A stretch of 64,000 nucleotides of DNA from Victivallis lenta (GTDB lineage Bacteria; Verrucomicrobiota; Lentisphaeria; Victivallales; Victivallaceae). Under the pieces are notes generated by a model. The model was given only the letters and a program-made list of their open reading frames with translations, was not told the origin of the DNA and ran no database searches. Positions 1 through 64,000 of the stretch are shown here, in pieces; the first letter of the stretch is position 1; the number at the start of each line of letters is the position of its first letter. Made by a program: the position numbers and the translations under genes. The stretch covers positions 124,001 to 188,000 of the forward strand of contig NZ_VUNS01000002.1 in NCBI RefSeq assembly GCF_009695545.1, read 5' to 3'.

Positions 1-425
1 GCATAGCCGGTCATGATGACCAGCGAAACCGCGACCGTGCGGTTCTTCCGGAAGCTCCTGATCGTCTCGTCGATGAGCGACAAATAGATCGAACTCGCCC
101 CGAAGCCGGTCAGCGCGCGGCTGAAATAAAGCCACGCTCCGTCCGACAACGGGAAAAGCAGCGACCCGAGGCAGAACAGCAGCGCCCCCGGCAGCATGAC
201 CCGCCTGCCGCCGTACCGGTTCACGAAGAGCCCGATCACAAGCTGGTTCAGCGCGTAAACGTACATGAAACTCGACCCCAGCGCCGTGACGCCGGGGGCC
301 GAGAGATGCAGCTCCTCCTGCAGCCGGTCGAAGATCGCCCCCGGAATCGCAACGCGCTGGATGTTCGCGAAAAAGTAGAGCGCGCTTCCGAACAGGATGA
401 GCCGGAGCCGGCAGCGGAGAAACAT
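1..425 (-). CDS. MFS-type transporter, 3' part cut off by window edge
   Basis: The reverse strand encodes the first ~141 residues of a polytopic membrane protein; the rest lies beyond the window. The visible part has alternating hydrophobic stretches and a loop reading NRYGGRRVMLPGALL, which resembles the conserved loop between helices 2 and 3 of the major facilitator superfamily (D/N-R-x-G-R-R). The start is ATG at 425; an in-frame GTG at 434 is equally possible and lies just past the stop of the amidohydrolase (436-438). It is the last visible gene of the 7127-to-1 operon, so I infer it imports the substrate of that pathway or a related sugar. No substrate can be read from the sequence. Confidence 0.8.
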   Translation of the reverse strand, partial: MFLRCRLRLILFGSALYFFANIQRVAIPGAIFDRLQEELHLSAPGVTALGSSFMYVYALNQLVIGLFVNRYGGRRVMLPGALLFCLGSLLFPLSDGAWLYFSRALTGFGASSIYLSLIDETIRSFRKNRTVAVSLVIMTGY

Positions 426-435
426 CGGTTTCACG

Positions 436-1206
436 TCACCGCCCGCCCCCGAATGCGGGAACGCTCCCGGCGGAGGCGAGAAGCCGCAGCAAATTTCCGG
501 AGCCGATCTTCCGGCGCATGACGGGGTCCGGAACCGCGCGTTCCAGCCGGATCACGAAGCAGGCCGGGTCGAACGCCGTGTAATCGGTCGCCCAGAGCAG
601 CCGCTCCGGCCCGAATGCCGCAAGCGCGGACTCCATCGAACCGAGCCGCAGGCCGCCGTTCGCTCCGCTCAGATCAAGCCGGACGTTCGGAAGCGCGGCA
701 AGCGGCGCGAGCCATTCGGCCGTGATGTGCGCACAGACGATGTTCAGCTCCGACATCCGTTCCGCAAGCGCAACGACACCGGCGGAGTTGTGCAGCTGCA
801 CAATCTGCCCGTTGTCGCGGCAGCGTTCGAAAAGGGGCGTCCACTCCGGACGGTCGAAGTCGATCCCGCAGCGGTACGGCACAAGTTCGCCGACCCACAC
901 GAGGCCGCGTTCCCGGAAGCGGTCCAGCCACGCGAGCGACGTTTCGACCGCGCGCGGATGGATGACGGCGCCGGGGTAGAGATACTCCGGCATCGTGTCG
1001 TAAAGTTCAAGCGCGTCGCGGTTCGCGGCGTCGACCTCCTCCGCCGTGTCGCAGAAGACGCCGAGCCAGGTGTTGAAAACCATTCCGGTCACGCCCGCGC
1101 CCCGCGCAAGCTTGACTGCTTCGGAAACATCGCGGAAGAGCGCCTCCGAACAATGCCTGCCGAAATCGCGCGGATACGGCAGGTGCACATGCGCGTCGAT
1201 CGGCAT
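436..1206 (-). CDS. amidohydrolase family 2 (metal-dependent hydrolase)
   Basis: A 256-residue TIM-barrel hydrolase. It opens with MPIDAHVHLPYP, carrying the HxH metal-binding motif, has later histidines in IVQLHNS and IVCAHIT, and ends its barrel with LLWATDYTAFDP, whose Asp matches the catalytic aspartate of the amidohydrolase 2 family. The ATG at 1206 is chosen over an upstream one because it lies right after the stop of the preceding gene (1208-1210) and gives the canonical N-terminus. Known members cleave C-N, C-O or C-C bonds, including lactone hydrolases and decarboxylases. In an operon of dehydrogenases, hydrolysis of a sugar lactone is an attractive guess, but this is inference. Confidence 0.85.
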   Translation of the reverse strand: MPIDAHVHLPYPRDFGRHCSEALFRDVSEAVKLARGAGVTGMVFNTWLGVFCDTAEEVDAANRDALELYDTMPEYLYPGAVIHPRAVETSLAWLDRFRERGLVWVGELVPYRCGIDFDRPEWTPLFERCRDNGQIVQLHNSAGVVALAERMSELNIVCAHITAEWLAPLAALPNVRLDLSGANGGLRLGSMESALAAFGPERLLWATDYTAFDPACFVIRLERAVPDPVMRRKIGSGNLLRLLASAGSVPAFGGGR

Positions 1207-1207
1207 T

Positions 1208-2173
1208 TCAACGGATCTCCAGCACAACCTTGCCGATATTTTCGTTCCGCTCGAGGATCGCGTGCGCCTCTTCGGCACGCCGGACCGGCATCACGGCGTG
1301 AATCACGGGGCGGAGCTCCTTCGATGCGAATTTCGGCCAGAGCCGCTCGCCCAGCTCGCGCAATATCCGCGCCTTCATCTCCGGCGGGCGGCTGCGCAGC
1401 GTACTGCCGATCAGCCGAAGTCCGCGCTTCAGGATCGGGCGCAAACTGATTTCCGCAAATTCGCCGCCGAGCGTCGCAATCAGAACCCAGCGGCCGCCGG
1501 GAGCAAGCTTTTCGATATGTCTGCCGAGAGCGGCACCGCCGACGCAGTCCAGCACCGCATCGACCGGATTTTCGTCAAGAATTCCGCCGAGGTCGTCCGT
1601 TCTGCGGTTGACGACGACATCCGCCCCGAGCGAACGGACCACCCGGGCTTTTTCCTCCGAACCGACCGTGGTCACCACCTTGGCGCCGAACGCCTTCGCA
1701 AGCTGGATCGCCGCGATGCCGAGACCGCTCGCGCCCGCCTGGATCAAGACGGTCTCCCCGGCCTTGAGCCCGGCTTCAATCACAAGATTCAGGTAAGAGG
1801 TGGCGAACGCCTCCGGCAGCGAGGCAGCCTCCGCCATCGACAGCCCTTCGGGAACAGGCAGGACCAGCTCCTCCGGCACGGCGGCCTTTTCCGCGTATCC
1901 GCCTCCGCCGAGAAGCGCGCAAACCCGGTCTCCGGCTTTCCACCGGCTGCCGCGGGGAGCGGCCAGGACGGTTCCCGCAACCTCAAGCCCCATCCACTCC
2001 GGCCATCCCGGCGGCGGCGGATATTTTCCGGCCCTCTGGAGCAGGTCGGCGCGGTTCAGAGCGGCGGCGTGGATTTCGAGCAGGATTTCATCGGGCTCCG
2101 GAGCCGGGTCTGGAACTACCGTCCAGCGCATGGCCCTGTTTTCATCGACTTTCATTGCATACATCTGTTTCAT
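1208..2173 (-). CDS. NADPH:quinone oxidoreductase-like MDR dehydrogenase
   Basis: A 321-residue medium-chain dehydrogenase/reductase of the zinc-independent quinone oxidoreductase (QOR/PIG3) type. Seen: the N-terminal GroES-like segment with LNRADLLQRAGKYPPPPG, the nucleotide-binding GASGLGIAAIQLAKAFGA, and a C-terminal IGKVVLEI. No structural zinc cysteines are present. The start is ATG at 2173, which overlaps the stop of the upstream Gfo/Idh gene by four bases (ATGA). Family members reduce quinones or alpha,beta-unsaturated carbonyls with NADPH. In this operon it may reduce an enone intermediate made by a neighbouring dehydratase or dehydrogenase step; that is inference. Confidence 0.88.
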   Translation of the reverse strand: MKQMYAMKVDENRAMRWTVVPDPAPEPDEILLEIHAAALNRADLLQRAGKYPPPPGWPEWMGLEVAGTVLAAPRGSRWKAGDRVCALLGGGGYAEKAAVPEELVLPVPEGLSMAEAASLPEAFATSYLNLVIEAGLKAGETVLIQAGASGLGIAAIQLAKAFGAKVVTTVGSEEKARVVRSLGADVVVNRRTDDLGGILDENPVDAVLDCVGGAALGRHIEKLAPGGRWVLIATLGGEFAEISLRPILKRGLRLIGSTLRSRPPEMKARILRELGERLWPKFASKELRPVIHAVMPVRRAEEAHAILERNENIGKVVLEIR

Positions 2174-3297
2174 GCCTCCAGCGGATGTTTTCGTTGCGTG
2201 AGCGGAATCGCCATCGCGCGGCCTCCGGCGAGCTGCGACGCGTACGCGCCCTGGATCATTTCGAGCACCATCTGAGCGTCGCGCGCCGAAGCGGCGGGCT
2301 CGCGGTTCTCCTCCACCGCCCGCAGGAGATCCCACGCCGCGCGGCGGTTGTTCACCGCAAAGTACGGCATGAACCCGATCTTCGCCGGATCGAGCGGCTC
2401 CGCTCCGGGAATCTCCGGTTCCGGCGGCAGCCCGACCGTCTCGAACCGCGTATCGTCCTCCGGCGGCAGGCTCGAACGGCAGAGCCGCAGTTCGCGTTTA
2501 TCGTCGTAACGGACCGCCAGCATTCCCTCCGTTCCGGCGACGGTCACTCCCATGCGCAGCCCGCAGGAAGCGAGATTTTTCCGGCTTTCGAAAAATCCGC
2601 GCACACCGTTCGGGAAACGGTAGTAAGCCATGAGCTCGTCTCCCGCGACGGGACCGAGCGGCTCCGAAGTCGCACAGCGGTCCGTGGAACGCAGCGGGCG
2701 TCCCCCGAAGGTGAAGTCCGCGAATACATACTCCGGCGCGCCGAAGAGAAAGCAGCCGATATCGAGAATATGCGTGCCGAGTACGACGAAGTCCTCTCCG
2801 CCGCCGCGTTCATCCTCCTTGCCGCGCCCGTAGAAGGCCAGCGGCCGGCCGATTTCACCGGCTTCGATCATCGCCTTCATGGTGCGGAACACCTGCGCGT
2901 GACGCGCCAGGTGGGCGACCGCGATTTTCACGCCGTATTCGTCCGCAAGCGCGATGAGCCGGTCCGCCTCCTCCAGCGTGGCCGCGAGCGGCTTCTCGCA
3001 GAGGATATGACAGCCGCGCCGGATGACGGGCTCAAGTTCGTCGAGCCGTCCTTCCGGCACGCGCGAACCGCAGACGACGACATCGGGCTTTTCGCATTCG
3101 AGCATTTCATCAAGCGCCGCATAGTGGCGCTTCGCACCGGTTTCGGCGAGCTTCTTTTCGATGCCGCCGCAATTCGAATCGACCAGGGCGACCGTCTCGA
3201 CGCCGGGGAGCCCCCTGAACGCGAGGTGCGTCCCGTGGCCGCCGCGGCCGGGACGGGCCGTATCGTGCAGGATGCCGATTTTCCAGGAGCGGTTCAT
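2170..3297 (-). CDS. Gfo/Idh/MocA family oxidoreductase
   Basis: A 375-residue NAD(P)-dependent dehydrogenase. The Rossmann part starts KIGILHDTARPGRGGHGTH, an unusual glycine loop for the family, and is followed by the signature CEKPLAATLEEADRL, where the EKP lysine is catalytic in the family. The C-terminal half has the expected beta-sheet substrate domain (TEGMLAVRYDDKRELRL). Family members oxidise or reduce sugars, inositols and sugar acids at a ring carbon. It lies 15 bases downstream of the epimerase-like gene and is coupled by ATGA to the QOR gene. It is one of two distinct Gfo/Idh/MocA proteins in this operon, suggesting two successive redox steps. Confidence 0.9.
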   Translation of the reverse strand: MNRSWKIGILHDTARPGRGGHGTHLAFRGLPGVETVALVDSNCGGIEKKLAETGAKRHYAALDEMLECEKPDVVVCGSRVPEGRLDELEPVIRRGCHILCEKPLAATLEEADRLIALADEYGVKIAVAHLARHAQVFRTMKAMIEAGEIGRPLAFYGRGKEDERGGGEDFVVLGTHILDIGCFLFGAPEYVFADFTFGGRPLRSTDRCATSEPLGPVAGDELMAYYRFPNGVRGFFESRKNLASCGLRMGVTVAGTEGMLAVRYDDKRELRLCRSSLPPEDDTRFETVGLPPEPEIPGAEPLDPAKIGFMPYFAVNNRRAAWDLLRAVEENREPAASARDAQMVLEMIQGAYASQLAGGRAMAIPLTQRKHPLEA

Positions 3298-3312
3298 GGC
3301 AGTTCCCTTTCG

Positions 3313-4308
3313 TTACCTTTTCATGGCCGCAAGGTATTCATCCATGGCGGCGTTAACCGGCCAGACGGTATCCTTCGGGCAGCGGGAGATCTCTTTCCTG
3401 AGCCCGTCGTAAAGCGGGGTCAGCTCGCTCTGCCTCATCCCGAGCACGGCCAGGATTTTGGAGTTGTCCGTGACACGGGTGAAAAGCCGCGCGTATTCGA
3501 GCTGCCAGCGCGGTCCCATGTCGTACGGGTCCGGATTGAGGATGCGGAGGTAATCCTCCTTGTCGACCCAGACGGCTTCGAGCCCGCAGATGTCCTTGTA
3601 ACAGGCGGCGATCTCGTCCCAGGAGCGGTGTTCCGCCGTCGCGGCGTTGAATGCTTCGCCGAGGGCTTTTTCGTTGAACAGGAGTCCGGCGATCATCCGG
3701 GCGACGTCTCCGCCCCAGCTCATCGTCGCCTGCCTGTACCGCGCCTGTTCCGGAACGACGACCTTTTTGCCGGCGAACGCGCGACCGACCGTATCCGCCG
3801 CTTCCAGCGTCACAAGCTGGTAGCGCATCAGAGAATAGGTCGTGGCCGGGCGGACGATCGTCCAGTTCCGGCGCGGAAAGGCGTACAGGATATTTTCACC
3901 CCGCGCCTTGTAGATGCAGTAGTCATCCGAATTGCGGAGAAGCTCGTCCCCGGCCGTATCGATCAGCCGCGGCGAGGTTTCCCGGACCGGATGCTCCCGG
4001 TCGTCGAAAACCCGGCAGCTGGAGAGAAAGATGTAATGCTCCGTATGATCCAGCGCCTGCGGCAGATACCAGGCGAGTTCGCCGGTGCCGTAAGTCAGGA
4101 AATCCACGATTCCGTCGTAACCGTTTTCCAGCAGTCTGCGGTAGACGGCCCTCTCCTTCGCATTCGCCCGGATGTGATTCACGTTCGGAAGGGACTCCCC
4201 CGCCCCGTCGAGGGAGACGCCGTCGATCCGGTACCCCCTTTCCGCCAGATGCGGAAGAAGATACCTCCCCATGGCCCCGGATGCGCCGAGAACCAGAACT
4301 TTTTTCAT
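3313..4308 (-). CDS. NAD-dependent epimerase/dehydratase-like protein
   Basis: A 331-residue extended-SDR protein. It begins MKKVLVLGASGAMGRYLLPH with the GxxGxxG cofactor loop, and has IFLSSCRVFDD and YCIYKARGEN; the latter supplies a YxxxK motif as in the epimerase catalytic pair. The C-terminal half contains EAFNAATAEHRSWDE, as in NAD-dependent epimerase/dehydratases acting on sugars or nucleotide sugars. Many proteins of this type in carbohydrate loci act on unactivated sugars. It sits 20 bases downstream of the SDR and just upstream of the Gfo/Idh gene. Substrate unknown. Confidence 0.85.
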   Translation of the reverse strand: MKKVLVLGASGAMGRYLLPHLAERGYRIDGVSLDGAGESLPNVNHIRANAKERAVYRRLLENGYDGIVDFLTYGTGELAWYLPQALDHTEHYIFLSSCRVFDDREHPVRETSPRLIDTAGDELLRNSDDYCIYKARGENILYAFPRRNWTIVRPATTYSLMRYQLVTLEAADTVGRAFAGKKVVVPEQARYRQATMSWGGDVARMIAGLLFNEKALGEAFNAATAEHRSWDEIAACYKDICGLEAVWVDKEDYLRILNPDPYDMGPRWQLEYARLFTRVTDNSKILAVLGMRQSELTPLYDGLRKEISRCPKDTVWPVNAAMDEYLAAMKR

Positions 4309-4328
4309 GCTGCACCTCTTTTGCGATA

Positions 4329-5105
4329 TCAGTTATGCTGTGTGGTTTCCATACTCCGGGCCGGACCGAGCACGCGGCCGCCGTCGATGATGTAATCGCA
4401 GCCGGTGATGAACGCGGCCTCTTCCGACGCGAGGAACGCGACGAGCGAAGCGACCTCCTCCGGCGTGCCCATGCGTCCGACATAGGTTCCGCCCGGAATC
4501 GAATCCGTCGGACGGCGCGCGATCGCCCCCGGAGAAACCGAGTTGACCGTAACGCCGTATCCGCCGACTTCCATCGCCAGCGCCTTCGTGAGCGAAACGA
4601 TGCCTCCCTTTGCCGCAGAATAATCGACCCGGTCGAGAATCCCGACCGCCGCCGCGATCGACGCGATGCTGACGATCCTCCCGTAACGGCGTTCGATCAT
4701 GGGATTCAGCACAGCGCGAATACAGCGCAGCGTGCCGTGCAGATTCAGATCGAGCACCCGGCTCCACACCTCCTCGCCGGCATCCCGGAACCGGCTCAGC
4801 CTGCCGAACAGCCCGGCGCTGCCGCCCGCGTTATTGACGAGAATGTCGATCTTTCCGCACTCCGCGAGAACCCGTTCCGCCATTGCGGCGACATCGGCGG
4901 TTTGCGTCACATCGACTCCGCAGCCGAATGCGTTTCCGTCCATCAGCCGGATCTCTTCCGCGACGGCTTCGGCGCCTTCCGCCTTCAGATCGGAGACGCA
5001 GACCGCCGCGCCTTCCGCCGCAAACCGTTTTGCGATCGCCCGTCCGATGGCGCCCGCCGCGCCGGTCACGATCACGCTCCGTCCCTCAAACCGCTTCATC
5101 GTCAT
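4329..5105 (-). CDS. short-chain dehydrogenase/reductase (SDR)
   Basis: A 258-residue classical SDR. Seen: the cofactor motif TGAAGAIGRAIA, NNAGG, a catalytic Ser in VSIASIAA, and YSAAKGG (Tyr-x-x-x-Lys), followed by VNSVSPGAI and the C-terminal ITGCDYIIDGG. The start at 5105 (MTMKRF) is chosen because GGAG lies about seven bases upstream; it overlaps the end of the preceding Gfo/Idh gene (stop at 5086) by 20 bases. Such enzymes oxidise a secondary alcohol with NAD(P). In this operon it probably acts on the same sugar or cyclitol ring as the Gfo/Idh proteins. Confidence 0.92.
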   Translation of the reverse strand: MTMKRFEGRSVIVTGAAGAIGRAIAKRFAAEGAAVCVSDLKAEGAEAVAEEIRLMDGNAFGCGVDVTQTADVAAMAERVLAECGKIDILVNNAGGSAGLFGRLSRFRDAGEEVWSRVLDLNLHGTLRCIRAVLNPMIERRYGRIVSIASIAAAVGILDRVDYSAAKGGIVSLTKALAMEVGGYGVTVNSVSPGAIARRPTDSIPGGTYVGRMGTPEEVASLVAFLASEEAAFITGCDYIIDGGRVLGPARSMETTQHN

Positions 5106-6132
5106 GATTCTTCTCCTGCCGTTCGTATCCGGACGCCGCCAGCAGCGCCTCCTGAACCAGAAATTCATGTCCGTACGGATACGGATTGGCGATCTCGCCG
5201 CGCACGATCCGCGCGAACTCGGCCAGCTGCTCCGTATACCGTCCCGGCATCACGCCGGCATCGACGATGTGCGTCCCGGCCGGAAAATCGCCGCACGGTT
5301 CAAGCAATGTGAGCCGCACATGCAGCGGGTCGCGGTCGTAACGGTCGGACGGGTGCTCGAGAGGACAAATTTCCGCCGTGCCCTTCGTCCCGCAGACGAT
5401 GAGCCGCCGGTGCTTCATGCCGTCCACCTCGGCCACGCTCGTGCGGATCGAAGCCGTGCAGCGCGGATACTCCAGCACCGCAAAACCATTGTCGAACAGC
5501 GCGTCGTCCCGGGTCTTGCGCTGGAACGGCGTAACCCGGTCCGGCCGGCCGAGCATCGAAATCACAATATCGATCAGGTGGCCGCCGAAGATGTACATCG
5601 CGCCGCCCCGGAAATTCGACAGCCAGCGGCGATAGTCCTCGTCGCCGCCGTCGTAGCGGCTCATCACGGCGTGGATTTCGAAAATTTCGCCGAGCCAGCC
5701 TTTGCGCACCGCGTCGCGGCAGAAGCGGATCGCAGGGTTGTTCCGGTACATGTAGCCGAGCTGGATGCAGAGCTTCCTCCGCTCGAATTCATCGAGCAGC
5801 TCCCGGAACGCGCCGAGCGACTCACCGCCGGGCTTGTCCATGTGGATGTGCAGATTATGCTCCGCACAGCGCCGCGCCGCCGGAACAAGCCCGAAGCCGT
5901 CGGTCTCGACCGCGACCGCCTGCAGCCCCGGAACCCGGAACAGCTCCTCTTCGCTCATCCACGGAATCCCCCGGTAGCACTCCCAGTCGCCGCGCCTCCG
6001 CCGCCACTGCGGGTCATCCTCCACCACGCCGACCACTTCGAAGAGGTCGGAGAGGCGGCGCAGCGTGTTCATCTTCTCCGAACCGTGGTTGTGCCCGATG
6101 CCGATCTGTCCGATTCTGATCCGTTCCATCAT
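5086..6132 (-). CDS. Gfo/Idh/MocA family oxidoreductase
   Basis: A 348-residue protein. Its N-terminus, RIGQIGIGHNHGSEKM, has a Rossmann-like loop with two histidines, and the family lysine appears in HMDKPGGESLGAF, a variant of the usual EKP with Asp. GGAMYIFGGHLIDI matches the family substrate-site GG-x-x-x-D-x-x-x-H region. ATG at 6132 overlaps the stop of the alcohol dehydrogenase gene (ATGA); a second ATG follows immediately at 6129. It differs clearly from the Gfo/Idh protein at 2170, so the two are not recent duplicates. Reaction unknown beyond NAD(P)-dependent redox of a polyol or sugar. Confidence 0.9.
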   Translation of the reverse strand: MMERIRIGQIGIGHNHGSEKMNTLRRLSDLFEVVGVVEDDPQWRRRRGDWECYRGIPWMSEEELFRVPGLQAVAVETDGFGLVPAARRCAEHNLHIHMDKPGGESLGAFRELLDEFERRKLCIQLGYMYRNNPAIRFCRDAVRKGWLGEIFEIHAVMSRYDGGDEDYRRWLSNFRGGAMYIFGGHLIDIVISMLGRPDRVTPFQRKTRDDALFDNGFAVLEYPRCTASIRTSVAEVDGMKHRRLIVCGTKGTAEICPLEHPSDRYDRDPLHVRLTLLEPCGDFPAGTHIVDAGVMPGRYTEQLAEFARIVRGEIANPYPYGHEFLVQEALLAASGYERQEKNHDDEAV

Positions 6133-7127
6133 AACTTCCTCCAGTCAAATACGATGCCGAGCGGCGGATGCGCGCATTCGGCCAGTCTGCGGTAAACCGC
6201 CGGAGCCTCCTCCGGGCGGACGATCTCCGAAATGACCGGCCTGGCGCGAAACCGCTTTGCGGCGGCCAGCCCGAGCAGCGTGCGGAAATCGTCGCGGTAC
6301 GTCCAGTATCCCGGCGAGGAGTCCTCCTTCGGGCGCACGAAGTTGTGCGCGCCGACGATTGAGATTCCGGGCCTGTGCACATCGCGGTAGAAATCGACCG
6401 GCTCGTCTGAAATCCGGGTGCAGCCGAGCAGCACGACCCGCCCGCGGAACGAGGCGCATTCGAGCGCCTGGTTCAAAGCGTGTGCGGAACCGGTCACTTC
6501 GATGACCGCATCCGCCCCGCGCCCGCCGGTCGCGGCTTTCACCTTCTCCGCCAGCTCCGGGTCGTCCGGCGAAAACACCAGATCCGCGCCGAGCGCGAGC
6601 GCAAGGCCGCGTCGCTTTTCCTCGAAGTCGGTTGCGATCACCGTAAGCGCTCCGTCGAGCTTCGCCAGTTCGACGGCAAAGATTCCGAGCAGCCCCAGCC
6701 CTTCGACCAGAACCGCCTCGCCGAGCTCGATTCGCGCCTTGCGGACCCCCTGCAGGGACATCGCGGCAATGACTGTGAACGCCGCCTCGAGCGGATCGGC
6801 CGCCGGATCGACGACGGTCAGCCCGGCGGCAGGTTTCACGAACAAACTGCAATGCCCGGCATGGTCCGCCAGCACGCGCTCTCCGACCCGTACCGTCTCC
6901 ACGTCCCCGCCGGCAGCGACGACGCGCCCGATGCCGCAATAGCCGGGATACTGCGGAAATGTCTGCGGCGTATTCGGTTTCGCAATCAGGCAGGCACGCT
7001 CGGTTCCCGCACTCAATACGGAATACTCCATTCCGATCAGCACCTCTCCGCGCCCCGGCGGCGAAACTTCGAATTCCTGAAGCTCCGCCTCCCCGGCCCG
7101 CGGCCAGACGATTCGTTTCCCGGTCAT
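6129..7127 (-). CDS. MDR alcohol/polyol dehydrogenase-like protein
   Basis: A 332-residue medium-chain dehydrogenase. Visible are SAGTERACLI at the place where classical zinc enzymes carry CGTD, a nucleotide-binding VEGLGLLGIFAVELAKL, and DAVIEVTGSAHALNQALEC. The usual catalytic zinc cysteine is therefore not obvious. This matches the SAGTE subfamily seen in threonine-dehydrogenase-like and BchC-like proteins. Start: ATG at 7127 with GGAGGG six bases upstream, chosen over an upstream in-frame ATG lacking an RBS. It is the first gene of the operon, 47 bases from a good promoter (7174-7201) and divergent from the LacI gene at 7303. Confidence 0.88.
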   Translation of the reverse strand: MTGKRIVWPRAGEAELQEFEVSPPGRGEVLIGMEYSVLSAGTERACLIAKPNTPQTFPQYPGYCGIGRVVAAGGDVETVRVGERVLADHAGHCSLFVKPAAGLTVVDPAADPLEAAFTVIAAMSLQGVRKARIELGEAVLVEGLGLLGIFAVELAKLDGALTVIATDFEEKRRGLALALGADLVFSPDDPELAEKVKAATGGRGADAVIEVTGSAHALNQALECASFRGRVVLLGCTRISDEPVDFYRDVHRPGISIVGAHNFVRPKEDSSPGYWTYRDDFRTLLGLAAAKRFRARPVISEIVRPEEAPAVYRRLAECAHPPLGIVFDWRKL

Positions 7128-7173
7128 TCTTCCCTCCGTGTTTCCGGTTGAAATCCGCCCTTGTTTGTCTTTA

Positions 7174-7201
7174 ATTATACCCCGGCTCCGCCCGAAAACA
7201 A
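7174..7201 (-). promoter_or_regulatory. sigma-70-type promoter of the 7127-to-1 operon
   Basis: On the reverse strand, TTGTTT (7201-7196) and TATAAT (7179-7174) are 16 bases apart. The -10 is perfect, the -35 fair. Transcription would start near 7167, leaving a leader of about 40 bases. It lies between the divergent LacI gene and the operon, as expected for local repressor control, although I found no convincing LacI-type operator here. Confidence 0.65.
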
Positions 7202-7246
7202 GAGCACGGCCCGGTTCATTCATGCAAAACAGGATGAAAATAAATT

Positions 7247-7274
7247 TTGTTTTCAACTGATTCCGGTGTATATT
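7247..7274 (+). promoter_or_regulatory. candidate promoter of the LacI gene
   Basis: TTGTTT (7247-7252) and TATATT (7269-7274) are spaced 16 bases apart, 29 bases before the LacI start codon. The AT-rich island contrasts with the GC-rich surroundings. Weak -35, acceptable -10. Confidence 0.45.
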
Positions 7275-7302
7275 GAAAATGAATCAACCGGGAGAGCTTT
7301 TC

Positions 7303-8271
7303 ATGAAAATTCAGGAGATTGCGAGGGAGGCCGGCGTCTCGCCGGCGACTGTGTCGCGCGTATTCGCCAACCATCCGAACATCCGCGAGGAGGTGCGCGA
7401 ACAGGTTTTCGCGGTCGCGCGGAAGTACGGCTACCATCCGCGCCTCTCCTCGAAGCAGCAGAACGTCGTCATCGTCAGTCCGTACCACGAGATCTACCCG
7501 ATCCGCAGCTACGTCGAAATGGTGATTTCCGAGCTGGCGCTCGCGCTTTCCGCGCGCGGCTACCGCATCGAGATGCTGCCGCAGGACAATCTCGGGCAGC
7601 TCGAGCGCATCCGCTTCTGCGGCGCGGTTTCGATCGGCATCGACGCGGAGGAGTTCGGAAACTGGGAGGAGCGTTTCGCCGCCCCGCTCATCGTCGTCGA
7701 CCGCGACGCCCCGGCCGGCCCCGGCGAGATCTACTCGGTCCGCTCCGACGAAAACCAGGCCATGGCACTCGGGGTCGGCTGCCTCGCCGAACACGGCTGC
7801 CGCAGGGTCGGCATCATCATTTACGGAAAACCCGGAATCGGCAACGCGGAACTGCGGCGGGAAGCCGCGCTCTCCGCGCTCCGCCGCTGCGGGCTGCCGG
7901 TTTCGGGCCGGCTCGTGCGCTTCGCCCTCACCGAGTCCTACGTCGAAGAGGTCGGCAGGCTCCTGAAGTACGGCATCGACGGCCTTTTCTGTCCCGGCGG
8001 GGATGCCGGAATCCTCGCGGCCTATGCGCTGTCGCTCTACAACCGGCGCATTCCGGACGACATTTCGCTCGTCGCCTCGGAACGCACGATGTATTCCCGC
8101 TATGCGATTCCGCCGCAGACCACGATCACGCAGGACTACGCCGCCCAGGCCGCCGCCGTCGCCGACGCCCTCGACTCACGGCTCCGCGGCAACCCGTTCC
8201 CGCAGCGGACCGTCATCCCGTACCGCCTCATCGAACGCGACAGCGTCGGCGGGCGCCATTCCGTCCCGTGA
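7303..8271 (+). CDS. LacI-family transcriptional regulator
   Basis: A 322-residue repressor. The helix-turn-helix is at residues ~1-25 (MKIQEIAREAGVSPATVSRV), followed by the hinge region and a periplasmic-binding-like sensor domain with GCRRVGIIIYGKPG and DGLFCPGGDAGI. ATG at 7303 with GGGAGAG upstream is preferred to a TTG at 7273. It is divergent from the dehydrogenase operon (7127 to 1), which I infer it controls in response to a sugar-like ligand. The stretch SSKQQNVVIVSPYHEIYP lacks the long hinge helix LxxLGYxPN of many LacI proteins, so the DNA-hinge contact may be reduced. Confidence 0.92.
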   Translation: MKIQEIAREAGVSPATVSRVFANHPNIREEVREQVFAVARKYGYHPRLSSKQQNVVIVSPYHEIYPIRSYVEMVISELALALSARGYRIEMLPQDNLGQLERIRFCGAVSIGIDAEEFGNWEERFAAPLIVVDRDAPAGPGEIYSVRSDENQAMALGVGCLAEHGCRRVGIIIYGKPGIGNAELRREAALSALRRCGLPVSGRLVRFALTESYVEEVGRLLKYGIDGLFCPGGDAGILAAYALSLYNRRIPDDISLVASERTMYSRYAIPPQTTITQDYAAQAAAVADALDSRLRGNPFPQRTVIPYRLIERDSVGGRHSVP

Positions 8272-8347
8272 TCGCGGGCGGCGGGGAAGATACATGCCGC
8301 AATTTCGGAAATTACAGCCTTTTCCCCCGGCGGAACAGGGCGCGGCA

Positions 8348-8356
8348 TGCTATATT
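8348..8356 (+). promoter_or_regulatory. extended -10 promoter of the sialidase-like gene
   Basis: TGC followed by TATATT (8351-8356) gives an extended -10 without a recognisable -35, about 35 bases before the next start codon. The same TGCTATATT string occurs at 24943-24951. Confidence 0.4.
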
Positions 8357-8391
8357 CTTCCCGGAACCACCAGAACAGGAGATGACAGATC

Positions 8392-9483
8392 ATGAAACCA
8401 GCCTTCACCCTCCGCCGCGTCCTGCAACTGCCCCCGAAACCCGGAAACCCGCGCAACTCCGAAGGCGGCTTCGTCACGCTGCGGGACGGCCGGATTCTCT
8501 TCGTCTACACCCGCTATTACGGAGAATCCTGGGACGACCATGCCCCGGCCGAACTCGCCGCCCGGATCAGCACCGACGGCGGTCGAAGCTACCTGCCGGA
8601 CGAGCGGATCATCGTGCCGAATGAGGGAAGGAACGTCATGAGCGTCTCGCTGCTCCGGCTCGCCGACGGCCGGATCGCGCTCGTCTACCTGCGCAAAAGC
8701 GGCGGCGACGCCTGCGACTGCCGCCCGTATCTGCGTACCTCGTCCGACGAGGGCGAGAGCTGGAGCGCCCCGGCCGACATCATCGGGCTGCCCGGCTATT
8801 TCGTGGTCAACAACGACCGGCTGATCCAGCTCTCAAGCGGCAGGCTGCTCCTGCCGGCCGCATTTCACCGCTATTGCCGGAACGCGCAGGGGCGGGTCGA
8901 ACCGGGAGCGCGCGGCATCGTGCTCTTCTACGCATCCGACGACGGCGGAGCAAGCTGGCGGGAGCTGCCGGAGTGGATTCTCCCGCCGCGGCAGCTCGAC
9001 ACCGGTTTTCAGGAGCCCGGCGCCGTCGAACTCGCCGACGGCCGGATTTTTGCCTGTTTCCGCACCGGCGACGGCGCCCAGTACACCGCACGCTCAGAGG
9101 ACGGAGGCGAGCACTGGAGCGACCCGGTCCGGAACGAAGCGTTTCCGTCGCCCGCCGCGCCGCTCTCGATGAAGCGCAATCCGTCCACCGGCGAACTCTT
9201 CGCCGTCTGGGACGATCTCAGCCCGGAACGGAAGATCCCGCGCACGCCCGAGAGCTGGAACCGGACGCCGCTCGTGCTTGCCCGCAGCAGCGACGGCGGA
9301 AAGAGCTGGCACGGGCATATCGAACTCGAAAACGCCCCCGACCACGGCTACTGCTACACGGCCATGCATTTTACCGGAGACGCCCTCCTGCTCGGCTACT
9401 GTTCAGGCGGCGGAACCAGCGGCGTGCTGCAGACGCTCACGCTCGCCCGCCTCGAATACCGCTCCGAGCCCGGCGGCGCATGA
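8392..9483 (+). CDS. sialidase-fold (BNR/Asp-box) hydrolase, cytoplasmic
   Basis: A 363-residue six-bladed beta-propeller. Five Asp-box motifs are visible (STDGGRSY, SSDEGESW, ASDDGGASW, SEDGGEHW, SSDGGKSW). LRDGRILFVYTRYY at the N-terminus resembles exo-alpha-sialidase-like proteins. There is no signal peptide, so it acts inside the cell if this start (AGGAG about nine bases upstream) is right. Many bacterial proteins of this type are annotated as sialidases but lack the arginine triad; I cannot confirm the triad by eye. It follows the LacI gene on the same strand with its own extended -10, and may process an oligosaccharide tied to the upstream pathway. Confidence 0.85.
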   Translation: MKPAFTLRRVLQLPPKPGNPRNSEGGFVTLRDGRILFVYTRYYGESWDDHAPAELAARISTDGGRSYLPDERIIVPNEGRNVMSVSLLRLADGRIALVYLRKSGGDACDCRPYLRTSSDEGESWSAPADIIGLPGYFVVNNDRLIQLSSGRLLLPAAFHRYCRNAQGRVEPGARGIVLFYASDDGGASWRELPEWILPPRQLDTGFQEPGAVELADGRIFACFRTGDGAQYTARSEDGGEHWSDPVRNEAFPSPAAPLSMKRNPSTGELFAVWDDLSPERKIPRTPESWNRTPLVLARSSDGGKSWHGHIELENAPDHGYCYTAMHFTGDALLLGYCSGGGTSGVLQTLTLARLEYRSEPGGA

Positions 9484-9486
9484 ACG

Positions 9487-9780
9487 TCACGCCCGCTCCA
9501 TGAGGAGCAGCGCATCACGGCCGGTCATGCCCTCCGCCACACCGCAGGCGGCGGCTGCGGCGCTGACCGCCGCGACGCGCGCCTGAAGCATGTCGGCAAA
9601 GCATTTCACGCCGGTCACGATCGCAAAACGGTCGCCGAGCCTGTCGGCCGGCGCGAGCGAAAAGTAGCCGCAGCCGAGGTGGGCCTTCTTTCCGCGGATG
9701 AGCAGAATCGAGGCGTGTTCCGTCTCCAGCTTCGCGCCGGAGAAGGGGACGCCGCCGACCTCAAGGAGTTCACTTGTCAT
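9487..9780 (-). CDS. DUF1805 family protein
   Basis: A 97-residue protein matching DUF1805 (YunC-like): [19 protein letters not shown], then [17 protein letters not shown] and [13 protein letters not shown] at the C-terminus. The function of the family is not established. Its ATG (9780) overlaps the last 11 bases of trpB (stop at 9770), so the two are co-translated. It meets the sialidase-like gene tail to tail three bases away, with no terminator between them. Confidence 0.85.
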
Positions 9781-10999
9781 CTTCGAACCTGTGATCTTCG
9801 CCGTAGCCGTAATGCTCGATCACATAGTCGACATCCTTGTCGCCGCGGCCGGAGCAAGTGGCGAGAATCGACCCGTACGGATGCGTTTTGGCCCACTTCA
9901 TCGCGTAGGCGATCGCGTGCGAGCTTTCGAGCGCCGGAATGATGCCTTCGTAACGCGACAGCTTGAAAAACGCATCGACGGCCTCTTCATCGGTGCAGCT
10001 CACATAGTTGACCCGCCCGAGATCCTTCCAGAACGCGTGCTCGGGCCCGACCGACGGATAATCGAGCCCGGACGCGATCGAATAGACCGGGGCGGGATCG
10101 CCGGAATCCGTCTTCAGCACATAGCTGTCGAAGCCGTGCATATTGCCGGGAGTTCCGTAAGTCAGCGTCGCGGCGTGGTCGCCGAGGTTCGAGCTTTTGC
10201 CCATCGGTTCGACACCGTAGATGTCGACCGGATCGTTCAGGAAGGCCGCGAACGAACCGGCCGAATTGCTGCCGCCGCCGACGCAGGCGCAGATCGCATC
10301 CGGCAGCTGCCCGGTCATCGTCTTGAACTGCTCGCGCGACTCTTCGCCGATGCAGTACTGGAAATCGCGGACCATGAGCGGGAACGGGTGCGGCCCGAGG
10401 GCGGAGCCGATGCAGTAGATGGAGTCCTTGTAATTCCGCGCATACGATTCGAAAGCGGAATCGACCGCCTCCTTCAGCGTTTTGAGCCCGAAGCTGACCG
10501 GAACGATCTTCGCGCCGAGAATCTTCATGCGGGTCACGTTCGGCGCCTGCTTGGCGATATCGACTTCCCCCATATGGATTTCACATTCGAGCCCGAAATA
10601 GGCCGCCGCCGTCGCAAGCGCGACGCCGTGCTGCCCGGCCCCGGTCTCGGCGATGAGCCGCTTCTTGCCCATGACCTTCGCCAGCAGCCCCTCGCCCATA
10701 CAGTGATTGAGCTTGTGGGCTCCGGTGTGGTTCAGGTCCTCGCGTTTGAGGTAGATCTGGCAGTTGCCGATCTTGCGCGACAGCCGGTCGCAATGGTAGA
10801 CCGGCGTCGGCCGCCCCTGAAACTCGCGCCGGATCCGGCGCAGCTCGTTGATGAAGTAAGCCGACCGCGCGATCGACTGGTAGGCCGCATTGATCTCCCG
10901 GAACGCCTGTTCGAGTTCGGGGGGCAGATAACAGCCGCCGTAGGGACCGAAGCGGCCGTCCGGCGTCGGGTAATCGCGAAAATAACGTGAGTAATCCAT
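9770..10999 (-). CDS. trpB: tryptophan synthase beta subunit
   Basis: A 409-residue PLP enzyme that condenses indole with serine to make tryptophan. Seen: [32 protein letters not shown] with PLP lysine K96, [10 protein letters not shown], and the phosphate-binding [15 protein letters not shown]. The start (10999, GGAG upstream) gives the standard N-terminus [20 protein letters not shown]. The adjacent genes are not trpA or other trp genes, so this is an isolated trpB. A pairing with a distant TrpA, or use of salvaged indole, are both possible. Its own promoter lies at 11042-11070. Confidence 0.95.
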
Positions 11000-11041
11000 A
11001 ACATCCTTCTCCAAAATAACCGGTATTGACGTAATTCCGGT

Positions 11042-11070
11042 ACAATACCATTTCAGAGACGAAAATGCAA
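11042..11070 (-). promoter_or_regulatory. promoter of trpB
   Basis: Reverse strand TTGCAT (11070-11065) and TATTGT (11047-11042), spacing 17, about 43 bases before the trpB start. Confidence 0.6.
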
Positions 11071-11072
11071 TC

Positions 11073-11372
11073 TCAGACGCTTTCGATTCCCCGATTATTT
11101 GCAATGAGCCGCAGCAGCTCCGCGAGGTCGCCGCCGGCTCCGGAAGCCGCGTCGTTTCCGTCCTCATGCTCCATCGCCGGCGGGACGCCGAGTTCCAGAA
11201 ACTCCGCGACGACCGGCCCGTAATCGGTGATGCCGGAAGTGAGACTGCTGACTCCCCTGCCCCGTTCACGGAATTCCGGGAGCCGGCGGAAGCAGGCCGC
11301 CCTCCTCCGGCTCCCCGGCGACTCCCGCGGCCGGGGCGGGAAATCAGAGCAAAGCCGCCGCGAGCGCAGCAA
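11073..11372 (-). CDS. possible small unknown protein (C-terminal part only plausible)
   Basis: This frame is open between phoH and the trpB promoter and overlaps phoH by 29 bases. Only the last ~55 residues look protein-like ([16 protein letters not shown], then [18 protein letters not shown]). The N-terminal part is arginine-rich and looks like a shadow of the GC-rich stem-loop at 11276-11318. No good start or RBS is visible. It could be a remnant, a short gene starting within, or chance. Confidence 0.2.
11276..11318. other. GC-rich stem-loop downstream of phoH
   Basis: CCGGGAGCCGG (11276-11286) pairs with CCGGCTCCCCGG (11307-11318), with an inner GGCGG/CCGCC. There is no T tract on either side, so it may be an RNA-processing or Rho-dependent end for the purD-phoH transcript rather than an intrinsic terminator. 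Confidence 0.5.
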
Positions 11373-12720
11373 GCTCGCTGCGCTCGCTCCGGGCCAGCGT
11401 GACGTGACCGAAAAGAGGCTGCCCCTTCATGCGGTCGACGGTGTAGCTGAGCCCGTTGCTTGATGCGTCCAGGTACGGATTGTCGATCTGGTGGGGGTCT
11501 CCGGTCAGGACCATCTTCGTATCTTCGCCGGAACGGCTGATGATGGTTTTGACCTCGTGCGGCGTCAGGTTCTGCGCTTCGTCGACGATCACGAACTGGC
11601 GCGGAATGCTGCGGCCGCGGATATAGGTCAGCGCTTCGAGCTCAAGCTTGCCGCTGTTCATCAGCCCTTCGACCGAATAACGCGACGAGCTTTTCGCCTT
11701 GCGCTCCGCCTCACCGCCGAGCAGGAAGTCGAGATTGTCGAAGATCGGCTGCATCCAGCTCGCGAGCTTCGCGCCCTTGTCGCCGGGCAGGTAACCGATG
11801 TCGTTGCCGAGCGGAATGATCGGGCGCGACACGAGAATCCGCTCGAATGCGCTCTCATTCAGCACGAGCTGCATCGCCGCGGCCAGCGCCAGCAGCGTTT
11901 TGCCGGTGCCGGCGCCGCCGACCAGGGTGACGAGCCGGATTTCGGGGTCGAGCAGCAAATCGAGCGCCATGCGCTGCTCCTTGTTGCGCGGCGCCACGTT
12001 CCAGACCCGGTTGGTCCGGTTCGAATCGATGACCTCGAGCTTGTCGTCGGCATGGAGCCGGGTGAGCGCGCTCTGTTTCGAGTTCCCCTCGGCGGTGATC
12101 ACCATGAATTCATTGACCAGCAGCGAACGGTTTCCGTTCGGAATGCCGTGGCCTTTGTAGAGCGCATCGAGTTCGGCCGCATTCAGATGCCCCTCCTGAA
12201 AGCCGGTGTAGAGCGCGCGTTCATCGACTTTGCCGCGCTCGAAGTCCATGACTTTGAGCCCGATCGCATCGGCTTTGAGCCGCAGGTTGATGTCCTTGCT
12301 GATAAAGACGACCCGGCGGCCCTGCTCCTGAAGCCCGAAAGCGACCTTCAGAATCCGGTTGTCCGGCGAATCGCCGCCGAGGTCGAGCCGGAATACCTCC
12401 CGGATCTTCGAATCCATCTCGCCGTTGCCGAGTTCGGCCGCGCTCAGCACGAAGAGCCGCCCGGTCGCGCTCGCCGAGACGGCCGACAGCGGCACTCCTC
12501 TGCGGAGCTGCCCCGGCTTGCCCGCCGCCTGGCGCAGCTTGTCGAGCCGGCGGATGACCTGCCGGGCGTTGCGTCCGAGCTCGTCGGAATTTTTCTTGAA
12601 CTTATCGAGCTCCTCGACCACCGCCATCGGAATGACGACGTCGTTGTCGTGGAACGATTCGATGCTCTGCGCGCTGTGCAGCAGAACATTGGTATCCAGC
12701 ACAAAGGCTTTCACTGTCAT
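11344..12720 (-). CDS. PIN-domain PhoH-like ATPase/RNase
   Basis: A 458-residue protein of the PhoH2/YlaK type. The N-terminal PIN nuclease domain (residues ~1-150) has the acidic residues expected in [18 protein letters not shown] and [10 protein letters not shown]. The C-terminal PhoH NTPase has Walker A GGAGTGKT (lysine 274), Walker [10 protein letters not shown] and a sensor TGDPHQID. Characterised PhoH2 proteins unwind and cleave RNA. It is the third gene of a likely purD-lipoprotein-phoH transcript, 45 bases after the lipoprotein gene. No antitoxin-like partner (PhoAT) is seen. Confidence 0.93.
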
Positions 12721-12765
12721 ATGAGCCCTCCTTCCGCCATGCGCCGTTGCGGCCGGCGCTGTTCG

Positions 12766-13218
12766 TCAATACATCGGCTGCGGCTCCTGGTCGAACTGCT
12801 GCCCGGCCCGGCTCACCGCTTCGCTGCGGGTGCGCACACCCGTGCCGGAAGCCTGCATGGTCCGCTTCGTGAACAGGCCGAGCAAAGCCGGCTGCTCGTA
12901 GGCGAAGGTCTGCGCGTTGATGACGCGCGCGCCGTTCTTCGAGCGGATCTCCTGCGTCAGCAGGTGCATGACGCTTTCGACATCCGCGTTGTTCTGGAAA
13001 ATCGCGACTTTCCCCGACCCGGCCGCGCTGCCGCCGATGATCGGGAGCCCCCAGAAGGTGTAGCACGGAATTTCGACCGAGGTGTGGCAGACCGCCTTGT
13101 CCGCCCGGTCCGAAAGCCCGAGGCCGTTGAATTTCTGCGTCGATTCAACCGAGGTGCACCCGGCGAGCATCAGCAAGGCGGCACAGCCGCCGGAAACCCA
13201 TGCGAAAACGTGTTTCAT
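12766..13218 (-). CDS. small lipoprotein of unknown function
   Basis: A 150-residue protein with a lipoprotein signal peptide ending in the lipobox LAGC. The mature part includes FWGLPIIGGSAAGSGKVAIF and a helix VESVMHLLTQEIRSK, then NAQTFAYEQPALLGLFTKR. I do not recognise the family. It sits 20 bases after purD and upstream of phoH on the same strand. Localisation in the cell envelope follows from the lipobox; the role is unknown. Confidence 0.8.
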   Translation of the reverse strand: MKHVFAWVSGGCAALLMLAGCTSVESTQKFNGLGLSDRADKAVCHTSVEIPCYTFWGLPIIGGSAAGSGKVAIFQNNADVESVMHLLTQEIRSKNGARVINAQTFAYEQPALLGLFTKRTMQASGTGVRTRSEAVSRAGQQFDQEPQPMY

Positions 13219-13238
13219 CGATGAAAGAACTCCTTTGG

Positions 13239-14522
13239 TTACTTGCTGTATTTCAGCGCCTTGGCGCCGATGTCCCGGCGGCAGAAGCCGCCCTTGAATG
13301 AAATTTTGTCCACCGCCTGATACGCTTTGTCGATCGCTTCGGCGATGGTTTTGCCGCGGGCGGAGACGCCGAGGACCCGGCCGCCGGCGTTCACGATTTT
13401 GCCGTCTTTGAAGGCGGTTCCGGCATGGAAGACGACAGCCCCGGTCGCGGCGGCCTCTTCGAGCCCCCGGATTTCGAACCCTTTTTCGTAGTCGCCGGGA
13501 TACCCGCCCGAGGCGAGCACCACCGAAACGGCCGGATCATCGGACCAGACCAGCTCCGCTTCGGCAAGGCGGCCGTGCGCGACCTTGTCGAGCACGTCGA
13601 ACCAGTCGCCGTCGAAGCGGCGCAGCACGGGCTGGATTTCGGGGTCGCCGAAACGGACGTTGAATTCAAGCACCTTCGGCTTGCCGCCGCAGACCATGAT
13701 GCCGACGAAGATCACGCCGCGGAAATCGAGTTTTTCAGCCTGGACGCCCTTCAGGAACGGCGTCAGGATTTCATCGTGAACCTGCCGCCAGACGCCGTCA
13801 TCCACCACCGGGGCGGGGGAATAAGCGCCCATGCCGCCGGTATTGAGCCCGGTGTCGCCGTCGCCGACGCGCTTGTGGTCCTGCGACGAGACCAGCGGCA
13901 CGATCGTCTTGCCGTCGCAGAGCGCGAGGATCGACGCCTCTTCGCCGTACAGGCACTCCTCGATCAGCACCTTCGCTCCGGCTGAGCCGAAGGCGCCGTC
14001 GAAGCAGTCGTGCAGGAAGGCGAGCGCCTCCTCCGCATTGTCCGCGACGAAGACCCCTTTGCCGGCGGCGAGGCCGTCGGCTTTGACGACGATTCCCTTT
14101 TCCCCGGCCGCGAACTCCTGCCGGATGTAGGCGGCGGCGGCTTCCTCATGATCGAAGGCAGCCGCTTTCGCGGTCGGAATGCCGTATTTCAGCATGAACG
14201 CCTTGGCGAAATCCTTGCTCCCCTCGAGCTGCGCGGCCGCCTTGTCCGGGCCGAACACCGCCAGGTTCCGGGCGCGGAACACGTCCGCGACGCCGTCGCA
14301 GAGCGGCGCTTCGGGGCCGACCACAGTGAGGTCGATGCCGTTCTTCTCCGCGAAATCCGCGAGCTTTTCGAGTTCATTCACCCTGATTGCCACGCATTCG
14401 GCGTCCGCCGCGATGCCGGCGTTGCCGGGCGCGCAGTAGATCTTTTCGACTTCGGGACTCTGTTTGAGCTGCCAGACGAGCGCGTGCTCGCGCCCGCCCG
14501 AACCGATCACCAGTACTTTCAT
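13239..14522 (-). CDS. purD: phosphoribosylamine-glycine ligase
   Basis: A 427-residue GAR synthetase, second step of purine synthesis (phosphoribosylamine + glycine + ATP). Seen: MKVLVIGSGGREHALVWQL, GPEAPLCDGVAD, ATP-grasp elements VKADGLAAGKGVFVADN, DHKRVGDGDTGLNTGGMGAY, and EFNVRFGDPEIQ. The start at 14522 has GGAGAAG directly upstream; a longer open frame upstream is not supported. First gene of a probable purD-lipoprotein-phoH unit, divergent from the release-factor-like gene at 14641. Confidence 0.97.
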   Translation of the reverse strand: MKVLVIGSGGREHALVWQLKQSPEVEKIYCAPGNAGIAADAECVAIRVNELEKLADFAEKNGIDLTVVGPEAPLCDGVADVFRARNLAVFGPDKAAAQLEGSKDFAKAFMLKYGIPTAKAAAFDHEEAAAAYIRQEFAAGEKGIVVKADGLAAGKGVFVADNAEEALAFLHDCFDGAFGSAGAKVLIEECLYGEEASILALCDGKTIVPLVSSQDHKRVGDGDTGLNTGGMGAYSPAPVVDDGVWRQVHDEILTPFLKGVQAEKLDFRGVIFVGIMVCGGKPKVLEFNVRFGDPEIQPVLRRFDGDWFDVLDKVAHGRLAEAELVWSDDPAVSVVLASGGYPGDYEKGFEIRGLEEAAATGAVVFHAGTAFKDGKIVNAGGRVLGVSARGKTIAEAIDKAYQAVDKISFKGGFCRRDIGAKALKYSK

Positions 14523-14557
14523 TTCTTCTCCATGCCGGGGATTGCGCGCTTCCGGAG

Positions 14558-14605
14558 TTTTCCGCGGAAAAAACGCTTGCAATCCGCTTGTTTTGATATT
14601 ACTAT
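14558..14605 (+). promoter_or_regulatory. promoter of the release-factor-like gene, preceded by a palindrome
   Basis: TTGCAA (14577-14582) and TACTAT (14600-14605) are 17 bases apart. Upstream lies a perfect 14-base palindrome TTTTCCGCGGAAAA (14558-14571). On the reverse strand the same AT-rich spot reads TATAGT (14606-14601), which may serve purD, so the divergent -10 boxes would overlap. Confidence 0.5.
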
Positions 14606-14640
14606 AACAATAGCGCAAATTTCGGAAAGTTAAAGTAAAC

Positions 14641-15126
14641 ATGTTGGAAAATCGCGACGAAATCTTGAAAATGGACGATGCGGAGCTCTCCCGGCTCTGC
14701 GAACTCGAATTTTTCAAGGGAACCGGCAACGGCGGCCAGAAACGGAACAAAACCTCCAGCGCCGCACGGGTCCGCCTGGCCGGAACCGCCTACACCGCCG
14801 CCGACTGCACCGAGCGCAGCCAGCACCGGAACCGCGCCGCCGCGCTCGCCAAGCTCCGGATCGCCGTCGCCTTCGGCGAACGCGAAACTCCCGCGCAGCC
14901 CCCGGAACGTTTCGAATGCGCGCTCGGACACGCCGGATATCCGCTCTGGCTCGCCCATATTCTCGACGTGGCGGCGGAGGAGAAGTGGGAGCTCAAAGCC
15001 GTCGCCGCGAAAATCGGCTGCACGCCGAGTTCCCTGGTGAAGAAACTGGCCCGCGACCCGGCGCTCTGGCAGTTTGCGAATGCCGAACGGACGCGGCTGG
15101 AGCTGCCGCCGCTGCGCCGTCCGTGA
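14641..15126 (+). CDS. orphan class I release-factor-like protein (GGQ domain)
   Basis: A 161-residue protein with the release-factor catalytic GGQ motif in FKGTGNGGQKRNKTSSA at residues ~20-36, followed by a basic stretch. The N-terminal codon-recognition domain of RF1/RF2 is absent. Proteins of this size with GGQ include ribosome rescue hydrolases (ArfB, RF-H-like). The C-terminus (AAKIGCTPSSLVKKLARDPALW) forms a small helical domain, unlike the lysine-rich tail of ArfB. I infer a peptidyl-tRNA hydrolysis or rescue role; the stop-codon specificity, if any, is unknown. Confidence 0.85.
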   Translation: MLENRDEILKMDDAELSRLCELEFFKGTGNGGQKRNKTSSAARVRLAGTAYTAADCTERSQHRNRAAALAKLRIAVAFGERETPAQPPERFECALGHAGYPLWLAHILDVAAEEKWELKAVAAKIGCTPSSLVKKLARDPALWQFANAERTRLELPPLRRP

Positions 15127-15169
15127 CGGCGGCGGACAAGTGGATAAAAGGTAAATCAGGAGGTCCCGG

Positions 15170-17236
15170 ATGCTGCATTCCTTCAACCCGCTGGGCGACC
15201 GGACGCCGCGTCGGCTTTCGGCCGCGACCCGTGAACTCGCCGCCCGTTATCTGTCCGGGGAGATCGGTTCGACGCTCCGGTCCGCGCCGCAGGCTGCCGG
15301 AGACGAACCGTGTCCGGTTCAGCTGCGGCGGCTGGCGGCGGAGGCGGAGACGGCGCTCTCTCCCGACGAACGGCTGGCCGGAGCGGCGCGCTGGCTGGAG
15401 GCGACCTTTCACCGCTTCCCCGGCACCGACCGGCCGTCGGTCAGCCATGTGACGGCGGATTTCCGGCACGCGGTGACGGGCGGCCTCGCCGGACTCGAGG
15501 CCGATATCGCCGCCGGGCGGCGCGCCAATCCGGAGGGAGCACCTTTTTATGACGAGCTTGCGGCGTGCATCGGGGCGATGCGGCTCTGGGTGGAGCGCTA
15601 CCGGGCGGAGCTGGCGGAGCGTCTCGAGGAGTCGCCGTTTTTTCCGCGGATCGCCGCCGCGCTCACGCAGGTGCCGGAGCGCCCGCCGCGCGATTTTTTC
15701 GAAGCGGTCCAGTCGCTCTGGCTGTTCTGGACCTTTCAGCGTCTCGCCGGGAACTGGTCCGGTCTCGGGCGGATTGACGAATTGCTCGGGCCCTTTCTCG
15801 ATGCCGATCTCGAAGCCGGGCGGCTCGACCTCGGAGAAGCCCGCGAAATTCTGGCCTGCTTCTGGATCAAGGGCACCGAGTGGATCACGGGCCGCCGGGT
15901 CGCCGGCGGCGACGCGCAGTTCTATCAGAATGTGATCCTGGCCGGAACCGGCCGCGACGGGCGCGAAGTCTGCAACCGGGTCACCATGCTGATTTTCGAC
16001 ATCGTCGAAGAGCTTCACATCAGCGATTTTCCGCTCGGCGTCCGGCTGTCGCGGAAGAGCCCGCCGCCGCTGCTGCGCCGGGTCGCCGAGCTTCAGAGCC
16101 GCGGCGGAGGAATCGTCTCGATCTACAATGAAGAGGTCGTCATCGCCGCCCTCGTGAAGTTCGGCTATCCCGAAAAAGAGGCGTGTGATTTTACGAACGA
16201 CGGCTGCTGGGAGACGCTGATTCCGGGCGAAACCGCCTTCAGCTACTGTCCGTTCGATGCGCTTCAGGTCTGGCAGGACGTGTTTTTCGCCGACTGCAAT
16301 TATCCGGACTTCGAATCGCTGTTCGCGGCCTATTCCGCCGCGCTCAGGCGGCGGCTCGAACAGGTTTGCGCAGGCTGCTCCGGCAGTTTCAACGCCCCGG
16401 ACCGGACCGCGCCGACGCCGCTGCTGTCGCTGCTGATGCCTTCCTGCATCCGTTCCGGGCGGCCGTACAACCGGCGCGGAGCGAAGTACAATGTCGTTGC
16501 GCTGCACGCGGGCGGGCTGCCGGATGTGGCGAACTCATTCACCGCCGTCCGCAAGCTGGTCTATGAGGACGAGTGCTGCACGCTCAACGAACTGCGCGGC
16601 ATCCTGCTGCGGGATTTCGGCGGGGACGAGCGGCTGCGCCGGATGTTCGAACGCTGCGCCGTCTGGTACGGAAACGACGACGAAGCGGCCGACGCGATGC
16701 TGGCGCGGGTGGTCTCCGGTTTTGCCGCCGCCGCCGCGGAGTTCCGGGAGCGGGACGGCCTGCTGCATCCGGCCGGAATCAGCACCTTCGGGCGCGAAGT
16801 CGAATTTGCGCCCTCCCGGCTGGCCACGCCGTTCGGCAGGCGTGCGCACGATTATTTGTCCGGCAACCTCGCTCCGTCTCCCGGCACCGACCGCAACGGG
16901 CCCGGCGCCGTCGTCAAATCCTGCTGCCGGAACGACTTCACGCAGATTCCGAACGGCTGCCCGCTCGATTTGCGGTTCGACGCGGCCGCGCTTGCGTCCC
17001 CGTCCGGAGTCGCGATGCTCGAAGGGCTGCTGAAAAGCTTTATCGGACTCGGCGGATACTATCTTCAGGTCGATGCGGTCAGCCGCGAGATGCTGGTCGA
17101 TGCGAAGGCGCACCCGGAACGCTATCCGAATCTCGCCGTCCGCATTTCGGGCTGGTCGGCCCGCTTTGCGACGCTCGAAACGGCCTGGCAGGACATGGTC
17201 ATCGCCCGTTCGATTCAGGGGGCGGAGGCGGGATAA
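15170..17236 (+). CDS. glycyl-radical enzyme (PFL-like family)
   Basis: A 688-residue enzyme. The thiyl-radical cysteine is C346 in FTNDGCWETLIPG (GCxE motif), and the glycyl-radical site is G661 in AVRISGWSARFATLE, 27 residues from the end, as in pyruvate formate-lyase-like enzymes. It is shorter than PFL (about 760). The region around C346 (Trp after Cys, Thr after Glu) differs from known PFL, diol/glycerol dehydratase and choline lyase signatures, so the substrate is open. Such enzymes are oxygen sensitive and need a radical-SAM activase; none is found in the window. RBS GGAGG six bases before the start. Confidence 0.93.
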   Translation: MLHSFNPLGDRTPRRLSAATRELAARYLSGEIGSTLRSAPQAAGDEPCPVQLRRLAAEAETALSPDERLAGAARWLEATFHRFPGTDRPSVSHVTADFRHAVTGGLAGLEADIAAGRRANPEGAPFYDELAACIGAMRLWVERYRAELAERLEESPFFPRIAAALTQVPERPPRDFFEAVQSLWLFWTFQRLAGNWSGLGRIDELLGPFLDADLEAGRLDLGEAREILACFWIKGTEWITGRRVAGGDAQFYQNVILAGTGRDGREVCNRVTMLIFDIVEELHISDFPLGVRLSRKSPPPLLRRVAELQSRGGGIVSIYNEEVVIAALVKFGYPEKEACDFTNDGCWETLIPGETAFSYCPFDALQVWQDVFFADCNYPDFESLFAAYSAALRRRLEQVCAGCSGSFNAPDRTAPTPLLSLLMPSCIRSGRPYNRRGAKYNVVALHAGGLPDVANSFTAVRKLVYEDECCTLNELRGILLRDFGGDERLRRMFERCAVWYGNDDEAADAMLARVVSGFAAAAAEFRERDGLLHPAGISTFGREVEFAPSRLATPFGRRAHDYLSGNLAPSPGTDRNGPGAVVKSCCRNDFTQIPNGCPLDLRFDAAALASPSGVAMLEGLLKSFIGLGGYYLQVDAVSREMLVDAKAHPERYPNLAVRISGWSARFATLETAWQDMVIARSIQGAEAG

Positions 17237-17327
17237 TCAGGCTTTTTTGCGTTCCGGTCTTGCTTTTCCAGCCGGTCCGCAATATCTTATGGCCGTATGA
17301 CCGCAACTTTGTCAGGAAAAGGAGAGA

Positions 17328-17969
17328 ATGAATATGGCGCAGTGGCTTTTACTGCTTGGCATCGCGATGTTTCTGGTGCTGCTGATGTTCATCGTTCTGC
17401 TGATGCTCTCCGTTTCACGCCGGGTCCTGCGGTCGGGCGAATACCATAATCCGCCCATGCCGGATGCGAAGCACCCGGTTCTGCCGCCGATGCCGAATGT
17501 GACCAACGCACCGGTAAAAGCCCATGTCGGCAAACCGCGCCGCGACACGACGACCCGTCCGGTTCCGAAAGTCGGACAGCCGGCGGACTCCCCGAACTTT
17601 TCCGTTCCGCCGCGGCAGGCCGCCGCGCCGTCCCCGGCCGGGCGTTCCGCGCCGCCGCCGGTCATTCTGAACGAAGCGGCCCGTGAAGTTGCCGAAACCG
17701 GGATCAACATCGACGCGGCCAGGATGATTCTGACCGTGTTCAGCCGCATCCGCAGCATCGACGAGATTCCCCCCGTCATGCGGAAGGAGTTCGAGCGCAT
17801 CGGCATGGACCGGGCGGTCATGAACGAGCTGCTCGGGCTTTCTCTGGCGGCGCGAAGCTGTGCGGCCTTCGACTTCTCGCAGCTCCGGACGCTCAAACCT
17901 CAAACCGGACATGTTCTCTACCGGACCATGCAGAAGGTTCAGGAGGCGGCCGTCCCGGCGGAGGAGTGA
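17328..17969 (+). CDS. membrane-anchored protein of unknown function
   Basis: A 213-residue protein with one N-terminal transmembrane segment (residues ~5-28, rich in Leu/Met), then a proline-rich linker of ~80 residues and a helical C-terminal domain (EVAETGINIDAARMILTVFS, FERIGMDRAVMNELLGL). The start is ambiguous: ATG 17328 is very close to GGAG, ATG 17334 is better spaced. I do not recognise the family. It lies between the glycyl-radical enzyme and yjbQ on the same strand, with a 92-base gap upstream. Confidence 0.75.
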   Translation: MNMAQWLLLLGIAMFLVLLMFIVLLMLSVSRRVLRSGEYHNPPMPDAKHPVLPPMPNVTNAPVKAHVGKPRRDTTTRPVPKVGQPADSPNFSVPPRQAAAPSPAGRSAPPPVILNEAAREVAETGINIDAARMILTVFSRIRSIDEIPPVMRKEFERIGMDRAVMNELLGLSLAARSCAAFDFSQLRTLKPQTGHVLYRTMQKVQEAAVPAEE

Positions 17970-18017
17970 CCCGCGATACCGGAGAAAAATTTCATTTACA
18001 GGAAGAAAGGATGTCTG

Positions 18018-18419
18018 ATGCCTGAAATCACCGTTGTCACGCGCGAATGCTGCGAGCTGGTCGATATCACCCGCCGGATTGCCGCACTGGTCCCGCCGGA
18101 TCTGGGTTCGGGGCTCTGTTCGGTCCACTCCCTCCACACCACGGCCGCGCTGACGGTCAACGAAAACGCCGATCCGGACGTGCAGCACGACCTGCTGGCC
18201 AAACTCGACGCGCTCGTGCCGCAGCACGAAAGTTATTACCGTCACGCCGAAGGAAACAGCGCCGCCCACCTGAAATCGTCGCTCATGGGCTTTTCCGTCA
18301 CGGTTCCGGTGCGGAACGGCAGGCTGCATCTCGGCACCTGGCAGGGCATCTACCTGTGTGAATTCGACGGGCCGCGCACCCGCCGGGTCGTGGTCACTTT
18401 CGTCGAAGCGGCAAGGTAA
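18018..18419 (+). CDS. YjbQ/UPF0047 family protein
   Basis: A 133-residue protein of the YjbQ family: CSVHSLHTTAALTVNENADP with the conserved histidines, then HAEGNSAAHLKSSLMG and GTWQGIYLCEFDGPR. YjbQ proteins have been described as secondary thiamine-phosphate synthase enzymes able to replace thiE when overexpressed; the primary role is uncertain. RBS GAAAGGA is upstream. It is followed by the secreted protein at 18459 with a 39-base gap, so they may share a transcript. Confidence 0.9.
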   Translation: MPEITVVTRECCELVDITRRIAALVPPDLGSGLCSVHSLHTTAALTVNENADPDVQHDLLAKLDALVPQHESYYRHAEGNSAAHLKSSLMGFSVTVPVRNGRLHLGTWQGIYLCEFDGPRTRRVVVTFVEAAR

Positions 18420-18458
18420 ATGCCGTTTCCCGCAACCCGATAAGGAGTCGCCGTTCCG

Positions 18459-21425
18459 ATGTTCCGTTCCGCCGTTCTGTTCGCCGCCGTTCTCGCCGCG
18501 TTTGCCGCCGCCGCCGTCGAGACCGTCCTCGTCTGCGAAGATGAAAGGATGCTGCCGTTTCTGAAAAGCGCGGCTGAACTGCGGCCGGAGGGGATCGACT
18601 TCGCCCCGCTCGCCGAACGCCCGCTCGTCCCGGCGGGAACGGCCGGGCGGATTCTGCTGGAAGAGACCGGGGAGGAAGGGCTGATCGCCGTCGTCGCGGC
18701 CGGTTTTCATCTGAACGACAGCTCTTTCCGTCCGGCCCGCGTCGCCGTGTTCGACCGGCAGAGCAGCTGCCGGCTGGTCGACCGGTCGCTTCCGGCCGCG
18801 CCGGGAGAGGCGGAACAGGTGCTGCTTCAGGCGCTCCGCGACGCGGCGCTGAACGCCGGCAGCCCGGAGAAACGGAAGTTCGCCGCCGTGGTGGAAACGT
18901 TTTTTACGGAGCTCCCGCTGAACCGCCGCGCCGCCGCCGCGCATATCGCCGCCGCGCTGGAGCTTCGACTCCGCTATCTGCCCGGCGTCATCACCGCCGG
19001 AAAAAGCGAGATGAACGACCTGGCCGAAGAGACGCGCCTGACCGGAATCGGCGGCAGGCTTCCGCACGACCAGACGCTGCTGCAGCTCGAATTCCTGCCG
19101 GACGGAGAATCGTTCCGCATCCGCCTCCGGGCCTTCGACGGCAACGGGGCGGAGCGGTACGGCCGCGAGTATCCGGCCGCCGGAACCCCGGTTGAAGCCA
19201 TGCTGAACGATCTGGCTGCTCATCTGGGCGTCACACCCGGCCCGGCGCCGTCCGCCGCGGCGGAGTATCCGCGCCTCCTGGCGGAATGCGAATATCTTTG
19301 GAAAGCCGGCCGTTTCCGGGAAAATACGCGCAAGGCCGCCGCCGCCGGCATGCTCGCGGCGGGAAAGGCGCAGAGCCCCGTGTTCGCGCTTCGCGCCGCC
19401 CTGAACAGCCGGGGTGTCCTCAATGCGGAGCCGGAAGAGCAGTTCGCCTCGCTCCGGGAAGCCGCCGCACTGCTTGAGGAGCTCCCGCCGGCGAGTTCCG
19501 AAACCGAAGCCGCCCGCCTGTTCCGCGGGCTGTTGCGGCGGCTCTACGAATCCCGCGAATGCCCGGCGGCGCTGCGCGGAGAGGTCGCGGCGTGGCTCAG
19601 CGGCTGCCGCCCGCTCATTCTCTGCGGCTTTCGGCCCGACCTGCCGCCTCCGCGTGTTTCCGCGCCGCTTGAATCGCTGTCGCCGTCCCTCTATTTCGAT
19701 GACGATGCATTCCTGAAGGAGGCCGTTCCCGCGCTCGAAGCGATGGCGGCAGATGCGCCGGGAAATGAGGACGAAGCGTTTTACCGTGCCGTTCTGTCGT
19801 TCGGCGCGGAATTTATGCCGGTCGTGGAACTGCTGCCGCCGGGGGCGGAGCCGCAGCGGAAGATTCTGCGGGAACTCGCCCGGAAGCTGACCGCCTCCCC
19901 CGGCAGCGCCTGGAAGGCGTTCGGACTTACGCTCGATTACCGGCTCCGGCTGCCGCTGTCCGGTTCCGAGGCGGAGCAGCTCCGCAACGCCTATGCGGAT
20001 GCGCTGCTCAAGCTGCCGCCGCACTGCCGGGATGCCGAGGCTCACAGCGCAATCTGGAGTTTGCTCGACTCACGGGAGGAGCAGAAGGCCGTTGCCGGAA
20101 CGGTCGCGTTCCGCCGCTCCCGGACGCTTCCGGCAGATGATCCGGAGTCCGCGGCGAACGCCTCGCCCGCCGCGCTTTTCGGACTGCTCAAAAAGCGGCA
20201 GGTCGATGCGCTCGAAATGCACCGCGGAAAGTGGGCGAAGGTTCTGCACCGCGAATTTTCCTCCCTGGATATCGACAAACTCGCTTCTTTCAACCCCGGC
20301 TACCGCTTCACGCGTTACGGCTGGGCGTGGGAGAAGGGTTCGATCCGCGGGTGGGCTTTCGACGGCAGGAACGGCTTCATCCTCGGCGTCCCGGCCCGCG
20401 GCCGCAGACTGACGCTCTCGATGTGGGACTCCGGCGCGCGCCGGGTGAAGCAGCTTTATGAATTCCCGCACGATCTGCTGCAACTGGATAACCTTCCGTC
20501 CAGAAACATCCCGATGAACGCCATCGACAACTGCGTCCTCATCGGGACCGGCAGCCAGATCGTCATCGCCCGGACCTCCCCGGGCAAACCGCAGATCATC
20601 GAAAACCTGCCCGGCCGCGTCATGTCGATGACGCTGAACCGCGGGCGCGTCTACGCTTTTATCGCGGACGGCGACAACTTCTCCCCGAAGTTCATCCGGC
20701 TCATCTCCTGCCGCCTCGACGGCAAGGATATGAAAACGCATATCGCCACCGACCGCCCGGCGGCGGAAAAGCAGAATTTGTTCGACCGGGCAGCATCGAC
20801 CTTCACCGTCTCCGGGCTCGGGCGCAAAATCGGCAGCGGCAAACTCTATTTCCATACGGTTGCCAACGGCCGGGGCCCTTCCGGCTTCTGGGAGTTCGAC
20901 ACGGAAACCGGGGAGGCGAACCGCCTGTTCTGCAACGCCGCCGACGGCCGCACGCTGGTCATGTCTTCGCACGGACAGGCGTTCTTCACCCAGCAGCGCG
21001 ATCTGCTCTGCCTCGGCATTTACGGCTACCGTTCCGTCGGCGACGGTCCGGCCGCCTTCTTTCTGCGCTATGATGTCAGGACCGGAAAGAAAGAGCTCTA
21101 CGGCTGGGGCGACGAGGCGATCCTGAAGAAACTCGGCCTCGCTTCGCCGTGGGGGAAACGGCTGAATTTCTCGGGGCCGTTCTGGATCGAGGGCGACAAT
21201 TTCTGGGGAGCGGGCGGCTGGGCGGCCAACAAGATGGCGGTCCATTTCCGGCTGAGTGCGCCGGAGCAGTCGCCGCGGCTGCTCTTCCCGTGCGCCCGGG
21301 GCGTCTTCCCGGGCAATGTGAAGAATTCAGTCGTCTTTCTGACCGACGACAGCCTCGTCGAGGTCCGCTGCCTCTCCCCCGGCACGGGAAGAAGTTTCAC
21401 CGCTTCCGGAGCAGAAAGGCTTTGA
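18459..21425 (+). CDS. large secreted protein of unknown function, propeller-like C-terminus
   Basis: A 988-residue protein with an N-terminal signal peptide (hydrophobic, alanine-rich, cleavage near AAAA-VET). Residues ~20-250 form an alpha/beta domain; ~270-580 are mostly helical; the C-terminal ~400 residues are rich in beta strands with repeats such as RLTLSMWDSGARRVKQLYEF and GFWEFDTETGEANRLF, suggesting a beta-propeller. No catalytic motif or known family recognised. GGAG lies about 14 bases upstream. Its last 29 bases overlap the convergent gene at 21397, so the two messages are antisense at their ends. Confidence 0.75.
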   Translation: MFRSAVLFAAVLAAFAAAAVETVLVCEDERMLPFLKSAAELRPEGIDFAPLAERPLVPAGTAGRILLEETGEEGLIAVVAAGFHLNDSSFRPARVAVFDRQSSCRLVDRSLPAAPGEAEQVLLQALRDAALNAGSPEKRKFAAVVETFFTELPLNRRAAAAHIAAALELRLRYLPGVITAGKSEMNDLAEETRLTGIGGRLPHDQTLLQLEFLPDGESFRIRLRAFDGNGAERYGREYPAAGTPVEAMLNDLAAHLGVTPGPAPSAAAEYPRLLAECEYLWKAGRFRENTRKAAAAGMLAAGKAQSPVFALRAALNSRGVLNAEPEEQFASLREAAALLEELPPASSETEAARLFRGLLRRLYESRECPAALRGEVAAWLSGCRPLILCGFRPDLPPPRVSAPLESLSPSLYFDDDAFLKEAVPALEAMAADAPGNEDEAFYRAVLSFGAEFMPVVELLPPGAEPQRKILRELARKLTASPGSAWKAFGLTLDYRLRLPLSGSEAEQLRNAYADALLKLPPHCRDAEAHSAIWSLLDSREEQKAVAGTVAFRRSRTLPADDPESAANASPAALFGLLKKRQVDALEMHRGKWAKVLHREFSSLDIDKLASFNPGYRFTRYGWAWEKGSIRGWAFDGRNGFILGVPARGRRLTLSMWDSGARRVKQLYEFPHDLLQLDNLPSRNIPMNAIDNCVLIGTGSQIVIARTSPGKPQIIENLPGRVMSMTLNRGRVYAFIADGDNFSPKFIRLISCRLDGKDMKTHIATDRPAAEKQNLFDRAASTFTVSGLGRKIGSGKLYFHTVANGRGPSGFWEFDTETGEANRLFCNAADGRTLVMSSHGQAFFTQQRDLLCLGIYGYRSVGDGPAAFFLRYDVRTGKKELYGWGDEAILKKLGLASPWGKRLNFSGPFWIEGDNFWGAGGWAANKMAVHFRLSAPEQSPRLLFPCARGVFPGNVKNSVVFLTDDSLVEVRCLSPGTGRSFTASGAERL

Positions 21426-22278
21426 GTTCCGGATCGGGTTCGAGATCGGCGAGCGCCCCGATTACTTCGACGTCGGAGCGGACGGAACCGGGGAAGACGT
21501 GCGTTTCGACCCGGCCGTCGGCATACAGGATATTCACGCGGTTCCGTGCGTGGTTGCCGGGCAGTTCGAAAGCGACCGGACACTCTGCCTGTTCCCGGTT
21601 CGCTCCGCCGAGATAAACATAGCTGCAGTTGCGCCGGGAAAGCCGCCTGAAGTCGACTTGCTCCGAGCCGGACGGACACACCCATACCTCCGCCTCCGCC
21701 AGCGGCAGCGCCTCGAATCCCGGAATTCCGTCCGCAGCCGGAAATGCGCCGCCGTTTTCGTCTGCATACAGCAGGAGGGCGGCCCCGATCCTGCTCAGGT
21801 GCTCCCGGCAGCCGGTCAGCGCAGCCTCCTGCCGGCAGCGGAGATAGAACGGATAGCCGACCGCCCCGAAAAACAGCAATGCGCCGGCGGCAAGCAGAAT
21901 CGCCGCGGTCAGAATGCCGCGGCCGCGCATCGGAACGTTCCGGCCGTCCCGCGATACGGTGAACATCTCGATCAGCACCCAGAGCTCCACCGCCCAGAGC
22001 ATGAGGCCGCAGCTCAGGAGCGTGACGCCGAGCTGGACGAGCCCTTCTCCGGTCCGCTTCGCATAGAAGTTGTGGATTCCGGCCCAGCCGAAGAAAAAAG
22101 CCAGCAGCACATAAGCGACCCGGCTTCGCGGCGGAGCCGGCGGCGGCTGAATCACGACATGGATGTTCTGCTGCGCCGGAACGGGAGCGGAGGGCGCCGG
22201 ATTCTCCGCAGAGGCTCCGCAATTCGGACAGAATTTGCCGCCGTCCGGAAGCCGGCTGCCGCAATTCGAACAAAACAT
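21397..22278 (-). CDS. zinc-ribbon / TM2 / pseudopilin-like chimera
   Basis: A 293-residue protein in three parts. Residues 1-25 are a zinc ribbon (MFCSNCGSRLPDGGKFCPNCG, four Cys). After a proline-rich linker come membrane segments typical of the TM2 domain (LLAFFFGWAGIHNFYAKR, then a second pair). The C-terminal ~130 residues look like the globular half of a prepilin-like protein: helix CREHLSRIGAALLLYADENG, VWVCPSG, and NHARNRVNILYADGRVETH, an H-x10-DG variant of the H-X9-DG motif. There is no prepilin cleavage signal. Role unknown; it may anchor a pilin-like sensor head to the inner membrane. Confidence 0.82.
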   Translation of the reverse strand: MFCSNCGSRLPDGGKFCPNCGASAENPAPSAPVPAQQNIHVVIQPPPAPPRSRVAYVLLAFFFGWAGIHNFYAKRTGEGLVQLGVTLLSCGLMLWAVELWVLIEMFTVSRDGRNVPMRGRGILTAAILLAAGALLFFGAVGYPFYLRCRQEAALTGCREHLSRIGAALLLYADENGGAFPAADGIPGFEALPLAEAEVWVCPSGSEQVDFRRLSRRNCSYVYLGGANREQAECPVAFELPGNHARNRVNILYADGRVETHVFPGSVRSDVEVIGALADLEPDPELKAFLLRKR

Positions 22279-22332
22279 AAGCGCACCTCCGTTGAAGTTT
22301 CCCCTTCGAACTCCACTGACCGATTTGTTTTT

Positions 22333-22360
22333 AATCTATCCGCCCGGGAGCGCTTTTCAA
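22333..22360 (-). promoter_or_regulatory. promoter of the zinc-ribbon/TM2 gene
   Basis: Reverse strand TTGAAA (22360-22355) and TAGATT (22338-22333), spacing 16, 54 bases before the start codon at 22278. Confidence 0.5.
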
Positions 22361-22371
22361 GCCGCGAAATG

Positions 22372-22402
22372 AAAAACGGCGGATTTCCGTCGAAATCCGC
22401 CG
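22372..22402 (-). terminator. intrinsic terminator after the Gfo/Idh gene
   Basis: On the reverse strand an 11-bp stem (CGGCGGATTTC / GAAATCCGCCG) with a 4-base loop is followed by TTTTT at 22376-22372. It ends the LacI-Gfo/Idh transcript just before the promoter of the next gene. Confidence 0.85.
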
Positions 22403-22433
22403 CCGGACGACTGCTGCCGCAGCCGCCGTTTTT

Positions 22434-23756
22434 TTACCACTGAATCAGCTTCTGTACGTTGACCGGCTCGCCGGTCTGCATCGAGAGGTTCGCGCCGATG
22501 CCGGTCAGGATCGACTTCGCGCCGTCGATATAACCGGCGGCGAGGCCGAGCGGATCCTCGTCGACTCCGACGAACAGGTGCTTCAGCAGCCGGTCGTCGC
22601 CGCCGCCGTGCCCGGCCAGCGTGTCGGTCGTGTATTCGATGACCTGCGGTTTCCCCCAGTGCGGCTGGAAGATGATCTCGGGCGAAAGCTTCGAGCGGTC
22701 CTCGGCGAGCTCCCGCATGCCGAAGCTGTTGAAATCCTCGCCCTCGGCGTCGCAGAACGAGCGCTCGACCACATTGAACTCAAGCCGTCCCTTCGTGCCG
22801 TTGAAGACGACCCGGTAGCCCTCCCACGGGCAATGCGCGCAGAGGCTGTAAGTCATGACGACGTTGTTCTTGTAGCGGACCATGACGCCCATATTGTCCT
22901 CGATGCTGATCCCGTCGCCGAACACGCTCTGGTCGCGGTAGTAGCCGTCCTCGGATTCGGCATTGTAGTAGAGGCCCATCAGCGCCTCGTCCTTCTCGTT
23001 CACCTTCAGGGCGAACGGGTCCTTCGCCGCGACTTCGCTGCCGCGGGCGCGGCTGTAAAACTCGGTGATGCCGCGCTTTTCGGCGTTGATCTTGCCGTAG
23101 AACTTCAAATCTCCCATCGCGAACACGGTCACCGGTTCGGAGTCGATCCACCAGTTCACCAGATCGAAGTGGTGCGTCGCCTTGTGGACCATCAGGCCGC
23201 CGGAGTTGACCTTGTTGCGGTGCCAGCGGCGGAAGTAGTCCGCGCCGTGGCAGGTGTCGAGCAGCCACTCGAAGTGAACGCTGGTGATCTCGCCGACGAT
23301 ACCGGACTTCAGCACCTCCTTGACCTTGCTGTTGCGCGGCGCGTAACGGTAGTTGAAGGTGACGGTCAGGTTCCTGCCGGTGCGCTTTTTCGTGTCGATG
23401 ATCTGCTGGCACTTCTCGGCGTCGATGGTCATCGGCTTCTCGCTGATCACGTCGCAGCCAAGCTCCATGGCGCGGCAGGTGTACTTGTGGTGGGTGCGGT
23501 CCATCGAAGTCACGATGACGATGTCCGGCTTGCACTCGGCGATCATTTTATCGAAATCCTGCGCCATGTAGGTCGGAATATCGGGATGGTTGTTGCAATG
23601 CTTCTTGAGGAAGACGTTGTTGTAATACTCCATCCGCTTCCGGTTCGAGTCGCAGAACCCGACCAGCTCGGCCCGGTCCTGAAACTTATTCAGGATCGCC
23701 TTGATGTACATTTCCGACCGGCCGCCGGTCCCGACGATGCAGTAACGTTTCTTCAT
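22434..23756 (-). CDS. Gfo/Idh/MocA family oxidoreductase (long form)
   Basis: A 440-residue NAD(P)-dependent dehydrogenase. Rossmann start RYCIVGTGGRSEMYIKAIL; catalytic-site VISEKPMTIDAEKCQ; then VTFNYRYAPRNSKVKEVL and GGLMVHKATHHFDLVNWW, matching the GG-x-x-x-D-x-x-x-H region used by family members that act on sugar rings. It is longer than the two in the first operon, with an extended C-terminal beta domain. It lies 30 bases after the LacI gene on the same strand, so regulator and enzyme are co-transcribed and probably autoregulated from 24779-24876. Confidence 0.92.
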   Translation of the reverse strand: MKKRYCIVGTGGRSEMYIKAILNKFQDRAELVGFCDSNRKRMEYYNNVFLKKHCNNHPDIPTYMAQDFDKMIAECKPDIVIVTSMDRTHHKYTCRAMELGCDVISEKPMTIDAEKCQQIIDTKKRTGRNLTVTFNYRYAPRNSKVKEVLKSGIVGEITSVHFEWLLDTCHGADYFRRWHRNKVNSGGLMVHKATHHFDLVNWWIDSEPVTVFAMGDLKFYGKINAEKRGITEFYSRARGSEVAAKDPFALKVNEKDEALMGLYYNAESEDGYYRDQSVFGDGISIEDNMGVMVRYKNNVVMTYSLCAHCPWEGYRVVFNGTKGRLEFNVVERSFCDAEGEDFNSFGMRELAEDRSKLSPEIIFQPHWGKPQVIEYTTDTLAGHGGGDDRLLKHLFVGVDEDPLGLAAGYIDGAKSILTGIGANLSMQTGEPVNVQKLIQW

Positions 23757-23786
23757 TTGATTGTAATCTCCTTGTTTTTAGGATGT

Positions 23787-24752
23787 TCAGGACGAAATGC
23801 TCTCCCGGCGCACCAGCCGGGCGGGGTAAACGACCAGCTCCGGCGCCCCCTCCGCCGGAGAAAGGATCTTTTCGACGGCGCGCGCCACGGTTTCGGCGTC
23901 GGGGTGCGCGACCGTGGTCAGCGCCGGAATCGCAAACGCTCCGGCGGCGTCGTCGTCGAAGCCGGCCACGGCGACCTTCTCCGGAATCGTCACACCGCGT
24001 TCGCTCGCATAACGGTAGAAGCCGAGCGCCATGCGGTCGGTATCGAAGAAAACCGCATCCGCCCCGAAGGCGATGATCGCATCTCCGGCCGTAAAGCCGT
24101 CGGCGAATTCCAGCCCCTCCGTCGCGATAAAACCGCTCGTGATTTCTCCGGCGGCGGCGACCGCCTGCTCGAATCCGGCGCGGCGCCCGACGGCGCCGTC
24201 CATGCCGACCCGGACGATGCGGCGGCGGCCGGCCCGGATCAGCTCCGTCACGGCGGCGGCGACCCCGCTCGTCCGGTCGGTCTCGATCCGGTCGTATCCG
24301 TCGCCGGAAAGCTCGCAGTCGATGAACAGAAAACGGATCGGCAGACTCGAAAGCCGTTCCGCATTCCAGCCGGGCGGCCAAGCCAGGAAGATCACCGCTT
24401 CGACGATGCCGGTCCAGCTCCGCAACAGCTCGTTCAGCTCCTCCTGGCTCCCCGGCAGTCCGCCGAGCAGCGTGTAGTGCTTCGCCTCGCGCAGGGCCTC
24501 TTCGAGCATCCTGACCCGGCGCTGGCCGCATTCATTGAAAAAGCTCTTCCCGGAAATGATTCCGACAATCCGGCTCGCCTGCTGCTTGAGGTTGCGGGCG
24601 GCGGCGTTCGGCACATAGTGCAGCTCCCGCGCGGCGGCGAGCACCCGCTTCGCCACCTCGGATTTCACCGGCCCGGAACCCGAAAGCGCCCGCCCGGCCG
24701 TGCGGATCGACACATTCGCCGCCTCTGCCACCATTTTCAGTGTTGCCGCCAT
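23787..24752 (-). CDS. LacI-family transcriptional regulator
   Basis: A 321-residue repressor. Helix-turn-helix LKMVAEAANVSIRTAGRALS, hinge LHYVPNAAARNLKQQ, then a sensor domain with RIVGIISGKSFF, FIDCELSG and GFDDDAAGAFAIPALTTVAHP. The recognition helix has SIRTAGRAL where LacI proteins usually have SxxTVSRxL, so its operator may be atypical. Two matched 18-bp palindromes lie upstream. Co-transcribed with the Gfo/Idh gene; 600 bases from the divergent heparinase-like gene, which it may also control. Confidence 0.92.
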   Translation of the reverse strand: MAATLKMVAEAANVSIRTAGRALSGSGPVKSEVAKRVLAAARELHYVPNAAARNLKQQASRIVGIISGKSFFNECGQRRVRMLEEALREAKHYTLLGGLPGSQEELNELLRSWTGIVEAVIFLAWPPGWNAERLSSLPIRFLFIDCELSGDGYDRIETDRTSGVAAAVTELIRAGRRRIVRVGMDGAVGRRAGFEQAVAAAGEITSGFIATEGLEFADGFTAGDAIIAFGADAVFFDTDRMALGFYRYASERGVTIPEKVAVAGFDDDAAGAFAIPALTTVAHPDAETVARAVEKILSPAEGAPELVVYPARLVRRESISS

Positions 24753-24778
24753 AAATCCCCGGTATCGTGTTCCATTCC

Positions 24779-24796
24779 AATGCCATCGTTGGCATT
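24779..24796. promoter_or_regulatory. LacI-type operator, proximal copy
   Basis: AATGCCATCGTTGGCATT: 7-bp perfect arms (AATGCCA / TGGCATT) around TCGT. It lies 27 bases upstream of the LacI start, where it would block the LacI-Gfo/Idh promoter. It shares 12 of 18 positions, including the core GC-ATCG-TGGCA, with the copy at 24859. Confidence 0.75.
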
Positions 24797-24858
24797 GTCA
24801 TTAAAATAGGTGCTTCCCCGATGAAAAGCAAGTCGTTTCCAAAAAAAATTCAAGAAAA

Positions 24859-24876
24859 TGTGCTATCGATGGCACA
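24859..24876. promoter_or_regulatory. LacI-type operator, distal copy
   Basis: TGTGCTATCGATGGCACA: an 18-bp near-palindrome with ATCGAT at the centre, exactly 80 bases from the proximal copy. The pair suggests looping by a tetramer or two dimers. It also lies about 70 bases upstream of the promoter at 24943 that faces the heparinase-like gene. Confidence 0.7.
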
Positions 24877-24942
24877 GCAGACGTCCGCCGGTTGAAAAAA
24901 ATCGAAAAAAAACGGTTCGCCGCTGGAAGCCGTTTTTCTGTG

Positions 24943-24951
24943 TGCTATATT
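24943..24951 (+). promoter_or_regulatory. extended -10 promoter facing the heparinase-like gene
   Basis: TGC followed by TATATT (24946-24951). It directly follows a stem with arms AAAACGG/CCGTTTT (24908-24936) that ends in TTTTT and could terminate transcripts coming from the left. The leader to the preferred start at 25349 would be about 390 bases. Confidence 0.4.
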
Positions 24952-25348
24952 TCATTACCGTAACGCGGATTCATGACAAGCCGGGAGAACGGGCGCCATG
25001 CGCCGTATCGTAAAATCATTGACGACATGCACTGCCGCCGGAATGCTCTTCGCAGCCGGTGCGAACGGTACGGTGTGTCAATCCCGTCAAGACGGACAAT
25101 GCCTCCCCCGAAAGAGTAAATACGGCGGAGCCGCACGGAACACCGGAGAGGAGCCAGACACGCAGTGTCGGGCATGGTCTTTTGAGACGCGCACGACACG
25201 CAATGTCGGGCACAATCATTTCAGAGAACGGGGCCCCCGAAAAGTATCATCCGCCGCACAAGCGCAGAGGATGACAAGCCCGGCTTGTCCTCCCGGCCTC
25301 GGCGAAGGAGGAAGGGGGGCCACTTTTCGTGGATCACAGGAGATTCCC
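24952..25348 (+). other. long leader or spacer with short repeats, open in one frame by chance
   Basis: This stretch is open in frame with the heparinase-like gene from ATG 24998, and the first ~24 residues mimic a signal peptide. The rest is arginine- and cysteine-rich without domain character. The DNA holds an 18-bp imperfect direct repeat (GACACGCAGTGTCGGGCA at 25157-25174 and GACACGCAATGTCGGGCA at 25195-25212) and a stem GACAAGCC/GGCTTGTC at 25273-25289. I read it as an untranslated leader or a degraded repeat element. Confidence 0.5.
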
Positions 25349-27088
25349 ATGGATCGAATCAGTTCCGCCCACCCCCGGCTGCTGGTCGGGGAATTCGGAT
25401 TTTCCGTCCTGAAACGCAATGCGGCGTCGCCGGAGGGGAAGGCTTTCAAAGCGCGCCTTCTGCACGATGCGGAGCTCCTGCTCGGCTATCCGCCGCAGCC
25501 GAGGAAGATGGAGGGGCGCCGGCTGCTCTCCGCCAGCCGGAACGTGCTGTACCGCATCAACACGCTCGCGGCAGCCTGGCTGCTCAGCGGCGAACGCAAA
25601 TATGCGGACCGTGCGATCCGCGAAATGACCAATGCGGCCGGTTACTCCGACTGGAATCCGTCCCACTATCTCGACGTCGGCGAAATGACCCTCGCCCTTT
25701 CCATCGGCTACGACTGGCTGTATGAACTGCTGACTCCGGACGAACGCTCCCTGATCGAACGCGCCATCGTCGACAAGGGGCTCAAGCCCTCTTATCAGGG
25801 AAAGCAGTGGTGGATTACCGGCAGCAACAACTGGAATCCGGTCTGCCATGCCGGCATGGTCGCCGGGGCGCTCGCCGTCGTCGACCTCGAGCCGGCGCTG
25901 GCCGAAAAAACGGTCCGGCGCGCGCTTGAAAACCTGCCGCGCTCGATGAAGGCCGGCTACGCTCCGAACGGCGCCTATCCCGAAGGGCCGATGTACTGGG
26001 GATACGGAACGGAGTTCACGGCGGTTCTGCTCGCCATGCTCGATGCCGCCTTCGGCGAGGACTTCGGGCTTGCCGCGCAACCCGGATTTTCCGTCACCGG
26101 GGATTTTATCCAAGCGACGACCGGCCCCTCCGGGCAGCCGTTCAACTATGCCGACTGCAACACCCGGCGCGGCGCTTCGTTCGCGATGATCTATCTGGCG
26201 AAAAAATTCGGCCGGTCCGACTGGTTCGACGCCGTCGAGCGGAAGCTTTTCGCCGATGTCGCGGCAGCGCGCCCGAAATCCGTCGAACGGGGAGGCAACC
26301 GCCTGCTGCCGCTCGCGCTGCTCTATCTCGATATCCCGGCGGAATCAGGGAGGCCGCCGCTCTCCTATTACAGCGGCGACGGGTCGATCGTGCCGATCGG
26401 CATTCTGCGCTCCGACCACACTTCGAAAGCGGCCTGGGTCGGGCTCAAAGCCGGATCTCCGGCCGGTCCGCACGGCCATATGGACGGCGGCTCCTTCGTC
26501 TTCGAATCCGAAGGCCGCCGCTGGGCGGTCGATCTCGGCATGGAAAACTATACGAAGATCGAGGCGACCCGTTTTCAGCTCTGGGACGGCAGCCGGGAGG
26601 GCGACCGCTGGAAGCTCTTCCGCCTCGGCCCCGCCAGCCACAACATCCTCCGCATCGACGGCGCCCCGCAGAACGTGGAGGGCAACGCGAAAATCACGAA
26701 ATTCGCCGCAGACAGCGCCGAAATGGACCTGACCTCCCTCTATGCCCCCGCCGCCCGCAAGGTGACCCGCGCGGCCGCGCTGCTGCCCGGCCGCGCGCTC
26801 CGGCTCAGCGACCGGTTGACCGGCCTCAGGCCGAACGCCCGGATCACCTGGCAGATGTGCACCCGGGCCGAGGCCGAAGCTTTGCCGGACGGCTCCCTCA
26901 AACTGCGGTATGGGAAGCAGGAGCTGCTCATCCGTAAAAATGTGCCCGGCAGCTGGAGCATCGTGCCGGCCGAACTCCTGCGGGACCCGCTCGAATCCGC
27001 CAACCCCGGCGCCGGCATGGTCAGTTTCACCGTTCCCGCCCCCGAATCCGGCAATGTCGAACTCGAAGTAACCCTGACCCCGCTCTGA
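25349..27088 (+). CDS. heparinase II/III-like protein
   Basis: A 579-residue polysaccharide-lyase-like protein: an N-terminal alpha/alpha toroid (NTLAAAWLLSGERKYADRAI, NWNPVCHAGMVAGALAV, NGAYPEGPMYWGYGTEF) and a C-terminal beta-sandwich opening with GSPAGPHGHMDGGSFVFES, the signature region of heparinase II/III proteins. The preferred start (25349) has AGGAG seven bases upstream but leaves no signal peptide; a start at 24998 would add 117 poorly protein-like residues with a weak signal sequence. Family members cleave uronic-acid polysaccharides by beta-elimination. Context with a Gfo/Idh enzyme and LacI regulator suggests a glycan-use locus. Confidence 0.85.
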   Translation: MDRISSAHPRLLVGEFGFSVLKRNAASPEGKAFKARLLHDAELLLGYPPQPRKMEGRRLLSASRNVLYRINTLAAAWLLSGERKYADRAIREMTNAAGYSDWNPSHYLDVGEMTLALSIGYDWLYELLTPDERSLIERAIVDKGLKPSYQGKQWWITGSNNWNPVCHAGMVAGALAVVDLEPALAEKTVRRALENLPRSMKAGYAPNGAYPEGPMYWGYGTEFTAVLLAMLDAAFGEDFGLAAQPGFSVTGDFIQATTGPSGQPFNYADCNTRRGASFAMIYLAKKFGRSDWFDAVERKLFADVAAARPKSVERGGNRLLPLALLYLDIPAESGRPPLSYYSGDGSIVPIGILRSDHTSKAAWVGLKAGSPAGPHGHMDGGSFVFESEGRRWAVDLGMENYTKIEATRFQLWDGSREGDRWKLFRLGPASHNILRIDGAPQNVEGNAKITKFAADSAEMDLTSLYAPAARKVTRAAALLPGRALRLSDRLTGLRPNARITWQMCTRAEAEALPDGSLKLRYGKQELLIRKNVPGSWSIVPAELLRDPLESANPGAGMVSFTVPAPESGNVELEVTLTPL

Positions 27089-27102
27089 CGGCAATGCCGC
27101 GG

Positions 27103-27153
27103 GTCCCGGAGAAGGAAGCCGCTCCTTCTTCTCGAGTCCCGCGAATGCGAACG
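27103..27153. other. long imperfect hairpin between convergent genes
   Basis: GAGAAGGA and TCCTTCTTCTC, flanked by CGCGGGTCCC and GTCCCGCG, form a stem-loop between the ends of the heparinase-like gene (27088) and the convergent gene (27182). No T run follows, so it would need help to terminate. It could act on both transcripts. Confidence 0.4.
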
Positions 27154-27181
27154 CCGATGCGGAAGCGGCCCGGCAGAGGAA

Positions 27182-28390
27182 TCAGAGCGCCGCAAGCGAG
27201 GTCCGGTCGGCCGCGAGCAGCAGCCCGAGCGCGATCGGCGCGTTGGTCCAGCCGGTGTAGATGCTGTTCTGGCCGCCTTCGAAAAGGTCTCCGCCGCCCC
27301 ACTCCCCGGCCCGGAGATCGTACATGCCGCGCCAGCAGCCGCGGAAAGCCGGATTGTCCGACCGATCCTGAACGGCGGTCAGAAGTTCGAGCAGCTTCCG
27401 GTACGCTTCGCGGACCGCTTCGTCCCCGGTGACTCCGGCGGCGGCCTGCAGCCCGAGCAGCGCCCAGTTCGCCGTGTAGATCAGGTCGACGAGATGCGCT
27501 CCCTTCGGCGCTTCGCAGTGCTCGGCCGGCAGATTGCCGGTCGCCGGATCGATACGGCGGAGCACGGCGGCGGCGATCCGGGCGGTCAGATCAAGATAGA
27601 ACTCCTCCCCGGTGACGTTCGCCGCAAAAGCGGCGCCGAGCAGCGCATAACACAGCTCGCTCGCGATGAAGGTGTCGAGACGGCCGCCGACATACTCGTA
27701 ATAGCGCCGCAACTGTATCGCGAGGACGGGATCGGGCTCGACGGCCAGCGCCGCAGTTCCGGCCAGCAGCGCGACCGCTCCCCAGTGAGGCAGCCTCGGT
27801 TCCCCGAGCCAGAACCCCTCCGGATCCGGCCAGCTGCCGTGCGAAATCTCCTGATCCGCTCCGAGCGAACGGTCGACGCCGGCGGCCAGGAGCCGGGCGA
27901 GCCGGAGCGCCCGGCCGCGCATCCGGTATTTCCGGTCGAGGTCCGGGCGCAGCGCGGCGATCCGGAACTGAATTGCGCCGCACCAGCCGTTGTCATCGAA
28001 CCAGCGGCCGGGCTGCTTGGTGATGTTCGACCAGTTCCAGACGCTGTTTTCGGGGAAGATCATTCCGCTGCGGTTGTAGAGGTACATCAGCAGATTTTCG
28101 CCGGTGCGCGTGAACTCCTCCGAACCGAACTTCCGGCCGGCCAGCAGGAAGAGCAGCGCGGTTTCGAAGTTGCAGTCCGGCCGGCGCGGTTCGATCACGC
28201 AGTAGCCGTCGAACTCGTTCCAGGCAGGAAAGGCACGGCAGATTTTTTCGATTGCCGTGTTGTCCTTCGTGACCGCGATCCGTTCGGCGACGCCCCAGCT
28301 GCCGTCCGGCGGATCCATGACGCCCGAATTACAGAACCACTCCAGATTCCGCCTGACCGCATCGAGAAGCTGTTGATCCGTCATTTTCAT
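27182..28390 (-). CDS. predicted alpha/alpha-toroid carbohydrate-active enzyme
   Basis: A 402-residue protein made almost wholly of helices with conserved aromatic and acidic loops (PGRWFDDNGWCGAIQFR, FEGGQNSIYTGWTNAPIA). The fold appears to be an (alpha/alpha)6 barrel as in several glycosidases, lyases and epimerases. No signal peptide. I cannot assign a family by eye. It is convergent with the heparinase-like gene and has its own promoter with an operator-like palindrome, so it is probably sugar-regulated. An alternative start is the second Met (28384), which is better spaced from AGGAG. Confidence 0.75.
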   Translation of the reverse strand: MKMTDQQLLDAVRRNLEWFCNSGVMDPPDGSWGVAERIAVTKDNTAIEKICRAFPAWNEFDGYCVIEPRRPDCNFETALLFLLAGRKFGSEEFTRTGENLLMYLYNRSGMIFPENSVWNWSNITKQPGRWFDDNGWCGAIQFRIAALRPDLDRKYRMRGRALRLARLLAAGVDRSLGADQEISHGSWPDPEGFWLGEPRLPHWGAVALLAGTAALAVEPDPVLAIQLRRYYEYVGGRLDTFIASELCYALLGAAFAANVTGEEFYLDLTARIAAAVLRRIDPATGNLPAEHCEAPKGAHLVDLIYTANWALLGLQAAAGVTGDEAVREAYRKLLELLTAVQDRSDNPAFRGCWRGMYDLRAGEWGGGDLFEGGQNSIYTGWTNAPIALGLLLAADRTSLAAL

Positions 28391-28409
28391 CGATCTCCTG
28401 AATCATTTT

Positions 28410-28427
28410 AGTTGAACTATTCCAACT
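28410..28427. promoter_or_regulatory. operator-like palindrome over the start of transcription
   Basis: AGTTGAACTATTCCAACT: outer arms AGTTG/CAACT are perfect, the centre is not. It overlaps the 3' end of the -10 box of the promoter at 28425-28453, the usual position for a repressor site. Confidence 0.5.
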
Positions 28428-28453
28428 ATAACCCCGTTCGACGCGGAATGCAA
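28425..28453 (-). promoter_or_regulatory. promoter of the alpha/alpha-toroid gene
   Basis: Reverse strand TTGCAT (28453-28448) and TATAGT (28430-28425), spacing 17; start of transcription near 28418, about 28 bases before the gene. Confidence 0.65.
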
Positions 28454-28458
28454 GCGTC

Positions 28459-29013
28459 TTACGCCATGCCGGCGAGATAAGTGTAGATTTTCGTGTCGAT
28501 GCCGACGCCCTCAGCCTCCTGCGCGGCGACAAAATCCGCCAGTCCGGACCGTTTGACCCGGAAGACTTCGATGCGTTCGTTCTCCTCCGGGTGCGGCTCG
28601 ATGCGCCTGCCGCGGCAGGCGTCGCCGTCAATTTCCATCCGGACCATGCAGATGGTTTCGCCGGTGAGTCCGGGAGAGCTCCATCCGGGGCGGCTGCAGC
28701 CGAGCACGCGGCCGCAGTAACCGGTCTCCTCATAGAGCTCGCGCACGGCGGTCTGTTCGGCGGTCTCGCCCGGATCGATGAGCCCGGCCGGGAACTCGAG
28801 CATAAGCCTGCCGGCCGGCGGACGGAACTGGCGGACCAGTAAAATTTCGTCATCCGGCACGATGCGGGCGAGGATGAAGGCCGCCGAACCGGTTCCGTTG
28901 CGGTCGCATGCCTCCCACAGGCGCGGACCGCTGCCGTTGTCGTATTCAAGCTCGCGCAGGACCAGGAAGCGCCCTTCGCCGAGCACACGTTTCAATTTTG
29001 CTTCAGGTTTCAT
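28459..29013 (-). CDS. Nudix hydrolase, ADP-ribose pyrophosphatase-like
   Basis: A 184-residue hydrolase with a perfect Nudix box (GLIDPGETAEQTAVRELYEETGY, residues ~96-118, matching Gx5Ex7REUxEExGU). The preceding LVRQFRPPAGRLMLEFPAG is typical of ADP-ribose/nucleoside-diphosphate-sugar pyrophosphatases. Start at 29013 with GTGGAAA upstream; an upstream in-frame Met lacks an RBS. The role is probably hydrolysis of ADP-ribose or a related nucleotide sugar. It stands alone between divergent or unrelated genes. Confidence 0.92.
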   Translation of the reverse strand: MKPEAKLKRVLGEGRFLVLRELEYDNGSGPRLWEACDRNGTGSAAFILARIVPDDEILLVRQFRPPAGRLMLEFPAGLIDPGETAEQTAVRELYEETGYCGRVLGCSRPGWSSPGLTGETICMVRMEIDGDACRGRRIEPHPEENERIEVFRVKRSGLADFVAAQEAEGVGIDTKIYTYLAGMA

Positions 29014-29262
29014 TTTCCACTCAATATCGTGATTTTTATTTAAAATGCACTTGCAAATTGGATAATTCAAGTTAATTTATAGAAAAACAGTACGGTTTCC
29101 GTGCTGTCGGGGCGACTGGGGAATTCGTCTCATTCAAAGATCTTTTTCTTGGCGGAGCTGCCGATCTGCAACGGTTTCTCGAGGCGGGGAGCTCTATTTC
29201 AAAGCGACATATCTCCGGGAATTGCATTCTTCTGACCGGACGGAATTTACGAGACGACAGAC

Positions 29263-29862
29263 ATGATTTTAGGGGTTACCGGTGCGTTCGGCTGCGGCAA
29301 GAGCGCAGTGCTTGCGGCGTTTGCCGCCCACGGCTGGCGCACGGCCGATGCGGACCATCTCTGCCATGAGCTTTATGCGGAGCCGGAAGGACCGCTGGCG
29401 CGGCAGTTCGCGGCGCGCTGGGGGCGGGAAGTGCTGACTCCGGAAGGAGCAGTGGACCGCCGCCGCCTCGGGGCGATCGTCTTCGCGGACCGGACGGAGC
29501 TTGAGTTTCTGACCGGCACGCTCTATCCGGAGCTGTCGCGGAAACTCGACGGGCTGATTGCCGACTGCCGGCGGGCCGGAGAGGACGGCGCGTTTGAGCT
29601 TCCGCTCCTGTATGAAGCCGGCTACGGGGATAAATTCGACCGGGTGGCCGCGGTCTGGGCCGCGCCGGAAATCCGGCACGCGAGGCTGCGCGAACAGCGC
29701 AAATTTTCGGAGGACGAAATCCGGCTGCGCGAAGCCAGGCAGCTTCCGGCCGATGCGAAGCTTGAACGCGCCGATTTCGGAGTGATCAACAACGACGGCC
29801 TTGCGGAGCTCGAACTGCAGATCGGCCGGCTGGTCCGGCTTCTGAACGGGAGTGTCCGCTGA
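29263..29862 (+). CDS. coaE: dephospho-CoA kinase
   Basis: A 199-residue P-loop kinase that phosphorylates dephospho-CoA in the last step of coenzyme A synthesis. Seen: MILGVTGAFGCGKSAVLAAF (Walker A at residues 6-13), DADHLCHELY with the catalytic aspartate region, LGAIVFADR, and the lid region HARLREQRKFSEDEIRLRE. Length is standard. It lies upstream of rho on the same strand with a 66-base gap. The 250 bases before it carry a weak AT-rich promoter-like stretch around 29050-29085 but nothing else I can name. Confidence 0.95.
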   Translation: MILGVTGAFGCGKSAVLAAFAAHGWRTADADHLCHELYAEPEGPLARQFAARWGREVLTPEGAVDRRRLGAIVFADRTELEFLTGTLYPELSRKLDGLIADCRRAGEDGAFELPLLYEAGYGDKFDRVAAVWAAPEIRHARLREQRKFSEDEIRLREARQLPADAKLERADFGVINNDGLAELELQIGRLVRLLNGSVR

Positions 29863-29928
29863 AACAACCCGGCAGCTTCCGCCGGCCATAACGATTTTTC
29901 AACCAATCTCAAGCAAGGTAAAACAAAT

Positions 29929-31752
29929 ATGAACGATTCCGATGATCTGATCCCGATGAACGACGACTCCGGTGAAAGCCGCGCTCCGGCGCCGAAAAAG
30001 CGCGGACGCCGCCCCGGCAGTACGAATAAACCGAAGGCCGAAACCGCTCCGGGCGCGGAAGCCGCCGCCCCCGGAGAAGACGGCAAAACGCGCCGCCCGG
30101 CCCCCAGGCCGCGCAAGCCGCGGACGCAGCCGAAGGAGGCTCCGGCCGACGGCGCCGCCGAGGAGCTGCCGAACATGGCGGAGTCTTCGGCCGAAGATGT
30201 CATGCGGGAACTGCTGATCGAGGAACTCTCCGACTCCGCCGCCGCGGAAAATGCGAACGAAAACTGCCGCCGGGAAGGAGTTCCGGCCGGGGACGCCGGG
30301 CGGGAACCGGCGGAAAAGGGCGAACGCGCCGAGCAGCCGTCCGCGCAGGAGCCGCGCCCGGAACGCCCGGAGCGGTCCGACCGCCAGGACCGCGACCGCC
30401 AGGACCGCGATCACCGCCGCGGCAACGGCAATTACAACGGCAACGGCAACAACCGCCGGGAACGGGATGTCCAGCGTGACCATGTGGTCTCTTCGCTCAA
30501 TATCTCCGAGCTGCAGGAAAAGTCGATGCAGGAGCTTGCCGTCATGGGCGCCGAACTCGGCATCGAAGGCATCGGCGCGCTCGACAAATCGACGCTGGTC
30601 TGTGAAATCCTGCGGGCGAACGCCGAGAAGTGCGGGCAGATGTACGGTTCGGGTTATCTCGAAGTCCTGCCGGACGGCTTCGGCTTCCTCCGCAGCGCGA
30701 GCTACTGTTACCTGCCGTGCTCGGAGGATATCTATCTGTCGCCCTCCCAGATCAAGCGTTTCGCCCTGAAAACCGGCGATTACGTGGCCGGGCAGATCCG
30801 CACGCCGCGCGAAAAGGAGCGTTTTTTCGCGATGCTGAAGGTCGAGACGATCAACAACGATTCGCCCGAGCGCAAGAAGGAGATCATTCCGTTCAACAGC
30901 CTGACGCCGTATTTCCCGACCCAGCGGCTTGTGCTCGAACGCGACCCGGCCGATTTTTCGACCCGGATCGTCGATCTGGTCACTCCGATCGGCAAGGGGC
31001 AGCGCGGACTCATCGTGGCGCCGCCGCGCACCGGCAAAACCGTGCTGCTGCAGAAGATCGCGAACAGCATCCGCGCGAACAACCCCGAAGTGAAGCTCAT
31101 CATCCTGCTGATCGACGAGCGTCCGGAGGAAGTGACCGATATGAAGCGCAGCGTCGACGCCGAAGTGGTCAGCTCGACCTTCGACGAACCGCCCGAACGC
31201 CATGTCCAGGTGGCGGAGATGGTCATCGAGAAGGCGAAGCGGCTGGTCGAATACAAGCACGACGTCGTCATTCTGCTCGACAGCATCACGCGCCTGGCCC
31301 GCGCCTATAATACGCTTCAGCCGCACAGCGGCAAGATCCTGACCGGCGGCGTCGACGCGACCGCGCTGCACAAGCCGAAGAAGATTTTCGGCGCGGCGCG
31401 CAACATCGAAAACCACGGCAGTCTGACCATCATCGCGACCGCGCTGATCGAAACCGGCAGCCGCATGGACGACGTGATCTTCGAAGAGTTCAAAGGCACC
31501 GGCAACATGGAGCTGCACCTCGACCGCAATGTTTCGGACCGGAGGATCTACCCGGCGATCAACGTCGAGAAATCTGGCACCCGCAAGGAGGAGCTGCTGC
31601 TCCACCCGGATGAACTCAGCAAGGTCTGGATGCTGCGCAAGGCGATCAACGGCGTTCCGGCCGCGGAGGCGATGGAGCTTCTGCTCGGACGGCTGAAGAA
31701 GGTCAAGAGCAATATCGAATTCCTCCTGACGCTGCAGCCGAACAATAACTGA
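29929..31752 (+). CDS. rho: transcription termination factor Rho with disordered N-terminal extension
   Basis: A 607-residue hexameric RNA helicase. Residues ~190-607 match the Rho core: [19 protein letters not shown] (Rho-N), [14 protein letters not shown] (cold-shock RNA-binding), Walker A PPRTGKT at ~365, [12 protein letters not shown], and [11 protein letters not shown]. Residues 1-185 are low complexity: AT-hook-like [14 protein letters not shown], acidic and proline-rich stretches, then the tandem [14 protein letters not shown] and Gly-Asn repeats. Extensions of this kind occur in Rho of several phyla and can bind RNA or drive condensation. RBS is poor (AAGCAAGG). Followed by the DivIC-like gene after 26 bases. 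Confidence 0.97.
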
Positions 31753-31778
31753 CGACAGAAATCCTTCAGGAGGAGTCC

Positions 31779-32090
31779 ATGGCGGAGAACAGGAGAAAAA
31801 GCGCGGTGTCCACCTATCTGCTGCTGTTTGTTCTGGCTCTGGTATTCGCGGCGGCGGCAGTGCTGCTGCTGCCGGTTTACCGCAGCTACCAGAAGAAGCA
31901 GGCGGAACTCGGCACCCTGAATGAACAGCTCAACGACAAGCGCGACGAGAGCGCCCGGCTCAATACCGAGGTGGGCGAGCTGTCGCGCTCACCGGCCGCG
32001 GTTGAAAAGGTGGCCCGCGAAAAGTTCGGTCTGGTGAAGGACGGGGAGCGGGTGATCAAATACGCGGTTCCGGAGAAGGACAGGCGTTAG
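31779..32090 (+). CDS. DivIC/FtsB-like septum formation protein
   Basis: A 103-residue bitopic protein: a short basic N-terminus, one transmembrane helix (YLLLFVLALVFAAAAVLLL), then a coiled coil (QKKQAELGTLNEQLNDKRDE) and the C-terminal VEKVAREKFGLVKDGERVIK, the hallmark of the DivIC/FtsB family. The family bridges FtsL and FtsQ in the divisome. RBS AGGAGGAG is strong. The genomic partner is usually an enolase or rod-shape gene; here it follows rho. Confidence 0.88.
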   Translation: MAENRRKSAVSTYLLLFVLALVFAAAAVLLLPVYRSYQKKQAELGTLNEQLNDKRDESARLNTEVGELSRSPAAVEKVAREKFGLVKDGERVIKYAVPEKDRR

Positions 32091-32202
32091 GTTTCCCGGC
32101 GTACCGGCCGGGGAATCCGGCCGGTGCGGCGCGCCTTCCCGGCCGGAATGGATTTCCGTGCGGACGGTCGTCAAATATTTCACATTTTCTGCCTTTTTTC
32201 TG

Positions 32203-32237
32203 TTGCATTTGACAAACAGGTTTCTATATTATAGAAA
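32203..32237 (+). promoter_or_regulatory. promoter region of the LysM lipoprotein gene with palindromic -10
   Basis: Two overlapping arrangements fit: TTGCAT (32203-32208)/TATATT (32225-32230), spacing 16, or TTGACA (32209-32214)/TATAGA (32230-32235), spacing 15. The -10 lies inside a perfect palindrome TTTCTATA-T-TATAGAAA (32221-32237), a possible operator. Confidence 0.6.
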
Positions 32238-32341
32238 AGACGTTTCCCAGGTGTTTTTTCCGAGGCCCGCGAGGCCGGGAACGGGGAGCGCGGCGAATTG
32301 ACGATACCGTACGAATTTTTTGTACAGAAGGGGATTTGACA

Positions 32342-33415
32342 GTGAGAAAAAACAAGACCGTTGTGCTCGGAGCTGCGGCTCTGTGTGTGGGGATGCTCGG
32401 TTTCACCGGCTGCAACAATCAGGTGATGGGAAAACGCGACTACGTTCCGGCCACGCCGGATACGGCGGTCGCGCCGATGCCCGGCGAAGTCTCCGCTCCG
32501 CCGGTGACGCAGCTGCCGGTTCAGCCGTCCCAGCCCGTGCAGCAGCCCCCGCGGAACACCGGCTATAAGCCCATGGAGAAGCTGACCTCCGCTCCCGTCA
32601 CGTCGGTTCCGGCCGGAACGGCGTCCGGCGCCGCGGTTTCGGGGGCCGCCCGGACACATGTGGTCAAGGCCGGCGACACGGTCGGTCATATCGCCCGGCA
32701 GTACGGGGTCTCCGTGGGAGCCGTCATGCAGGCGAATGATCTCGACGAAGCCAAGGCGAGACGCATCCAGGTCGGCCGGAAGCTGGTGATTCCCGCCGGC
32801 GGCGCGGTTGTCGCAAAGCGCGGCAGAGGGAGCAAGAGCACGGCGGCCGGAGCGACGGCGGTCCGGGGAACCGTCAACAGCGACGGCACTTACACGGTTC
32901 AGAGCGGCGATTTCCCGGGCAAGATCGCCCGCAAGCTCGGCGTCAGGGAGTCCGAGCTTATGAAGGCGAACAATCTGACGGCGGAATCCGCGAAGCGTCT
33001 CCAGGTCGGCCAGAAGCTGGTCGTGCCGGGCAAGGGCGCAAAGAGCGGCGCGGCCGCAGCGGTGACGAAGCCGGTGCAGCAGGTGAAGCCGACGGAGAAG
33101 GTTGTTACGGCGCCGGAGAAGAAAGATCCGCTGGACGACGTGCTTGCCGGTTCCGATGTGAAGAACCCGCCGACGAGCCAGCCGATTGACGTGACTCCGG
33201 TCCAGCCCGTCGATCCGACGGTGCCGGTTGTCGAAGAGGGCGGCGTGACGGTTCCGAATACGATTCCGATCATCGTCGACGAGGACACCACGCTCGAGGC
33301 ATTTGCCGCGAAGCATAAGACCACGGCCGATGAGATCAGGAAACTGAACGAGGGCATGGTTCCGGCGGATGGCAAGCTGTCCAAGAACCTGCTCCTGATG
33401 ATCCCCGGCAACTGA
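32342..33415 (+). CDS. LysM-repeat lipoprotein
   Basis: A 357-residue lipoprotein (signal ending LGFTGC). Two full LysM domains are visible (HVVKAGDTVGHIARQYGVSV to QVGRKLVIP, and YTVQSGDFPGKIARKLGVRE to QVGQKLVVP), plus a third, divergent one at the C-terminus (IIVDEDTTLEAFAAKHKTT to NLLLMIPGN). Linkers are Pro/Val rich. LysM domains bind peptidoglycan, so the protein probably ties the outer membrane to the cell wall. GTG at 32342, eight bases after AGGGG, is preferred to the TTG at 32336. Ended by a strong terminator. Confidence 0.88.
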   Translation: MRKNKTVVLGAAALCVGMLGFTGCNNQVMGKRDYVPATPDTAVAPMPGEVSAPPVTQLPVQPSQPVQQPPRNTGYKPMEKLTSAPVTSVPAGTASGAAVSGAARTHVVKAGDTVGHIARQYGVSVGAVMQANDLDEAKARRIQVGRKLVIPAGGAVVAKRGRGSKSTAAGATAVRGTVNSDGTYTVQSGDFPGKIARKLGVRESELMKANNLTAESAKRLQVGQKLVVPGKGAKSGAAAAVTKPVQQVKPTEKVVTAPEKKDPLDDVLAGSDVKNPPTSQPIDVTPVQPVDPTVPVVEEGGVTVPNTIPIIVDEDTTLEAFAAKHKTTADEIRKLNEGMVPADGKLSKNLLLMIPGN

Positions 33416-33432
33416 GAGACCGGAACAAAGTG

Positions 33433-33466
33433 AAAAAGCGCACCGTTTTCACGGTGCGTTTTTTTA
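33433..33466 (+). terminator. intrinsic terminator after the LysM gene
   Basis: CGCACCGT-TTTC-ACGGTGCG followed by seven T, with an A-run on the 5' side. Confidence 0.92.
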
Positions 33467-33904
33467 TATTCCTATAAAACCGCCGGCCTTTCCGGCGGCG
33501 GAGCCCGATGAGATTGACTGTCATGCAAAACCCGGAACGGAGCCGGTCCCCCGGCGCTCCGGAAAGCGGCGTTTGCCGCCAGCGCCTGCATGCAGCGTCT
33601 CCGGATACAACTGCAGGAAAAGCAGAAAGTTCCGCCGGAGGAGATGCGGACCGTTCGGAGGAAACAGAAGCGGGAGATTGAATCCGGCATCGGCTTCCCC
33701 GCGCCTCCGCCGGCGGAGCCCCCGTCCCTCAACGGCGCCCCGCCCGAACTTGGCCCCGAACAGACTGGCATGGAACTCCGCCCTGACTTACCGCGAGAGA
33801 ATTCCGCTACCTGATGATCCGCGCCAATCCGAAAGACGGCGTATTCCCATACCGGTCCCGTTCCTCTGTTACGGACACAACATCCACGGAAACCAGAAAA
33901 AACG
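33467..33904. other. spacer with possible degraded coding remnant
   Basis: About 440 bases without a convincing gene. On the + strand, 33518-33814 is open and reads protein-like around ALRKAAFAASACMQRLRI and LQEKQKVPPEEMRTVRRKQK, but the frame has no good start upstream (first ATG 33590, no RBS). It may be the tail of a decayed gene. Nothing else recognised. Confidence 0.3.
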
Positions 33905-36900
33905 TCACCTGAACATCAGCGAAAAATCGAATGGGCCGTAGTCGACGTCCGCTTTCACAAGGAGCCGGTTTTTCCCCTTCTCCAGCCGGACCCTGCACCT
34001 GAGTTCCTTGCGGAACGAAGGCGACAGCACCGGCGAGTTCGGATCGCGGTTGAAGGTGTGGATGTGGTCGTCGATCACCGGCTTTCCGTTCACGCAGATC
34101 CGGATGCCATTGAAGGTCGAAACCGCCAGCTCATACTCCCCCGCTTCCGGCGCTTCAACGACGGCGGCGGCATAACCGGTTACGTATTGAAGCGGCGAAA
34201 CATCGAGCCCCGGCACATCCGCCCGTACGAAAGCGCTGCCGAGATCGACCATGCCGTCCGCCGCGGCACGATGCGCTTTCCAGCGGTTCACGACAATTCC
34301 GGGCTCGTAGTACGCCTTTTCGTAAGCCGGAAATTCAGCCTTGTATGCCCCGGCATCCGGAACCGCTCCCTCCTCGTCTTTGAGGAAAGCGGTTTCGAGA
34401 CCGACGCACTTCGGCCGTTCCCCGGCATTCGGGAACGGCCCGAGCAGCATCCAGTCGCGGACGAATCCGCCGCGCGTCACCGCCGCAACCGGAACCGGGG
34501 GCGTCAGGCTCGTTTCGAGCACAAGCGGTTTTCCGGCCGGATCAAGGAAACGCAGCGCGAATTCGTAGCCGCCCGTCTCCTGTTCAATCTTGACCAGCAG
34601 ACGGTTCCAGCCTGCTTTCAGCCGAACCGGAATACGGTTTTCGTCCGGCTTACAGCCGCGGTAGGTGCGCAGTTTGCCGATCATATCGCCGTTCAGCCAG
34701 ATCTTGTAGCCGTCATCGCTGCCGATGGTCAATACGGCGTCGCGCTCCGTTTCACTCTTCACATAGCAGGCGGCATAACCGAAAATGAACTGAATGATGC
34801 CTTCGAGGCCAGGGTGATCGATCAGGAAAGCTCCGGTCAGGTCAACCGTGTCCTTCGGCGAAATCAGCCAGTCCCAGCGGAGCGACAGCAATCCGGGCGC
34901 CCAGAATGCTTCGGGATTGCGCTTGAACTCCGCTTTCACCGGCGGCAGTTCGAGCGACGGCACGAGCTGCGCTTCTCCTCCGAGAAAGTCACGGTCGAGG
35001 CCGTCATCCTTCAGATTCGTCCGGCTGGCGTAATTCGGAAACGGTCCGAGCACAAGCCAGCGCCGGATGAATCCCTCCGGGCCGACCGCCGGAAGTCCGT
35101 CGTAAGCAGATTTGTCCGGACGCAGCGCAATCTTCTGCGTCTTCCGCATTTTCGCGGCGGCAACCACGCCGGTGGTGTTCTTTCCCGGCAGAAATTCCGC
35201 TTCGCCCTGTTCGACATCAAACCGCAGCCGCGGCAGATACGCCCAACCGGGTCCGCCGAGCGGCGTACAGCCGAGTTCGATCTTGCGCCGCAGCACTTTT
35301 CCCGCCGCCTCGACCGAAACCGTACAGGTTCCGGGGCGGCCGAAGAAGAACCACGCCCGGCCCTCCGTATCGGCTTTCACTGCGCGGCGGCCGAATTCCG
35401 GTCCTTCGACCCAGACGTTAACGCCGGAGAGCGGCCCGCTGCCCGAACGCACTTCGACCAGAAGTTCGGGAGAGCGGCGGACCTCCGTGCCCGGAACCTG
35501 CCTGAATACATTCCGGTAAGCGTCCGCCACGCCCGAAAGCGTATAGGCCGGGCGCAACGGATCAAAGAAATTGACCGGGTGGCGCATGGTCATGTAATCG
35601 AGCCAGACCTTCTCCGCCCGGATTCCGCCGCCGCCCGAAAACGCGGGCCACTCGACCGGCACGGAGAACACCTGCCGCGGCTCGGCCATGTAGAGATCGC
35701 TCCACGGACCGCATGAATTCCCGTCGCGTTTGGTCGAAATCCCGCCGAGTCCGGTAAAGGTATACGGCATGACGCCATCCGCCCCGGCCTTCTGATAGGC
35801 CCTGACCGTGCGTTCGAGCCACATCTTCATCAGGCGCTCGGCGCCGCGTGCCTGCCGCGCGTCCTGAATCGCCTTCGACACTTCCGGATTCCAGAACTCC
35901 CCGATGACGACCGGCTTCTTCGCATTCCGGGCATACTCCGCCAATCGCGCATTGCCGAGGTCGTAATCATGCAGTACCGCGACCGGAGCTTCCGGCAGCA
36001 TCGCCGAAGCGTGCGAGTGGTTCATGAGGATCATATGCGGCGCTTCGGCCTGCGCCCACTTGCGAAAGCGGGCGATTGCCCGGTGATTCGCCGCATCCAG
36101 CGTCTCGTTTTCGAGCGAGAAGAACAGCATCGACGGAGCGTTGCGGAATTTCCGCATGGTTTTCACATAGTACTCGCGGCAATTTTCAAGCCAGACCGGA
36201 TCGTCGTAATTGGCTTCGCCATTGATGTCGACCGGCGCGAAAAGATTCCACCACGGCCCCTCTCCTTCGGAGAGGATTCCGGCATCATCGCAGGCGGCTA
36301 CCAGCCAGTCGTGCAGGTTGAAGCGGTGATAACGCAGAAAATTGATATGCGCCTCCTTCCGCGCCCGGTTCAGGAACAACTCCGCGTGTTTGTTGTTGCG
36401 AGCCGTGACCCGTTCGGTAACGGTGGACGAACTGCCCTGAACCGCAAACTCCTTTCCGTTCAGGAACAGCTTCCTCCCCCGGATTTCAGCCTCTCGGAAT
36501 GCAAACAATGTGTGCGCAACAGCGCTCCGTTCGGCCGTCGTTACGGAGGAAACGAGCGTGTAACGGTTGTGCGGATCGCCGTATTCGCCGCCGACCCCCC
36601 AGAGCTTCGGTTTTTCAAAGGCCGCTTCAGCTTCAACCGTTTTCTCCCCGCCGGGCGCGAGCGTTACGCGCTGTTCCGGAAGCACGAGAAGCTGCGTCTC
36701 CCCATCGCGCACCTCGGCATTCAGCACCGCCTCGGCCGGGGCATTCCCGTCGTTGACCAGCGTGGTCCGCACGATGATCTTCCTCCCGGCCAGCAAGGTG
36801 CGGATATAGACATCCTCCGCGCGAACCGGCGGCCTGGCGAGCAGCTCCACATCACCCGAGATCCGCAGCGGATAAGCGTGCGCTTCGGTCACGGGATACA

Positions 36901-39094
36901 GATAGTGCGCCTTGAGCTTGTGATAACGCGGCACGTCACTCGGCTCCCCCATCGCCACCTTCTCCGACGAAGCGACGAAAACGTGCAGGTGGTTCTCCTT
37001 CCCCGGAACCGCAAACGCCGTCACATCGAGCTCGAACGGAATGAGCCCACCGCAGTGACGACCCGCGAAACGGCCGTTCACGAACACATCGGCACACATC
37101 ATGACTTCGTCGAATTTCAGGAACAGCCGTTCGCCGTTCCAGCCGGCCGGAACTGTGAACGAGGTCCTGAACCACGCCTCGCGAATAGAGGCCGCACGCC
37201 AGTAAGCGCCTGCCGCACGGCCGAATTCCTCGTCGGAGATATTCGCCATATTGTAGAAAGCGAACGGCGAATCATTCGGAATCGGAACGTCGACCCACTT
37301 ATCCGGCAGCACATCCGGCCTGCCCGGCGCGAACTGCCAGACGCCGGAAAGCAATAGCCGCTCGGTCCCGCCGAGCCGGTGTTCCGGCAGCGAAGCATCG
37401 CGTTCGACAAAGAATTCCGGGAATTCGACCGTTTCCTGCGGCTGCTTCATAAACTTCCGCGCTTTCTCCAGATAACGCGATCCATTGTCGAGATCGGTCA
37501 GAATCCGTGTAAAAAATGCAAAGTCATAGACGCCCGAATCAGTCGCGGGCGTTTTCAGCTCCTTCGAGGCCGCCTCAAAATAGCGTCGGGCGATCCCGGC
37601 CCAAAAAGCGGCTTCGCGCCCGGCATGACAATTCGGATTGGCCCCCTTTTCCATTCCGGCGGCTTCGGCGATGCAGTTTCCCGCCCTGTCTGAAAACTGC
37701 GCGGCGAATTCCCGCCGGAGCCGGTCGCGGTAAGCGTTCCACGCATCGGCCAATGCCGCCCCCTCCTCCGCCGAGCCGTGTCTCTGCCCGACATAAGCGG
37801 TCACCCGGTCGGCCAGCGCCGTCCCTTCCGACAGAAAGCCGGAGAGAGAGGAGGGAAACACTCCGCGCTTTCCGAACGTCTCCAGCCCTTTTACAAAATA
37901 CCGCAGCGAATCAACCGGGAAGAAGCGCTCCGGACGCTTAACCGCGGCAGCCCATGCATCACCGAATCCCTTTCCGGGCGGAGAACAGAAAAGGTTCGAC
38001 ATGCGAAGTTGTTCGGCCTTCCATTCGGTTTCGTTCAGCAACACGATCTGCGTGACGAATCCGCCCGCCCGCGAACATTCGACGGAAAGCTCGGAATCCG
38101 GTTGAACCTCGACCGGATCACGGAACCAGAGCCACCCGGTATAAATGCCGTTGCCGTCTTCATCGCGGCCCGCCGCTTTCACCATGCGGCCGCTGATTTC
38201 GGGGGCAAGTTCCCTGCCGTCAAGCCGGAAACGGTAGACATTTTCCGGCATCCAATAGTTATAACCGCCGAACATCGAATCGCCCTCGTTGCCGGAACGG
38301 TCCGAGGATTTGACGTTGACCAGCAGCCGGTAACGCCCGGCCGGAGCGCCGAGCCGGAACTGTTTCGGCCCCTTCCCGAGCGAAACGTTCCGCACCGGTT
38401 GCGAACCTCCGCCGAACGGCAGCGCAACCGCGAAACCGTCCACCTCCGAGCCTGCCGCCGTCCCCATGCCGTTCGCCTCCCCCGGAGCCGGGGCGCGGAA
38501 GCCGTCGAAATTCAATGCGCCGCCGGTCGCGTTCTCCTCACGTTCGCAGCGGATCACGAGCCTCGCCATGCCGTCCGGTCCCTGATAGGCGGCGCGGTAG
38601 ACGACCGTATTCCATCCCGGTTCAAGCCGGATCAGGTCATAGGTCTCAGTGCAATACTGTTTCCAGTTGACTTCGAGCGAAAGCCGCATCTTCGCCATCG
38701 GTGCGCTGCGGTCGGCGGAGACCTGAAACGCAACACCGTAGGAGTTCCCCTTCTTCACCGGGAACTCCGGCGACGCCAGAACGAGCCAGCTGCACGATTT
38801 GAAGGTGAACATCCGCAGATAACTGTTTCCCTCGGCGGGTTCGATCGCAGGAGAGCGCTCTCCGAGCGTCCGGCCGCCACGATCGACGTAACTGACCGAG
38901 GTCCAAGGATTACCCTTTTCCGGCCGGGCGCTCCAACCGTGGATCTCCTTCACGCCCTCCGCATTCAACTGCGCGTTCGGTTCATGTTTCCGTTCAAATC
39001 CGGGGTCCGGCAGGAATCCGGCGATCGAAATCTCCGCCGCCCAGGCGATGCCGGCAAACATGGTCAGCAGCACAACCCAAATCGTTCTTCTCAT
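33905..39094 (-). CDS. giant secreted GH2-type glycosidase
   Basis: A 1729-residue secreted enzyme (signal peptide MRRTIWVVLLTMFAGIAWA). N-terminal ~500 residues hold beta-sandwich, carbohydrate-binding-like regions. A GH2 sandwich follows (AGAYWRAASIREAWFRTSF, LKFDEVMMCADVFVNGRFAG), then an Ig-like part and a TIM barrel with probable acid/base E997 (FSLENET) and nucleophile E1066 (VIGEFW). The C-terminus has two tandem units (~1343-1541 and ~1542-1729), each opening F(I/V)RxWxxLGPFPN and ending in a KNRLLVK-type beta-sandwich. Start at 39094 with GGAG. Eleven bases downstream of the prepilin-like gene. Confidence 0.9.
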   Translation of the reverse strand: MRRTIWVVLLTMFAGIAWAAEISIAGFLPDPGFERKHEPNAQLNAEGVKEIHGWSARPEKGNPWTSVSYVDRGGRTLGERSPAIEPAEGNSYLRMFTFKSCSWLVLASPEFPVKKGNSYGVAFQVSADRSAPMAKMRLSLEVNWKQYCTETYDLIRLEPGWNTVVYRAAYQGPDGMARLVIRCEREENATGGALNFDGFRAPAPGEANGMGTAAGSEVDGFAVALPFGGGSQPVRNVSLGKGPKQFRLGAPAGRYRLLVNVKSSDRSGNEGDSMFGGYNYWMPENVYRFRLDGRELAPEISGRMVKAAGRDEDGNGIYTGWLWFRDPVEVQPDSELSVECSRAGGFVTQIVLLNETEWKAEQLRMSNLFCSPPGKGFGDAWAAAVKRPERFFPVDSLRYFVKGLETFGKRGVFPSSLSGFLSEGTALADRVTAYVGQRHGSAEEGAALADAWNAYRDRLRREFAAQFSDRAGNCIAEAAGMEKGANPNCHAGREAAFWAGIARRYFEAASKELKTPATDSGVYDFAFFTRILTDLDNGSRYLEKARKFMKQPQETVEFPEFFVERDASLPEHRLGGTERLLLSGVWQFAPGRPDVLPDKWVDVPIPNDSPFAFYNMANISDEEFGRAAGAYWRAASIREAWFRTSFTVPAGWNGERLFLKFDEVMMCADVFVNGRFAGRHCGGLIPFELDVTAFAVPGKENHLHVFVASSEKVAMGEPSDVPRYHKLKAHYLYPVTEAHAYPLRISGDVELLARPPVRAEDVYIRTLLAGRKIIVRTTLVNDGNAPAEAVLNAEVRDGETQLLVLPEQRVTLAPGGEKTVEAEAAFEKPKLWGVGGEYGDPHNRYTLVSSVTTAERSAVAHTLFAFREAEIRGRKLFLNGKEFAVQGSSSTVTERVTARNNKHAELFLNRARKEAHINFLRYHRFNLHDWLVAACDDAGILSEGEGPWWNLFAPVDINGEANYDDPVWLENCREYYVKTMRKFRNAPSMLFFSLENETLDAANHRAIARFRKWAQAEAPHMILMNHSHASAMLPEAPVAVLHDYDLGNARLAEYARNAKKPVVIGEFWNPEVSKAIQDARQARGAERLMKMWLERTVRAYQKAGADGVMPYTFTGLGGISTKRDGNSCGPWSDLYMAEPRQVFSVPVEWPAFSGGGGIRAEKVWLDYMTMRHPVNFFDPLRPAYTLSGVADAYRNVFRQVPGTEVRRSPELLVEVRSGSGPLSGVNVWVEGPEFGRRAVKADTEGRAWFFFGRPGTCTVSVEAAGKVLRRKIELGCTPLGGPGWAYLPRLRFDVEQGEAEFLPGKNTTGVVAAAKMRKTQKIALRPDKSAYDGLPAVGPEGFIRRWLVLGPFPNYASRTNLKDDGLDRDFLGGEAQLVPSLELPPVKAEFKRNPEAFWAPGLLSLRWDWLISPKDTVDLTGAFLIDHPGLEGIIQFIFGYAACYVKSETERDAVLTIGSDDGYKIWLNGDMIGKLRTYRGCKPDENRIPVRLKAGWNRLLVKIEQETGGYEFALRFLDPAGKPLVLETSLTPPVPVAAVTRGGFVRDWMLLGPFPNAGERPKCVGLETAFLKDEEGAVPDAGAYKAEFPAYEKAYYEPGIVVNRWKAHRAAADGMVDLGSAFVRADVPGLDVSPLQYVTGYAAAVVEAPEAGEYELAVSTFNGIRICVNGKPVIDDHIHTFNRDPNSPVLSPSFRKELRCRVRLEKGKNRLLVKADVDYGPFDFSLMFR

Positions 39095-39105
39095 CGCACT
39101 CCACC

Positions 39106-39858
39106 TCACTTCAGCCCGTACATCTGACATCTCTCGTTCTCACCGAGCCAGCGGAACGGCGCGACCTCGAACGCCACGACCGTATTCGGCACATTCGCCC
39201 CCGCAACATGGAAATCGGCATACAGCACATTGACCGTCCGGGCATGGCGGACCGCCGGGCGTCCCCACCCCGTATCGGTCTGCCAGTTACCGATATGGTT
39301 GGTCGGTGAAACCCGCCATTTTCCAGAGGTGCTGCCGTCATTCAGATAACGGTTCGTCACCGCATCCATCAGAAACACCTTGAAAGACGGATTCCTCACC
39401 TTCGTGATTTTGACGTAACTCCCAGGAGTGTAAGGCGCCGCAATGCCGAGGTTGAAGCCGTATTCGGTCGACTGCGCATTTACCGGCGTATTCCAGAAGT
39501 TCACCGGGCTGTCGATCCAGGCCGGACGCAAGCCGTTATTGGCCGGACAGAGAAACTGTTTGTTGGTCAGCGAAGGCGAATTGCGCCTGAGCTGGTGGAC
39601 CCAGGTATTCGTATCGGTCGGACTGCAGGCCGGAAGGAAATCGTCGCTCTCCTGCGCGTACATGCCGACCGTCATGCCGAGCGACTTCAGATTGCCCGCG
39701 CATGACGTGGATTTGCCGCGATCCCGCGCCTGATTCAGCGCCGGCAGCAGCATCGAGGCCAGAATCGCGATGATCGCAATAACCACCAGAAGTTCGATCA
39801 GAGTGAACGGTTTGCGCATAATACCGGGTATGTGAAGTTTCCGTGTGCGGTCTGTCAT
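39106..39858 (-). CDS. prepilin-type (H-X9-DG family) surface protein
   Basis: A 250-residue protein with the type IV prepilin signal [20 protein letters not shown] after a 13-residue basic leader, a long N-terminal helix, then a globular domain with [27 protein letters not shown] and [13 protein letters not shown] (an H-X9-D motif with Phe in place of Gly). Such proteins are abundant in Lentisphaerota and Planctomycetota and are processed by a prepilin peptidase; function is unproven, possibly substrate binding. Start 39858 with GGAG seven bases upstream. Directly upstream of the GH2 gene, so the two probably work together at the surface. Confidence 0.9.
39815..39836. repeat. inverted repeat, copy inside the prepilin gene
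   Basis: A 22-bp perfect inverted repeat of 40117-40138, starting CGCATAATACCGGGTATGTG. It encodes HIPGIMR of the prepilin leader. The copies enclose 280 bases that include the RBS and first seven codons of the gene. Confidence 0.85.
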
Positions 39859-39959
39859 GATGTAACTCCTTTTGGTTAAATGAATTTGTTTGGCCTCTGG
39901 CGGCAGAAATGTTCCATCTGCTCTTCCTGGTCTCGTCCGTCTGCATTGTCGTGGGATTC

Positions 39960-39983
39960 GCGGGGGAAATACATTTCCCCCGC
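39960..39983. repeat. perfect hairpin with 11-bp arms and 2-base loop
   Basis: GCGGGGGAAAT - AC - ATTTCCCCCGC. In the prepilin leader transcript it would form a very stable stem about 100 bases before the start codon. No T run on either side, so not a plain terminator. Confidence 0.8.
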
Positions 39984-40116
39984 ACCCCCATTTCTTACTC
40001 TGTGCCGGGCTTTCATTTCCCGTGGGTTGCGCCCTTGTCCGCCTGCGGCTATACCGTTCACATCCGCTGCGCGGCGCATACCGCGCTTTTTTCGCCGGGC
40101 GGCAATACTGTTTCGT

Positions 40117-40138
40117 TTCACATACCCGGTATTATGCG
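40117..40138. repeat. inverted repeat, upstream copy
   Basis: Exact reverse complement of 39815-39836. On the + strand it reads HIPGIMR, like the prepilin leader; on the - strand it overlaps the stop of the truncated prepilin head. Confidence 0.85.
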
Positions 40139-40200
40139 TAATTACAGTTATATTGTGACATATTCACCAGCAGTTCAATCAAGGTAAGTTGTCTCTTCAT
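40132..40200 (-). pseudogene. truncated prepilin head (22 codons)
   Basis: ATG at 40200, about nine bases after AGGG, reads MKRQLTLIELLVNMSQYNCN and stops at 40132. The TLIELLV core is the prepilin cleavage motif without its Phe; the following hydrophobic helix is replaced by unrelated residues. It lies right behind the promoter at 40243-40253. It looks like a prepilin gene cut by a rearrangement, or a leader peptide. Confidence 0.6.
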
Positions 40201-40242
40201 CCCGTGTTTCCCTTTCGATTACTTTCCGATAAGCGGTGGATG

Positions 40243-40253
40243 ATTATATTATA
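40243..40253 (-). promoter_or_regulatory. promoter of the prepilin-GH2 unit
   Basis: On the reverse strand two overlapping TATAAT boxes (TATAATATAAT, 40253-40243). The -35 is weak (TTCCGG at 40276-40271), so an activator such as the adjacent AraC protein may be needed. Confidence 0.5.
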
Positions 40254-40316
40254 CAAAAGAACACGGGATACCGGAAGGGTCTGTTTTCGGAATTCATGGC
40301 GTAATCGATCAAAAAT

Positions 40317-41228
40317 TTATCCGAGTCGATCATCCGGATTCCGTTCCGGCCTCGCTTCGGACAACCGGCGGCGGAATTCACGCGGCGAAATGCCCTCGGC
40401 CTTGCGGAATTCGCGCGAAAAGGAAAAGACATCCGAAAAACCGACCTGCGCGGCAACGTGCTTGACCGGCATTGCCGGATCGGCCAGCAGCCCGCGCGCG
40501 GTCTGCATCCTGAGGTCACGGAAATAGGCCTGCGGCGACCGGCCGAACTCCTGCCGGAAAAGCCGCCCGAGCGTCGCGGGGCTGACGTGACACGATGCCG
40601 CGATCCGGCTGACTGAAATCCGGTTCGGAACATTGATCGCGAACAGATTCACCGCCTGCTCAAGCCGTTCATCGCGCGGCAGCGTCACAGAGAGCGCCAG
40701 CTCGGTCAGCAGCTCCATGCCGAGCCCGGCAATCGCCGGAATGTCGGCAACCCGTCTCATGCCGAGCAATGATTCAAGCCGCAGCACCAGGCGGATCAGC
40801 CGCTCCGGATTGCGTAACCGAACCGCAATCCGGCCGGCCAGTCCGGCCGCCGCGACAATGCCGCCGAGCGCTACGCCGCGCATTCCGAACGCGAGCTTCC
40901 GGCAGCCGTCCGCATCCGATGTGAACAGCCGGGAATCCTCGCCGCGGTGGATGATGCCGACCATGCCGGGATCGATCCGGGTTTCGGTATCGCGTTCGAC
41001 GATCCGCAAGCTTCCCTCCAGCGGCAATTCGAACGCATATAAATAGTAAGAATCGTGCGCGACATAACCGCCGGGCCGGTAGGTGACTCGGCCGACGAAT
41101 TCCGGCCAGAGGGGCAGCGTCTCCGCCTCGGGTGGAAGCCAGGAGGCGCAATGTGAACGTGAATGGCAGATCACATCGGCGCTGATATCGAAAAGTTCTT
41201 TGCGCTGCGGTGTGTTCTCGATCGCCAT
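40317..41228 (-). CDS. AraC-family transcriptional regulator
   Basis: A 303-residue regulator. The N-terminal ~190 residues form a sugar-sensing cupin-type domain (GGYVAHDSYYLYAFELPLEG). Two helix-turn-helix motifs follow: RISVSRIAASCHVSPATLGR and MPVKHVAAQVGFSDVFSFSR, then EFRKAEGISPREFRRRL. It sits between the prepilin/GH2 pair downstream and a glycosyltransferase upstream. Its start (41228) follows the glycosyltransferase stop (41232-41234) by three bases with GGAG across the junction, so it is translationally linked to that gene. I infer it controls the prepilin-GH2 unit. Confidence 0.92.
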   Translation of the reverse strand: MAIENTPQRKELFDISADVICHSRSHCASWLPPEAETLPLWPEFVGRVTYRPGGYVAHDSYYLYAFELPLEGSLRIVERDTETRIDPGMVGIIHRGEDSRLFTSDADGCRKLAFGMRGVALGGIVAAAGLAGRIAVRLRNPERLIRLVLRLESLLGMRRVADIPAIAGLGMELLTELALSVTLPRDERLEQAVNLFAINVPNRISVSRIAASCHVSPATLGRLFRQEFGRSPQAYFRDLRMQTARGLLADPAMPVKHVAAQVGFSDVFSFSREFRKAEGISPREFRRRLSEARPERNPDDRLG

Positions 41229-41231
41229 TGC

Positions 41232-42272
41232 CTACTCCAACGCTTCCCGGAGGAACTCCGCGTATATGGGACCGTATTTCTGAATCGAATAATCGCGTGC
41301 GAGGGAACGGGCGTTCGCGGACAGGCGGATGCGGACGGCATCATCCGCGAGAAGCCGGAGCGCTTCGGCCCACTCACCCGGCGCCGAGGCGAAAAATCCG
41401 GTCTCCCCGGCACGCAGCACCCGGCGGTTCTCCCCGACCGGACTCGCAATGGCCGGCAGTCCGGCCGCGAGATACTGAATCAGCTTGAAGGCCGATTTTC
41501 CGGCCGCAAACGCGTCGTCCGCCGGCAGCGGCATGATCCCGGCGTGGCAGCGCGACAACAGCGCCGCTTCATTTTCCGGCGACCACTCCTCGAACCGCAT
41601 CCGGACGCCCGGAACCGCACGCGGCCCGAGGCTCTTCTTCGCTATGACGAGCAGCTCGAACTCCGCCGCGCGGGACATCGCCCGCAATGCCTCGGCATGC
41701 CGCTCCAGATAGGAGTAAGTGACCGGCGTTCCGATCCAGGCGACCGTGAAGCGCGGGAACTTCTCCGCCTGAAGCGGAAACGCATCGAGATCCACCGCAG
41801 TCGGGATCTTGACCGCATCCGGATTAAGTTTCAGCACCTTTTCCAGCAGCAGGTCGTTCGCGCAGACCACGCCGCACGCCCCGGCGACCAGCCGGTCGTA
41901 CTTGTCCGCCAGCCGCCCCCTGCCCTCGTATTTGATCCAGACATCGTCATCGAAATTCAGCACGTAGCGCCGGCCGCGCAGAAAACGCGCCTCTATGCCG
42001 TACGGAAGTTCCGGCAGCAGCTCGTATTCAATCAGCAGCTTCTCCGGCAGCCGTGTCGACGCGGCAAACCGCCGGACCAGCGCCGCCGCCGCCAGCAGCC
42101 GGGACTTCCCCCGCCCGGCATAGAGCCGGGTCAGGTAGGCATCGCTGAAAAACGGGTGAAATTCCGGCGCGAAACCGGCCGCTTCGAACGCGGCGCGATA
42201 ACCGTAATAGCGCAGGCGGCTCGAAGCGCCAAGCCGGTCATAACGTGTATAAACCCCCAGCGGAACGCTCAT
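41232..42272 (-). CDS. glycosyltransferase, GT4-like
   Basis: A 346-residue GT-B glycosyltransferase: N-terminal RYDRLGASSRLRYYGYRAAF, VLNFDDDVWIKYEG, CANDLLLEKVLKLNPDAVKI, and a C-terminal nucleotide-sugar site including AFAAGKSAFKLIQYLAAGLP and SPVGENRRVL. It overlaps the glycerophosphodiesterase gene by ATGA (42269-42272). Acceptor unknown; a cell-envelope glycan is likely from the family. Confidence 0.88.
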   Translation of the reverse strand: MSVPLGVYTRYDRLGASSRLRYYGYRAAFEAAGFAPEFHPFFSDAYLTRLYAGRGKSRLLAAAALVRRFAASTRLPEKLLIEYELLPELPYGIEARFLRGRRYVLNFDDDVWIKYEGRGRLADKYDRLVAGACGVVCANDLLLEKVLKLNPDAVKIPTAVDLDAFPLQAEKFPRFTVAWIGTPVTYSYLERHAEALRAMSRAAEFELLVIAKKSLGPRAVPGVRMRFEEWSPENEAALLSRCHAGIMPLPADDAFAAGKSAFKLIQYLAAGLPAIASPVGENRRVLRAGETGFFASAPGEWAEALRLLADDAVRIRLSANARSLARDYSIQKYGPIYAEFLREALE

Positions 42273-43081
42273 TTCGTCTTCCCGACCCGGTCCATCAGAA
42301 AGCGGGCGCGATTCGAAGTGATCGAATCGACGCCGAGCTTGCGGGCGTGTTCGGCCAGGACGGGATCGTCCACCGTCCAGCAGTGGACTTCAAGCCCGGC
42401 ATCGCGGAATTTCTTCACCAGCGCCTCATCCCAGAACATGCCGAACGACAGGTCGACGCCGTCCGCCTTCGCCTCCTTCGCCGTCTTTACCATCTCGTCA
42501 AGATCCTGCTTCAGCCGTTTTTTCTCCGCGTCCCACGACAGGCCGGCGAGAAAATACGCGCGATATTCCGGCAGCAGTTCCTTCATCGCCCGGACCGCAT
42601 CGGCATGGAAACTGATGAAGCGCACCTGCTCCGGTCCCTTCCCGTGCCGGCGGACAAGGGCGGCAACCGCTTCGGCAAGGCCCGGCTCGCGGTCTTTGAG
42701 CTCAATGTAGACAAGCCCCTTCCCCGGCATGGCGGTGAGAAGCTCCGAAAACAGCGGCAATTTCTCTCCGGCGAACTGTCTGCCCCTGAAGCTGCCGACG
42801 TCGAGTTTCCGCAGTTCCTCCGCCGAACTGCGGGCGACCGGCAGCTTCGTCCCGGCGACGCGGCCGGTATCGCCGTCGTGAATCACGACCACCTCCCCGT
42901 CCGCCGTCCGGTGAACGTCGCACTCGATGCCGTCGGTGCCGCGCTCCCAGGCCAGGCGAAAGGCGGCCATGGTGTTCTCCGGCGCATCGGCGCTCTCCCC
43001 GCGGTGCGAAATATAGAGCACTCCGGCGGAGCAGACGAAACAGAGCAGCATGGCGGCGAACGACAGAATCAGTGTTTTCAT
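42269..43081 (-). CDS. secreted glycerophosphodiester phosphodiesterase
   Basis: A 270-residue protein with a signal peptide (MKTLILSFAAMLLCFVCSAG) and the GDPD catalytic features ISHRGESADAPENTMAAF, GIECDVHRTADGEVVVIHD and the late HCWTVDD. It hydrolyses glycerophosphodiesters to glycerol-3-phosphate and an alcohol, outside the cytoplasm. Start at 43081 chosen for the signal peptide (CAAGGAG... weak RBS). First gene of the GDPD-glycosyltransferase-AraC unit. Confidence 0.92.
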   Translation of the reverse strand: MKTLILSFAAMLLCFVCSAGVLYISHRGESADAPENTMAAFRLAWERGTDGIECDVHRTADGEVVVIHDGDTGRVAGTKLPVARSSAEELRKLDVGSFRGRQFAGEKLPLFSELLTAMPGKGLVYIELKDREPGLAEAVAALVRRHGKGPEQVRFISFHADAVRAMKELLPEYRAYFLAGLSWDAEKKRLKQDLDEMVKTAKEAKADGVDLSFGMFWDEALVKKFRDAGLEVHCWTVDDPVLAEHARKLGVDSITSNRARFLMDRVGKTK

Positions 43082-43285
43082 GACAAGGAGCCTCCCGGTT
43101 TGCGTTGTCCGGTAACATACCGCCCGGCCGGAGTTTTTGCAAATCCATTTCCGGTCAAAACATTCCGTTCGAAACATTTTTGTTCAGCCGGGGGGCCGGA
43201 TGATACAAAATTGTAAAACCATCCCCGCCGGTAAAAACAGCGCAACCATTTCCGGATGAAGATAATGCCATGCGCCCCACAAAAC

Positions 43286-43301
43286 TGGCACGTTTTCTGC
43301 T
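43286..43301 (+). promoter_or_regulatory. sigma-54 promoter of the PII-amt operon
   Basis: TGGCACGTTTTCTGCT matches the -24/-12 consensus (TGGCACG-N4-TTGCA) at 10 of 12 defined positions, with GG and GC at the right spacing. It lies 41 bases before the PII start. This implies control by RpoN and an NtrC-type activator under nitrogen limitation. I did not find a clear activator site in the 200 bases upstream. Confidence 0.85.
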
Positions 43302-43342
43302 GAAACACAGTCGAACCCAATCAGAAACAGGGAGGTGAACTC

Positions 43343-43684
43343 ATGAAACTCATCATTGCCTACATCAAGCCCGAACGGCTGAACGCAGTGAAGCAGGAGC
43401 TCTACAAGCGCAATGTCTTCAAGATGTCGGTCAGCAACGCGCTCGGCTGCGGGCAGCAGAAAGGGTATGTGGAGGCGTACCGCGGCGCGATGGCCGAAGT
43501 CAATCTGCTCAAGAAGGTCCGGCTGGCCATCGGCGTCAACGACGACTTCGTCGAAACCACGCTCGAAGGCATCATCGCCGGGGCGCGGACCGGCCGGATC
43601 GGCGACGGGAAAATCTTCGTTCTGCCGATGGAGGACTGCATCCGCATCCGCACCGGCGAACACGGCCCGGATGCCATCGGATGA
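43343..43684 (+). CDS. PII-family nitrogen regulator lacking the Tyr51 modification site
   Basis: A 113-residue PII signalling protein that senses ATP/ADP and 2-oxoglutarate and gates the partner ammonium transporter. Conserved parts: [24 protein letters not shown] with Tyr46, [14 protein letters not shown] and IRIRTGEHG. Aligned on E. coli GlnB numbering without gaps, position 51, the uridylylated tyrosine, is Ala ([11 protein letters not shown]). Regulation by UMP at this site is therefore impossible; effector binding alone is likely. Start with GGGAGG upstream; next to amt, so GlnK-like by context. Confidence 0.93.
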
Positions 43685-43731
43685 CCGGTATGCCAGCCAG
43701 AAACGATTCCATTACTTTCGGAGATAACATC

Positions 43732-45072
43732 ATGATGCACAAATTGAAAACAGTTTCCATCCTCGCCCTCCTCGGAGCGGCGGCGACGCTTCCGGCGGAG
43801 GAGGCTGCCGCGACCGCACCCGCAACCGCCGCGGAGGCTCTGTTCTACATCGACAACCTCTGGGTGCTGATCGGCGGCATGCTGGTCTTTCTGATGCACC
43901 TCGGTTTCGCGACGGTCGAATCCGGCCTCTGCCGGGCGAAGAACTGCACGAACATCCTCTTCAAGAACACGCTGGTTCCGGCGATCGGTTTCATCACCTA
44001 CGCGATCATGGGCTTTTCGCTCATGTATCCGGGCGAAGCCTGGCAGGTCGGCAGGGTGCTCGGCTTCGCCGGCTTCGGCATGGGCGCCGATCCCGACGCG
44101 ACCATCGCACAGGCGATGGCCTACAACGGTCATTTCACCTACTGGAGCGATTTCTTCTTCCAGGGCATGTTCGCCGCGACCGCCGCGACCATCGTCTCCG
44201 GAGCGGTGGCGGAGCGCGTGAAGGTCAGCAGCTTCCTCATCTTCACGTTCTTCTATGTCATGTTCGTCTACCCGGTGATCGGCTCCTGGGGCTGGGGAGG
44301 CGGCTGGCTGGCCGATCTGAACTTCCATGACTTCGCCGGCTCCACCTTCGTCCACAGCGTCGGCGGCTGGGGCGCGCTCGCCGGCGTGCTGCTGCTCGGG
44401 CCCCGTATCGGCAAATACGTGAACGGCAAGGCGATGCCGATCATGGGACACAGCATGCCGCTGGCGACGATCGGCGTATTCTGCCTGTGGCTCGGCTGGT
44501 TCGGGTTCAACGGCGGCTCCATCCTCTCGGCCGAACCGACCAAGATCTCTTTCGTCCTCGTGACCACAATGTTCGGCGCCTCCGCCGGAGTCATCGGCGC
44601 GCTGGTCTGCAGCTCGGTGCTGCTGCACAAGCCGGATCTCTCCATGACGCTGAACGGATGCCTGGCCGGACTCGTGGCGATCACGGCGGGCGCGGACTGC
44701 GTAAGCCCGACCAGCGCAATCATCATCGGGCTCGTCGGCGGCGTCATCGTCGTGCCTTCCGTCCTCATGTTCGACAAACTGCAGCTCGACGACCCGGTCG
44801 GCGCGCTCTCCGTCCACCTCGTGAACGGCATCTGGGGAACACTCGCGGTCGGCATCTTCGCCTTCCCCGACGCCGGTTACAGCTTCCTCGCCCAGCTGAC
44901 CGGCGTGCTCGCGGTCGGAGCGGTCGCCTTTCCGTCAGCCCTGCTGATCTTCTACGCGATCAGAAAAACCATGGGGCTGCGGGTCAGCGAAGAGGAGGAA
45001 CTGCGCGGCCTCGACCTCGGAGAACACGGCATGGAAGCCTATCCCGGATTCCAGTTCTTCAGCAATCAGTAA
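43732..45072 (+). CDS. amt: ammonium transporter
   Basis: A 446-residue Amt/Mep/Rh channel. A signal peptide (VSILALLGAAATLPAEEA) is followed by 11 transmembrane segments. Seen: GLCRAKNCTNILFKNTL, YWSDFFFQGMFAATAATIVS, DFAGSTFVHSVGG with the first pore histidine, and GALSVHLVNGIWGTLAVGIF with the second. Start: 43732 with GGAG is preferred over an ATG at 43681 that overlaps the PII stop. Transcribed with PII from the sigma-54 promoter; ends at the terminator at 45125. Confidence 0.95.
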   Translation: MMHKLKTVSILALLGAAATLPAEEAAATAPATAAEALFYIDNLWVLIGGMLVFLMHLGFATVESGLCRAKNCTNILFKNTLVPAIGFITYAIMGFSLMYPGEAWQVGRVLGFAGFGMGADPDATIAQAMAYNGHFTYWSDFFFQGMFAATAATIVSGAVAERVKVSSFLIFTFFYVMFVYPVIGSWGWGGGWLADLNFHDFAGSTFVHSVGGWGALAGVLLLGPRIGKYVNGKAMPIMGHSMPLATIGVFCLWLGWFGFNGGSILSAEPTKISFVLVTTMFGASAGVIGALVCSSVLLHKPDLSMTLNGCLAGLVAITAGADCVSPTSAIIIGLVGGVIVVPSVLMFDKLQLDDPVGALSVHLVNGIWGTLAVGIFAFPDAGYSFLAQLTGVLAVGAVAFPSALLIFYAIRKTMGLRVSEEEELRGLDLGEHGMEAYPGFQFFSNQ

Positions 45073-45085
45073 CAACACCTCCCCG

Positions 45086-45124
45086 GAAATTCCCGGATTT
45101 GCTCCTCACGGGTCCGGGAATTTC
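45086..45124 (+). other. first of two tandem hairpins after amt
   Basis: GAAATTCCCGGA (45086-45097) pairs perfectly with TCCGGGAATTTC (45113-45124). It abuts the terminator hairpin that follows and may protect the 3' end of the transcript. Confidence 0.7.
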
Positions 45125-45162
45125 AACGGGAACCGGCCTGGACAACCGGTTCCCGTTTTTTT
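45125..45162 (+). terminator. intrinsic terminator of the PII-amt operon
   Basis: AACGGGAACCGG pairs with CCGGTTCCCGTT across a 9-base loop and runs into seven T. Confidence 0.93.
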
Positions 45163-45215
45163 GCGATTCAAGGTGCCGGCCGAACCGGACAGCCCGACTC
45201 CCGCTCCATCGCGAA

Positions 45216-46514
45216 TCAGGTGACGGCGAATGCGGGAATGCAGAAATTCTCCGGCAGATCCCAGCCGCCGCGCAGAAAGAGATGCTCCGGTTCGGGCGGC
45301 GTCTCCCAGTCGAATTCGACGCCGAGCCGGTCCGGAGGGAAACCGAATTCCACCCGCCGGATATTCCGGAACGGCAGGCGCGCCGCCAGCGTCTCCCAGT
45401 CGACCGGACGGTCGCAGAGAAGCTCATGCAGCAGCAGCGTGTCCCCGCACTGCTCCGCCGCGACGGCGAGACCGGGGCCGAGCCGCAGCAGCCGGTCCGC
45501 ATATCCGCCGAAGAGATGAAAGCAGCGCAGCTCCCGGCAGTCGAGCACATCGAACACGGCGGACGGGAAACGCCGTTTTCCGGCCAGCGGGGCAGCCGCG
45601 TCCGGCGTGCATCTCTCCGGTTCGAACGGGTTGTCGATCGACAACCGCGCAACCGGCCGCATCGTACGCGCCGCAGAAAATCCGAACTTCGGGTAGAAGT
45701 CCGACACGGAATCGTTCGCGAACAGAAAAACCGGCGTCTCCGCATAGCGCCGCAGGACGCCGCCGAGCAGCCGCCTCATATATCCCTGCCCGCGCGCTTC
45801 CGGAGAAGTGGCCACTCCGCCGAGCTGAATCGCAAAAAACTCTTTCCCCTTCACGCGCAGCTTCATGCGCGAGACGCCGACATGGGCGACCATGCGCCCG
45901 GCGTCGATCAGGGAGAAACTCTCGTACTTGTCGCTCCACATGCCGCGCCGGAACCAGAAATCGAAGTCGAAGTCGAACACCTCGCGCATCAGGACATTCA
46001 GCTGCACGGCATATTCCGGGTCGAAGCCGTTCCGCATCCGGATCGGCAGCTCCCGCCCGGCCGAACGCGCTTCGCGGAAGAAGGCCGCGAGCAGATTCCG
46101 CGCTTCGGCGGCGCAGATTTCCGGCGTGACTTCGGGTTTCCAGAGGGAACCGGGGTGGGCCGGAATCCCGAACACGGAGCAGCCGCCGAAGCGCGGGTCC
46201 GCGGCTCCGTAGACGATGCGGCGCACCCGGGCGTTGACCAGCGCGCCGGCGCACATCGGGCAAGGCTCCTTCGTGACATAGACCGTCACGTCCTCCATGC
46301 GCCAGTCGCCGCGCAGCAGTTCAAGCTTGTGCAGCAGCTCAAGCTCGGCGTGGGCGGTTGCGCTTCTGCGCTCCTCGACCCGGTTGCGGGCGGAGACGAC
46401 CGCCTTGCCGCCTACGACGGCGACGGCGCCGACCGGAACCTCTCCGGCCCGCGCCGCCTCCTCCGCCTGCTCAAGCGCAAGCGCCATAAACCGCCGGTCG
46501 CAGGAATTCATCAT
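45216..46514 (-). CDS. TadA-like tRNA adenosine deaminase fused to a GNAT acetyltransferase
   Basis: A 432-residue two-domain protein. Residues 1-155 match TadA, which makes inosine-34 in tRNA-Arg: zinc ligands H55 (AHAELELL), C85 and C88 (EPCPMCAGAL), catalytic E57. Residues ~155-300 are a GNAT domain with the acetyl-CoA loop VATSPEARGQGYMRRLLGG and DFYPKFGFS. The last ~130 residues form a further domain like that in larger GNATs (Eis-like). The frame is continuous. ATG at 46514 overlaps the upstream lipoprotein stop (ATGA). TadA is usually essential, so the fused enzyme may be the cell's only copy. Confidence 0.9.
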   Translation of the reverse strand: MMNSCDRRFMALALEQAEEAARAGEVPVGAVAVVGGKAVVSARNRVEERRSATAHAELELLHKLELLRGDWRMEDVTVYVTKEPCPMCAGALVNARVRRIVYGAADPRFGGCSVFGIPAHPGSLWKPEVTPEICAAEARNLLAAFFREARSAGRELPIRMRNGFDPEYAVQLNVLMREVFDFDFDFWFRRGMWSDKYESFSLIDAGRMVAHVGVSRMKLRVKGKEFFAIQLGGVATSPEARGQGYMRRLLGGVLRRYAETPVFLFANDSVSDFYPKFGFSAARTMRPVARLSIDNPFEPERCTPDAAAPLAGKRRFPSAVFDVLDCRELRCFHLFGGYADRLLRLGPGLAVAAEQCGDTLLLHELLCDRPVDWETLAARLPFRNIRRVEFGFPPDRLGVEFDWETPPEPEHLFLRGGWDLPENFCIPAFAVT

Positions 46515-46897
46515 TTCTCGATGACGTCAGCCCGCAGGACAACGGTCTGGTAAAGCGCAAACACAAGCCGGACATAGTGGTCGCCGTACTGGTAGTTGAA
46601 GGTGATGGTCCGGTCGGGACGGTCGGTCGAATCCGGAACGCCGTCGCCGAAATAGAGCAGGTCATTGATGGTTTTCGCTTCGCGGGTGAAGGTGAAATCG
46701 ACTTTTTTGATCAGCCTCTTGATCGCGTTGTACTTCTCCTCGCTGTTCGAGGGGATGTTCGGATTCTTCAGGATGGCGATCTCCTCCGGATAGAGGATCG
46801 GCACCTCAAGATCTTCGGAAGGCAGGCGTTTGGTCGCACACCCGGCCAGAACGGCGAGTGCCGCCCCCGCCATAAGAATCCTCGAAAAATTTTTCAT
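46511..46897 (-). CDS. small lipoprotein of unknown function
   Basis: A 128-residue lipoprotein (signal MKNFSRILMAGAALAVLAGC). The mature part has YPEEIAILKNPNIPSNSEEK, a helix AIKRLIKKVDFTFTREAKTI, and a beta-rich end FNYQYGDHYVRLVFALYQTV. I do not recognise the family. Start at 46897 has GGAG six bases upstream. Coupled by ATGA to the TadA-GNAT gene. Confidence 0.82.
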   Translation of the reverse strand: MKNFSRILMAGAALAVLAGCATKRLPSEDLEVPILYPEEIAILKNPNIPSNSEEKYNAIKRLIKKVDFTFTREAKTINDLLYFGDGVPDSTDRPDRTITFNYQYGDHYVRLVFALYQTVVLRADVIEK

Positions 46898-46915
46898 ATC
46901 ATGCTCCTTTTCCAT

Positions 46916-46944
46916 TTGCATTTCCGCAAAAAACGGTTATATTC
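46916..46944 (+). promoter_or_regulatory. promoter of tRNA-Gly
   Basis: TTGCAA (46916-46921) and TATATT (46939-46944), spacing 17, with the tRNA beginning 22 bases later. Confidence 0.7.
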
Positions 46945-46965
46945 TTTCACATGCCTCCGGAATTG

Positions 46966-47039
46966 CGGGTGTAGCAAAACGGTCATGCTCCAGCTTCCCA
47001 AGCTGGCGACGCCGGTTCGACTCCGGTCACCCGCTCCAT
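46966..47039 (+). tRNA. tRNA-Gly (anticodon CCC)
   Basis: 74 bases including encoded CCA. Acceptor stem GCGGGTG/CACCCGC, D arm GCA/TGC, anticodon stem CCAGC/GCTGG with loop TTCCCAA (anticodon CCC, reads GGG), T arm GCCGG-TTCGACT-CCGGT, discriminator T. Confidence 0.95.
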
Positions 47040-47507
47040 TTTTCCCCTTCCCTGTGATCCGTTTCCGCAACGCAGCAGATGCCGATTCGTTTTTCGCGTG
47101 TGCGCCGGCGCGTTCACAATTAAAGCGGGAGCTGCGCATGGTCGGGAATTCTCTCCCCGCAGCCGCTCCTTCGCGGGGAAACATGGGTGCTTTCCGGTAT
47201 TTCATTGCTGTCCTTGTCTTTGTGATACATTAGCCGGGCAGCGGATAAAAATCAAGAGCCCTCCGCCGTTTTTCCCGATTTTTGAGGAAACCGCCCGGAC
47301 CGGACAACAGCTTCCGGGAAGCCGGCATTCCCCCGCCGGCCGCGTTTCACGAGCAGTATTGCGTTTAACGGGACTCATTCCGGCCGCCCCGGGCCGGCCG
47401 TGATATCCGTGCAGATAGTTAAGTCATCTGAAATAAAGATGATAGACCCCTCCCGGGCCGTTTGAGGCGAAAAAAACGGAATTTACAAAAATTCGGCATA
47501 AAAACTC
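47040..47507. other. spacer without a recognised gene
   Basis: No convincing frame. It holds a small hairpin TCCCCGC/GCGGGGA (47154-47179) and no tRNA terminator that I can see. A small RNA cannot be excluded. Confidence 0.5.
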
Positions 47508-47535
47508 TTGCATTTTCATTTTTCGGGGCTATAGT
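47508..47535 (+). promoter_or_regulatory. promoter of the decarboxylase gene
   Basis: TTGCAT (47508-47513) and TATAGT (47530-47535), spacing 16. The ~110-base leader holds a small stem CCTGAA-CAC-TTCAGG. Confidence 0.6.
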
Positions 47536-47649
47536 CATTGGTATGAGGAGAAGATCAGGGCCTGAACACTTCAGGTCCCATTCAGGTTTGGGCGGCGGGA
47601 TGCGTCATCGACGCCGTTCAATAAAAAAACCAAAAGAGGAGAAATCATC

Positions 47650-48921
47650 ATGAGCACAACGATCAAACCGATCAACAAGACGTTTACAGCCGGCAAGTGG
47701 ATGCCCAGGGACCGCGAAACGCTGGTCAACTGGATGCAGAAAGTCATGGACAAGGCGGAGAAGGACACGGGTCCGCTGCTGCCGGTCGTCGAAAATCTGA
47801 AGAATTTCATCGAAACCGACGCCAAGGCCTACATGTTTTTCAACCAGATGTTCGACGAAGTTCCGGCGGACAAGAAGAAAACCCTGCTCGGGCTGCCGCA
47901 GGTGCGCGACTACCAGCATATGCTGAGGCTGTTCAACGTGATCCTGACTCATGCGCCGAGCTTCAACGAAACCGGTTTCGTCGGATTCCCGTTCAACGCG
48001 ATCCTGGACTGGTCGATGGCGACGACCGGCGGCTGGGCCGGGTTCATCAACGACAAGGTCAACGTCCACATCAAGGCGATTCTGGATGCGTGGGGAACGT
48101 TCCTGCGTTCGCCGGAGAGCGCCTACGTCCTGAGCGACCATCCGCGAAACGGCTGGTTCGGGGAAGACGCCAGAAAAGCGCTGCCGAATTTCGCCGACGA
48201 GTTCGTCTGCGATCCGTCGAAGCCGCATTACGGCTTCAACTCATGGGATCACTTCTTCGTGCGTGAATTCCGTGAGGGTGTGCGCCCCATCGCCGAGCCG
48301 GACAACGACGCCGTCGTCGTCAACGCCTGCGAATCCGCACCCTTCGCCATCGCCAGGAATGTCCAGCTGCTGGACAAATTCTGGATCAAGGCCCAGCCGT
48401 ACGCCCTGCAGTTCATGCTGAACAACGACCCGTGGACGAAGCGGTTCGTCGGCGGCACCATCTACCAGGCGTTCCTGAGCGCGCTGACCTATCACCGCTG
48501 GCATTCGCCGGTCTCCGGACGCATCGTCAAGACCTACGTGATCCCGGGCTCCTATTATTCTGAAGCCCGCAGCGTCGGCTATGACCCGGTCGCGCCCAAC
48601 GATTCCCAGGGCTACATCTCGGAAATCGCGACGCGCGCGGTGATCTTCATCGAAGCGGACAACCCCGACATCGGGCTCATGTGCTTCGTCGCCATCGGCA
48701 TGGCGGAGGTTTCGACCTGCGACATCACCGTCTACGAGGGGCAGCATGTCAAGAAAGGTCAGGAGACCGGCATGTTCCACTTCGGCGGCTCCACGCACTG
48801 CCTGATCTTCGGACCGCACGTCAACATCGACTTCGATCTGGGCGGGCAGACCCCGGGAATCGAAAGCGAGAACATCAACATCAATGCGCGCATCGCCACA
48901 GTCGGCCCGCGCAAAAAGTAA
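47650..48921 (+). CDS. pyruvoyl-type PSD/PsiD-like decarboxylase
   Basis: A 423-residue protein of the phosphatidylserine-decarboxylase superfamily. The N-terminal ~190 residues match the extra domain found in PsiD-type proteins (VVENLKNFIETDAKAYMFFN, NSWDHFFVREFREGVRPI). The catalytic part has ALTYHRWHSPVSG (H285) and FHFGGSTHCLIFG; self-cleavage between G380 and S381 would generate the pyruvoyl cofactor. PsiD from mushrooms decarboxylates tryptophan; other relatives act on phosphatidylserine. There is no transmembrane segment, arguing against a membrane-lipid role. RBS AGAGGAG. Standalone, ended by a strong terminator. Confidence 0.88.
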   Translation: MSTTIKPINKTFTAGKWMPRDRETLVNWMQKVMDKAEKDTGPLLPVVENLKNFIETDAKAYMFFNQMFDEVPADKKKTLLGLPQVRDYQHMLRLFNVILTHAPSFNETGFVGFPFNAILDWSMATTGGWAGFINDKVNVHIKAILDAWGTFLRSPESAYVLSDHPRNGWFGEDARKALPNFADEFVCDPSKPHYGFNSWDHFFVREFREGVRPIAEPDNDAVVVNACESAPFAIARNVQLLDKFWIKAQPYALQFMLNNDPWTKRFVGGTIYQAFLSALTYHRWHSPVSGRIVKTYVIPGSYYSEARSVGYDPVAPNDSQGYISEIATRAVIFIEADNPDIGLMCFVAIGMAEVSTCDITVYEGQHVKKGQETGMFHFGGSTHCLIFGPHVNIDFDLGGQTPGIESENININARIATVGPRKK

Positions 48922-48935
48922 GACATGCGAAAAGC

Positions 48936-48971
48936 ATCCCCCGGCGCCTCACCGCGCCGGGGGATTTTTTT
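48936..48971 (+). terminator. intrinsic terminator of the decarboxylase gene
   Basis: ATCCCCCGGCGC pairs with GCGCCGGGGGAT across a 6-base loop, followed by seven T. Confidence 0.95.
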
Positions 48972-48982
48972 GCATGATGCAA

Positions 48983-51085
48983 TCAATCCCGCTGCTGCCG
49001 CAGCTCCAGTACGGTTTCCGCGTCGATGGTGTCGACGGAACTGCCGCCGGCGGCGATGCGCCAGCGACCGGGGGCAATCCGCCTCCGGCCGTCCGCGGCG
49101 GTCAGGAGGAACGCTTCCGGATCGATCCGGAATTCAACCCGCCGTCTTTCGCCCGGAGCGAGGGAGACGCGCGCCATCCCGGCCAGCTGGCGGAGCGGAT
49201 CGTCATATCCGGCGCCGAGCTTCGATACATAGAGCTGGACAACCTCGTCGCCGCCGCGCTCCCCGATATTTTCGACCTCAACCGACACCGCGACCGGCAC
49301 TCCCGCCTCCGACCGATCCGGAACGGCGAGACCGGAATAGCGGAAACGGGTATAGCTGAGCCCGAATCCGAACGGATGCAGGACTTCGCCGCGGAAGAAG
49401 CGGTAGGTCCTGCCCGCCATCGAATAATCGGCGAACGGAGGCAGTTCCTCCGCGCTGCGGTAGAAAGTGACCGGCAGCTTCCCGGAAGGCGAGACCTTCC
49501 CGAACAGGACATCGGCGACCGCCGTGCCGCCGCCGGCCCCCGGATAGAACGCCTGCACCACCGCTCCGGCATACGCCTCGGGGATCGCCAGCGCACTGCC
49601 CGAAAGCACGACAAGGACGACCGGCCTGCCGACCGCCGCGACCTTTTCGATCAGCACCTTCTGGAGACCCGGCAGCTCAAGGCTCAGCTTGTCGCCCGAT
49701 GCATCCGAGTTGTACGCGTCGCCCGCCTCCCCTTCGATGCGCGGGTCGAGCCCGACGCAGACGATCGAAACGTCGGCGCGTTCCGCCGCGGAAACCGCTT
49801 CGGCCAGCCGGTCGCCGTCCTCGGCGCAGTTTTCGGTCCGCAGCGAAACAAGTTCGCAGCCGCGCGCGTAAATGACGCGGCACTTCCCCGCGAGCGCCTC
49901 CTGAATCCCGGCCAGCACCGTAACCGGGCGGCTCGGTGTGCCGCAGTAGTTGCCGAGCAGAACGTCGCGCGAATCGGCGTTCGGCCCGATCACCGCGACG
50001 CTGCGGAGCCTCGCCGGGTCGAGCGGCAGCGTTTCGGCCTCATTCTTCAGGAGAACGAGGCTCTTCCGCGCCGCTTCGAGAGCCAGGGCGCGGTGTGCGT
50101 CGCACTCGATGACGTCGCAGGACGGATAGGCCCGATCCGCATCGAACATGCCGAGGCGGAATTTCACGCGAAACTGGTTCCGGAGCGCCCGGTCGAGATC
50201 TTCCCCGGTGATGAGCCCGGCCCGGAGCGCTTCCCCGGCGCGGGGGTCCGCATCGGTCGCCACGTCGACGCCGCTCTTCAGTTCCGCCGCGACCCCTTCC
50301 GCATACGACCCGAACTTTCCGTGTTCATCGACAAGCGCACAGCCGGCTCCGGCGTCGCTGACGACCGCACCGTCGAATCCCCACTCCCCGCGCAGGATGT
50401 CGGTCAGCAGCCTTTGGTTCACACTGCACGGGACCCCGTTCACGGCGTTGTAGGCGCTCATGACCGACTGCGCGCCCGCCTTCACGCACTTTTCGAAAGC
50501 GGGCAGATAGGTCTCGCGCAGATCCTTCTCGCTGACTGCGGCATCGAAGCCGAGCCGGTCCTTCTCCGGGCCGGAGTGGACGGCGAAGTGCTTCGGCGTG
50601 GCGACGGCCTTCAGATGCTCCGGATCGCTTCCCTGCACACCGCGCACGTAAGCGCTGCCGAGTTCGCCGGTCAGAAACGGGCATTCGCCGTAGGTCTCCT
50701 GCCCCCTGCCCCAGCGCGGGTCGCGGAAGATGTTGACGTTCGGCGACCAGTAGGTCAGCCCTTTGTAGGTGCCGAAATCTCCGTGACGGACCGAGTCGGC
50801 GTAACGTGCATTCCCCTCCTCCGCAATCACCTCGCCCATCCGTTCGACGAGCTCCGTCGAGAAAGTCGCCGCCATGGCGATCGCCTGCGGGAAAACGGTC
50901 GCCGCGCCGCTGCGCGCCAGGCCGTGCAGCGCCTCGTTCCACCAGACGTACGGCGGAATTCCGAGCCGCGGAACGGCGGCGTTGCGGTAACCGACAAACC
51001 CGAGTTTCTCCTCGACGGTCAAGGCTTCGAGCAGGGCGTCGATGCGCTCTTCGAGCGGAAGGGAACTGTCTCTGAACTTTTCCAT
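48983..51085 (-). CDS. glycoside hydrolase family 3 (beta-glucosidase/xylosidase type)
   Basis: A 700-residue GH3 enzyme: N-terminal barrel with YVWWNEALHGLAR, TYWSPNVNIFRDPRWGRG and nucleophile D244 (GAVVSDAGAGC); a second alpha/beta domain (RKSLVLLKNEAETLPLDP, VAVIGPNADSRDVLLGNY); and a C-terminal fibronectin-like domain (VEVENIGERGGDEVVQLY). No signal peptide, so it likely cleaves imported beta-linked oligosaccharides. The motif set resembles beta-xylosidase/glucosidase subfamilies. RBS AAGGAG. Monocistronic. Confidence 0.95.
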   Translation of the reverse strand: MEKFRDSSLPLEERIDALLEALTVEEKLGFVGYRNAAVPRLGIPPYVWWNEALHGLARSGAATVFPQAIAMAATFSTELVERMGEVIAEEGNARYADSVRHGDFGTYKGLTYWSPNVNIFRDPRWGRGQETYGECPFLTGELGSAYVRGVQGSDPEHLKAVATPKHFAVHSGPEKDRLGFDAAVSEKDLRETYLPAFEKCVKAGAQSVMSAYNAVNGVPCSVNQRLLTDILRGEWGFDGAVVSDAGAGCALVDEHGKFGSYAEGVAAELKSGVDVATDADPRAGEALRAGLITGEDLDRALRNQFRVKFRLGMFDADRAYPSCDVIECDAHRALALEAARKSLVLLKNEAETLPLDPARLRSVAVIGPNADSRDVLLGNYCGTPSRPVTVLAGIQEALAGKCRVIYARGCELVSLRTENCAEDGDRLAEAVSAAERADVSIVCVGLDPRIEGEAGDAYNSDASGDKLSLELPGLQKVLIEKVAAVGRPVVLVVLSGSALAIPEAYAGAVVQAFYPGAGGGTAVADVLFGKVSPSGKLPVTFYRSAEELPPFADYSMAGRTYRFFRGEVLHPFGFGLSYTRFRYSGLAVPDRSEAGVPVAVSVEVENIGERGGDEVVQLYVSKLGAGYDDPLRQLAGMARVSLAPGERRRVEFRIDPEAFLLTAADGRRRIAPGRWRIAAGGSSVDTIDAETVLELRQQRD

Positions 51086-51153
51086 GCTTCACTCCTTGAA
51101 ATTCCGGCTGAAAATCATATACTGTCATTCAGAATACAACCGCACAACCTTAT

Positions 51154-51558
51154 ATGCAAGCCGTCTCCATGCATTCTTACGAAGAAATCGCGCCGCGCCT
51201 CGCCCAATCGAAATTCCGAAGCCGCTTCCGTCTGGGCAGGCGCGAACTCGTCTGCATCGCGGAAAAAGGGTTCCCGGTCATCGAAGCGCAGTGCCGGGAA
51301 ATCATCCGAAGGCGCCTCGGCCCCGCCGTCATTCCGAACGACGGCAGGCAGACGCCGTGGCGCGGCCACCCGTGCTTCATTGCCCAGCACGCCACCGGCT
51401 GCTGCTGCCGCGGCTGCCTGCGCAAATGGCACGGCATACCGGAAGGACGGGCGCTCTCCGACGAAGAGATCTCCGCCATCGCCGCGCTCCTGCTTGGCTG
51501 GATCCGCGCCCATGCCGCCGGAGCCGGCGAGCTGCCGCATACGCCGGATCTGTTCTGA
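51154..51558 (+). CDS. DUF4186 family protein
   Basis: A 134-residue protein matching DUF4186: FRSRFRLGRRELVCIAEKG, GRQTPWRGHPCFIAQHATG and CCCRGCLRKWHGIPEGR, with the cysteine/histidine cluster that suggests metal binding. The family function is unknown. No clear RBS; ATG at 51154 or at 51169 may be used. It is divergent from the GH3 gene. Confidence 0.82.
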   Translation: MQAVSMHSYEEIAPRLAQSKFRSRFRLGRRELVCIAEKGFPVIEAQCREIIRRRLGPAVIPNDGRQTPWRGHPCFIAQHATGCCCRGCLRKWHGIPEGRALSDEEISAIAALLLGWIRAHAAGAGELPHTPDLF

Positions 51559-51578
51559 CCCGAAGCTCCTCCGCCGAT

Positions 51579-51606
51579 TTGCTTTTTTGCGAAAACATGA
51601 TATCTT
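51579..51606 (+). promoter_or_regulatory. promoter of the PEBP gene
   Basis: TTGCTT (51579-51584) and TATCTT (51601-51606), spacing 16, 40 bases before the start. Confidence 0.5.
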
Positions 51607-51645
51607 TATGACAGAGAGGAAATTTCAAGACAAGGAGGAGTGTAT

Positions 51646-52233
51646 ATGAACAAGAATCCCGAAATCACCCTGATTCCGGGCTGCGCGGTGTGGAACCGCA
51701 CGCCGGAAGCCAAACCGATGAGTGTGCGCTCGCGCGGCATCGAGAACGGAATCATCGACATTCGATTCGGCATTTTCGGAACGGACAACGTCGCCGGAAT
51801 CCCGATGCGTTCGCTGCCGTTCACCATCGAACATGCGCCGGAGGGAACCAGGACCTTCGCGCTGACGCTGCTCGACTACGATTCCGTCCCGGTCGCCGGT
51901 TTCTGCTGGATTCACTGGCTCGCCGCCAACTTCGACCGGACGGAAATGCCGGAGAACGCCTCCGCCGAAGACAGTTCGGATTTCGTGCAGGGTGTCAACA
52001 GCTGGGGGGCGCCGCTCCTCGGCCCGAACGCGCTGCACAGGGAAGCGGCCTCCGCTTACGGCGGCATGGTTCCGCCGAACGGACCGCACCGCTATCAGCT
52101 GACCGTCTACGCGCTCAGCGAAAAGCTGCCGCTCAAGGATGGTTTCCTGATGAACGAACTGCTCGACGCGATGAGCGGCCGTGTGCTCGCAGCCGCCACA
52201 CTGAGCGGCCTTTATCCGGCGCCGGAGGAGTAA
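51646..52233 (+). CDS. YbhB/YbcL-type PEBP family protein
   Basis: A 195-residue phosphatidylethanolamine-binding-protein homologue: IPMRSLPFTIEHAPEGTRTF, FCWIHWLAANFD, then GPNGPHRYQLTVYAL-like GGMVPPNGPHRYQLTVYAL. Bacterial PEBPs bind small anionic ligands; their role is unsettled. Start at ATG 51646 with AGGAGGAG; a GTG at 51640 is closer to the RBS. Its 3' end overlaps the convergent glycosyltransferase gene by 22 bases. Confidence 0.88.
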   Translation: MNKNPEITLIPGCAVWNRTPEAKPMSVRSRGIENGIIDIRFGIFGTDNVAGIPMRSLPFTIEHAPEGTRTFALTLLDYDSVPVAGFCWIHWLAANFDRTEMPENASAEDSSDFVQGVNSWGAPLLGPNALHREAASAYGGMVPPNGPHRYQLTVYALSEKLPLKDGFLMNELLDAMSGRVLAAATLSGLYPAPEE

Positions 52234-53477
52234 GAGTTTGTCCCCGGATAAGCCCTGGGCCGCCGCTCCCGGAGGACGGCTTCATACAAGGCGCGGTACT
52301 GCTCCGCGCTGCGCCGGATATCAAAATGCCGCTCGGCATGGGCGCGGGCCTCCGCACCGAGTTTCTGCGGAGACTCCAGAACGGCGGCAATCGCGTCCGC
52401 CAGCGCCGCGGCATCGAACGGAGGCGCCAGAAAACCGTTCCGGCCCGGTATCACGATATCGGAGATGCCGCCGATATCGAACGCCGCCAGCGGCGTCCCG
52501 CAGGCGGCTGCTTCGATCAGCATGTTCGGCAGATTGTCGTACTTCGACGCCAGCACGAACAAATCGGCGGCGCGGTAGCAGGCGGCAAGCCGCCGCTCCT
52601 CCCCGACAAAACCGAGCGGAATCACCGGAAACGGCAGCTTCTCCGGCAATTCCCCCCTGCCCAGCAGCAGCAGCGTCACATCCCGGCACTCCTTCCGGGC
52701 GGCAAGCGCACGCAGCGCGTACAGCAGCTCCGGACCGCCCTTGTTCGGGTCCGACACGGAGGCCGCTCCGAACAGAATCATGCGCCCCTGCTCCGGAATC
52801 CCGAGCCTCCGGCGCGCTTCGGCACGGTCGCCGGGCGAAAAAAGCCCGAGATCAACCCCGTTCGGAATGCAGACCGGCCGCGAACGGTTCAGGAGAATGC
52901 TCTCCGCCGCCTCCCGCATCAGCCAGCCGCTCGGAGCAACACTGCGGAACCGCCAGTCGCGCCAGCAGCTCAGCTTCCGCCTCCAGTTCCAGACATTCCA
53001 GAAATCGGAACCGCTCCGGTACCCGGATCGAAAACGCTCATCCCCGGCGGAATGATGATGCTCGCAGCCGCAGAACGCCCAGCCGTCATGCAGCGTCCAG
53101 ACGACCGGGAGGCCGAGTCCGGCCAGTTCCCGGACGCCGAACATCGCCCCGTTGACCCAATGCAGATGCACGAGGTCCGGCCGCTCGGCGCGAATTGCTC
53201 CGGCGATCCCGGTCCGCAGCAGGTTCAGCGAACGCGGCAGGCAGTTCCGGGAGCCTCCGTCCAGCCGCAGCAGCAGATGCTCAAGCCGCTGCATGATCCG
53301 GCAGACACGACGAATCCGCGTTCCCGCCCGGATCACGCCGTCTGAGGAAGTTCCGGCACCCTCGACCACCAGCATCCGGGAGTCGCACCCCTGCCGCAGC
53401 AGCTCTTCATGCAGCCGGCGCGCCGCCAGCGCCGCCCCGCCGCCGGAGGCGTGATAATTGACGTGAAGAATTTTCAT
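52212..53477 (-). CDS. glycosyltransferase, GT4 family
   Basis: A 421-residue GT-B enzyme: MKILHVNYHASGGGAALAAR, DLVHLHWVNGAMFGVREL, WTLHDGWAFCGCEHH, IPNGVDLGLFSPGD, and the donor-site LASKYDNLPNMLIEAAACGT. It resembles enzymes that add hexoses in lipopolysaccharide or exopolysaccharide synthesis. Last gene of the minus-strand glycan operon (57261 to 52212); its ATG overlaps the deacetylase stop (53474-53477). Confidence 0.92.
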   Translation of the reverse strand: MKILHVNYHASGGGAALAARRLHEELLRQGCDSRMLVVEGAGTSSDGVIRAGTRIRRVCRIMQRLEHLLLRLDGGSRNCLPRSLNLLRTGIAGAIRAERPDLVHLHWVNGAMFGVRELAGLGLPVVWTLHDGWAFCGCEHHHSAGDERFRSGYRSGSDFWNVWNWRRKLSCWRDWRFRSVAPSGWLMREAAESILLNRSRPVCIPNGVDLGLFSPGDRAEARRRLGIPEQGRMILFGAASVSDPNKGGPELLYALRALAARKECRDVTLLLLGRGELPEKLPFPVIPLGFVGEERRLAACYRAADLFVLASKYDNLPNMLIEAAACGTPLAAFDIGGISDIVIPGRNGFLAPPFDAAALADAIAAVLESPQKLGAEARAHAERHFDIRRSAEQYRALYEAVLRERRPRAYPGTNSYSSGAG

Positions 53478-54250
53478 AAGTATTTAAACCGGAACATCCG
53501 GCTTTGAAATTCATCCGCATCCCAGTCCCGGACCAGATGCCTCGGAACCGCCAGCGGATCGCTGCCGGGATGGTACTGGCCCGGATAATTCGCCGCCGCC
53601 CGGAAAAATCCGCACTCCCGGCAGACCGCCACGGAATCCGCATTGAAATCCCGGTAGTTGCCGAACGGATACGAAAAGACCGTGAGCCGGCGCCCGATCA
53701 GCTCTTCGAGCATCCTGTGTCCCCCGGCGATCTCCCGCCGCTGCTCCTCCGGCGAAAGCCCGCTCAGGCGCGGATGCGACACCGTATGCGACCCGATCGC
53801 CGCCAGAGGATCGGCGGCCAGTTCCCGAAGCTCGTCCGGACGAAGCGTGCGGAACTCCTTCCGCTGCGGCGTCCCGCCGCCGTCCCACGGGAACTCCCGC
53901 TCCGAACCGATCGCCCCGGCGCAGATGAAAAACGCCGCCGGGCAATCGAATTCGCGCAGAATCGGCAGCGCCGCCGTCAGGTTGTCGGCATAACCGTCGT
54001 CGAAGGTGATGACGAACGACATGCGCTCCGGCTTCCCCCACGGTTCATCGAAACGCAGGATCGGATAATTCGAACGCAGGAACTCCAGCTGGCGGCGGAA
54101 ACGATCGGGTGAAACCGCCAACTGTTCCGGGTCGTCCCGCAAAACAGCGACCCGATGGTAGGTCAGCACCACGACCGGCTGTCCGAAGCAATTTGCGGCG
54201 GCATTCCGGCAGACCCGCACCAGCCGCGCGGCTTTTCCGCAAAGATTCAT
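53474..54250 (-). CDS. polysaccharide deacetylase (NodB-like, CE4)
   Basis: A 258-residue carbohydrate esterase 4 protein: VVVLTYHRV, FVITFDDGYADNLTAALPIL with catalytic/metal Asp pair, AIGSHTVSHPRLSGLSPEEQ with metal histidines, and FSYPFGNYRDFN. It removes acetyl groups from N-acetylated sugars of a glycan. No signal peptide is evident. Start 54250, overlapping the methyltransferase stop by ATGA. Product is probably a de-N-acetylated surface polysaccharide precursor. Confidence 0.93.
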   Translation of the reverse strand: MNLCGKAARLVRVCRNAAANCFGQPVVVLTYHRVAVLRDDPEQLAVSPDRFRRQLEFLRSNYPILRFDEPWGKPERMSFVITFDDGYADNLTAALPILREFDCPAAFFICAGAIGSEREFPWDGGGTPQRKEFRTLRPDELRELAADPLAAIGSHTVSHPRLSGLSPEEQRREIAGGHRMLEELIGRRLTVFSYPFGNYRDFNADSVAVCRECGFFRAAANYPGQYHPGSDPLAVPRHLVRDWDADEFQSRMFRFKYL

Positions 54251-54942
54251 AACGCCGCTCCCCGCTCCGGCCTGACCGCCCGAAACCCGATCAGCAGCTG
54301 ATAATCGCCATCGGCCGCATCGAGAACCGATTGATCCGGCAGCTGCTCGACGACCACGCCGTCCAGAAACGCCGTCGCCGCCGCGACATTGCCGAAGCAT
54401 TCGGTTTCGACTTCCGCGAACTCCCGTTCGAGCAAACGCCGCAGGCTCAGGTCGGTAAACCGCCAGTAATCCCCCCAGCGTTCGTAGTCGAAGAGGCTGA
54501 TCTGGCTGATGCCCGCCGCGGAACCGAGCAGAACCCCGCCCGGCTTCAGCATGCGCGCCAGCCCCGAAACCGCCGCCGGAACATCGAAGATGAAATTCAG
54601 AGTCTGCGTGCAGATGAAACAGTCGAACAGCTCCTCCGGCAGCGTCTCCGGCCGGGAGAGATCGCCGGTGAGATCGGAGGCCGCCTTCCGGTCGAAATTG
54701 AAGACCAGACTCCGCACGTCTTTCGCTCCGAACTTCCCTGTGTACAAATTTTCCGCAATTTCCCCGACGACTCCCCGGATCGAACTGCGGTTTTCCGCCA
54801 GAAAACGCTCGATGTAATACCGGTCGACCGGAGTGCCGTTCGCGGCGCCGAAGCCGCGGCTTGCCGGAACGGTCCGCAACGGGTCCCGGAATGAAACCGG
54901 GCGCTGCCGCCGCATCAGATATTTTTTCAGCCGGTCCAACAT
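54247..54942 (-). CDS. SAM-dependent methyltransferase
   Basis: A 231-residue class I methyltransferase-like protein: VVGEIAENLYTGKFG, DVRSLVFNFDRKAASDLTGD, FDCFICTQTLNFIFDVPAAV and RMLKPGGVLLGSAAG. The canonical GxGxG loop is replaced by VGEIAEN, as in many methyltransferases of glycan clusters. The start 54942 has only a weak RBS, GAGA. Possibly methylates a sugar of the surface glycan, or acts as a non-catalytic partner. Confidence 0.82.
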   Translation of the reverse strand: MLDRLKKYLMRRQRPVSFRDPLRTVPASRGFGAANGTPVDRYYIERFLAENRSSIRGVVGEIAENLYTGKFGAKDVRSLVFNFDRKAASDLTGDLSRPETLPEELFDCFICTQTLNFIFDVPAAVSGLARMLKPGGVLLGSAAGISQISLFDYERWGDYWRFTDLSLRRLLEREFAEVETECFGNVAAATAFLDGVVVEQLPDQSVLDAADGDYQLLIGFRAVRPERGAAL

Positions 54943-55003
54943 GATCGTCTCGTTTCCCTCCGCCGCAGAATATACCATCATTTCCGGCGGGGTGCAAATC
55001 GGT

Positions 55004-55924
55004 TCACTTTTTCCCGCCGGGAAAAAGCCGCCGGAACTCATAGCGCAGTTTCCCCGCAATCCGCCGGGACAGCGGAATCCGCCAGTTGCCGAGCGAAGCG
55101 CGGTACGCCTGCCGCACGGCTTCCCTCTCCGGCTCCGGCTCTTCCGGAATGCCGACCGGGCGCTCCCACAACCTGAACTCCTCTCCGACTCCGGCCGCGC
55201 AATGGCGGCCGCTGCCGTCGCCGCCGATGTTGCGGATCAGCGGCCGCCCGCTCTGCAGCATATATTTTCCGGCCAGAAAAACCGAAGCCTGCCAGCGGAT
55301 CGCCCAGGAATCCAGTTTTCCGGCCGCCTGGTCGGCCAGCATCCGGCAGAACGGGAATGCGCCGTCAAGATCGAACAACCGGGTCTCCCCCCGCCGCTTC
55401 AGCTCCGTGAGCAGCGCCGCGGCATCGGGGTTGAAAAGCCGCCAGCCGCGTTCCCAGGTCGCCCACCCCCAGCAATCCGCGCCGCGCCGCAGGAAACACT
55501 CCGGGGTGCCGGGCGGCAGCGGAGCCGTGTAGCCGTGAATTTCGGCGATCCGGCCGTCATGTGCAAAACGGTTCAATGCCTCGTTCATAAACGATAGAAA
55601 ATACGGAGAGCTCTCCATATCGTCCTCCAGCACGATGACCCGGCCGAAGCGGGCGGTCATCTCATCGACGCCGGCGACAACCGACGCCGCCAGCCCGCGG
55701 TTCCGTTCCGCCGCATGAAGCTCGACCGAAGCGAACCCTTCGGCCCGCGCCGCAATTTCACGCACTTCGTCGGTCAGCGGCTTCTCCGCCTCCGAACGCG
55801 GGCCGTCGCAGAAAATATGCAGCGCGCTCTCCCCCGCACCGACGTTCCGGCGCAGAAATTCGAGCGTCCGGCGCGTGTGCTCCGGCCTGCGGTAAACAAA
55901 AAGAGCGATCGGGGCAGCTCTCAT
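55004..55924 (-). CDS. GT-A glycosyltransferase
   Basis: A 306-residue glycosyltransferase: APIALFVYRRPEHTRRTLEF, FGRVIVLEDDMESSPYFLSF with the EDD metal motif, then CWGWATWERGWRLFNPD. It shares this layout (LFxYxRPxxTRR, ILEDDxxxxPxF, WGWAxWxRxWR) with the divergent gene at 57444, so the two are paralogues flanking the flippase. ATG overlaps the flippase stop (55921-55924). Confidence 0.9.
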   Translation of the reverse strand: MRAAPIALFVYRRPEHTRRTLEFLRRNVGAGESALHIFCDGPRSEAEKPLTDEVREIAARAEGFASVELHAAERNRGLAASVVAGVDEMTARFGRVIVLEDDMESSPYFLSFMNEALNRFAHDGRIAEIHGYTAPLPPGTPECFLRRGADCWGWATWERGWRLFNPDAAALLTELKRRGETRLFDLDGAFPFCRMLADQAAGKLDSWAIRWQASVFLAGKYMLQSGRPLIRNIGGDGSGRHCAAGVGEEFRLWERPVGIPEEPEPEREAVRQAYRASLGNWRIPLSRRIAGKLRYEFRRLFPGGKK

Positions 55925-57261
55925 CCTCTCCTTCCTTCATCCGTTGATCGCGGCAGAACCGGCAGCAGCGAACGCAGAAAAAGCCGGACGCCGGCCCGCC
56001 CCTTCCGAAAAAACAGCGGAAAGACCAGATAGGTGAAAAAATTGGTCACAACGGCGGCCGCCGCCACGCCGGGCAAACCCCACCACAGAATCATCAGATA
56101 ATCCAGGAGCACGCTTGTACAGCAGCCGCAGATACCCACCACCATCGAAATCTTCTGCATCCCCTCCGCCAGATACCACTTCCCGTAGACCAGCCCCGGA
56201 TATACCAGAAGAATCTTGAACAGGAGAAAAACGAACAGCCATGCCGCCTCCCGGTACGCCGCTCCGTACAACTGCACGATCAGGAAATATCCGGCAACGG
56301 CGGCCGGCGGCAGGATGGCCAGCGCGCAGTAGAACATGAAACGCATAAGCTGCTCCGTACGCCGGTAATAGCGCAGAAGCGACGTCGAACGCGTCCCGAC
56401 CAGGGACGGAAAAAACGAATCCGAGACCACCAGAGGAACCAGAAAGAGCACCTCGACCAGCCGGACCGCCACCGCATACTGCCCGTTAGCCGCATCTCCG
56501 AGCATCCAGGTGACGATCACCTGATCGAAGCGGAGATAGAACATGGCGGCGGCTCCGGCCAGAAGCAGCGGCAGCGACTCCCTCAGCAGAAAAGCCGCTT
56601 CCGCCCGGTCGAAGCGCCAGAGCCGGAAACACCCGCCGGTCTTCCGGTAAAACAGGGCGTAGCCGAACGCCGAAAGCGCCATGTACCCCGATTCCACAGC
56701 GGCGAAACACCAGAGCGGCGCCCCCTGCCATGCAAACCAGAGCCGAAATCCCGATGAGACCGCCAGGGCGGCGATCTGGGACATCGCGCTGTATTTGCCG
56801 AGAACGCGGGCCTGAAAGCTGAAATCGAAAATCTGAAACACCTGAAATCCGTAACCTGCCAGAATCACCGCCATCAGCCCCCGGTCGGAATCCGACATCG
56901 GCGACACGAGCAGGACGATGCCGACGACGAACGCCATCACCGCGAATCCGGCCGCCTTCAGCCCCAATGCGCTGCCGAGAATCGAGTTCGCCTTTCCGGG
57001 CCTCCGGACCAGTTCGCGCACGACGACCGGGTCCATGCCGAGGGTCGCCAGCACCGAGAAAAGCGCGACGAAGCTGACCGCATAATTCAGGAGTCCATAC
57101 CGGGCCGGCCCGAGCTGCCGGGCGACATAGATTCCGACCAGAAAGCCGAAGACGAGACGGCACCCCTTTTCCGCCAGCATCCAGAGCGTATTCGCCCCGT
57201 AGCGGCGGATTCCCCGGTGTCCGGCAATACGGTGAAATTGTTGTCGGAGTTCTTCCAGCAT
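55921..57261 (-). CDS. polysaccharide flippase (Wzx/MATE-like)
   Basis: A 446-residue integral membrane protein with about 12-14 transmembrane segments. It begins NTLWMLAEKGCRLVFGFLVG followed by YVARQLGPARYGLLNYAVSF, the typical N-terminus of O-antigen/teichoic-acid exporters. It would flip a lipid-linked glycan across the inner membrane. First gene of the minus-strand glycan operon; promoter at 57377-57405. Confidence 0.93.
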   Translation of the reverse strand: MLEELRQQFHRIAGHRGIRRYGANTLWMLAEKGCRLVFGFLVGIYVARQLGPARYGLLNYAVSFVALFSVLATLGMDPVVVRELVRRPGKANSILGSALGLKAAGFAVMAFVVGIVLLVSPMSDSDRGLMAVILAGYGFQVFQIFDFSFQARVLGKYSAMSQIAALAVSSGFRLWFAWQGAPLWCFAAVESGYMALSAFGYALFYRKTGGCFRLWRFDRAEAAFLLRESLPLLLAGAAAMFYLRFDQVIVTWMLGDAANGQYAVAVRLVEVLFLVPLVVSDSFFPSLVGTRSTSLLRYYRRTEQLMRFMFYCALAILPPAAVAGYFLIVQLYGAAYREAAWLFVFLLFKILLVYPGLVYGKWYLAEGMQKISMVVGICGCCTSVLLDYLMILWWGLPGVAAAAVVTNFFTYLVFPLFFRKGRAGVRLFLRSLLPVLPRSTDEGRRG

Positions 57262-57358
57262 GTTCCGAATTCCATATTATTCAGAGAAAGTCCGGCCTTA
57301 ACATATCCCCCCGGAAACGGAGTTTCAAGAAAACCTCCGCCGAAATTCAGCCGGTTGC

Positions 57359-57386
57359 TTGCTTTCAAACGAAATGATAGTATAAT
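57359..57386 (+). promoter_or_regulatory. promoter of the rightward glycosyltransferase operon
   Basis: TTGCTT (57359-57364) and a perfect TATAAT (57381-57386), spacing 16. Its -10 overlaps that of the leftward promoter. Confidence 0.65.
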
Positions 57387-57405
57387 ATAACCGGGTTCAG
57401 GTCAA
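57377..57405 (-). promoter_or_regulatory. promoter of the leftward flippase operon
   Basis: Reverse strand TTGACC (57405-57400) and TACTAT (57382-57377), spacing 17. Polymerase binding here would exclude binding at the rightward promoter. Confidence 0.55.
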
Positions 57406-57443
57406 AATCATCAACCGGGCAATCACCCGATATCAAACGGAAT

Positions 57444-58364
57444 ATGAAACGCACTTCTCCGGAGACGCCGGTCCTTTTCACGGTATTCAACCGCCCCGCC
57501 TGTACGCGGCGTGTTTTCGAAGCCATCCGGAGAGCCGCCCCCCGCCGTCTTTTCATCGCCTGCGACGGTCCCCGTCCGGAACGGCCGGAAGAGGCCCCCC
57601 TGGTTTCGCAGGTCCGCGGAATCGTTGCGGAGGTCGATTGGGAATGCGAAGTCGCAACCCTCTTCCGGGAAGAGAATCTCGGCTGCCGCAACGCCATGAG
57701 TTCGGCGATCAGCTGGTTCTTTTCCGAAGTGGAAGAGGGAATCATCCTCGAAGACGACTGCCTGCCGAACCCGACCTTTTTCCGGTACTGCCGGGAACTC
57801 CTGGAGCGTTACCGCGACGACGAACGCGTCATGAACATCAGCGGAGTCAACAGCCTGCTGCGCGGCGCGGAGCTCGGCGACAGTTACTATTTTTCGCGCT
57901 ACCCGCATATCTGGGGCTGGGCCTCCTGGCGGCGGGCATGGCGGAACTATTCGCCGGATATGCCGGACTACCCTGATTTCGTACAATCGGGGGCGCTCGC
58001 CGGCTGCTTTCCGGACCCGGTCGAGCGGAAACGCTGGCGGGAAATTCTCGACAAGGTGTACCGCGGCGAACCGGGCTTCAACACGTGGGACGCGCAATGG
58101 AGTTATGCCCACTTCAAAAACAACGCCCTCGCCGTGACTCCGCGAAACAATCTGGTCGAGAATATCGGCTGCACGCCCGACGCCATGCATACCGCGGGCA
58201 ATCCGTTTGCGGAACTTCCGGCCGTTCAGGCGGAATTCCCGCTCCGGCACCCGCAGTTTCCGATCCGGAACACGGAACTGGACCGGCAGACCTTCCGACA
58301 TGATTACGCCAATCCGCTCTGGAAACGCATCCGGCGGCGGCTCGTCAACATGCGGAGACACTGA
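57444..58364 (+). CDS. GT-A glycosyltransferase
   Basis: A 306-residue paralogue of the gene at 55004: PVLFTVFNRPACTRRVFEAI, GIILEDDCLPNPTFFRYCRE with the EDD motif, and HIWGWASWRRAWRNY. The same family includes enzymes annotated as hemolytic-protein-HlpA-like or family 2 glycosyltransferases. First gene of the rightward operon. Confidence 0.9.
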   Translation: MKRTSPETPVLFTVFNRPACTRRVFEAIRRAAPRRLFIACDGPRPERPEEAPLVSQVRGIVAEVDWECEVATLFREENLGCRNAMSSAISWFFSEVEEGIILEDDCLPNPTFFRYCRELLERYRDDERVMNISGVNSLLRGAELGDSYYFSRYPHIWGWASWRRAWRNYSPDMPDYPDFVQSGALAGCFPDPVERKRWREILDKVYRGEPGFNTWDAQWSYAHFKNNALAVTPRNNLVENIGCTPDAMHTAGNPFAELPAVQAEFPLRHPQFPIRNTELDRQTFRHDYANPLWKRIRRRLVNMRRH

Positions 58365-58366
58365 CC

Positions 58367-59548
58367 ATGCAGCTCGAACACCGGATATCGCTGGCAGGAG
58401 AACTGTTCAGGCAGGCGCGCCGTTCCCGCCGGGAACACGCCCCGGCAAAAGACGGCCGGAGGCGGATACTGGTCATACGCCTCGACCGGATCGGCGACTT
58501 CGCACTCTATCTGCCGTTCGCGGCGGCGCTGCGCAGGGCGTTTCCTCCGGAGAGCTGTCACATCACATTGCTCGGGAACACCCTCTGGATGCCGCTGGCC
58601 CGGCGGATGCTGGATTTCGACCGCTTCATCGAACTTGATCCGCAACGTTTTCTCTCCGATGCGGTTCTGCGGCGTACCCTGCTCGACGAAGTTGCGGCGA
58701 TGCGCTGCGACCTTCTCCTGCAGCCCCGGTTCCACCGCGAACTGCTGCTCGAGGACCTGATCGCCATGGCCGCCGCCGCGCCGGAGAGCCTCGCCTTCAG
58801 CGGAACGACGCGGCACATCCGCAAACGCCGCCTTCTGCGGCCCTGGAACCGGCCATACGGCCGGCTGCTCGACGCCGCCCCCCTGCATGACGCACACGAG
58901 CTTGTGAAAAACCGCTGTTTTCTCGACAGCGCGGCACCCGGCGGCGAGCCGGTTCCGAACCCGTGGCGGAAGCGTCCGCCGCTGCCGGCAGCGCTGGCCG
59001 GCCTCGCCGGATGCACCGTAATTCTGCCGGGCGGCGGTACGCCGGGCCTGAGCTGGCCGGCGGCTGGTTTCGGCGCGCTTGCTGCACAGGCCTCCCGTCG
59101 GGGGCTGCCGGTCGCCGTCGCCGGAACGAAAGCGGAACGGGAAACCGCCGACGCGGTGATCGCCGCCGCCCGGATTCCGGCCGCGAATCTGGCGGGGGAG
59201 CTGGATATCGAGGCGTTCGCGGCCCTGATCGCCAATGCATCCCTGGTCATCGGCAACGACACGGGGGGAATTCATATCGCCGCCCTTGCAGGCGTGCCTT
59301 CTCTCGTCATCAGCGGCCAGGGACAGCCCGGAATCTTCCATCCGTATCCGCAGGGCGGCGCCGGAATCCCCGGAATCCGCCTTCCCGTCCAGGCCGCCCT
59401 GCCGCCGCTCCCATGCGCCGGCTGCTACTGGGAGTGCCGCTACCGCAATACGCCGCGCGAATACTGCTGTCTCCGCCGGCTCCCGGTCGAAACGGCCGCC
59501 GCCGGACTCGAAAAGCTGATCGCGGCAATGGAGAAACGGCCTTCATGA
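58367..59548 (+). CDS. glycosyltransferase family 9 (heptosyltransferase-like)
   Basis: A 393-residue GT9 protein: RILVIRLDRIGDFALYLPFA at the N-terminus and LVIGNDTGGIHIAALAGVPS in the donor site, both hallmark motifs. A C-terminal cysteine cluster (CAGCYWECRYRNTPREYCC) is an unusual feature that may bind metal. GT9 enzymes transfer heptose or related sugars in LPS core synthesis. Two bases after the upstream gene. Confidence 0.93.
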   Translation: MQLEHRISLAGELFRQARRSRREHAPAKDGRRRILVIRLDRIGDFALYLPFAAALRRAFPPESCHITLLGNTLWMPLARRMLDFDRFIELDPQRFLSDAVLRRTLLDEVAAMRCDLLLQPRFHRELLLEDLIAMAAAAPESLAFSGTTRHIRKRRLLRPWNRPYGRLLDAAPLHDAHELVKNRCFLDSAAPGGEPVPNPWRKRPPLPAALAGLAGCTVILPGGGTPGLSWPAAGFGALAAQASRRGLPVAVAGTKAERETADAVIAAARIPAANLAGELDIEAFAALIANASLVIGNDTGGIHIAALAGVPSLVISGQGQPGIFHPYPQGGAGIPGIRLPVQAALPPLPCAGCYWECRYRNTPREYCCLRRLPVETAAAGLEKLIAAMEKRPS

Positions 59549-60480
59549 CCGGCATCGTCATCGTCAACTACAAGACGGCGGAATTGACCGTCGATTTTGT
59601 CGGCAGGGAACTGAGCAAACTGCCGTCCCCCTGGCGTCTCGTCATTGTGGACGCCGCCGGAGACGAAGAGTCGGCGCGGCGGATTCAGGAGGGAACGGGA
59701 GCAATCCGGATCACCGACCCGGCCTCTCCTCCTGAACGGGATGCGGCAGTTTACCTGATCTCCTCCGCCGAAAACCTCGGCTATGCCCGCGGCAACAATC
59801 TCGGGGCAAAGTTCCTCGCGGACCATTTTCCGGAAATCGACTGTTTCCTTTTCAGCAACAACGATATCGAAATCATCGACGCCGACGTCGTCGACCGGCT
59901 CCGGACTGTGTTCGCCCGGCCGGATGTCGGTGCGGCCGGCCCCCATGTGGACGGGCCGTTCGGCCGCCAGGGACCCGGCTGGAAACGCAAATCGATCCGC
60001 GAAGAGACGCTGCTCCGGTTGTTCTATCCGCTGACCTGGCCGCTTCTGCGGCGGATTCAGAACGAACGGAACCGGCCGGCCCCAAGCGGCTTCTGTTACA
60101 GCGCGGTAGGCTGTTTTTTCATGGCTTCGCGGAAAGCGTTCGAGGCGTGCGGCGGATTCGACCCGGCAACCTTTCTGTACGGAGAAGAGGATATCCTCGC
60201 GGAACGCCTGCTGAAGTGCGGGTACCGTTATTATTATCTCGGGGACCGCCGGGTGGTCCATCTGGTCGGCGGCGTCACCCGGCACTTTCTCGCCCCCTCG
60301 AAAAGCGACCGCCTCCGCCTCGAAAGCCAGCTCTACTATTACCGGACCTACCGGAACGCCTCCGGAATGGAGCTCGCACTGTACCGCTTTGCGAACCGGC
60401 TTTTCACGGGAGTGACGGAAGTGACGGTACACCGGCTGAAGCTGCTGCTGGTCCGGCTCCGCCGCGGCCGCGGCCGGTGA
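59545..60480 (+). CDS. glycosyltransferase family 2 (rhamnosyltransferase-like)
   Basis: A 311-residue GT2 enzyme: MTGIVIVNYKTAELTVDFVG, AENLGYARGNNLGAKFL, FLFSNNDIEI (N-N-D metal site) and GGFDPATFLYGEEDILAERL. The C-terminus is basic (VRLRRGRGR) and may sit on the membrane. Start by ATGA overlap with the GT9 gene. Last gene of the rightward glycan operon. Confidence 0.93.
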   Translation: MTGIVIVNYKTAELTVDFVGRELSKLPSPWRLVIVDAAGDEESARRIQEGTGAIRITDPASPPERDAAVYLISSAENLGYARGNNLGAKFLADHFPEIDCFLFSNNDIEIIDADVVDRLRTVFARPDVGAAGPHVDGPFGRQGPGWKRKSIREETLLRLFYPLTWPLLRRIQNERNRPAPSGFCYSAVGCFFMASRKAFEACGGFDPATFLYGEEDILAERLLKCGYRYYYLGDRRVVHLVGGVTRHFLAPSKSDRLRLESQLYYYRTYRNASGMELALYRFANRLFTGVTEVTVHRLKLLLVRLRRGRGR

Positions 60481-60509
60481 GCGGAACGCAAAACCGCCGA
60501 AAATCGGAA

Positions 60510-60540
60510 AACCTGCTTGTTTTTTCGGTGAAAGCAGGTT
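60510..60540. repeat. 9-bp inverted repeat inside the pnp promoter
   Basis: AACCTGCTT (60510-60518) and AAGCAGGTT (60532-60540), 13 bases apart. The arms lie on the -35 and the first base of the -10 of the promoter at 60517-60545, so a bound dimer would cover both. With the T run in the loop it might also act on the transcript from upstream. Confidence 0.6.
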
Positions 60541-60545
60541 ATATT
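60517..60545 (+). promoter_or_regulatory. promoter of pnp
   Basis: TTGTTT (60517-60522) and TATATT (60540-60545), spacing 17. The leader to pnp is about 180 bases with stems GGAGA/TCTCC (60558-60571) and TATCAGC/GCTGATA, as expected for a message autoregulated by PNPase. Confidence 0.6.
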
Positions 60546-60729
60546 ATTCCAACTGTATGGAGAGGAGTCTCCGGCATCGGCTTGATTTTGTGGAATTCGG
60601 TCGTTATCAGCATCCGGGCAGCGTTTCGGGGGCTGATACCGGGATTCCGCGAGTCGAAAGGCCCAGCGCCAGACGGACCGGAGTACGCCTTTCCTCTGTA
60701 AAGCCAACATGAGAAAAGGAAAATCAATC

Positions 60730-62844
60730 ATGGCTGAAGAAAAAATCGTATTCCAGTTCGACGGCGAACGGGAGATGGAGATCTCCACCGGCAAGGTCGC
60801 CGGTCTCGCCAACGGTTCCTGCCTCGTCCGCCTCGGCGACACCATCGTGCTCGCGGCGGCCTGCTCCGGCGCTCCGCGCGAAGGCACCGACTTCTTCCCG
60901 CTGCAGGTCGACTACCGCGAAAAATACTCGGCGGCAGGCAAGTTTCCCGGCGGCTACATCAAGCGCGAAGGGCGTCCCTCCACCAAGGAGATCCTGACCT
61001 GCCGCATGATCGACCGGCCGATCCGGCCGCTGTTCCCGGAAGGGTTCTTCGACGAAGTCCAGATCTCCTGCGTACTGCTCTCCGCCGACGGCGTGAACGA
61101 GCCGGACGTGCTTGCGATGGTCGGCGCCTCGGCCTCGCTGATGCTCTCCGACCTGCCGTTCGACGGCCCGATCGGCGCGGTCCGCGTCGGTCTTGTCGAC
61201 GGCAAGTTCATCGTGAACCCGACCCGCGCCGAGATGGCGAAAAGCAAGCTTGAACTCATCTACGCCGGCCGTCCCGACCAGGTCATCATGATCGAAGGCG
61301 AAGCGGATTTCGTCTCCGAAGCGCAGATGAAAGAGGCGATGTACCTCGCGAACGACGCGGTCAGGAAACAGTGCGAGGCCCAGATCGAGCTCGCAAAACG
61401 CGCCGGCCGCGCCAAGAAGGATTACAAGCTCTACCTGGTTCCGGAAGAGCTCGCCGCGTCGATGGCGAAACTCTGCGCCGACCGTATTGAAAACGTCTGC
61501 ACGATTCCGGGCAAGGAAGCCCGCATGGTCGCGCTCGACGAACTCCGCGCCGAGCTGCGCGGCGCGCTGCGCGAACCGTTCGCCGCGATGAGCGACGCCG
61601 AATTCGGTTTCATGACCGCGATCGCGTTCGACAACCTTGTCCGTGAAACGACCCGCAACGTCATCCTCGAGAAACAGTTCCGTCCGGACGGCCGTTCTAC
61701 GACCGAAATCCGGCCGCTGTCGGCCGAAGTCGGCGTGCTCCCCGTGGTCCACGGCAGCGCGCTCTTCTCGCGCGGAGAAACCCAGGCGCTCGTGCTCGCG
61801 ACCCTCGGCAACGAGAAGGACGCGCAGGAAGCCGATGACCTGACCAGTGAAAGCGGCGTCACGAAAAAGCGCTTCTATCTGCACTACAACTTCCCGAACT
61901 TCAGCGTCGGCGAAGTCGGCCGCATCACGGGTCCGGGACGGCGTGAAATCGGGCACGGCAATCTGGCCGAGCGTTCGGTTTCGAAGGTTGTTCCGGCGGA
62001 TTTCCCGTATGTGGTCCGCTGCGTCTCCGAGATCATGAGCTCGAACGGTTCGACCTCGATGGCTTCGGTCTGCGGCGCGACGCTTGCGCTGATGGACGCC
62101 GGCGTTCCGATCACCGCTCCGGTGGCCGGCATCAGCTGCGGCCTTGTGACCGGCAAGGACGGAAAGCGGCTTCTGCTGACCGACATCATCGGCGCCGAGG
62201 ACCATTTCGGCGATATGGACTTCAAGGTCTGCGGCACGCGCGACGGCATCACGGGCTTCCAGCTCGACCTGAAGCTGCCGGGCATTCCGATCGACCTGCT
62301 CTGCGAGGGGATGGAACGCAACCGCATCGCGCGGCTGAAGATTCTCGATGTGATGGAGGCCTGCATCCCGGCGCCGCGAGCGGACATCTCGCCGCGCGCT
62401 CCGCGCCTCGAAGTGGTCAAGATCAATCCGGACAAGATCGGCGCGCTCATCGGCCCCGGCGGTAAAAACATCCGTTCGATCACCGAAGAGACCGGCACGT
62501 CGATCGATATCGACGACGACGGCACCGTCAAGATCATGGCTCCGGATAAAGAGCACCTCGAAGCCGCCAAACTGCGGATTTCGGGCTGCACGGCGGAGCC
62601 GGAGATCGGCAAGATCTACCGCGGCAAGGTTGTGACCGTGCGCGATTTCGGTGCTTTCGTCGAAATCCTGCCGGGCGTGGAAGGACTGCTGCACATCTCC
62701 GCCCTGGCGGATTACCGGGTCAACAAGGTCACCGATATCTGCAACGAAGGCGACTACGTCTCGGTGAAGGTGCTCGACATCGATCCGTCGAACGGCAAGA
62801 TCAGCCTGTCGCGGAAAGCCGCGCTGAAGGAGATGGGCGAGTAA
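60730..62844 (+). CDS. pnp: polyribonucleotide nucleotidyltransferase
   Basis: A 704-residue trimeric 3'-5' phosphorolytic exoribonuclease. Two RNase PH domains (REGTDFFPLQVDYREKYSAA, YIKREGRPSTKEILTCRMID; the second with FSVGEVGRITGPGRREIGHG and TDIIGAEDHFGDMDFKVCGT), a KH domain (IGALIGPGGKNIRSITEETG) and a C-terminal S1 domain (YRGKVVTVRDFGAFVEILPG). Start 60730 with AAGGAAAA is preferred over ATG 60709. Unlike many genomes, rpsO is not next to it. Ends at a strong terminator. Confidence 0.98.
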   Translation: MAEEKIVFQFDGEREMEISTGKVAGLANGSCLVRLGDTIVLAAACSGAPREGTDFFPLQVDYREKYSAAGKFPGGYIKREGRPSTKEILTCRMIDRPIRPLFPEGFFDEVQISCVLLSADGVNEPDVLAMVGASASLMLSDLPFDGPIGAVRVGLVDGKFIVNPTRAEMAKSKLELIYAGRPDQVIMIEGEADFVSEAQMKEAMYLANDAVRKQCEAQIELAKRAGRAKKDYKLYLVPEELAASMAKLCADRIENVCTIPGKEARMVALDELRAELRGALREPFAAMSDAEFGFMTAIAFDNLVRETTRNVILEKQFRPDGRSTTEIRPLSAEVGVLPVVHGSALFSRGETQALVLATLGNEKDAQEADDLTSESGVTKKRFYLHYNFPNFSVGEVGRITGPGRREIGHGNLAERSVSKVVPADFPYVVRCVSEIMSSNGSTSMASVCGATLALMDAGVPITAPVAGISCGLVTGKDGKRLLLTDIIGAEDHFGDMDFKVCGTRDGITGFQLDLKLPGIPIDLLCEGMERNRIARLKILDVMEACIPAPRADISPRAPRLEVVKINPDKIGALIGPGGKNIRSITEETGTSIDIDDDGTVKIMAPDKEHLEAAKLRISGCTAEPEIGKIYRGKVVTVRDFGAFVEILPGVEGLLHISALADYRVNKVTDICNEGDYVSVKVLDIDPSNGKISLSRKAALKEMGE

Positions 62845-62869
62845 TCCCCGTTCCGGACACGATATCCCG

Positions 62870-62902
62870 ACGCTGCCGGTTTTCCCCGGCAGCGTTTTTT
62901 TT
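62870..62902 (+). terminator. intrinsic terminator of pnp
   Basis: ACGCTGCCGG pairs with CCGGCAGCGT over a short T-rich loop and runs into eight T. Confidence 0.95.
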
Positions 62903-63030
62903 GCATCTTCTTCCGCCCCACTTCATCGTGAACGGGAGTCGAAGGGAGCTCCGCGGCTCAGTTGTCCGTCCGGAACGCGATTCTGCGCCGGAGAACACGC
63001 CGACGCCGTAAGCCGGATGCGGCGGCCACA

Positions 63031-63062
63031 AAAAAACGGGGCGGAATTCCGCCCCGTTTTTT
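63031..63062 (-). terminator. bidirectional terminator of the prepilin-like gene
   Basis: An almost perfect palindrome: A-run, CGGGGCGG-AATT-CCGCCCCG, T-run. It lies 13 bases past the stop of the minus-strand gene at 63076 and could also stop leftover rightward transcription. Confidence 0.9.
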
Positions 63063-63075
63063 CCGTTTGCCCGGC

Positions 63076-63753
63076 TCAGAAGAAGTTGTTGACAAAACTC
63101 CAGGTATTGCTGTCGTTCCAGCGCATTTCGACATCCGCCTTGCTCATGGATTCGACATGGCCGTCATAGAATCCGACATTCAATCCGTTGCTGTGGCGGT
63201 AGGCGCGGCGTCCGGACCCCAGCGCCGCGGCATCCTCGCCGAGATAGGCGTTGGTGCCATAGACGATCCAGTCAAGCGCATCCATCCAGCTGGCGGACGA
63301 ACTCGGCTTCTTGAAGCGCGTAAGTTTGTATGCATACTTTTCCCAGTTGTTCGCCTCGAGGCCGCTGTAGGTCAAACCGTAGGAGTACATCGCATTTCTC
63401 GCTCCTTCCGGGGCAATCACGGCAAACGAGTTCGGGCAGAGCAGCCCGACCGGCAGCGTGATATCCTTGGACTTGATGCTGCCTTCGCTCTCCGGCTCCG
63501 TCGACGCTCCGATGAGCCCGCGGAAGGCGGTCTTCATGTACCACTGCGGGTTCCCGGGGGGAATCCAGTAATCATCGTTGTTCGATGCATACAGCTGCGC
63601 CGCCTGATTGTACTGCTTGAGCACACCGGTGCAGGTGATGCGCTTGGCGGTATTCCGCGCCTGATTCAGCGCGGGCAGAAGCATCGAGGCCAGAATCGCG
63701 ATGATCGCGATCACGACCAGAAGCTCGATCAGGGTAAATGCTTTCTTGTTCAT
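63076..63753 (-). CDS. prepilin-type (H-X9-DG family) surface protein
   Basis: A 225-residue protein with the prepilin signal [20 protein letters not shown] and, in the globular domain, [29 protein letters not shown] and a perfect H-X9-DG motif ([12 protein letters not shown]). It is processed and assembled like a type IV pseudopilin; function unproven. Start 63753 (GGAGG, six bases upstream) replaces a longer open frame. Monocistronic, behind a consensus promoter, with palindromes suggesting repressor control. Confidence 0.92.
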
Positions 63754-63813
63754 CGTCGTCCTCCATCCCATAATGATCATATACGCTGGTTTTGCGGCAA
63801 CCCGGGGAATTAA

Positions 63814-63825
63814 CAAGTTAACTTG
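63814..63825. promoter_or_regulatory. operator-like palindrome in the prepilin leader
   Basis: CAAGTTAACTTG, perfect 12-bp palindrome, five bases downstream of a -10-like TATTGA (63835-63830). Confidence 0.5.
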
Positions 63826-63829
63826 CTTT

Positions 63830-63858
63830 TCAATATCTCCCGGCGGTGACTCTGTCAA
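63830..63858 (-). promoter_or_regulatory. second, inner promoter of the prepilin-like gene
   Basis: Reverse strand TTGACA (63858-63853) and TATTGA (63835-63830), spacing 17. Confidence 0.4.
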
Positions 63859-63891
63859 GGCTGAAATCCTCACCACGGTTCTCCATAGATA

Positions 63892-63920
63892 ATTATACTA
63901 TAAGAAAACGGAATTGTCAA
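63892..63920 (-). promoter_or_regulatory. consensus sigma-70 promoter of the prepilin-like gene
   Basis: Reverse strand TTGACA (63920-63915) and TATAAT (63897-63892), spacing 17: a full match to the consensus, the strongest promoter in the window by eye. Confidence 0.85.
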
Positions 63921-63939
63921 TAGATCGCCGGAAAATTTG

Positions 63940-63967
63940 TTGACATTCTGAAAAAAACAGTTATATT
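63940..63967 (+). promoter_or_regulatory. promoter of the next, truncated gene
   Basis: TTGACA (63940-63945) and TATATT (63962-63967), spacing 16. It is divergent from the prepilin promoter 20 bases away. Confidence 0.8.
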
Positions 63968-63968
63968 A

Positions 63969-63982
63969 TGTGCATATGCACA
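63969..63982. promoter_or_regulatory. perfect operator-like palindrome at +1
   Basis: TGTGCATATGCACA, 14-bp perfect palindrome just after the -10 of the promoter at 63940, covering the likely start of transcription. Confidence 0.65.
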
Positions 63983-63997
63983 CTAAAGGAGACATCC

Positions 63998-64000
63998 ATG
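63998..64000 (+). CDS. start codon of a gene cut off by the window
   Basis: ATG preceded by AAAGGAG at the right distance and by the promoter and palindrome above. Only the first codon is visible; product unknown. A regulated gene, probably a transcription factor or sugar gene given the operator, but this is a guess. Confidence 0.7.

Follow-up and report, generated by a model that had tools for sequence, protein, structure and literature searches.

Decarboxylase–antiporter systems are classic, and amino-acid decarboxylation by an enzyme of the phosphatidylserine decarboxylase (PSD) fold has fungal precedent in both fold and activity. The Aspergillus oryzae enzyme is one of three convergent arginine decarboxylases (ADCs) that depend on a pyruvoyl group (Biochem J, PMC12283126, where the primary report is cited as Murakami et al. 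2024), and PsiD is the L-tryptophan decarboxylase of Psilocybe cubensis. The new parts at the Victivallis lenta locus described here are the bacterial pairing with an antiporter and the apparent displacement of AdiA; no bacterial PSD-fold pyruvoyl enzyme in the place of AdiA turned up in the open-access full-text papers searched. We consider it likely that this gene encodes a soluble, self-cleaving PSD-fold arginine decarboxylase that works with a TIGR00905 antiporter, was acquired from proteobacteria and displaced AdiA, with a product that is probably agmatine and not tryptamine or a lipid.

The gene occupies positions 47650–48921 (+ strand) of the window, the 64,000-nucleotide stretch of V. 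lenta contig NZ_VUNS01000002.1 that was analysed. It is an ATG-initiated open reading frame for a PSD-fold, PsiD-like proenzyme of 423 residues, predicted, from its Pfam domains and its kinship with PsiD and A. oryzae ADC in the PDB, to be a pyruvoyl-dependent arginine decarboxylase. An N-terminal PSDC domain (PF12588, E 4.9e-46; residues 45–177, 47782–48180, +) is fused to a PS_Dcarbxylase catalytic domain (PF02666, E 1.7e-36; residues 200–393, 48247–48828, +), which is the domain architecture of the PsiD-like branch of the PSD superfamily in Pfam, whereas the PLP fold-I OKR_DC domain of the AdiA family is absent and both fold and domains differ. In the profile alignment with 7cnw, Glu228 (48331–48333, +) of a NACES motif, present in 86 of 93 bacterial rows of the family alignment, falls where E. 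coli PSD has its catalytic Asp, and His282 (48493–48495, +) of YHRWH aligns with the first His of the E. coli YHRVH motif; HRW is kept in all common variants of this motif across the 93 rows. The predicted self-cleavage site is Gly380–Ser381 (48787–48792, +) within GGST, with Ser381 encoded at 48790–48792. GGST or GGSS is found there in 92/93 bacterial rows, and in PDB structures the beta chain stops at the corresponding GG or GGS. Cleavage is predicted to yield an alpha chain of 43 residues whose pyruvoyl group derives from Ser381. The PsiD-type N-terminal domain and G-S site recognised in the initial annotation are thus confirmed, and the phmmer match to PsiD (E about 4e-74) is far beyond chance. 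Its reading of the protein as lacking a membrane segment likewise holds, the maximum 19-residue Kyte–Doolittle average being 1.66 compared with 2.68 for the other PSD of the genome. The view of a soluble PsiD-like pyruvoyl enzyme that most likely decarboxylates an amino acid is right, and amino-acid decarboxylation as such is well supported.

The gene has no operon partner. A strong intrinsic terminator (12-pair stem, 10 GC, followed by a T run; 48936–48965, +) bears out one half of the earlier claim of a strong promoter and terminator; the strength of the promoter is unsupported by a consensus scan, which found no upstream site with 9/12 or more matches. The candidate promoter TTGCAT-16 nt-TATAGT (47508–47535, +) has 8/12 matches and is nevertheless plausible, because this block is kept in two other Victivallis genomes (L010 and L011) while its flanks have diverged. 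A good ribosome-binding site, GAGGAG, lies 8 nt before the ATG (47636–47641, +) and recurs in most Lentisphaeria homologues; in the upstream alignment conservation is limited to this site and the promoter-like block. The leader gave zero Rfam matches above gathering score, for riboswitches or other RNAs. It holds a near-palindromic hairpin at 47558–47579, GGGCCTGAACACTTCAGGTCCC, a possible operator that is not clearly conserved in other species. Neighbouring genes in the window encode an ammonium transporter, a small lipoprotein-like ORF, a GH3 glycosidase, a PEBP-family protein and glycosyltransferases, and also a deaminase/acetyltransferase (45216–46514, −) that joins a tRNA-adenosine/cytidine-deaminase-type domain to a GNAT acetyltransferase-like one. 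The statement that no lipid genes lie nearby is correct for an operon, but not for the wider surroundings, in which a GDPD-family phosphodiesterase gene (42272–43177) is found 4.5 kb upstream and a PEBP/YbhB-family gene (51640–52233) also lies within 5 kb.

Comparison with the solved relatives places the protein close to both fungal enzymes. With a family profile built from 44 bacterial homologues, A. oryzae ADC (9jer) obtains the highest score, 358 bits, followed by PsiD with 333 bits and, far behind, E. coli PSD with 46 bits, while single-sequence phmmer with the V. lenta protein gives 253 bits for PsiD vs 236 for the ADC. An AlphaFold2 model computed with the 44 homologues (pLDDT 81.6, pTM 0.81) has as its best Foldseek matches PsiD (8ZIA, 8X4Q) and 9JER/9JF5, with a TMq of 0.68 each, against 0.35 for E. 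coli PSD; the latter pair is titled 'Arginine decarboxylase in Aspergillus oryzae' in the Foldseek results, and 9JF5 has arginine bound. Where PsiD and the ADC differ, the V. lenta protein agrees with PsiD at 59 columns and with the ADC at 58, so that overall identity does not separate the two as its relative. Family-conserved N225, F244, W245, Y272, E305 and Q320 have the ADC residue and not that of PsiD (A, V, L, Q and L at the positions of N225, W245, Y272, E305 and Q320) and other positions agree with PsiD, a comparison of sequence columns that does not imply placement in the pocket.

The bacterial PSDC-PSD family is widespread but patchy, with at least 448 confirmed relatives in a species-level genome collection; the matches listed include Pseudomonadota, Bacteroidota, Thermodesulfobacteriota, Acidobacteriota, Actinomycetota and others, as well as plasmids. 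Within Lentisphaeria, the class to which Victivallis belongs, the family occurs in only 11/198 genomes. In a tree of 95 rows, including the two fungal solved relatives (which sit on very long branches, making their position unsure), the V. lenta protein belongs to a 15-row Lentisphaeria clade (support 100/100), which lies within a 30-row clade (98/95); the remaining 15 members of the latter come from Gamma- and Alphaproteobacteria. This nesting among proteobacterial homologues suggests horizontal transfer into Lentisphaeria. A phage or viral origin was rejected, as viral contigs contained no relatives and phages gave only two weak PSD matches. The Klebsiella-type gene was not detected in any of 5,426 E. 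coli genomes. A divergent Lentisphaeria member (genome G043, L009:793–1995; 44% identity) has an N-terminus resembling a signal peptide, with SACDS at the NACES position, and is possibly exported or a different enzyme.

In the proteobacterial part of the 30-row clade the gene has a constant partner. All 15 non-Lentisphaeria members adjoin an APA amino-acid/amine antiporter gene, with gaps of 2 to 156 bp; L093 and L033, which are more distant relatives, also have an antiporter close by. Among the linked antiporters, those from Klebsiella sp. and P. psychrophila score above PotE putrescine–ornithine equivalog cut-offs, and the others tested qualify as TIGR00905 (basic amino acid/polyamine antiporter, ArcD-like). 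In Klebsiella sp. the operon reads aguB-aguA-potE-PSD-like on one strand. Its aguA passes the equivalog for agmatine deiminase, and its aguB shares 58% identity with a protein that passes the N-carbamoylputrescine amidase equivalog; in P. psychrophila aguB also adjoins the antiporter/PSD-like pair. Ruegeria haliotis has an aguA-like gene in two pieces and aguB upstream of such a pair (L027:2952–4794). Other arrangements are an AdiA-like PLP decarboxylase between antiporter and PSD-like gene in L033 and, in Enterobacter, an antiporter/PSD-like pair downstream of yfdX and emr-type genes, which in E. coli are part of an acid-response regulon. Plasmid pUPC1 of Enterobacter cancerogenus, typed as conjugative, carries yfdX, emr-type efflux genes, antiporter and PSD-like gene together (L090:1588–8284), a set that is a mobile stress module. 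Most of the wider family (about 57 rows) is without an antiporter nearby.

Such adjacency is not seen in Victivallis. The V. lenta genome does encode an antiporter of the right family (TIGR00905, 514 bits, C2:425929–427374), which is unlinked to the PSD-like gene and is without an OKR decarboxylase over the surrounding 17 kb (L101). Orthologous antiporter loci of 19 relatives and V. lenta were compared: an OKR decarboxylase adjoins the antiporter in 14/14 PSDC-negative vs 0/6 PSDC-positive Lentisphaeria genomes, V. lenta included (Fisher p 2.6e-5, uncorrected for kinship among the genomes). The NCBIfam AdiA equivalog cut-off is passed by four of five neighbouring OKR proteins tested (e.g. 1257 vs 1167 bits), and the best matches of one that was searched in the PDB are AdiA structures. 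By synteny the locus is the same in both groups: a pair of secretin-like genes lies ahead of the antiporter both in carriers of the PSD-like gene (V. lenta, G002, G003, G005) and in genomes that lack it (G006, G007). In G010 an xerC-like gene brackets adiA on its far side, and a homologue of it brackets the adiA-less antiporter in V. lenta. The arrangement in L101 (C2:418000–435000), where at 6618–9387 the antiporter stands between the xerC-like gene and the two secretin-like genes with no decarboxylase, looks like the footprint of adiA loss, given the position of adiA between xerC-like gene and antiporter in G010. The presence of the antiporter alone (6/6 carriers vs 14/54 non-carriers, divergent G043 left out) is a weak correlation, which becomes meaningful once the AdiA neighbours are examined. 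The best topology of the antiporter tree has about three PSDC-positive lineages, and its supported branches force only one change. Taken together, these observations suggest that the pyruvoyl enzyme displaced AdiA in a non-orthologous manner. OKR_DC is absent genome-wide in five of the six PSDC-positive genomes; V. lenta keeps a second OKR decarboxylase type (L102:7747–11591, C1), which at 735 bits falls short of the AdiA cut-off and has a GadC/TyrP-like antiporter as its partner. The same second type is also present in the non-carriers G004, G007, G026 and G029.

Our results suggest a mechanism for the V. lenta system. Most likely, the proenzyme would cut itself at G380|S381 to generate its own pyruvoyl cofactor, which would form a Schiff base with arginine and, upon decarboxylation, yield agmatine; the antiporter encoded at the unlinked C2 locus would then exchange agmatine for arginine. 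With arginine entering, a proton consumed and agmatine leaving, the two proteins would confer pH tolerance and possibly provide membrane energy. The gene probably arrived by horizontal transfer from proteobacteria, in which its own antiporter adjoins, and the newcomer probably displaced the AdiA-type PLP arginine decarboxylase that relatives still have beside this antiporter. Neither an agmatine deiminase nor a member of the agmatinase/arginase family was found in the V. lenta genome, and agmatine is therefore probably an end product exported in exchange for arginine. The case for arginine as substrate draws on two independent genomic lines, the antiporter/aguBA operons and the replacement of AdiA, and on A. 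oryzae ADC being the closest-scoring solved relative. What counts against this explanation is that gene and antiporter are unlinked in Victivallis, that PotE-type partners fit ornithine equally well, that column matches are shared almost evenly between PsiD and the ADC, that PSDC-positive lineages in the antiporter tree are few, and that most of the wider family lacks a nearby antiporter; moreover, arginine decarboxylation might not depend on the PSD-like gene, since V. lenta keeps the second OKR decarboxylase beside its GadC-like antiporter.

The annotated function, a true phosphatidylserine decarboxylase, follows from the Pfam names and from the RefSeq label of the homologues ('phosphatidylserine decarboxylase family protein'), but we regard it as scarcely credible. 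The separate membrane PSD gene that the initial annotation proposed to look for is present: the V. lenta genome (5.5 Mb, 99.9% complete) has one further PSD-domain gene, encoding a 240-residue protein with hydrophobic segments and overlapping a pssA-like gene, whereas the PSD-like gene of the window has neither a membrane segment nor a pssA link. The presence of this ordinary membrane PSD beside pssA implies that the window protein is not the housekeeping lipid enzyme. It also falls far below the cut-offs of all curated NCBIfam PSD equivalogs (best 98 bits vs 371), E. coli PSD scores 46 bits vs 358 for A. oryzae ADC, and Glu replaces the PSD Asp. A lipid role was rejected on the basis of the separate PSD–pssA pair and the unreached equivalog cut-offs.

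The remaining alternatives concern which amino acid is used. Conversion of tryptophan to tryptamine, the example offered in the initial annotation, is probably wrong; an aromatic amino-acid decarboxylase like fungal PsiD would account for the shared domain architecture, 44% identity and TMq of 0.68, yet is very improbable given that A. oryzae ADC equals PsiD in fold and exceeds it in family-profile score, that the six family-conserved residues side with the ADC, and that the genomic context is one of arginine and agmatine, with aromatic-amine genes absent nearby. Decarboxylation of ornithine (or lysine) to putrescine (or cadaverine), coupled to a PotE- or CadB-like antiporter, gains from the two linked antiporters that pass PotE cut-offs and is unlikely, though less so than the aromatic substrate. 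Most linked antiporters are ArcD-like TIGR00905 proteins and not PotE, the enzyme displaced in Lentisphaeria is AdiA and not SpeF or Ldc, the aguBA products encoded beside the antiporter/PSD-like pair act on agmatine, and among solved relatives an ADC scores nearest.

If arginine is indeed the substrate, the implications extend beyond Victivallis. We lean slightly towards the view that bacterial PSDC-PSD proteins (at least 448, in many phyla) are for the most part PLP-free arginine decarboxylases that have displaced AdiA in the antiport systems of several lineages. Agmatine is bioactive in the gut, and the family would then be a widespread, unrecognised bacterial source of it, gut anaerobes included. 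A function would be assigned to a large family of bacterial proteins that is now misannotated, and arginine-dependent acid resistance would be seen to tolerate an unrelated, self-cleaving, PLP-independent decarboxylase in place of its own. Surveys of gut amine producers would miss the family because they look for PLP enzymes and known pyruvoyl families; a 2025 survey (PMC12484125) mentions neither phosphatidylserine nor PsiD.

Among known systems, E. coli Psd (6L06/7CNW) shares the C-terminal catalytic fold and the YHRxH and GS motifs but is a membrane enzyme without a PSDC domain, with Asp where the V. lenta protein has Glu at the triad position, and matches at 46 bits only. PsiD (8X4Q, 8ZIA) is similar in domain architecture, fold, cleavage motif and 44% identity, but acts on tryptophan and differs at five family-conserved residues (N225, W245, Y272, E305 and Q320). 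A. oryzae ADC (9JER, 9JF5, 9JFN) has the PsiD-like fold, PSDC and PSD domains, a GGS cleavage site, the top profile score and the reaction predicted for the V. lenta enzyme; it is, however, fungal, 41% identical, without known antiporter pairing, and distinct in several catalytic-domain motifs (e.g. YHCWN vs YHRWH). AdiA–AdiC acid resistance is similar in combining a predicted arginine decarboxylase with an arginine/agmatine antiporter, the V. lenta enzyme apparently replacing AdiA beside the orthologous antiporter, and differs in that here a predicted pyruvoyl enzyme of unrelated fold is the decarboxylase, working with an ArcD-like (TIGR00905) antiporter whose gene, in Victivallis, is not linked to that of the enzyme.
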